Shown here piece by piece: positions 1 through 16,661 of a DNA stretch of 16,661 bases; the stretch's first letter is position 1, and each line of letters opens with the position of its first letter. The translations under genes and the position numbers were made by a program. The notes under the pieces are model-generated. The model saw nothing but the letters and a program-made list of their open reading frames with translations. It ran no database searches and was not told the DNA's origin. Source of the stretch: Candidatus Aminicenantota bacterium (GTDB taxonomy: Bacteria; Acidobacteriota; Aminicenantia; Aminicenantales; Aminicenantaceae); the NCBI GenBank assembly GCA_016926925.1, contig JAFGNQ010000104.1:1-16661 (forward strand). The letters run 5' to 3'.

Positions 1-39
1 ACGAATGAAGGACTCATTTCCTTTGTGGTTGAAGAATAA
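1..39 (+). CDS. possible C-terminal tail of an upstream gene (partial)
   Basis: Frame 1 is open from the first base and closes at TAA 37-39, giving TNEGLISFVVEE as a putative C-terminus. Twelve residues are too few to identify a family, and an open frame this short can be chance. A T-rich run (about 41-56) follows and could mark the end of a transcript. The call rests only on the open frame and its position before the promoter-like region of the next gene. Confidence 0.25.
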   Translation, partial: TNEGLISFVVEE

Positions 40-42
40 TCT

Positions 43-71
43 TTGCTTTTTTTTGCACAGCCATCTAAACT
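43..71 (+). promoter_or_regulatory. candidate sigma70-type promoter for the MFS gene
   Basis: TTGCTT (43-48) and TAAACT (66-71) are separated by 17 bp, which is the standard sigma70 geometry. The start site would fall near 78 and leave a leader of about 26 nt. No strong Shine-Dalgarno is seen before ATG 105, only a weak AGAGA around 91-95. Both boxes are imperfect, so this is a suggestion. Confidence 0.3.
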
Positions 72-104
72 GTCGCTTCCGGAACAATACAGAGACCGCC
101 TCTC

Positions 105-1283
105 ATGAATAAGAGAATTCTCATATCCGCATCCCTTTTCCACGGATTGAATGATGCGGCGACTCTGACTGTGCCCATGGTGTTCCCGCTCCTCTACAGC
201 CAAAGATTCATCATCACCAAATACGCTCATATCGGCATCCTTTCCAATTTGGGATTTCTGGTCACAATTGTTTGTCATCTGATCGTTGCCAACTATGCCC
301 ACAAGTATGAATACAAACATATGCTCCTCTTCAGCTTGACAGGTATCTCGTTTTCTTTGTTCCTCATAACATTCTCCCGTTCTTTAGGCTTCTTCATTGC
401 TTTTTATCTTGTCATGCGTGCATTCGCCAGTTTTTATCACTCCGTAGGCGTGGCCACCGTATCCACCTCACATCCTGACCGTGCCCTAGATTTTGCCATG
501 GGTATCCAGAGCGCATCGGGAAATCTGGGAGTGTTCTTGGCATTCATTCTGGCGGGAAATCTTGCTCAGAATTTCGAATGGAACACACCTCTGTATCTTC
601 TGGCTGGAATCTCTATTTTTCTGGTTTTCCCTAGTTTTTTCACCGTTCGCAATATTTCAACAAAAACAACGAATCAGCCTATTCCCGACTGGAATTCATG
701 GAAACATGCCTTCAAGGAAACCCTGCCTTACTTTCCGGGATTTTTCTTTGGCGGCGCGGCTTGGGTCACTACGGTTTTTTATGCCCCGTCACTCTTAAAT
801 CACAGGTTTCAAATCCCTCTTGGCAGGACCGGACTCTACCTGGCCCTGTGGATTGCAGTCGGATCGGTAATGCCTTATCTGTACGGATATATCAGTCAAC
901 AGGTAGGGCGTCGAAGAATCGTTCTTTCGAGTCTTTTCGGCTCCACGATATTCCTTTCCATACTCGGGATGACCTCTGTTAAGATTTTGGCCGTCATGAG
1001 CCTGGTCCTTTTTGGTGCTTCCCTGTTTATGATCTATCCTGCCATGCAATCATTTGTGGGGGAACGCGCCAGTCCACAGATTCAAACACAAGCATTCAGT
1101 ATAGTTGCTAATGTTCAGATGTTGGCAGGAGCAATTGTCAGCTTGGCATCCGGCTTTCTCTCCGATGCCTTCGGCATCAATTTCCCTTTTATTTTTCTTG
1201 CTGCCCTAGGTGTCGGATTTTCCGTTTATTTCATACTCAGGAGAACAGAAGGAATCCTCCGGTCAACTCCGAACATAATGTGA
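105..1283 (+). CDS. MFS transporter, fosmidomycin-resistance (Fsr)-like
   Basis: A 392-residue inner-membrane protein with about twelve hydrophobic segments and the 6+6 organisation of the major facilitator superfamily. The N-terminal FHGLNDA and the mid-region YHSVG followed by MGIQSASGNLG resemble the HGxND and YHPxG...MGxxxxxGNxG signatures of the Fsr-like drug-exporter branch. Length matches that family (about 390-400). The ATG at 105 precedes a hydrophobic first helix directly, so the start looks right, although the ribosome site is weak. The next gene, menG, is co-oriented after 104 bp and has its own promoter-like sequence, so a shared operon is not required. The substrate cannot be told from sequence. 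Export of a drug-like or metabolic small molecule is the family expectation. Confidence 0.85.
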   Translation: MNKRILISASLFHGLNDAATLTVPMVFPLLYSQRFIITKYAHIGILSNLGFLVTIVCHLIVANYAHKYEYKHMLLFSLTGISFSLFLITFSRSLGFFIAFYLVMRAFASFYHSVGVATVSTSHPDRALDFAMGIQSASGNLGVFLAFILAGNLAQNFEWNTPLYLLAGISIFLVFPSFFTVRNISTKTTNQPIPDWNSWKHAFKETLPYFPGFFFGGAAWVTTVFYAPSLLNHRFQIPLGRTGLYLALWIAVGSVMPYLYGYISQQVGRRRIVLSSLFGSTIFLSILGMTSVKILAVMSLVLFGASLFMIYPAMQSFVGERASPQIQTQAFSIVANVQMLAGAIVSLASGFLSDAFGINFPFIFLAALGVGFSVYFILRRTEGILRSTPNIM

Positions 1284-1346
1284 ATCGATCCAATAACCTC
1301 CATAAGTTTTTTCTTCAAAAAGATAGAGATGTTTCCAAAACGAATC

Positions 1347-1375
1347 TTGCTTCATCCAGTCAGATATCCTAGTAT
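1347..1375 (+). promoter_or_regulatory. candidate promoter placing menG on a near-leaderless mRNA
   Basis: TTGCTT (1347-1352) and TAGTAT (1370-1375) are spaced by 17 bp. A shifted alternative -10, TATAAG, lies at 1373-1378. Either would start transcription only a few nucleotides before ATG 1388, and no Shine-Dalgarno is present in that interval. Confidence 0.4.
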
Positions 1376-1387
1376 AAGCAATTAGCC

Positions 1388-2080
1388 ATGCGTAAAGGTG
1401 TCCAAAAGCTCTATAAAGAGGTTGCTTCGACATACGAAATGATAAATCATGTCATAACCTTTGGACTCGATATAATTTGGAGAAAAAGAGCGGTACGCGA
1501 AGTTGCGGGAAAAGGTGGAGAAACGTGGCTCGATGTGTGTTGTGGGACAGGAGAGATGACCCGAAATCTCGCCAGAAAGGCGAATAGCGACACGCGCATC
1601 TGCTCGGTCGACTTCAGCCAGGAAATGCTTTCGCTTGCTATGAAGAAAAAATTCGAGAAGAAAATATTATTCACTTTGGCCGATGTCGGTAATCTTCCCT
1701 TCCCGGATGAAACCTTCGACCTTCTCACTATTTCCTTTTCAACTCGTAACTTGAATTTAAGCCGGGAAGAAATGCAGCACCATCTGGCGGAGTTTTTTCG
1801 AGTTCTCAAGCCAGAAGGACGTTTTCTGAATCTTGAGACAAGTCAACCTTCATCGCTGATTTTGCGCAAAGCATTTCATCTTTACATCAGAGCCGTCGTC
1901 CCTATTGTAGGCGCACTCATTTCCGGTTCGAAGGCCGGATACAAATATCTCGCCTACACCGTACCGAGGTTTTATTCTCCGAAAGACTTCAAGGAAATGC
2001 TTCATCGGACCGGATTTCGCAATGTTCACTTCCGCGTCCTTTTTTTCGGCATCTCAGCTATACATTTGGCTGAAAAATAG
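1388..2080 (+). CDS. menG: demethylmenaquinone/ubiquinone C-methyltransferase (MenG/UbiE)
   Basis: A 230-residue class I SAM methyltransferase of the UbiE/COQ5 family, which C-methylates the quinone ring in the last step of menaquinone (or ubiquinone) synthesis. The N-terminal segment VASTYEMINHVITFG (12-26) matches the family's F..(I/V)A..YD..N...S.G element. WLDVCCGTGEM (47-57) is the SAM-binding motif I, followed by the acidic residue in CSVDFS (72-77). LPFPDETFDLLTISFSTRN (103-121) is the UbiE signature, and the AGYKYLAYTVPRFYSPKDF region is the family's second signature. The C-terminus GISAIHLAEK matches the usual ...(A/I)xHxxxK ending, so the protein is complete although its last 23 bases overlap the opposing STAS gene. 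Methylation of demethylmenaquinone is favoured over ubiquinone because the rest of the window looks anaerobic; that part is inference. Confidence 0.92.
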   Translation: MRKGVQKLYKEVASTYEMINHVITFGLDIIWRKRAVREVAGKGGETWLDVCCGTGEMTRNLARKANSDTRICSVDFSQEMLSLAMKKKFEKKILFTLADVGNLPFPDETFDLLTISFSTRNLNLSREEMQHHLAEFFRVLKPEGRFLNLETSQPSSLILRKAFHLYIRAVVPIVGALISGSKAGYKYLAYTVPRFYSPKDFKEMLHRTGFRNVHFRVLFFGISAIHLAEK

Positions 2081-2336
2081 ACTTGACGCTTTCCTTCACT
2101 TTGCACAAACAAATTTTTCCTCCGGCCCCAAGCTTTCTCATAACCAAAACCAAAACTCCCAGTCCTGAACTGTCGATAAAATCGACATCCGATAAATCAA
2201 GAACGATCTTTTCATTCCCATTTTTTACGAATGTGATAAGATCCGATTTGAATTCCGAGGCTACGCGCGCATCAATTCTTTTCCCAAGAGGCTTGATGAT
2301 AATCACTCCATTTTTATGTGTCACATCCAATTTCAT
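2058..2336 (-). CDS. STAS-domain anti-sigma factor antagonist, C-terminally truncated
   Basis: A 92-residue single STAS domain of the SpoIIAA/RsbV type. Such proteins bind an anti-sigma kinase and are switched off when a serine in the D-S-(S/T)-G loop is phosphorylated. Here the loop is DLSDVDFIDSSGLG, with D55 and S56, the serine equivalent to the phosphorylated one in RsbV. ATG 2336 is chosen over the in-frame GTG 2339 because GGAAGAG (2341-2347) sits at a better distance. The gene begins 34 bp after the glycosidase stop and is probably co-transcribed. The protein ends at SIFQPNV, where most family members continue with a final helix (typically F-x-LTxLxxVFxxY), so about 15 residues seem missing, and the last codons are antisense to menG. 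No kinase or sigma factor lies nearby. It could be functional or decaying. Confidence 0.82.
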   Translation of the reverse strand: MKLDVTHKNGVIIIKPLGKRIDARVASEFKSDLITFVKNGNEKIVLDLSDVDFIDSSGLGVLVLVMRKLGAGGKICLCKVKESVKSIFQPNV

Positions 2337-2369
2337 CACACTCTTCCGTCTCTATCGCTAGGACCACGC

Positions 2370-4715
2370 CTAGGCTTCATCCAGAAGAAGGATCAGCACT
2401 GTGTGTTCCCCCTCGGGTATTTCAATTTTCACGGAATTACCCTTGAAGAGTCTTTTGATTTTATCATCCAGTATCAATTGGTACTTCCCTTTTGCCAGGA
2501 AGCGGATCTTCACTTCTCTGGGATTCAGACATTTCATTTCGAACGAGACCTCATTTTTAGAGTAAAGAAAATGCCTGAAAACGGCACTTCCATTGCTGTG
2601 GATTATTTCTTTGCCTTCCTCCCACAACTTGACTGTGGAGCGAGATGTTTCCACATCATAATGTCTTCCCTGTATGGCAATTCGGGACAACCGGCCTTTC
2701 TTCTCCGGGTTGATCATGCCAAACCGGAATCCTTCCCATGGAGTGAAATCCAGATATTCTTCGACTGCTATCAAGGCGAAAAGAGATCCCCGACTTTGAT
2801 GCCTTTGGCCCCCTGCTTCTCCGGTTCGTGAATCATAGTTCTCAGGACAGATTTGAAAATTTTCCCAGTTCCTTAGGAAAAGCTCCGCACTTTTTTGAGC
2901 GAATTCGGAGGCAACCGCATCAAAGCCATATACCTTCAACCCCTGATAAATCAAATAATTTGTTGGAGGCCATATCGTCCCTCTCCAGTACTGTTGATCC
3001 TTGAACGCAGGATCGTCTCTTGAGATTGTGGGCACCACGTATTCCCCCCAAAACTCTTTCTCATTGAGAAGATGTCTCATCATGCGAAGGGCCTTGCTCT
3101 GGTCGGGTATCTTCGCCAGTAAGGGATAAAAGTTGGAGGCCGCTTTTCTTTTCGAAAACCGCCCGTTCCAATGCTTATCAAAATAGAAGCCCTCTTTCTC
3201 ATCCCAAAGGTGCGTATCGATGAGTTTTTTCATTAACTCATATTCCGCAAAAAAGGACTGATAGTCATCCTTTTTGTCTAAAACCTGAGCGATTTGTGCA
3301 AGACACCAGCAATCGAGAGCATAGAGAGAATTGAGATCCACGCAATTCATAGTCAAAGTGCCTGTCCCTTCACTGAACGACGCTTCGTCCCAATTTGGGA
3401 GGTCATCTTGACCTGATTCCCACATAGCTCTTGTTTTTCCCGATGCTCCCTCCTCCCATGATGGAACGTTTGCCGCCACCGAGTCGGAATCCGCACCCCA
3501 CTCGAGAAGCCCGTCGTTGTTTCCGTCTCTTCTGGGGGTTCCATTGCTGTTTCTCATTTTCCAGAAAGAATGCCATCGCATCAATTTGGGATAGGCGTAT
3601 TGCAGAAGTTCTAGGTCTCCCGATTTTTGAAAATATTTCAATATGACGTAAGAACCTACGGGAGGTTGTGAGCGGTCACCGGAACCGCTGGATTTTCCTC
3701 TCCAGTTGGGAATGTTTCCGTTGGGATATTGAGTGTCCAAAACGGAAAGCAGAATATCTTTTGCGTGCTTATTGCTCTCTACGGAAGCTTCCAATGCGTT
3801 GAAGAAAGAATCCCACTCAAATATCGTCCAATCATCGGGAGTCCCGTCGGGTTTCGGAAAAATCCAGTTGCGGCCGGCAGGAACATAAAACCGGTGATTG
3901 TCCGATTGGTAAAGGCTCATCCAAAACAGATTATTCGTTATTGCCTGGGGAACACCTTTATAGAGACCGTCAACCCAAACTCTTTTTTTCGCGTATTTTT
4001 TCTCTTCTTCTTTCAGCAATTTTTCGATGCTGCGTTCATTCTTGTAACGGTACATTCTATTTTCAAGTATGCGCGCATCAGCGCCGATCCCCGCGGCAAA
4101 ATAAAGGGATCGCGGTTCATCATAAGAGATGACGGTCTCTCTCGCTTGTCTTGCCGCTACCGCAACACCTTTTTTGCTGGACCAAAACGCGTAATACTGC
4201 GGTTTTTGAGCAAGACTTTTCCCTTTTACCTGCCCATTGGAAAGAATCTGATAGTCTCCCTGAAAGTTCCAAGGGAAGTAATGGACAATCTGTATTTCTA
4301 TGTCCTCGGGAATCTCGATCCTGCCGACAACCGTTCGTTCATCCTTCCGCGACCATTCAAACAGCAGAACAGCCGATTTGTCCGCTGGTTTTTTTAAAAT
4401 CGGAGTTTTGTTCTCTTTCCCGAATGGCAGGCTTAAATCCAGCTTCAGGCGGGCGTACTGATCATCCGGCGAATGCGGGCCTACTTCGGAGATGAGATAG
4501 AAAAGATCCATTCCATCCGCCGCTTCATCCCCTTTTTTAATCCGGATGTGGAAGGCGAACGCACTGTCTCTCGAGGGAATCATAACGAGTCCCAACCATT
4601 TTTCAGCTTGGAGCGCACCGATATAGGCATCTTTCCATGGATAGTAGACTTCCGCTTTTAGGGCCTGAGTTGCAACGATAAAAAAGCTAAGTAAGACACA
4701 AAAGAGTTTTCTCAT
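2370..4715 (-). CDS. secreted GH63 / MGH1-like family glycoside hydrolase
   Basis: A 781-residue exported glycosidase (residue numbers below count from the alternative GTG start at 4727 and are 4 higher than from ATG 4715). A signal peptide with basic n-region and hydrophobic core (MRKLFCVLLSFFIVATQALKA) leads to an N-terminal beta-rich domain and an (alpha/alpha)6 barrel from about residue 250. Family landmarks are FEWDSFF with D306 as likely general acid, YWRGTIWPPTNY at 580-591, and PENYDSRTGE with E629 as likely base. These match YgjK and mannosylglycerate-hydrolase relatives of GH63. A small beta domain closes the protein. The substrate is probably an alpha-glucoside or alpha-mannoside such as a glucosylglycerate-type solute or oligosaccharide, but it cannot be assigned. 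No clear Shine-Dalgarno decides between ATG 4715 and GTG 4727; the latter has GGAA (4732-4735) at workable spacing. The STAS gene follows in the same direction. Confidence 0.85.
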   Translation of the reverse strand: MRKLFCVLLSFFIVATQALKAEVYYPWKDAYIGALQAEKWLGLVMIPSRDSAFAFHIRIKKGDEAADGMDLFYLISEVGPHSPDDQYARLKLDLSLPFGKENKTPILKKPADKSAVLLFEWSRKDERTVVGRIEIPEDIEIQIVHYFPWNFQGDYQILSNGQVKGKSLAQKPQYYAFWSSKKGVAVAARQARETVISYDEPRSLYFAAGIGADARILENRMYRYKNERSIEKLLKEEEKKYAKKRVWVDGLYKGVPQAITNNLFWMSLYQSDNHRFYVPAGRNWIFPKPDGTPDDWTIFEWDSFFNALEASVESNKHAKDILLSVLDTQYPNGNIPNWRGKSSGSGDRSQPPVGSYVILKYFQKSGDLELLQYAYPKLMRWHSFWKMRNSNGTPRRDGNNDGLLEWGADSDSVAANVPSWEEGASGKTRAMWESGQDDLPNWDEASFSEGTGTLTMNCVDLNSLYALDCWCLAQIAQVLDKKDDYQSFFAEYELMKKLIDTHLWDEKEGFYFDKHWNGRFSKRKAASNFYPLLAKIPDQSKALRMMRHLLNEKEFWGEYVVPTISRDDPAFKDQQYWRGTIWPPTNYLIYQGLKVYGFDAVASEFAQKSAELFLRNWENFQICPENYDSRTGEAGGQRHQSRGSLFALIAVEEYLDFTPWEGFRFGMINPEKKGRLSRIAIQGRHYDVETSRSTVKLWEEGKEIIHSNGSAVFRHFLYSKNEVSFEMKCLNPREVKIRFLAKGKYQLILDDKIKRLFKGNSVKIEIPEGEHTVLILLLDEA

Positions 4716-4759
4716 ATCCAAAAACACGTCATTCCAAGGACTAGGGATTCTTCTTAGCT

Positions 4760-4788
4760 AATTTACGTAAAATCGGACGCGAAATCAA
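4760..4788 (-). promoter_or_regulatory. candidate promoter for the glycosidase-STAS unit
   Basis: On the minus strand TTGATT (4783-4788) and TAAATT (4760-4765) are exactly 17 bp apart. Transcription would start near 4752, giving a leader of about 25-37 nt depending on the start codon used. It lies in the 200-bp gap after the kynureninase-like gene, which supports a separate transcript for the glycosidase. Confidence 0.4.
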
Positions 4789-4927
4789 CCTCAATTTCCA
4801 GGAGCCAGATGGAGAGCCGCTTGAACCGTAATGAATCCCCTTATTGGATGTTTAAGCGTATGCGTTTCTATGGAGGCGGTTGAGGTTTTTTAATTGAAAT
4901 GATGCCTAGAAAGGTATCTTCCGCACA

Positions 4928-6160
4928 TCAAGTGACCCCTCCTATCTCTTCCGGATATTTTTTATACGTGTGAGATTCGTATATAGCATCAATTTCATTG
5001 AAAAGAATATTCAGCTCCTCATCTCGCGTGTAGAAATGAGGACCGATTCGGATAACATCCGGCTCATGATTATTCCCTTTCCGAAAATCGACCTTGATTT
5101 TTTTTTCTTCGAGAGCTTGTTTCACTTGAAAGGCGTGAGGCATACTTACCGACACCGCGCCTCCGCGCAAGGAGCTCTGTTCAGGTGTACAAAGACGAAA
5201 ATTCCTTTCTTTTGATTTGCTGGCGATTGTATTCGTTTGACTGACGGATTTCTTTCGGATTTCCTGAACACCGACATCTGCAATAAAATCCAACCCGGCA
5301 TCGGCAGTGTAGAGACAGGGAATGGGTGGGGTTCCCGACAAGAATTTGAAGTGTCCATCAGAAAATTCCATATTTTCAGAGAAAGCAAAAGGATTCTTAT
5401 GTGCAAACCAACCTGTAAGTTGAGGCTCGAGACTGGATGCAAGATCGGGACGAACATAGAGAAAACCTGTGCCCGGACCACCGCAAAGCCATTTCAAACA
5501 TCCACCTATATAGAAGTCAACACCGAGTTTTTTTAGATCGACAGGATAGCAGCCGGAAGCATGATACCCGTCAATCAAGGACAGAGCACCCATGCGCCGG
5601 GCATGAGCGGCAATGGTCTCTATATTCTGAACATGTGCCGATTTGAAGTAAATGTGAGAACTGGCAACGAAAAGTGTTTTTTCATCCACGCGGCTTATAA
5701 TATCCCCGGCTTCTATAAACGGCTTGTTCCCGCACCGGACGATTTCCACCTGCCATCCCATAAATTCAGAAATCTTGATTATGGAATACATGGAGGATGG
5801 AAAATCCTGATCCGTCATCACGATCTTATCCCGGTTTTTCTCCCCCGACAAAAACTTTGTAGAGAGTGCGATCCAATGAGCTTGGGTGGCATTCGGTATC
5901 ATCGTTATCGAGCCTTGATCGGCATTGAGCAATGAAGAGATTTTGTTCCCTACTCTTTCTGAAAGGTCCCACCATTCATTTTTCCAGGCACTGACTCCTT
6001 CCTCAGCCCAAAGATCATAGAACTGCATGAGTTTCATCAAAGTCGATTTGGGGACAGCCCCAAGAGAGTTGCTGATAAGATAGACGCTGTTTTTTAAAAC
6101 CGGGAATTCCTGCCGCAAGGCAGTCAAATCCTTATCCAAATCCCATCTCTTTTTCATCAT
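4928..6160 (-). CDS. kynureninase-like class V PLP-dependent enzyme
   Basis: A 410-residue fold-type I PLP enzyme (Aminotran_5). YLISNSLGAVP (27-37) corresponds to the kynureninase YLxGNSLG element, and DGYHASGCYPVDL (197-209) with D197 and H200 to the PLP-ring binding segment. GGCLKWLCGGPGTGFLYV (219-236) carries K223 as the Schiff-base lysine in the kynureninase-type KxxxGGPG setting. The C-terminal block RGGAVSVSMPHAF...VDFRKG...DVIRIGPHFYT matches the kynureninase RGG...DFR...IR.xP pattern. The ATG at 6160 overlaps the upstream stop as ATGA, with GGGA a few bases before it, so the two genes are translationally coupled. No other kynurenine-pathway gene is present, so a kynureninase-like C-C or C-X lyase or a transaminase on another substrate is equally possible. 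There is no signal peptide, so it is cytoplasmic. Confidence 0.82.
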   Translation of the reverse strand: MMKKRWDLDKDLTALRQEFPVLKNSVYLISNSLGAVPKSTLMKLMQFYDLWAEEGVSAWKNEWWDLSERVGNKISSLLNADQGSITMIPNATQAHWIALSTKFLSGEKNRDKIVMTDQDFPSSMYSIIKISEFMGWQVEIVRCGNKPFIEAGDIISRVDEKTLFVASSHIYFKSAHVQNIETIAAHARRMGALSLIDGYHASGCYPVDLKKLGVDFYIGGCLKWLCGGPGTGFLYVRPDLASSLEPQLTGWFAHKNPFAFSENMEFSDGHFKFLSGTPPIPCLYTADAGLDFIADVGVQEIRKKSVSQTNTIASKSKERNFRLCTPEQSSLRGGAVSVSMPHAFQVKQALEEKKIKVDFRKGNNHEPDVIRIGPHFYTRDEELNILFNEIDAIYESHTYKKYPEEIGGVT

Positions 6161-7464
6161 GTAGAAATCCCGTTCCTTATGTAATGAGAGAGGGTCTCAA
6201 TGAAAAAATCCAGCTCCCCCAATGTCGTGTATATGCTTGGAGTGACCCGAATTGCGGAAGTATCCTCAGGGACAGTAACTGCAATGGTAAATATTTTATG
6301 TTTATCGAAGAGAATTTTAGTCAGCTTTAGAAGATCCATATTCTCCACGGAGAAGGCTCCCAGTCCGCATGACTGCTCCGGTTCAAAAGAAGTCAATATT
6401 TTCACTCCGGGGAGCTTTTCTACTTTTTTTGCCCAATAGTCTCTCAAATAACGCAGCCGGGCCTCCTTGTTCTTGGCGCCGATGCCATGATGAAAAGCCA
6501 ATGCCTCTCCCACTGCCAATTGCAGCGCTTCGGGCTGGGTGCCGACATGTTCGAACTTGCGGATGTCATCTCCCAAAGGCTCGGGGGCGGGAAACAAAGG
6601 CCATATATCTTTGATTTTCTCTTTCTTCACATAGAGAAACCCTGTACCTATGGGCGCCATCATCCATTTGTGTAGATTGGCTCCGTATATATCGCAATCG
6701 ATATCCGTTTGTTTGAAATCAAAATGTCCGAAGGCATGAGCCCCATCGACTACGATTTCTATACCCCTCTCTCGGGCGATTTCAGAAATTTCTTTGAGAG
6801 GGAATATTTGACCGGTTAAGTTTGTGATATGGCACAAGAGTATGAGCTTAGTCTTTGCTGTCATGTTCCGCTTGAAAAGATCTGTCAGAACATGAAGGTT
6901 TTCGGGAGGATATGGGAAATTGAAAGTTTTGACGACAATACCTTCCCTTTTTTCCCTTTGGTAGAGGGCGTTTTTCATCGACGGGTAGTCGTGAGAAGTC
7001 GTTAGAACTTCATCCCCTGCTTTGAGATTCAAACCAAGGAGCGGAATCTGAAGGGCTTCTGTCACATTACGGACGAGCGCTATCTCTTCCGGTGAACAGC
7101 CGAAAGTATCGGCGATTTGTTGCCGGATGAGTTCTTTTCGGGGCCTGAGCACAGCCCACGAATTGTAGACAGGAGCTCCGTTGGACCAATCCAGATAACG
7201 CTTGAGTGCATCCATAACAACACGAGGTGCGGGATGAACACCTCCGTTATTCAGATTGATGATGCTCCTGTCAATATTGAAAGCTTGTTGTACCTGAAAC
7301 CAAAACCTCTCGTCTCGGGCAATTTCTTGCGATGATAGTCCGGAAATCCGGCCCGGACTTTTCACAAAATCAGTCTCAGCCGCTCGCGGCAACACGTTAA
7401 ATAGCCCCAAACTGCCAAGGCTCAGGCTGAATTCCTTGAAAAATTCTCTTCGACCAATGTTCAT
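6157..7464 (-). CDS. Tat-targeted class V PLP enzyme, isopenicillin-N-epimerase (CefD)-like
   Basis: A 435-residue Aminotran_5 protein. The N-terminus MNIGRREFFKEFSLSLGSLGLF is a twin-arginine signal (R5-R6, xFFK), followed by a hydrophobic core and a PRAAE region. ATG 7464 is chosen over the longer frame (7512) because AAGGAG lies at 7471-7476, six bases upstream, and because the Tat motif then sits at the very N-terminus. The catalytic domain shows VVDGAHAFGHFDF (D240, H243) and GANLHKWMMAPIGTGFLYV with K266 as PLP lysine, the CefD/EgtE-like arrangement. The family includes isopenicillin N epimerase, cysteine sulfoxide lyases and cysteine desulfurase relatives, so the reaction is open. A folded, cofactor-loaded enzyme exported by Tat would act outside the cytoplasmic membrane. 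It is coupled to the kynureninase-like gene and lies 165 bp after the RdhA-like gene. Confidence 0.85.
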   Translation of the reverse strand: MNIGRREFFKEFSLSLGSLGLFNVLPRAAETDFVKSPGRISGLSSQEIARDERFWFQVQQAFNIDRSIINLNNGGVHPAPRVVMDALKRYLDWSNGAPVYNSWAVLRPRKELIRQQIADTFGCSPEEIALVRNVTEALQIPLLGLNLKAGDEVLTTSHDYPSMKNALYQREKREGIVVKTFNFPYPPENLHVLTDLFKRNMTAKTKLILLCHITNLTGQIFPLKEISEIARERGIEIVVDGAHAFGHFDFKQTDIDCDIYGANLHKWMMAPIGTGFLYVKKEKIKDIWPLFPAPEPLGDDIRKFEHVGTQPEALQLAVGEALAFHHGIGAKNKEARLRYLRDYWAKKVEKLPGVKILTSFEPEQSCGLGAFSVENMDLLKLTKILFDKHKIFTIAVTVPEDTSAIRVTPSIYTTLGELDFFIETLSHYIRNGIST

Positions 7465-7629
7465 CTCTCTCTCCTTTTTACGGCTGGATATTCTTTTCCT
7501 CTGGTAAATCAAGCTCTATTCTTCAAATACTGCCATACTGCAAAAGTCTGCCTTCCAGGCGGAAAAATTGAGTGATTGCAACGTCGTTAAGCTGCCGGCG
7601 AAAACCTCCGCATATTGGGAAAGATCATT

Positions 7630-8973
7630 CTAAAAAATGGGTTCCCTCGGTAACGGATTCTTGCCGTAAAAGTAGTCATCCGCTCTTAGGGCTACTTTCT
7701 GTGCCGTCAATGTACGAGAAATCGTGTTTCTTATGAAAGTGTGGAAAGAATTGTTGGGTTTGCTGTAGGGACAGACATAAAGGCACATCGCACAGTCTGT
7801 TCCGGCTTTCCTCCAGAATCTGTAGCATCCCTCTCGGTTTATCACCCACTTCAAAACGCCATTCTCTTCGACTTTGTTTCCATGTGGTATGGCTTGTGCA
7901 GGGCAATTTATAGCGCATTTTTTGCAGATATTACAGAAATCTTGAATGCCGTTTTTTTTGGGTGAATCCGGAGTTAGAGGCAAGTCTGTAGTGATGAGAC
8001 CCAACCGTACCCTGGGACCGTACTTCTCTGTAATCAAAATGCCGATGCGCCCGATTTCACCTATCCCGGCTTTCCAGCCCAGCGGAGGCAAGATTGCCTG
8101 GTAATTGCTTCCGGAAATATGGGCCCTTGCCGGATAGCCCATTCGGCGGATGAGGTCAGAAACGATGAGTGCAATCTTGCTTACCTCTACGTATTTTCTC
8201 TCGGTCTCGACGATGACTGGGGCTTTGGGGGATGTGGCGATCATAGGGATATCCATGGGAACTGCAAAAACTATGGCGTACTTGTGTGCGAGAGCAATCT
8301 CTGAGCCGTAGGGCTCAGGCCCTCGTCCGACATGAGAGTAGACATATGCTTGGTCCAATTCACAAACACCGCTGGTATCGGCTCCGAAGAATTTAAGTAT
8401 GTTTTTGATATGACGTGTGTTATCGAACGGTGACAACTCGATTTTATCCGGACTCACTTCGCCCGTCACATAACGCACGTGGAGTCTGGTGAAATCCGTT
8501 TCTGCCGCCGTCAATGTAAATAGAATAGGATTTTTTTTTATGTGTTCGGGAGAGAGAATCTCCGGGAATTTGCGTATTTCCTCATCGGTGTTCCTCAGTC
8601 CGGATTTCCTTTCATAGTAATCTTTGTACGCTTTTGACCTTTCTTTAAGGTCAAAGCGGGAAAAAATCGTATCCCTTTCGTCAATTCTCTTCTGTTCACC
8701 AATAACTTTCATTTCTTCGTGAGGAGCTTGTGCAAAATAAATAAAAACAAAGGCACCTATTCCCAACAGGAAAATGCCCAAAAACAGAAGATTCTTTAAA
8801 ACTCCGGGGATGGTAAACAACAGAATATTGCCTAGGAAGAACATCAGGAAAAGCTGCAAAGCACGCCGAAACGCTCTGTGTTCTTTTAAAAGAAAGTTGT
8901 CTACCGTAAAAATGAAGAAAAATCCCAGGACAAAAAGCAGAGTGACCTCCCCCACAAACACCCAAAAACTCAT
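7630..8973 (-). CDS. membrane-anchored reductive dehalogenase-like corrinoid/Fe-S protein (TM-RdhA)
   Basis: A 447-residue protein. Residues 4-24, about 38-57 and 60-80 are hydrophobic helices, and a soluble domain follows. That domain has RdhA landmarks: DTIFSRFDL near 101-109, then a corrinoid-domain block GIGEIGRIGILIT...YGPRVRLGLITTDLPL (303-333), where GEIGR is the RdhA-type element. Two [4Fe-4S] motifs follow: C347-x2-C350-x2-C353-x3-C357-P, and C383 with C394-x2-C397-x3-C401-P. QueG, which shares this architecture, lacks the membrane helices and has a different block here. There is no Tat signal, and no rdhB-like small anchor gene is visible beside it. The basic loop between helices 1 and 2 (KEHRAFRR) predicts, by the positive-inside rule, a cytoplasmic catalytic domain. 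Substrate and true dehalogenase activity are unknown. A TTGACA promoter places its mRNA start at about the ATG. Confidence 0.85.
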   Translation of the reverse strand: MSFWVFVGEVTLLFVLGFFFIFTVDNFLLKEHRAFRRALQLFLMFFLGNILLFTIPGVLKNLLFLGIFLLGIGAFVFIYFAQAPHEEMKVIGEQKRIDERDTIFSRFDLKERSKAYKDYYERKSGLRNTDEEIRKFPEILSPEHIKKNPILFTLTAAETDFTRLHVRYVTGEVSPDKIELSPFDNTRHIKNILKFFGADTSGVCELDQAYVYSHVGRGPEPYGSEIALAHKYAIVFAVPMDIPMIATSPKAPVIVETERKYVEVSKIALIVSDLIRRMGYPARAHISGSNYQAILPPLGWKAGIGEIGRIGILITEKYGPRVRLGLITTDLPLTPDSPKKNGIQDFCNICKKCAINCPAQAIPHGNKVEENGVLKWVINREGCYRFWRKAGTDCAMCLYVCPYSKPNNSFHTFIRNTISRTLTAQKVALRADDYFYGKNPLPREPIF

Positions 8974-8979
8974 GTTACA

Positions 8980-9008
8980 AAATTAAAGAACTCCGGCGAT
9001 TATGTCAA
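8980..9008 (-). promoter_or_regulatory. sigma70-type promoter giving a leaderless mRNA for the RdhA-like gene
   Basis: On the minus strand a perfect TTGACA (9003-9008) and TAATTT (8980-8985) are 17 bp apart. Only six bases separate the -10 box from ATG 8973, so transcription should begin at or next to the start codon. No Shine-Dalgarno fits in that space; the nearest GGAG lies inside the promoter spacer. Confidence 0.6.
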
Positions 9009-9032
9009 TCCCTCTTTTTCATATATTTTCCG

Positions 9033-9047
9033 GGATTGTGAGAATCC
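9033..9047. promoter_or_regulatory. inverted repeat, possible operator
   Basis: GGATT-GTGAG-AATCC is a perfect 5-bp inverted repeat with a 5-nt centre, located 24 bp upstream of the TTGACA of the RdhA-like gene in the 213-bp region between two divergent genes. Its position would suit a regulator binding site. Five-base arms occur often by chance, so the call is weak. Nothing else recognisable was seen in this gap beyond the two promoters. Confidence 0.2.
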
Positions 9048-9132
9048 GTGTAATCTGGAGCAGGCACAATGCGTGACTTTTTTAACTGCAGTGTAGATCG
9101 AAATTTATTTTTGTATGCTTCCGGATAAATGC

Positions 9133-9161
9133 TTTACGAGTTCATATCGGCTGTGTTAAAT
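9133..9161 (+). promoter_or_regulatory. candidate promoter for the M20 peptidase gene
   Basis: TTTACG (9133-9138) and TTAAAT (9156-9161) are spaced by 17 bp. The transcript would start near 9168. In contrast to the divergent RdhA-like gene, a Shine-Dalgarno AAGGA (9174-9178) lies eight bases before ATG 9187. Confidence 0.4.
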
Positions 9162-9186
9162 TGGTTTCAGGCAAAGGATAAACCCG

Positions 9187-10317
9187 ATGGAATTCATCCA
9201 CTACTATAAGTCACGAAAGGGAGAGATGATCAACCTCCTTAAAAAGTTAGTGGACTTGGAATCACCCTCTTCTGATAAAAAGGCTGTAGACCGATGTGCT
9301 TCCTTTGCTGCTGCCCAATTCCGAAAATCAGGAGCAAAGATCACGGATTTCCCTCAAAAAGACATAGGAAATTTGCATCTGGTCGAGTACCCTCATCCTG
9401 GGCCGAAGGAAATGAAAGAACGCGTCACCCTCCTGACGCACGTGGATACGGTATGGCCGAAAGGAAAAATTAAGGAAATGCCCTTCTATGTATCCGGAGA
9501 TAAAATCTATGGTCCTGGAGTACTCGATATGAAAGCGGGTCTGGTGATGGCTGTATTTTCACTCAGAACGCTCCGCGATTTGAACATTGAACCACGAAAA
9601 AAAATCACCGTATTCATGAATTCTGCAGAAGAAATCGGCAGCGATCCAGCCAACGAAATGATCCGGAACCTGGCCAAAAGATCCTCCTGCATATTGTGTT
9701 TAGAACCCGCACTTCCAGGGGGAGCTCTCAAAGTTCAGAGAAAGGGGCGGATGGATATTTCCTTGGAAACTAAAGGAAAATCGGCACATGCAGGGAATCC
9801 CCAAAATGGCGTCAATGCAGTGGAAGAGCTCCTGCAACAGCTTCGCCATTTGCAGAAATTAAAGACAAAATCGATTACCATGAATATCGGGGTAATAAGG
9901 GGGGGGATTCGTGTCAATATCGTCCCGGATGAGGCAGGGGCCCATTTGGATTTTCGCTTTTGGAAAAGTATTCAAAAAGACAAAATCATCCAATTCTTTA
10001 ACGAACTCCAACCCACGATAAAGGGAGCGAAAATCAAATATGCCGTCAAGAGCTATCTTCCTCCTATGGAAAAAACCCCCGCCTCCGAAAAGCTGCTCAA
10101 TCAGGTCAGAAATATCGCTGCATCCATGGGGCTCATTCTTCAATGGGGGAAAACAGGTGGAGGTTCGGATGCCTCGATTGCGGCCACCATGGGAACGGCA
10201 ACACTTGACGGGCTCGGGCCGGATGGGGATGGAATTCATGCAGCAGACGAGCATCTCCTCATTTCCTCTCTCGTGGAAAGGACCGCTCTGCTCACTGAAA
10301 TATTGCGCCAGCTCTGA
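9187..10317 (+). CDS. M20-family metallopeptidase, glutamate carboxypeptidase (CPG2)-like
   Basis: A 376-residue dinuclear zinc exopeptidase or amidohydrolase without a signal peptide, expected in the cytoplasm. Zinc ligands follow the CPG2 order: H85 in THVDTVW (with D87), D114 in GPGVLDMKAG, E149 in NSAEEIGS (E148 as catalytic base), E173 in CLEPALPGG, and H351 in GDGIHAADEH. The dimerisation (lid) domain contains the usual GKSAHAGNPQNGVNA with H201. Family members release C-terminal glutamate or hydrolyse N-acyl amino acids; the substrate is not determinable. The start is supported by AAGGA at 9174-9178. The stop codon abuts the -35 box of the next unit, so the gene may be monocistronic or may read into the serine genes. 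Confidence 0.88.
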   Translation: MEFIHYYKSRKGEMINLLKKLVDLESPSSDKKAVDRCASFAAAQFRKSGAKITDFPQKDIGNLHLVEYPHPGPKEMKERVTLLTHVDTVWPKGKIKEMPFYVSGDKIYGPGVLDMKAGLVMAVFSLRTLRDLNIEPRKKITVFMNSAEEIGSDPANEMIRNLAKRSSCILCLEPALPGGALKVQRKGRMDISLETKGKSAHAGNPQNGVNAVEELLQQLRHLQKLKTKSITMNIGVIRGGIRVNIVPDEAGAHLDFRFWKSIQKDKIIQFFNELQPTIKGAKIKYAVKSYLPPMEKTPASEKLLNQVRNIAASMGLILQWGKTGGGSDASIAATMGTATLDGLGPDGDGIHAADEHLLISSLVERTALLTEILRQL

Positions 10318-10346
10318 TTGACGGCCTCTCAAATTTCTGCTAACTT
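10318..10346 (+). promoter_or_regulatory. candidate extended -10 promoter for the serine/NifS unit
   Basis: TTGACG (10318-10323) and TAACTT (10341-10346) are 17 bp apart, with TG at 10338-10339 forming an extended -10 (TGnTAACTT). The -35 begins on the base after the M20 stop codon. The same TTG is an apparent in-frame start of the next gene, but its position in a promoter argues against translation from it. Confidence 0.45.
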
Positions 10347-10404
10347 ATTTGTCTTGTGTTCTACCGCTTCATCCATCCGGATTCTGAAAGGCAGGACGAA
10401 TATT

Positions 10405-11550
10405 TTGATCAAGAAACCTTATCTTCTCACCCCGGGGCCAACGCCCCTTCCTGACAGAGTTCTGGCATGTGCATTGCAACCGATCATGCATCACCGAACC
10501 CGCGAATTCTCAGAAATTTATATGGAAACCTGCGAAGGCATAAAGTATGTGTTCCAGACGCAGCAGGATGTTTTTGTCCTTACCTCTTCCGGGTCAGGAG
10601 CTATGGAGGCCGCTGTTGTCAACACCCTCTCCCCAGGAGATGAGGTTATATCCATCAATGGAGGAAAGTTTGGTGACCGCTGGGGCAAAATATGCCGCGC
10701 ATACGGTGTGGAAAGCCATGAGATAATGCTCGAGTGGGGGGACGCTCTCTCTCCGGAAGCACTGGCTGAGGAGCTGCAGGCTCATCCCGCTTCAAAAGCT
10801 GTGCTGGCAACCCTGGCCGAAACATCGACGGGCACTGTCTTTGATATTCAAGGCTTTGGGAAAGTTGTTTCCGATACGGAAGCTATTCTTGTAGTGGATG
10901 CCATTTCCGGAATAGGGGCGACTCCTTGTCCGATGGACGATTGGAAGGTGGATGTTCTTATTTCGGCGTCTCAAAAATCTTTCATGGCTCCCCCGGGCTT
11001 AGCTTACATATCATTCGGTGGAAAAGCCTGGAATCTTGCCGGAAAAGCGACCCTTCCAAAATTTTATTTCGATGTCATGGCAGCAAAAAAGAGCCTGGGG
11101 AAAAGGACCACCCCCTGGTCCCCAGCCATTTCTCTGATCATTCAACAGAGAGAAGCACTGAGATTCATCCGCGATATCGGACTCGAAAATCTTCTCGGGC
11201 ACCACGACATCCTTGGTAGAGCCGTGAGGTCCGGAGTCCGAGCCATCGGCCTTGAATTGCTGTCCAAACGTTCCGGAAACATATTGACTGCAGTTAAAAT
11301 CCCTAAAGGAGTCGACGGAAACGCGCTTCTAAAAAAAATGCAGGACAAATATAAAGTTCATATAGCAGGCGCTCAGGAGCCTCATAAAGGCGAATTCATA
11401 CGTATAGCCCATCTCGGATATATGGGAGCGTTCGATATCATAACCGCTTTGAGCGCCTTGGAAATGGCGCTTTCCGAATCGGGCTATGGCTTTCAGATAG
11501 GAGAGGCTGTCAAAGCCGCTGAAGAAATTATAAAGGAGAATTGGCAATGA
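10405..11550 (+). CDS. SGPL-type class V aminotransferase, probable phosphoserine/serine aminotransferase
   Basis: A 381-residue fold-type I PLP enzyme of the serine-pyruvate/alanine-glyoxylate group. LLTPGPTPLP (7-16) and MHHRTREF (28-35) are group signatures. SSGSGAMEAA (61-70) binds the cofactor phosphate, D165 in VVDAISGIG the pyridine ring, and K191 in SASQKSFMAPPG forms the Schiff base. TTG 10405 is chosen because AGGA (10393-10396) precedes it by eight bases and the protein then begins directly before the conserved TPGPT block, at the usual 380-residue length. A longer frame from TTG 10318 adds 29 residues that resemble nothing in the family. The next gene, serA, starts inside the stop (ATGA). 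That pairing is known from Thermotoga and archaea, where SGPL enzymes replace SerC, so conversion of 3-phosphohydroxypyruvate to phosphoserine is the likely role; glyoxylate transamination is the alternative. Confidence 0.85.
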   Translation: MIKKPYLLTPGPTPLPDRVLACALQPIMHHRTREFSEIYMETCEGIKYVFQTQQDVFVLTSSGSGAMEAAVVNTLSPGDEVISINGGKFGDRWGKICRAYGVESHEIMLEWGDALSPEALAEELQAHPASKAVLATLAETSTGTVFDIQGFGKVVSDTEAILVVDAISGIGATPCPMDDWKVDVLISASQKSFMAPPGLAYISFGGKAWNLAGKATLPKFYFDVMAAKKSLGKRTTPWSPAISLIIQQREALRFIRDIGLENLLGHHDILGRAVRSGVRAIGLELLSKRSGNILTAVKIPKGVDGNALLKKMQDKYKVHIAGAQEPHKGEFIRIAHLGYMGAFDIITALSALEMALSESGYGFQIGEAVKAAEEIIKENWQ

Positions 11551-12452
11551 AAAAAATACTTGTATGTGATCCCTTGGATGCCGACGCTTTCGAGGAGCTG
11601 AAATCCATCTCTGAATTTGAAGTGACACTCAAACCCGGTATGGATGAAGAAGCCCTAGTGCATACCATGCCCGGCTTTCATGCTGCTGTCGTCCGCAGCG
11701 CTACGAAATTGCGGCAAAGTGCCATCGAAGCGGCGACGGATCTCGAACTCATCGTACGTGCCGGAATCGGACTCGACAACATAGACGTCGCTGCAGCCGA
11801 GGCTAAAGGAATCCGCGTGGCAAACACACCCGCTGCCACTACCATCTCTGTTGCTGAACACACGTTCGGCTTGATGTTGGCAGCTGTACGCCAGCATGGA
11901 AGCGCAAACCTATCCATGAAGGAACACAAGTGGGAAAAGAAAAAATTTAAAGGTACCGAGCTCTATGAAAAAACACTGGGCATTATTGGAAGCGGACGGA
12001 TCGGTTGTGCTGTGGCGGAGCGGGCAATCGCCTTTGGAATGAAAGTGCTCGCTTTTGATATTATTCCCATAAAAACGGCTTTAGAAATCGAGCAGGTAAC
12101 CCTGGATCGACTCTTGGGACAGGCGGATATCATCTCCCTTCATTTGCCGTTATCGGAAAGCACCAAACACATGATCGGCGACGAAGCTTTTTCCAAGATG
12201 AAAGATGGCGTGATCATTATCAACGCCTCTCGCGGCGGGATCGTCGATGAAGAATCTCTTCTCAAAGCTCTGGAATCTGGCAAAGCAGGTGCTGCAGCCT
12301 TGGATGTGTACGAAAAGGAACCGCCCGAAGATTTTCGGCTCATCGATCATCCCAACGTCATTTGTACGCCGCACATCGGGGCCGCTGCCAAAGAGGGACA
12401 AAAGAGAGCCGGCTTTGAAGTGGTGAAAATACTCAAAGAACAATTTTTATAA
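11547..12452 (+). CDS. serA: D-3-phosphoglycerate dehydrogenase, short ACT-less form
   Basis: A 301-residue NAD-dependent 2-hydroxyacid dehydrogenase that oxidises 3-phosphoglycerate in serine synthesis. LIVRAGIGLDNID (68-80) is the PGDH substrate-side signature. GIIGSGRIG (145-153) is the Rossmann glycine motif. The catalytic residues are R229 in NASRGG, E258 in DVYEKEPP and H276 in TPHIGAA. It lacks the C-terminal ASB/ACT domains of E. coli and Mycobacterium SerA, so serine feedback through ACT is not expected. ATG 11547 overlaps the aminotransferase TGA and is served by GGAG at 11535-11538; the in-frame TTG at 11541 is less likely. Other 2-hydroxyacid dehydrogenases share the fold, but the neighbour makes SerA the best reading. 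Confidence 0.88.
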   Translation: MKKILVCDPLDADAFEELKSISEFEVTLKPGMDEEALVHTMPGFHAAVVRSATKLRQSAIEAATDLELIVRAGIGLDNIDVAAAEAKGIRVANTPAATTISVAEHTFGLMLAAVRQHGSANLSMKEHKWEKKKFKGTELYEKTLGIIGSGRIGCAVAERAIAFGMKVLAFDIIPIKTALEIEQVTLDRLLGQADIISLHLPLSESTKHMIGDEAFSKMKDGVIIINASRGGIVDEESLLKALESGKAGAAALDVYEKEPPEDFRLIDHPNVICTPHIGAAAKEGQKRAGFEVVKILKEQFL

Positions 12453-12477
12453 AAAGCTAGTTTTAGGCGAGGTCAAG

Positions 12478-13638
12478 ATGGTTTATCTCGATAACAACGC
12501 GACAACTCCTCTCGACCCGCAAGTCTGTGAAGTGATGTCCCTTTTCCTCAAGTCTCATTTCGGGAATCCATCTTCTCTGTATCCGATAGGAAGAGAAGTA
12601 AAGGAGATGATCTCCGAAGCGCGAGAAACGATCGCCAAAGCCATTGGTGCGAAGAGATCGGAAATCATTTTTACGGGATCCGGGACCGAAGCGGATAATT
12701 TTGCCCTGCGGGGCATTATGGATGCCTTTCCCGAACGCGATGAGCTTATCACCTCGGCCATCGAGCATCCTGCGATCATAGAAACAGTTAAATACCTCGA
12801 AAAAAAAGGCAAAAAGGCGTTCTCTGTCCCTGTTGACAGATACGGTAGAGTGGATCTGGATCACCTTGCAAAAGCGATAACACCCAAAACCGCAGTTATA
12901 TCGATCATGCACGCCAACAACGAAATCGGTACTATACAACCGATATCAGAAATCGCCAAGATCGCTAAAGAACAGGGCGTGTTCGTCCATACAGACGCTG
13001 TGCAGAGTTTCGGAAAGATCGATGTCGATGTCAACGACCTGGGTGTGGACATGCTCACAGTATCGGCTCACAAGATCTACGGTCCTAAAGGTATCGGTGC
13101 GCTCTATATCAGGAAGGGGACGAACATTCAACCCTTGATCTACGGTGGTCATCAGGAGCGGCTTATGAGGGCAGGTACGGAAAATACGGCCGGTATCATC
13201 GGTTTTGGAGAGGCCGTCCGTATCCTTCAAGAACGAGGGCAAAAAGATAAAAAGAGAATCGCCAAATTGGCAGAGCAGCTCAAAAAAGGCATTGAGGAAA
13301 AAATCCCCAAGGCCAAATTCAACGGACCTGAAATCGACAGGATTCAAAGCACCCTCAATTTTTCCTTTCTCGGCCTTGAGGCTGAAGCCATTCTTCTTTC
13401 CCTTGCCACAAAGGATATCTATGTTTCCACGGGATCTGCGTGCAGCGAAGAATCTGAAGAAGTCTCCCATGTACTGCGCTCAATCGGATTGAGCCCCGAC
13501 ATCGCCCGCACCAGCGTACGTATGTCCCTTGGCCGCTTCAACACGGAGGAAGACATCGCAATCGTGCTGCAAGAACTTCCCGTGATCGTTGCCAAGCTTA
13601 GAGAAATATCAGGGCTGGATATTGAGTCCTACAGTTGA
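12478..13638 (+). CDS. cysteine desulfurase, NifS/IscS type
   Basis: A 386-residue class V PLP enzyme that removes sulfur from cysteine for Fe-S cluster assembly or tRNA thiolation. The N-terminal YLDNNATTPLD (3-13), AIEHPA (94-99) with H97, HTDAVQSFGK (171-180) with D173 and Q176, and SAHKIYGPKG (196-205) with PLP lysine K199 are all present. C322 in STGSACSEESEEVSHVL is the persulfide cysteine on the flexible loop, which places it in group I (IscS/NifS) and not SufS. GAGGT (near 12468-12473) lies about five bases before the ATG, and the gene follows serA by 25 bp, so it belongs to the same transcript. No scaffold gene (iscU/nifU) adjoins it. The last 10 bases overlap the convergent DUF4416 gene. 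Confidence 0.92.
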   Translation: MVYLDNNATTPLDPQVCEVMSLFLKSHFGNPSSLYPIGREVKEMISEARETIAKAIGAKRSEIIFTGSGTEADNFALRGIMDAFPERDELITSAIEHPAIIETVKYLEKKGKKAFSVPVDRYGRVDLDHLAKAITPKTAVISIMHANNEIGTIQPISEIAKIAKEQGVFVHTDAVQSFGKIDVDVNDLGVDMLTVSAHKIYGPKGIGALYIRKGTNIQPLIYGGHQERLMRAGTENTAGIIGFGEAVRILQERGQKDKKRIAKLAEQLKKGIEEKIPKAKFNGPEIDRIQSTLNFSFLGLEAEAILLSLATKDIYVSTGSACSEESEEVSHVLRSIGLSPDIARTSVRMSLGRFNTEEDIAIVLQELPVIVAKLREISGLDIESYS

Positions 13639-14165
13639 CGGAGTTGCTCGAGATAAGATTTCCGTATCTCTATGAAAAATCTGTGGTACTCCTCTGTTCT
13701 GAAATCCGGGTATGTCCAGTTCAGGATTTTAACCCCTTTTTTGGTGAACAACAGCTCTAAGTGCCCGTAGATACCTTCTTGAAGCGGGATTCTATGGGCA
13801 AAATCTTTGACTGTGGCCATCACCAAAGCTGAGGCGGACATGGTGCCGGGATCAAGATTCACGATGCGCTTATCGGATTTAAAAAAGTCTTTAATCTCGT
13901 CCTCCATCCTATTTGTTTGAAGCTTGATACGACTGAGGCCGCCCGGATCTATCAATTCAGAAAAGCTGAGAAGTTTTTTTTTCAGCCCCGATCCCATTTG
14001 TTTGTCGTAGTAGTCCGTGAATGTAAAGTCGATCGAAGCACTCCGCTTCTCCACCCGTCCGAAATTTTTTGTCAGAACCGTTTCAGCCTGCTCGAATACC
14101 AAATGATCGGAGAATAGAATTCCACAGATGAGCTTTACGGGCGAGAATGGTTTTGCCACGGCCAT
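13629..14165 (-). CDS. DUF4416 family protein of unknown function
   Basis: A 178-residue soluble protein recognisable as DUF4416 by several conserved blocks: FSPVKLICGILFSD at the N-terminus, DFTFTDYYDKQMG with LKKKLLSF, the SRIKLQTNRMEDE segment, KRIVNLDPG, ATVKDFAHRI, and a C-terminal NWTYPDFRTEEYHRFF. The family has no established function; some entries carry an unsupported GTP-binding label. ATG 14165 gives the canonical (V)AKPxxPVKL start. An upstream TTG at 14183 would add six residues and read through the -10 box. There is no Shine-Dalgarno. TATAAT lies seven bases upstream, so the message may be leaderless. The gene is convergent with nifS (10-bp overlap) and divergent from asnS. Confidence 0.85.
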   Translation of the reverse strand: MAVAKPFSPVKLICGILFSDHLVFEQAETVLTKNFGRVEKRSASIDFTFTDYYDKQMGSGLKKKLLSFSELIDPGGLSRIKLQTNRMEDEIKDFFKSDKRIVNLDPGTMSASALVMATVKDFAHRIPLQEGIYGHLELLFTKKGVKILNWTYPDFRTEEYHRFFIEIRKSYLEQLRQL

Positions 14166-14172
14166 TTTTATT

Positions 14173-14178
14173 ATTATA
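14173..14178 (-). promoter_or_regulatory. perfect TATAAT -10 box seven bases before the DUF4416 start
   Basis: The minus strand reads TATAAT at 14173-14178 and ATG begins at 14165, leaving seven bases, so transcription would begin at the start codon. No good -35 is found at 16-18 bp spacing (the best is AAGCAG), which makes the call less certain than for asnS. Confidence 0.4.
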
Positions 14179-14210
14179 CACAATCCGTGCGGCGTCTGCT
14201 TTTATATTTA

Positions 14211-14239
14211 TTGACCAAGTCTGTATGTTTTTTTATAAT
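14211..14239 (+). promoter_or_regulatory. strong sigma70-type promoter for asnS, near-leaderless
   Basis: TTGACC (14211-14216) and a perfect TATAAT (14234-14239) are exactly 17 bp apart. The ATG of asnS is at 14249, nine bases after the -10 box, so the expected start site (14245-14247) leaves a leader of about 2-4 nt with no room for a Shine-Dalgarno. Confidence 0.65.
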
Positions 14240-14248
14240 TCAGCCATC

Positions 14249-15541
14249 ATGAAATGGGTTTACATTGAAGATATCGCCGGTTATACAAATCAGGAAATTG
14301 AAATTCGCGGCTGGCTCTATAACAAAAGATCCAGTGGAAAAATTCGATTTCTCCTCGTAAGGGATGGAACAGGTCTTATCCAGGGAACCATCTACAGTCC
14401 GGATAAAGATCATCCGCTTTTCCAAACTTTCGACCTGCTGACTCTGGAATCGTCCCTGATCGTTCGAGGACGCGTCAAAGAGGACCAGAGGGCTCCCGGC
14501 GGTTTTGAATTGGACATTACGGATATCCGGATTGTACAGGTTTCAGAGGAATATCCCATCACTCCCAAAGAACACGGTGTTCCTTTTCTCATGGAGCACC
14601 GTCATCTTTGGATTCGCTCGCAAAAACAGCGAGCTGTATTACAAATCAGAGCGGAAGTTATTAAGTCAATCCGCAATTTTTTCGACAGCAGAGGTTTCCG
14701 ACTCATGGACACGCCCATCCTGACACCAAGCGCAGTGGAGGGAACGACCACTCTATTTGAAACGGAATATTTCGATCAAAAGGCATACCTCAGTCAGAGC
14801 GGGCAGCTTTACAACGAAGCCACGGCTATGGCATTCGGAAAAGTTTATTGCTTCGGGCCTACTTTCAGAGCGGAAAAATCCAAAACGCGGAAGCATTTGA
14901 TCGAGTTTTGGATGGTCGAACCCGAAATAGCATTCGCCTTTCTGGAGGATATTATCGTTCTCGGAGAAGACCTCATCGTGTCCATTATCGAAAGAATCCT
15001 TGAAAAATGCAGAAAAGAACTCGATATTCTCGAGCGTGACACAAAACCTCTGGAAAGCGTGAAGAGACCATTCCCGAGATTGACTTATGATGAAGCGGTC
15101 GAAGTACTGAAAGAGAATGGAGCAAAGATAGGCTGGGGAGAAGATCTTGGGGCACCTGAAGAAACCCTCATATCAAAAATATACGCATCCCCGGTGAGTA
15201 TCACTCACTTTCCTGCCAAAATAAAGGCATTCTACATGCAGCCGGACAACGACCGGCCAGAGGTCGTATTGGGTGTGGATGTTCTGGCCGCTGAAGGATA
15301 CGGCGAACTTATCGGAGGTGGTCAGAGGATTCATGACCTGCACCTCTTGGAAAAGAGAATCCAGGAGTTCAAACTTCCTCGAGAAGCCTATGAATGGTAT
15401 ATTGACTTGAGGAGATACGGTTCCGTTCCCCATTCCGGCTTCGGATTGGGTGTAGAGAGAGTCCTGGCTTGGATATGCAGGATCAAGCATATCCGGGAGG
15501 CGATCCCTTTCCCGCGGTTGCTCTACCGAATCTATCCGTAA
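14249..15541 (+). CDS. asnS: asparaginyl-tRNA synthetase
   Basis: A 430-residue class IIb aminoacyl-tRNA synthetase that charges tRNA(Asn). The N-terminal OB-fold anticodon domain (about 1-100) includes EIEIRGWLYNKRSSGKIRF. The catalytic core shows TPSAVEGTTTLFET (159-172), LSQSGQLYNEATAMAF (181-196), motif 2 in FRAEKSKTRKHLIEFWMVEPE (207-226), and motif 3 in GFGLGVERVLAWI (398-409), ending in FPRLLYRIYP, the usual bacterial C-terminus. The ATG at 14249 gives the normal N-terminus MKWVYIEDI; an upstream in-frame start at 14147 would add 34 residues read across the promoter. The gene stands alone, with a promoter at its 5' end and a terminator-like hairpin after the stop, which fits an independent housekeeping transcript. 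Confidence 0.96.
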   Translation: MKWVYIEDIAGYTNQEIEIRGWLYNKRSSGKIRFLLVRDGTGLIQGTIYSPDKDHPLFQTFDLLTLESSLIVRGRVKEDQRAPGGFELDITDIRIVQVSEEYPITPKEHGVPFLMEHRHLWIRSQKQRAVLQIRAEVIKSIRNFFDSRGFRLMDTPILTPSAVEGTTTLFETEYFDQKAYLSQSGQLYNEATAMAFGKVYCFGPTFRAEKSKTRKHLIEFWMVEPEIAFAFLEDIIVLGEDLIVSIIERILEKCRKELDILERDTKPLESVKRPFPRLTYDEAVEVLKENGAKIGWGEDLGAPEETLISKIYASPVSITHFPAKIKAFYMQPDNDRPEVVLGVDVLAAEGYGELIGGGQRIHDLHLLEKRIQEFKLPREAYEWYIDLRRYGSVPHSGFGLGVERVLAWICRIKHIREAIPFPRLLYRIYP

Positions 15542-15550
15542 TGAGAATTC

Positions 15551-15573
15551 GGAATCGTCAATTCCTGTTTTTT
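15551..15573 (+). terminator. probable intrinsic terminator of asnS
   Basis: Ten bases after the asnS stop, GGAAT (15551-15555) and ATTCC (15561-15565) form a 5-bp stem around CGTCA and are followed by TGTTTTTT (15566-15573). The stem is short, but the position and U-tract fit a terminator. The U-tract also matches AAAAAACA at 15584-15591, which could form a competing, AT-rich hairpin. Confidence 0.5.
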
Positions 15574-15596
15574 AACCTGCAGCAAAAAACACGGCT

Positions 15597-15617
15597 ATTT
15601 TTTATGAATGAGCCAAG
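15597..15617 (+). repeat. direct repeat, copy 1 (21 bp)
   Basis: The 21 bases ATTTTTTATGAATGAG+CCAAG at 15597-15617 recur without mismatch at 15792-15812, 195 bp downstream. In this copy the right half lies in a palindrome (TGAAT 15605-15609 with ATTCA 15628-15632, and CCAAG 15613-15617 with CTTGG 15620-15624). Confidence 0.8.
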
Positions 15618-15752
15618 GGCTTGGATTATTCACGAGTTGAGATTGCTGCAGCGGCAAGGAAGCAGCCTATGAAGCCGTAGTGAACTACTGCAAATGGGCT
15701 GCAACGAAGCCGATGCACTGAGATCGGCTCGCCTGTAAGGTAAAAAATGGCG
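15605..15752 (+). other. structured intergenic block, possible small RNA or miniature element
   Basis: This gap between asnS and rimO has several nested inverted repeats. They are TGAAT/ATTCA with CCAAG/CTTGG inside (15605-15632), GCAGCC (15662-15667) with GGCTGC (15697-15702) enclosing GTAGT/ACTAC (15677-15688), AGCCGAT (15708-15714) with ATCGGCT (15723-15729), and CGCC (15730-15733) with GGCG (15749-15752). GCTGC/GCAGC (15645-15666) is an alternative pairing. I do not recognise a known RNA family. All reading frames are interrupted, so it is not an obvious gene. It may be a non-coding RNA, a regulatory leader of rimO, or a remnant mobile element. Confidence 0.4.
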
Positions 15753-15771
15753 GCAACAAGATGAGAGGCTC

Positions 15772-15800
15772 TTGAGATTGTAAGTGGCGGCATTTTTTAT
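15772..15800 (+). promoter_or_regulatory. candidate promoter for rimO
   Basis: TTGAGA (15772-15777) and TTTTAT (15795-15800) are 17 bp apart. A start near 15807 would leave a leader of about 14 nt before ATG 15821, with no Shine-Dalgarno. Both boxes lie in sequences that are repeated elsewhere in the gap (TTGAGATTG also at 15637-15645; the T6ATG block also at 15598-15606). Confidence 0.3.
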
Positions 15801-15812
15801 GAATGAGCCAAG
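15792..15812 (+). repeat. direct repeat, copy 2 (21 bp), adjoining rimO
   Basis: An exact second copy of the 21-bp repeat at 15597-15617, ending eight bases before the rimO start codon. It lacks the right arm of the palindrome present around copy 1. The preceding bases are also alike (CGGC before both, with one extra T in copy 1). Confidence 0.8.
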
Positions 15813-15820
15813 ATAGTACT

Positions 15821-16661
15821 ATGAACAAAATAGCTCTTATAAGCCTGGGTTGTGCCAAAAATTTAGTGGACAGCGAAGTCATGCTCGGACTGCTGGCAAA
15901 GGAGGCATACAGTATCACGACTGAGTTCACAGATGCCGATGTCATCATCGTCAACACCTGCGGCTTTATTCAGCCGGCCCGGCAGGAGTCTTGGGATGCG
16001 CTGAAAAAAGCTATCGCAGCAAAGAGGAAGGGCCATGTTAAAAAGGTGATTGCAGCAGGCTGTTATGTTCAAAAGAATCCGTCCGAACTGGCAAAAGAAT
16101 TCCCGGAAATCGACGGCTGGGTCGGTGTTAATGACTTTGATAAAATCGTCTCAGTTCTCAAAGAAATATCCTATGAAAGATCCAAGAACTGTTTCCTCTA
16201 TGACCATACAACACCACGCATTTTGTCAACTCCATCGTCATGGGGCTACCTCAAAATTTCCGAAGGATGCTCCCATCGATGTTCTTTCTGTGCCATTCCA
16301 CAAATCAAGGGAAGCTACCGGTCGCGGAGTATCTCTTCTATTGTCTTGGAGGCTGAGAATCTGGTCTCGCAAGGATTGAGAGAGATTAACCTGGTGTCTC
16401 AAGATTCCACGTATTTCGGCAAGGATGTCGGGTTGAAAAATGGGCTCGTGCTGTTGTTGAGGGAGTTGAGCCAGGTTGACCATCTGGATTGGATTCGTGT
16501 CCTTTACGGTTATCCTGATGAAGTTTCAGATCCTCTTCTTGAAATCATGCATGAAGCTAAAATCTGTTCCTACCTGGACATCCCATTCCAGCACTCGGAC
16601 CCGGCCATCCTTAAAAATATGAAGAGAGGCATGGACGGAAGAAAGGCGATGCGTCTCCTTC
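15821..16661 (+). CDS. rimO: ribosomal protein uS12 methylthiotransferase RimO (5' part, cut by window end)
   Basis: The first 280 codons of a radical-SAM methylthiotransferase that adds a methylthio group to an aspartate of ribosomal protein uS12. The N-terminal UPF0004 domain begins ISLGCAKNLVDSEVM, the RimO form of the motif, with cluster cysteines C11, C47 and C81. The radical-SAM motif is C150-SHR-C154-SF-C157 in LKISEGCSHRCSFCAIP. REINLVSQDSTYFG and the IPFQHSDP...MKRGM region also match RimO and argue against MiaB. The C-terminal TRAM domain lies beyond the window. ATG 15821 begins the canonical N-terminus; there is no clear ribosome site. It needs two [4Fe-4S] clusters and sulfur, and the window also encodes a cysteine desulfurase. 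Confidence 0.95.
   Translation, partial: MNKIALISLGCAKNLVDSEVMLGLLAKEAYSITTEFTDADVIIVNTCGFIQPARQESWDALKKAIAAKRKGHVKKVIAAGCYVQKNPSELAKEFPEIDGWVGVNDFDKIVSVLKEISYERSKNCFLYDHTTPRILSTPSSWGYLKISEGCSHRCSFCAIPQIKGSYRSRSISSIVLEAENLVSQGLREINLVSQDSTYFGKDVGLKNGLVLLLRELSQVDHLDWIRVLYGYPDEVSDPLLEIMHEAKICSYLDIPFQHSDPAILKNMKRGMDGRKAMRLL

Follow-up and report, generated by a model that had tools for sequence, protein, structure and literature searches.

The locus considered here raises the question of how a protein related to reductive dehalogenases (RdhAs), but equipped with its own transmembrane (TM) anchor, could be supplied with electrons, and on which side of the membrane it would work. The gene lies in the window, i.e. 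the whole stretch of 16,661 nucleotides from Candidatus Aminicenantota bacterium that was analysed, and corresponds to a complete open reading frame starting with ATG (8973..7630, (-)). As judged from the ORF, NCBIfam, a homologue search, an AlphaFold2 model and a fold match, it encodes a TM-anchored RdhA-type protein of 447 aa (7630..8973, (-)). The reading frame is not a chance one, since 1759 homologues were recovered at E <= 1e-3 and most of the best 120 were nearly equal in length; among these best 120 of 1759, the named ones belonged mostly to Candidatus Aminicenantes or Acidobacteriota. The NCBIfam RDH model TIGR02486 is passed narrowly (161.6 bits for a cut-off of 160.35), the score against the QueG model TIGR00276 is far below cut-off (46.2 bits vs. 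200), and in Pfam only the ferredoxin part was matched. Besides, the AlphaFold2 model (mean pLDDT of 91.9) matches corrinoid-bound enzymes upon structure comparison. The protein is of the RdhA type and is not a QueG: the separation on which the initial annotation hinged is borne out by the NCBIfam scores, the fold comparison and the tree, which likewise rule out a plain ferredoxin. A viral origin was also considered and ruled out, with no match in PHROGs. The gene product is probably a vitamin-B12-type reductase of an uncultured anaerobe, related to dehalogenases but integrated in the membrane, where it seems to be turned towards the cytoplasm.

The two [4Fe-4S] motifs noticed in the RdhA-like domain at the outset are indeed complete, namely C347, C350, C353 and C357 for the first (7903..7935, (-)) and C394, C397 and C401 for the second (7771..7794, (-)), and these seven cysteines are retained in all rows of a 96-row alignment. 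Counting residues in the alignments and numbering them after the published PceA and NpRdhA, Y261 (8191..8193, (-)) is equivalent to SmPceA Y246, DhPceA Y337 and NpRdhA Y426, the proposed proton donor, and R323 (8005..8007, (-)) to SmPceA R305, DhPceA R396 and NpRdhA K488; the catalytic pair, which was to be checked against PceA and NpRdhA, is thus kept. In the same 96 rows, Y261 is present in every RdhA-like protein as well as in the QueG L086, with a His at this position in two weak matches to the QueG model (L088 and L089, 332 aa), and position 323 is an Arg throughout except for a Lys in NpRdhA and two L074 proteins and a Phe in QueG L086. NpRdhA R552 falls on position 385, which is variable. 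A His at position 285 is shared by NpRdhA and almost all hybrids and TM-less relatives, but PceA and the majority of Tat-type RdhAs lack it. From the fold, we infer that the protein would bind a corrinoid. It shares the catalytic Tyr and Arg and the two 4Fe-4S motifs with respiratory RdhAs, whereas the catabolic and soluble NpRdhA (4ras) has no anchor, a Lys at the position of Arg323 and a second, repeated match to the domain, and epoxyqueuosine reductase QueG has the FeS-corrinoid architecture and the Tyr without the Arg of the Tyr-Arg pair.

Respiratory RdhAs have a Tat signal and a separate, adjacent RdhB; the window protein is without both. Three helices are predicted ahead of the catalytic domain, at residues 3-28 (8890..8967, (-); AlphaFold2 model and hydropathy), 32-54 (8812..8880, (-); AlphaFold2 model) and 58-79 (8737..8802, (-); AlphaFold2 model), and the mean hydropathy across 66 rows is consistent with them, so that the three-helix anchor proposed from the sequence holds. 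The N-terminus is itself a TM helix with no twin-arginine motif discernible by eye, as had been claimed. A scan of the window for small hydrophobic ORFs (45-200 aa, 19-residue mean hydropathy > 1.8) gave four of them, three inside other genes and the nearest some 3.5 kb off, i.e. no rdhB candidate beside the gene, in agreement with the first reading. The loop between helices 1 and 2 (residues 29-31; 8881..8889, (-)) stands at the position of the EXE motif; most relatives have E-x-E, with E29 in 63 of 66 rows (window protein counted among the 66), and the window protein has L29-K30-E31, i.e. the second Glu alone. The catalytic domain starts at the DERD signature (residues 98-101; 8671..8682, (-)). 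Homology of the anchor to PceB was considered and dropped: PceB came third in a PDB search with the N-terminal profile and its EXE loop was aligned in register, yet E 0.91 is not significant, and VIA-align with the TM helices alone gave low-scoring rows only.

This architecture had been put forward as a departure from known RdhAs, even though TM-RdhA sequences were named there as a group to compare with. The anchor is real, but such proteins were already described in 2018-2019: they were first noted by Jochum (2018; PMC6129605), where cytoplasmic RdhAs are mentioned too, and then reported as 'hybrid putative RDases' with N-terminal TM helices (Atashgahi, 2019; PMC6797604). The hybrids of the latter survey have, like the window protein, three N-terminal TM helices, both FeS motifs, no Tat signal and no rdhB, and the table of that survey includes Aminicenantes as well as a 447-aa Candidatus Fischerbacteria protein; the window protein differs in keeping only the second Glu of EXE. 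It is a new member of this published TM-hybrid class, from an Aminicenantes-like bacterium. The class was linked to the PceA2B2 structure in 2023, with no residue-level analysis met in the accessible text (PMC10624902), and the role of TM-hybrid RdhAs and the export of the outward-facing ones were posed as open questions (PMC6797604). In the accessible literature on the class, no activity is reported for any hybrid. A literature search, from which preprints and most subscription papers were missing, brought up no treatment of the hybrids' quinone pocket at residue level and no paper describing a TM-less branch. What is new here is the conservation of the pocket, its loss in most TM-less relatives, an orientation signal uniform across the lineage and a near-core distribution.

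Regarding orientation, the basic helix 1-2 loop, from which a cytoplasmic catalytic domain had been predicted, is real (net charge +2, four K/R) and conserved. Across 66 close relatives, the mean number of K/R is 4.0 in the helix 1-2 loop and 0.9 in the helix 2-3 loop, with almost none at the N-terminus. In a wider set, each of the 58 TM-bearing rows has positive-inside counts, a rule of thumb, that point to a C-terminus in the cytoplasm, and the first loop by itself outweighs the other side in 57 of them; these rows are mostly from Aminicenantes and include no anchored deltaproteobacterial or Bacteroidetes hybrids, which are common in the 2019 table. By contrast, the orientation is mixed in the different set of Atashgahi (2019), where the TMHMM table gives, by our own tally, 33 cytoplasmic and 36 exoplasmic predictions for 69 hybrids, both Aminicenantes entries and the 447-aa Fischerbacteria entry being cytoplasmic (PMC6797604). 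The catalytic domain is accordingly predicted to lie on the cytoplasmic side, in support of the first reading, and the TM-less relatives nested in the same clade as the anchored ones agree: having no evident exit route from the cytoplasm, they fit, and do not prove, cytoplasm-facing anchored forms. As the anchor has an odd number of helices (three), the catalytic domain would share one side with the EXE loop in either orientation.

The relationship between anchored and TM-less forms was considered in a 92-row tree of the catalytic domain, where hybrids and TM-less relatives form a single clade of 74 rows (99/99), with PceA, Tat-type RdhAs and NpRdhA outside; the clade lies apart from known RdhA clades, as is said of the TM-hybrid class, the known RdhAs of this tree being three PDB fragments and genome RdhAs, with the named 2019 hybrids absent. 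From the best 120 homologues, 66 went into alignment A2 and 14, window included, into the tree. Of the 65 loci, the fragments L018, L027, L063 and L064 and the near copies L006, L009, L010 and L011 were left out of the tree and residue counts; L053, L069, L088 and L089 were removed ahead of the tree, L068 and L092 (no usable frame), L080 and L081 were excluded, and the N-terminus was trimmed in L008, L043, L077 and L084. The window protein pairs with P0002 (99/83), and P0003 joins next (100/91). TM-less proteins are found among the anchored ones in Clostridia (e.g. Romboutsia, Tepidibacter), Alkaliphilus, Psychrilyobacter and a few others, and five or more changes of the anchor trait are needed to account for the starred branches. 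The majority of TM-less relatives start immediately ahead of the (K/R)(I/V)DERD motif; those from L048, L050, L052, L055-L059, L065 and others, in Clostridia and elsewhere, are about 350 aa long and start at DERD. In one family bearing the TM-less form, a relative was found in 25 of 60 genomes, as open frames of 309-417 aa that were not checked singly.

The initial annotation had further suggested that electrons could come directly from menaquinol. In PceA2B2 of Desulfitobacterium hafniense (8q4h), where a Tat-exported catalytic subunit and a separate PceB work on the P-side, the menaquinone is lodged between PceB and helices a17/a18 of PceA, close to K489, H495, R499 and D515, and Y520 is among the residues proposed for proton transfer (PMC10624902). 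The C-terminal helix pair of the window protein (residues 405-436; 7666..7761, (-)) aligns with DhPceA a17/a18 and places K405, H411, R415, D432 and Y436 at positions of the menaquinone pocket: PceA K489, H495, R499 and D515 align with K405, H411, R415 and D432, respectively, and Y520 with G437 in the pairwise alignment or Y436 in the MAFFT one. The AlphaFold2 model has helices 409-418 and 422-436 in this region, and the VIA-align match extends to residue 543 of 8q4h_A. The notion that the hybrid ends before a17/a18 and has no quinone site was wrong, as the published numbering of the alignment shows both helices.

These residues are near-invariant in anchored proteins. Among the 58 anchored rows, K405 is found in 45 (His in 11, Arg in 2), H411 in 57, R415 in 58, D432 in 57 and Y436 in 58, vs. 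H411 in 3, R415 in 5, D432 in 4 and Y436 in 6 of the 16 TM-less rows; the complete H-R-D-Y set thus occurs in 56 of 58 anchored vs. 3 of 16 TM-less rows, two anchored rows being without one residue each. On a tree built without the pocket columns, the link between anchor and pocket amounts to 4-5 independent contrasts (sign test p 0.25-1), a number with which the sign test cannot reach significance; L049, whose upstream frame has one hydrophobic window, was scored as TM-less in this test. The three TM-less proteins that retain H-R-D-Y (L082, L054 and L085) have no hydrophobic ORF seen just upstream, and may reflect either recent loss of the anchor, a separate anchor or assembly limits. A serious caveat is that Cimmino et al. 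(PMC10624902) report conservation of these protonatable residues also in the RdhAs of dehalogenating bacteria that have no quinone; they are therefore no proof of quinone binding, and a function in proton transfer or in docking to the membrane is conceivable. The proposed menaquinol route gains indirect support from the kept pocket residues.

The reading preferred here, albeit tentatively and just short of being probable, is that of a membrane-anchored corrinoid reductase on the cytoplasmic side, fed by quinol and acting as an electron sink or a detoxification step. The C-terminal helices (K405, H411, R415, D432 and Y436) and the N-terminal ones would together make up a pocket for the oxidation of a membrane quinol; electrons would pass through the two [4Fe-4S] clusters to the corrinoid, which would reduce a small substrate, Y261, tuned by R323, giving the proton. 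Quinol and substrate protons would both be handled on the cytoplasmic side, so that the reaction alone would conserve no energy; it is this same-side release and uptake that suggests a sink or detoxification rather than energy conservation, whereas the P-side quinone site of PceA2B2 takes part in a redox loop (PMC10624902). The fold, motifs, conserved residues, positive-inside pattern and near-core distribution in one family were computed; we infer quinol as donor and the physiological role. Against this preferred reading weigh the pocket residues of quinone-free bacteria, the few independent contrasts and the rows that break the link between anchor and pocket, the early menaquinone and corrinoid genes considered below (MenD and MqnA/MqnD over cut-off in 0 of 19 host genomes; CobQ and CobS in none of 12 from the class of G001), the exoplasmic prediction for 36 of 69 published hybrids (PMC6797604), the one-sided composition of the 58 rows and the missing first Glu of EXE.

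A more specific version, which is possible but rather doubtful, would see the window protein as an inverted PceA2B2, i.e. a single chain with no Tat signal, predicted on the N-side and with the EXE position between TM1 and TM2, oxidising quinol as a near-core, housekeeping electron sink of an uncultured sediment lineage, possibly with a non-halogenated or natural organohalide substrate, the soluble forms having arisen by dropping anchor and pocket. If true, a widespread uncultured lineage would have a cytoplasm-facing quinol:corrinoid reductase as standing physiology, and finding rdhA in a metagenome would no longer automatically signify organohalide respiration. With the pocket match, the loss of the pocket from the majority of relatives without an anchor and the uniformity of the positive-inside signal, the question becomes directly testable.

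Instead of quinol, a soluble donor such as ferredoxin, flavodoxin or a DUF362-type ferredoxin could feed a cytoplasm-facing corrinoid reductase whose helices would only position it near a substrate or complex. The TM-less relatives nested among anchored ones lend weight to this idea, as they retain the catalytic pair and the FeS motifs and the chemistry thus needs no anchor. A DUF362+Fer4 cluster gene, one member of which was typed, occurs in 13 related loci (e.g. L022, 8668-9846, (-)) and in 12 of these it sits immediately upstream of rdhA in divergent orientation; its product might be such a donor, but no DUF362 gene adjoins rdhA in the window. The early menaquinone genes point the same way. 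In a survey of 19 host genomes (11 of the family, G246 of the class, five of the Romboutsia family and two others), MenD was over cut-off in none, with weaker matches in 7, and MqnA/MqnD in none, with weaker matches in 4, for 7 and 4 of 14 controls over cut-off, respectively. What speaks against a soluble donor is that pocket residues are near-invariant when the anchor is there and mostly lost when it is not, and on balance we consider this alternative unlikely, though a serious one.

The lack of early menaquinone genes over cut-off was taken at one point to exclude a quinol donor, a view weakened by two observations. The UbiA family was over cut-off in 14 of the 19 genomes, and one UbiA protein of G001 is MenA-like (97.3 bits for a cut-off of 102.15), clustering with proteins of G002, G005 and G006 and not with those of G004; UbiA matches per se show no quinone, since another G001 member is a decaprenyl-phosphate phosphoribosyltransferase. 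The window also encodes a UbiE/MenG-like methyltransferase (1388-2080, (+); 214 bits for a cut-off of 158). Given the MenA-like protein and this gene, the hosts could possibly make their quinone from a scavenged precursor. As for the corrinoid, CobQ and CobS were each over cut-off in 5 of the 19 genomes, in both cases the five Romboutsia-family (Clostridia-type) ones with the TM-less form, and in none of 12 tested genomes of G001's class, where hosts would need corrinoid import.

With a similarly low likelihood, the protein may be no dehalogenase in vivo but a housekeeping reductase of a non-halogenated metabolite, i.e. a class-III corrinoid enzyme like QueG; a non-halogenated substrate had been raised as a possibility in the initial annotation, and this alternative is compatible with the preferred quinol-fed reductase, which specifies no substrate. 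Its distribution would suit such a role: G004, the named Aminicenantes MAG that contains L001, belongs to a family in which 30 of 38 genomes each gave a single match at E <= 1e-120, a few of these matches being partial at contig ends. At E <= 1e-80, matches were found in 36 of 94 genomes of the order and 59 of 142 of the class, some TM-less, and at E <= 1e-3 in 69 of 199 genomes of a phylum sample, QueG-like matches included. The conserved neighbourhood, with genes for amino-acid and PLP enzymes nearby, goes in the same direction. Conversely, the fold and the Tyr-Arg pair are of the dehalogenase type, QueG being without the Arg, and natural organohalides are equally possible as a standing substrate. 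The near-core, syntenic pattern fits a standing physiological role and does not decide between these substrates.

Finally, an outward-facing respiratory dehalogenase, i.e. a simple RdhB-RdhA fusion contributing to the proton motive force, could be suggested from the 36 of 69 hybrids exoplasmic by TMHMM (PMC6797604), the match of the pocket residues to those of P-side PceA2B2 and the PceB match in register (E 0.91), but is quite improbable considering the lack of a Tat signal for a cofactor-loaded domain, a C-terminus inside by positive-inside counts in 58/58 rows and the separate Tat-type RdhA genes (L066, L067, L070-L072) that accompany the TM-anchored form in Aminicenantes genomes G001, G002, G004 and G006.

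The neighbourhood was compared over 29 loci (L001-L028 and L062), of which 22 had enough upstream and 20 enough downstream sequence. In the window, the gene is followed by a class-V PLP enzyme (6157..7512, (-); best NCBIfam PvdN, below cut-off), with a Tat-like RREFFK N-terminus and an ATG probably at 7464, and by a kynureninase-like PLP enzyme, also below cut-off, as the next gene of the conserved block (4928..6160, (-)); the divergent neighbours are an M20 peptidase, an aspartate-glyoxylate aminotransferase-like and a phosphoglycerate dehydrogenase-like gene (9187..12452, (+)). The class-V PLP gene (cluster c1, which also takes in a NifS-type gene) is downstream in 17 of 20 loci and the divergent M20/aminotransferase genes (clusters c3/c2) are upstream in 21 of 22. 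The pair of PvdN-like and kynureninase-like PLP genes adjoins rdhA in many Aminicenantes loci, and the neighbours differ in other phyla and Clostridia. An attempt to deduce the substrate from the neighbours was abandoned, as the typed ones (M20 peptidase, aminotransferases, PGDH, glycoside hydrolase, DUF families, OmpW-like, radical SAM) indicate no reaction. The rdhA RNA motif paper, as far as its accessible text goes, concerns mostly Dehalococcoides and was set aside. Between the promoter-like TTGACA-N17-TAATTTT (8979..9008, (-)), which ends 5 nt before the ATG, and the rdhA start, no obvious Shine-Dalgarno was seen by eye (8974-9008), which suggests a leaderless rdhA mRNA with a TAnnTTT-type promoter element. 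A similar promoter-like element stands upstream in 8 of 22 relatives, ending 5-6 nt before the start.
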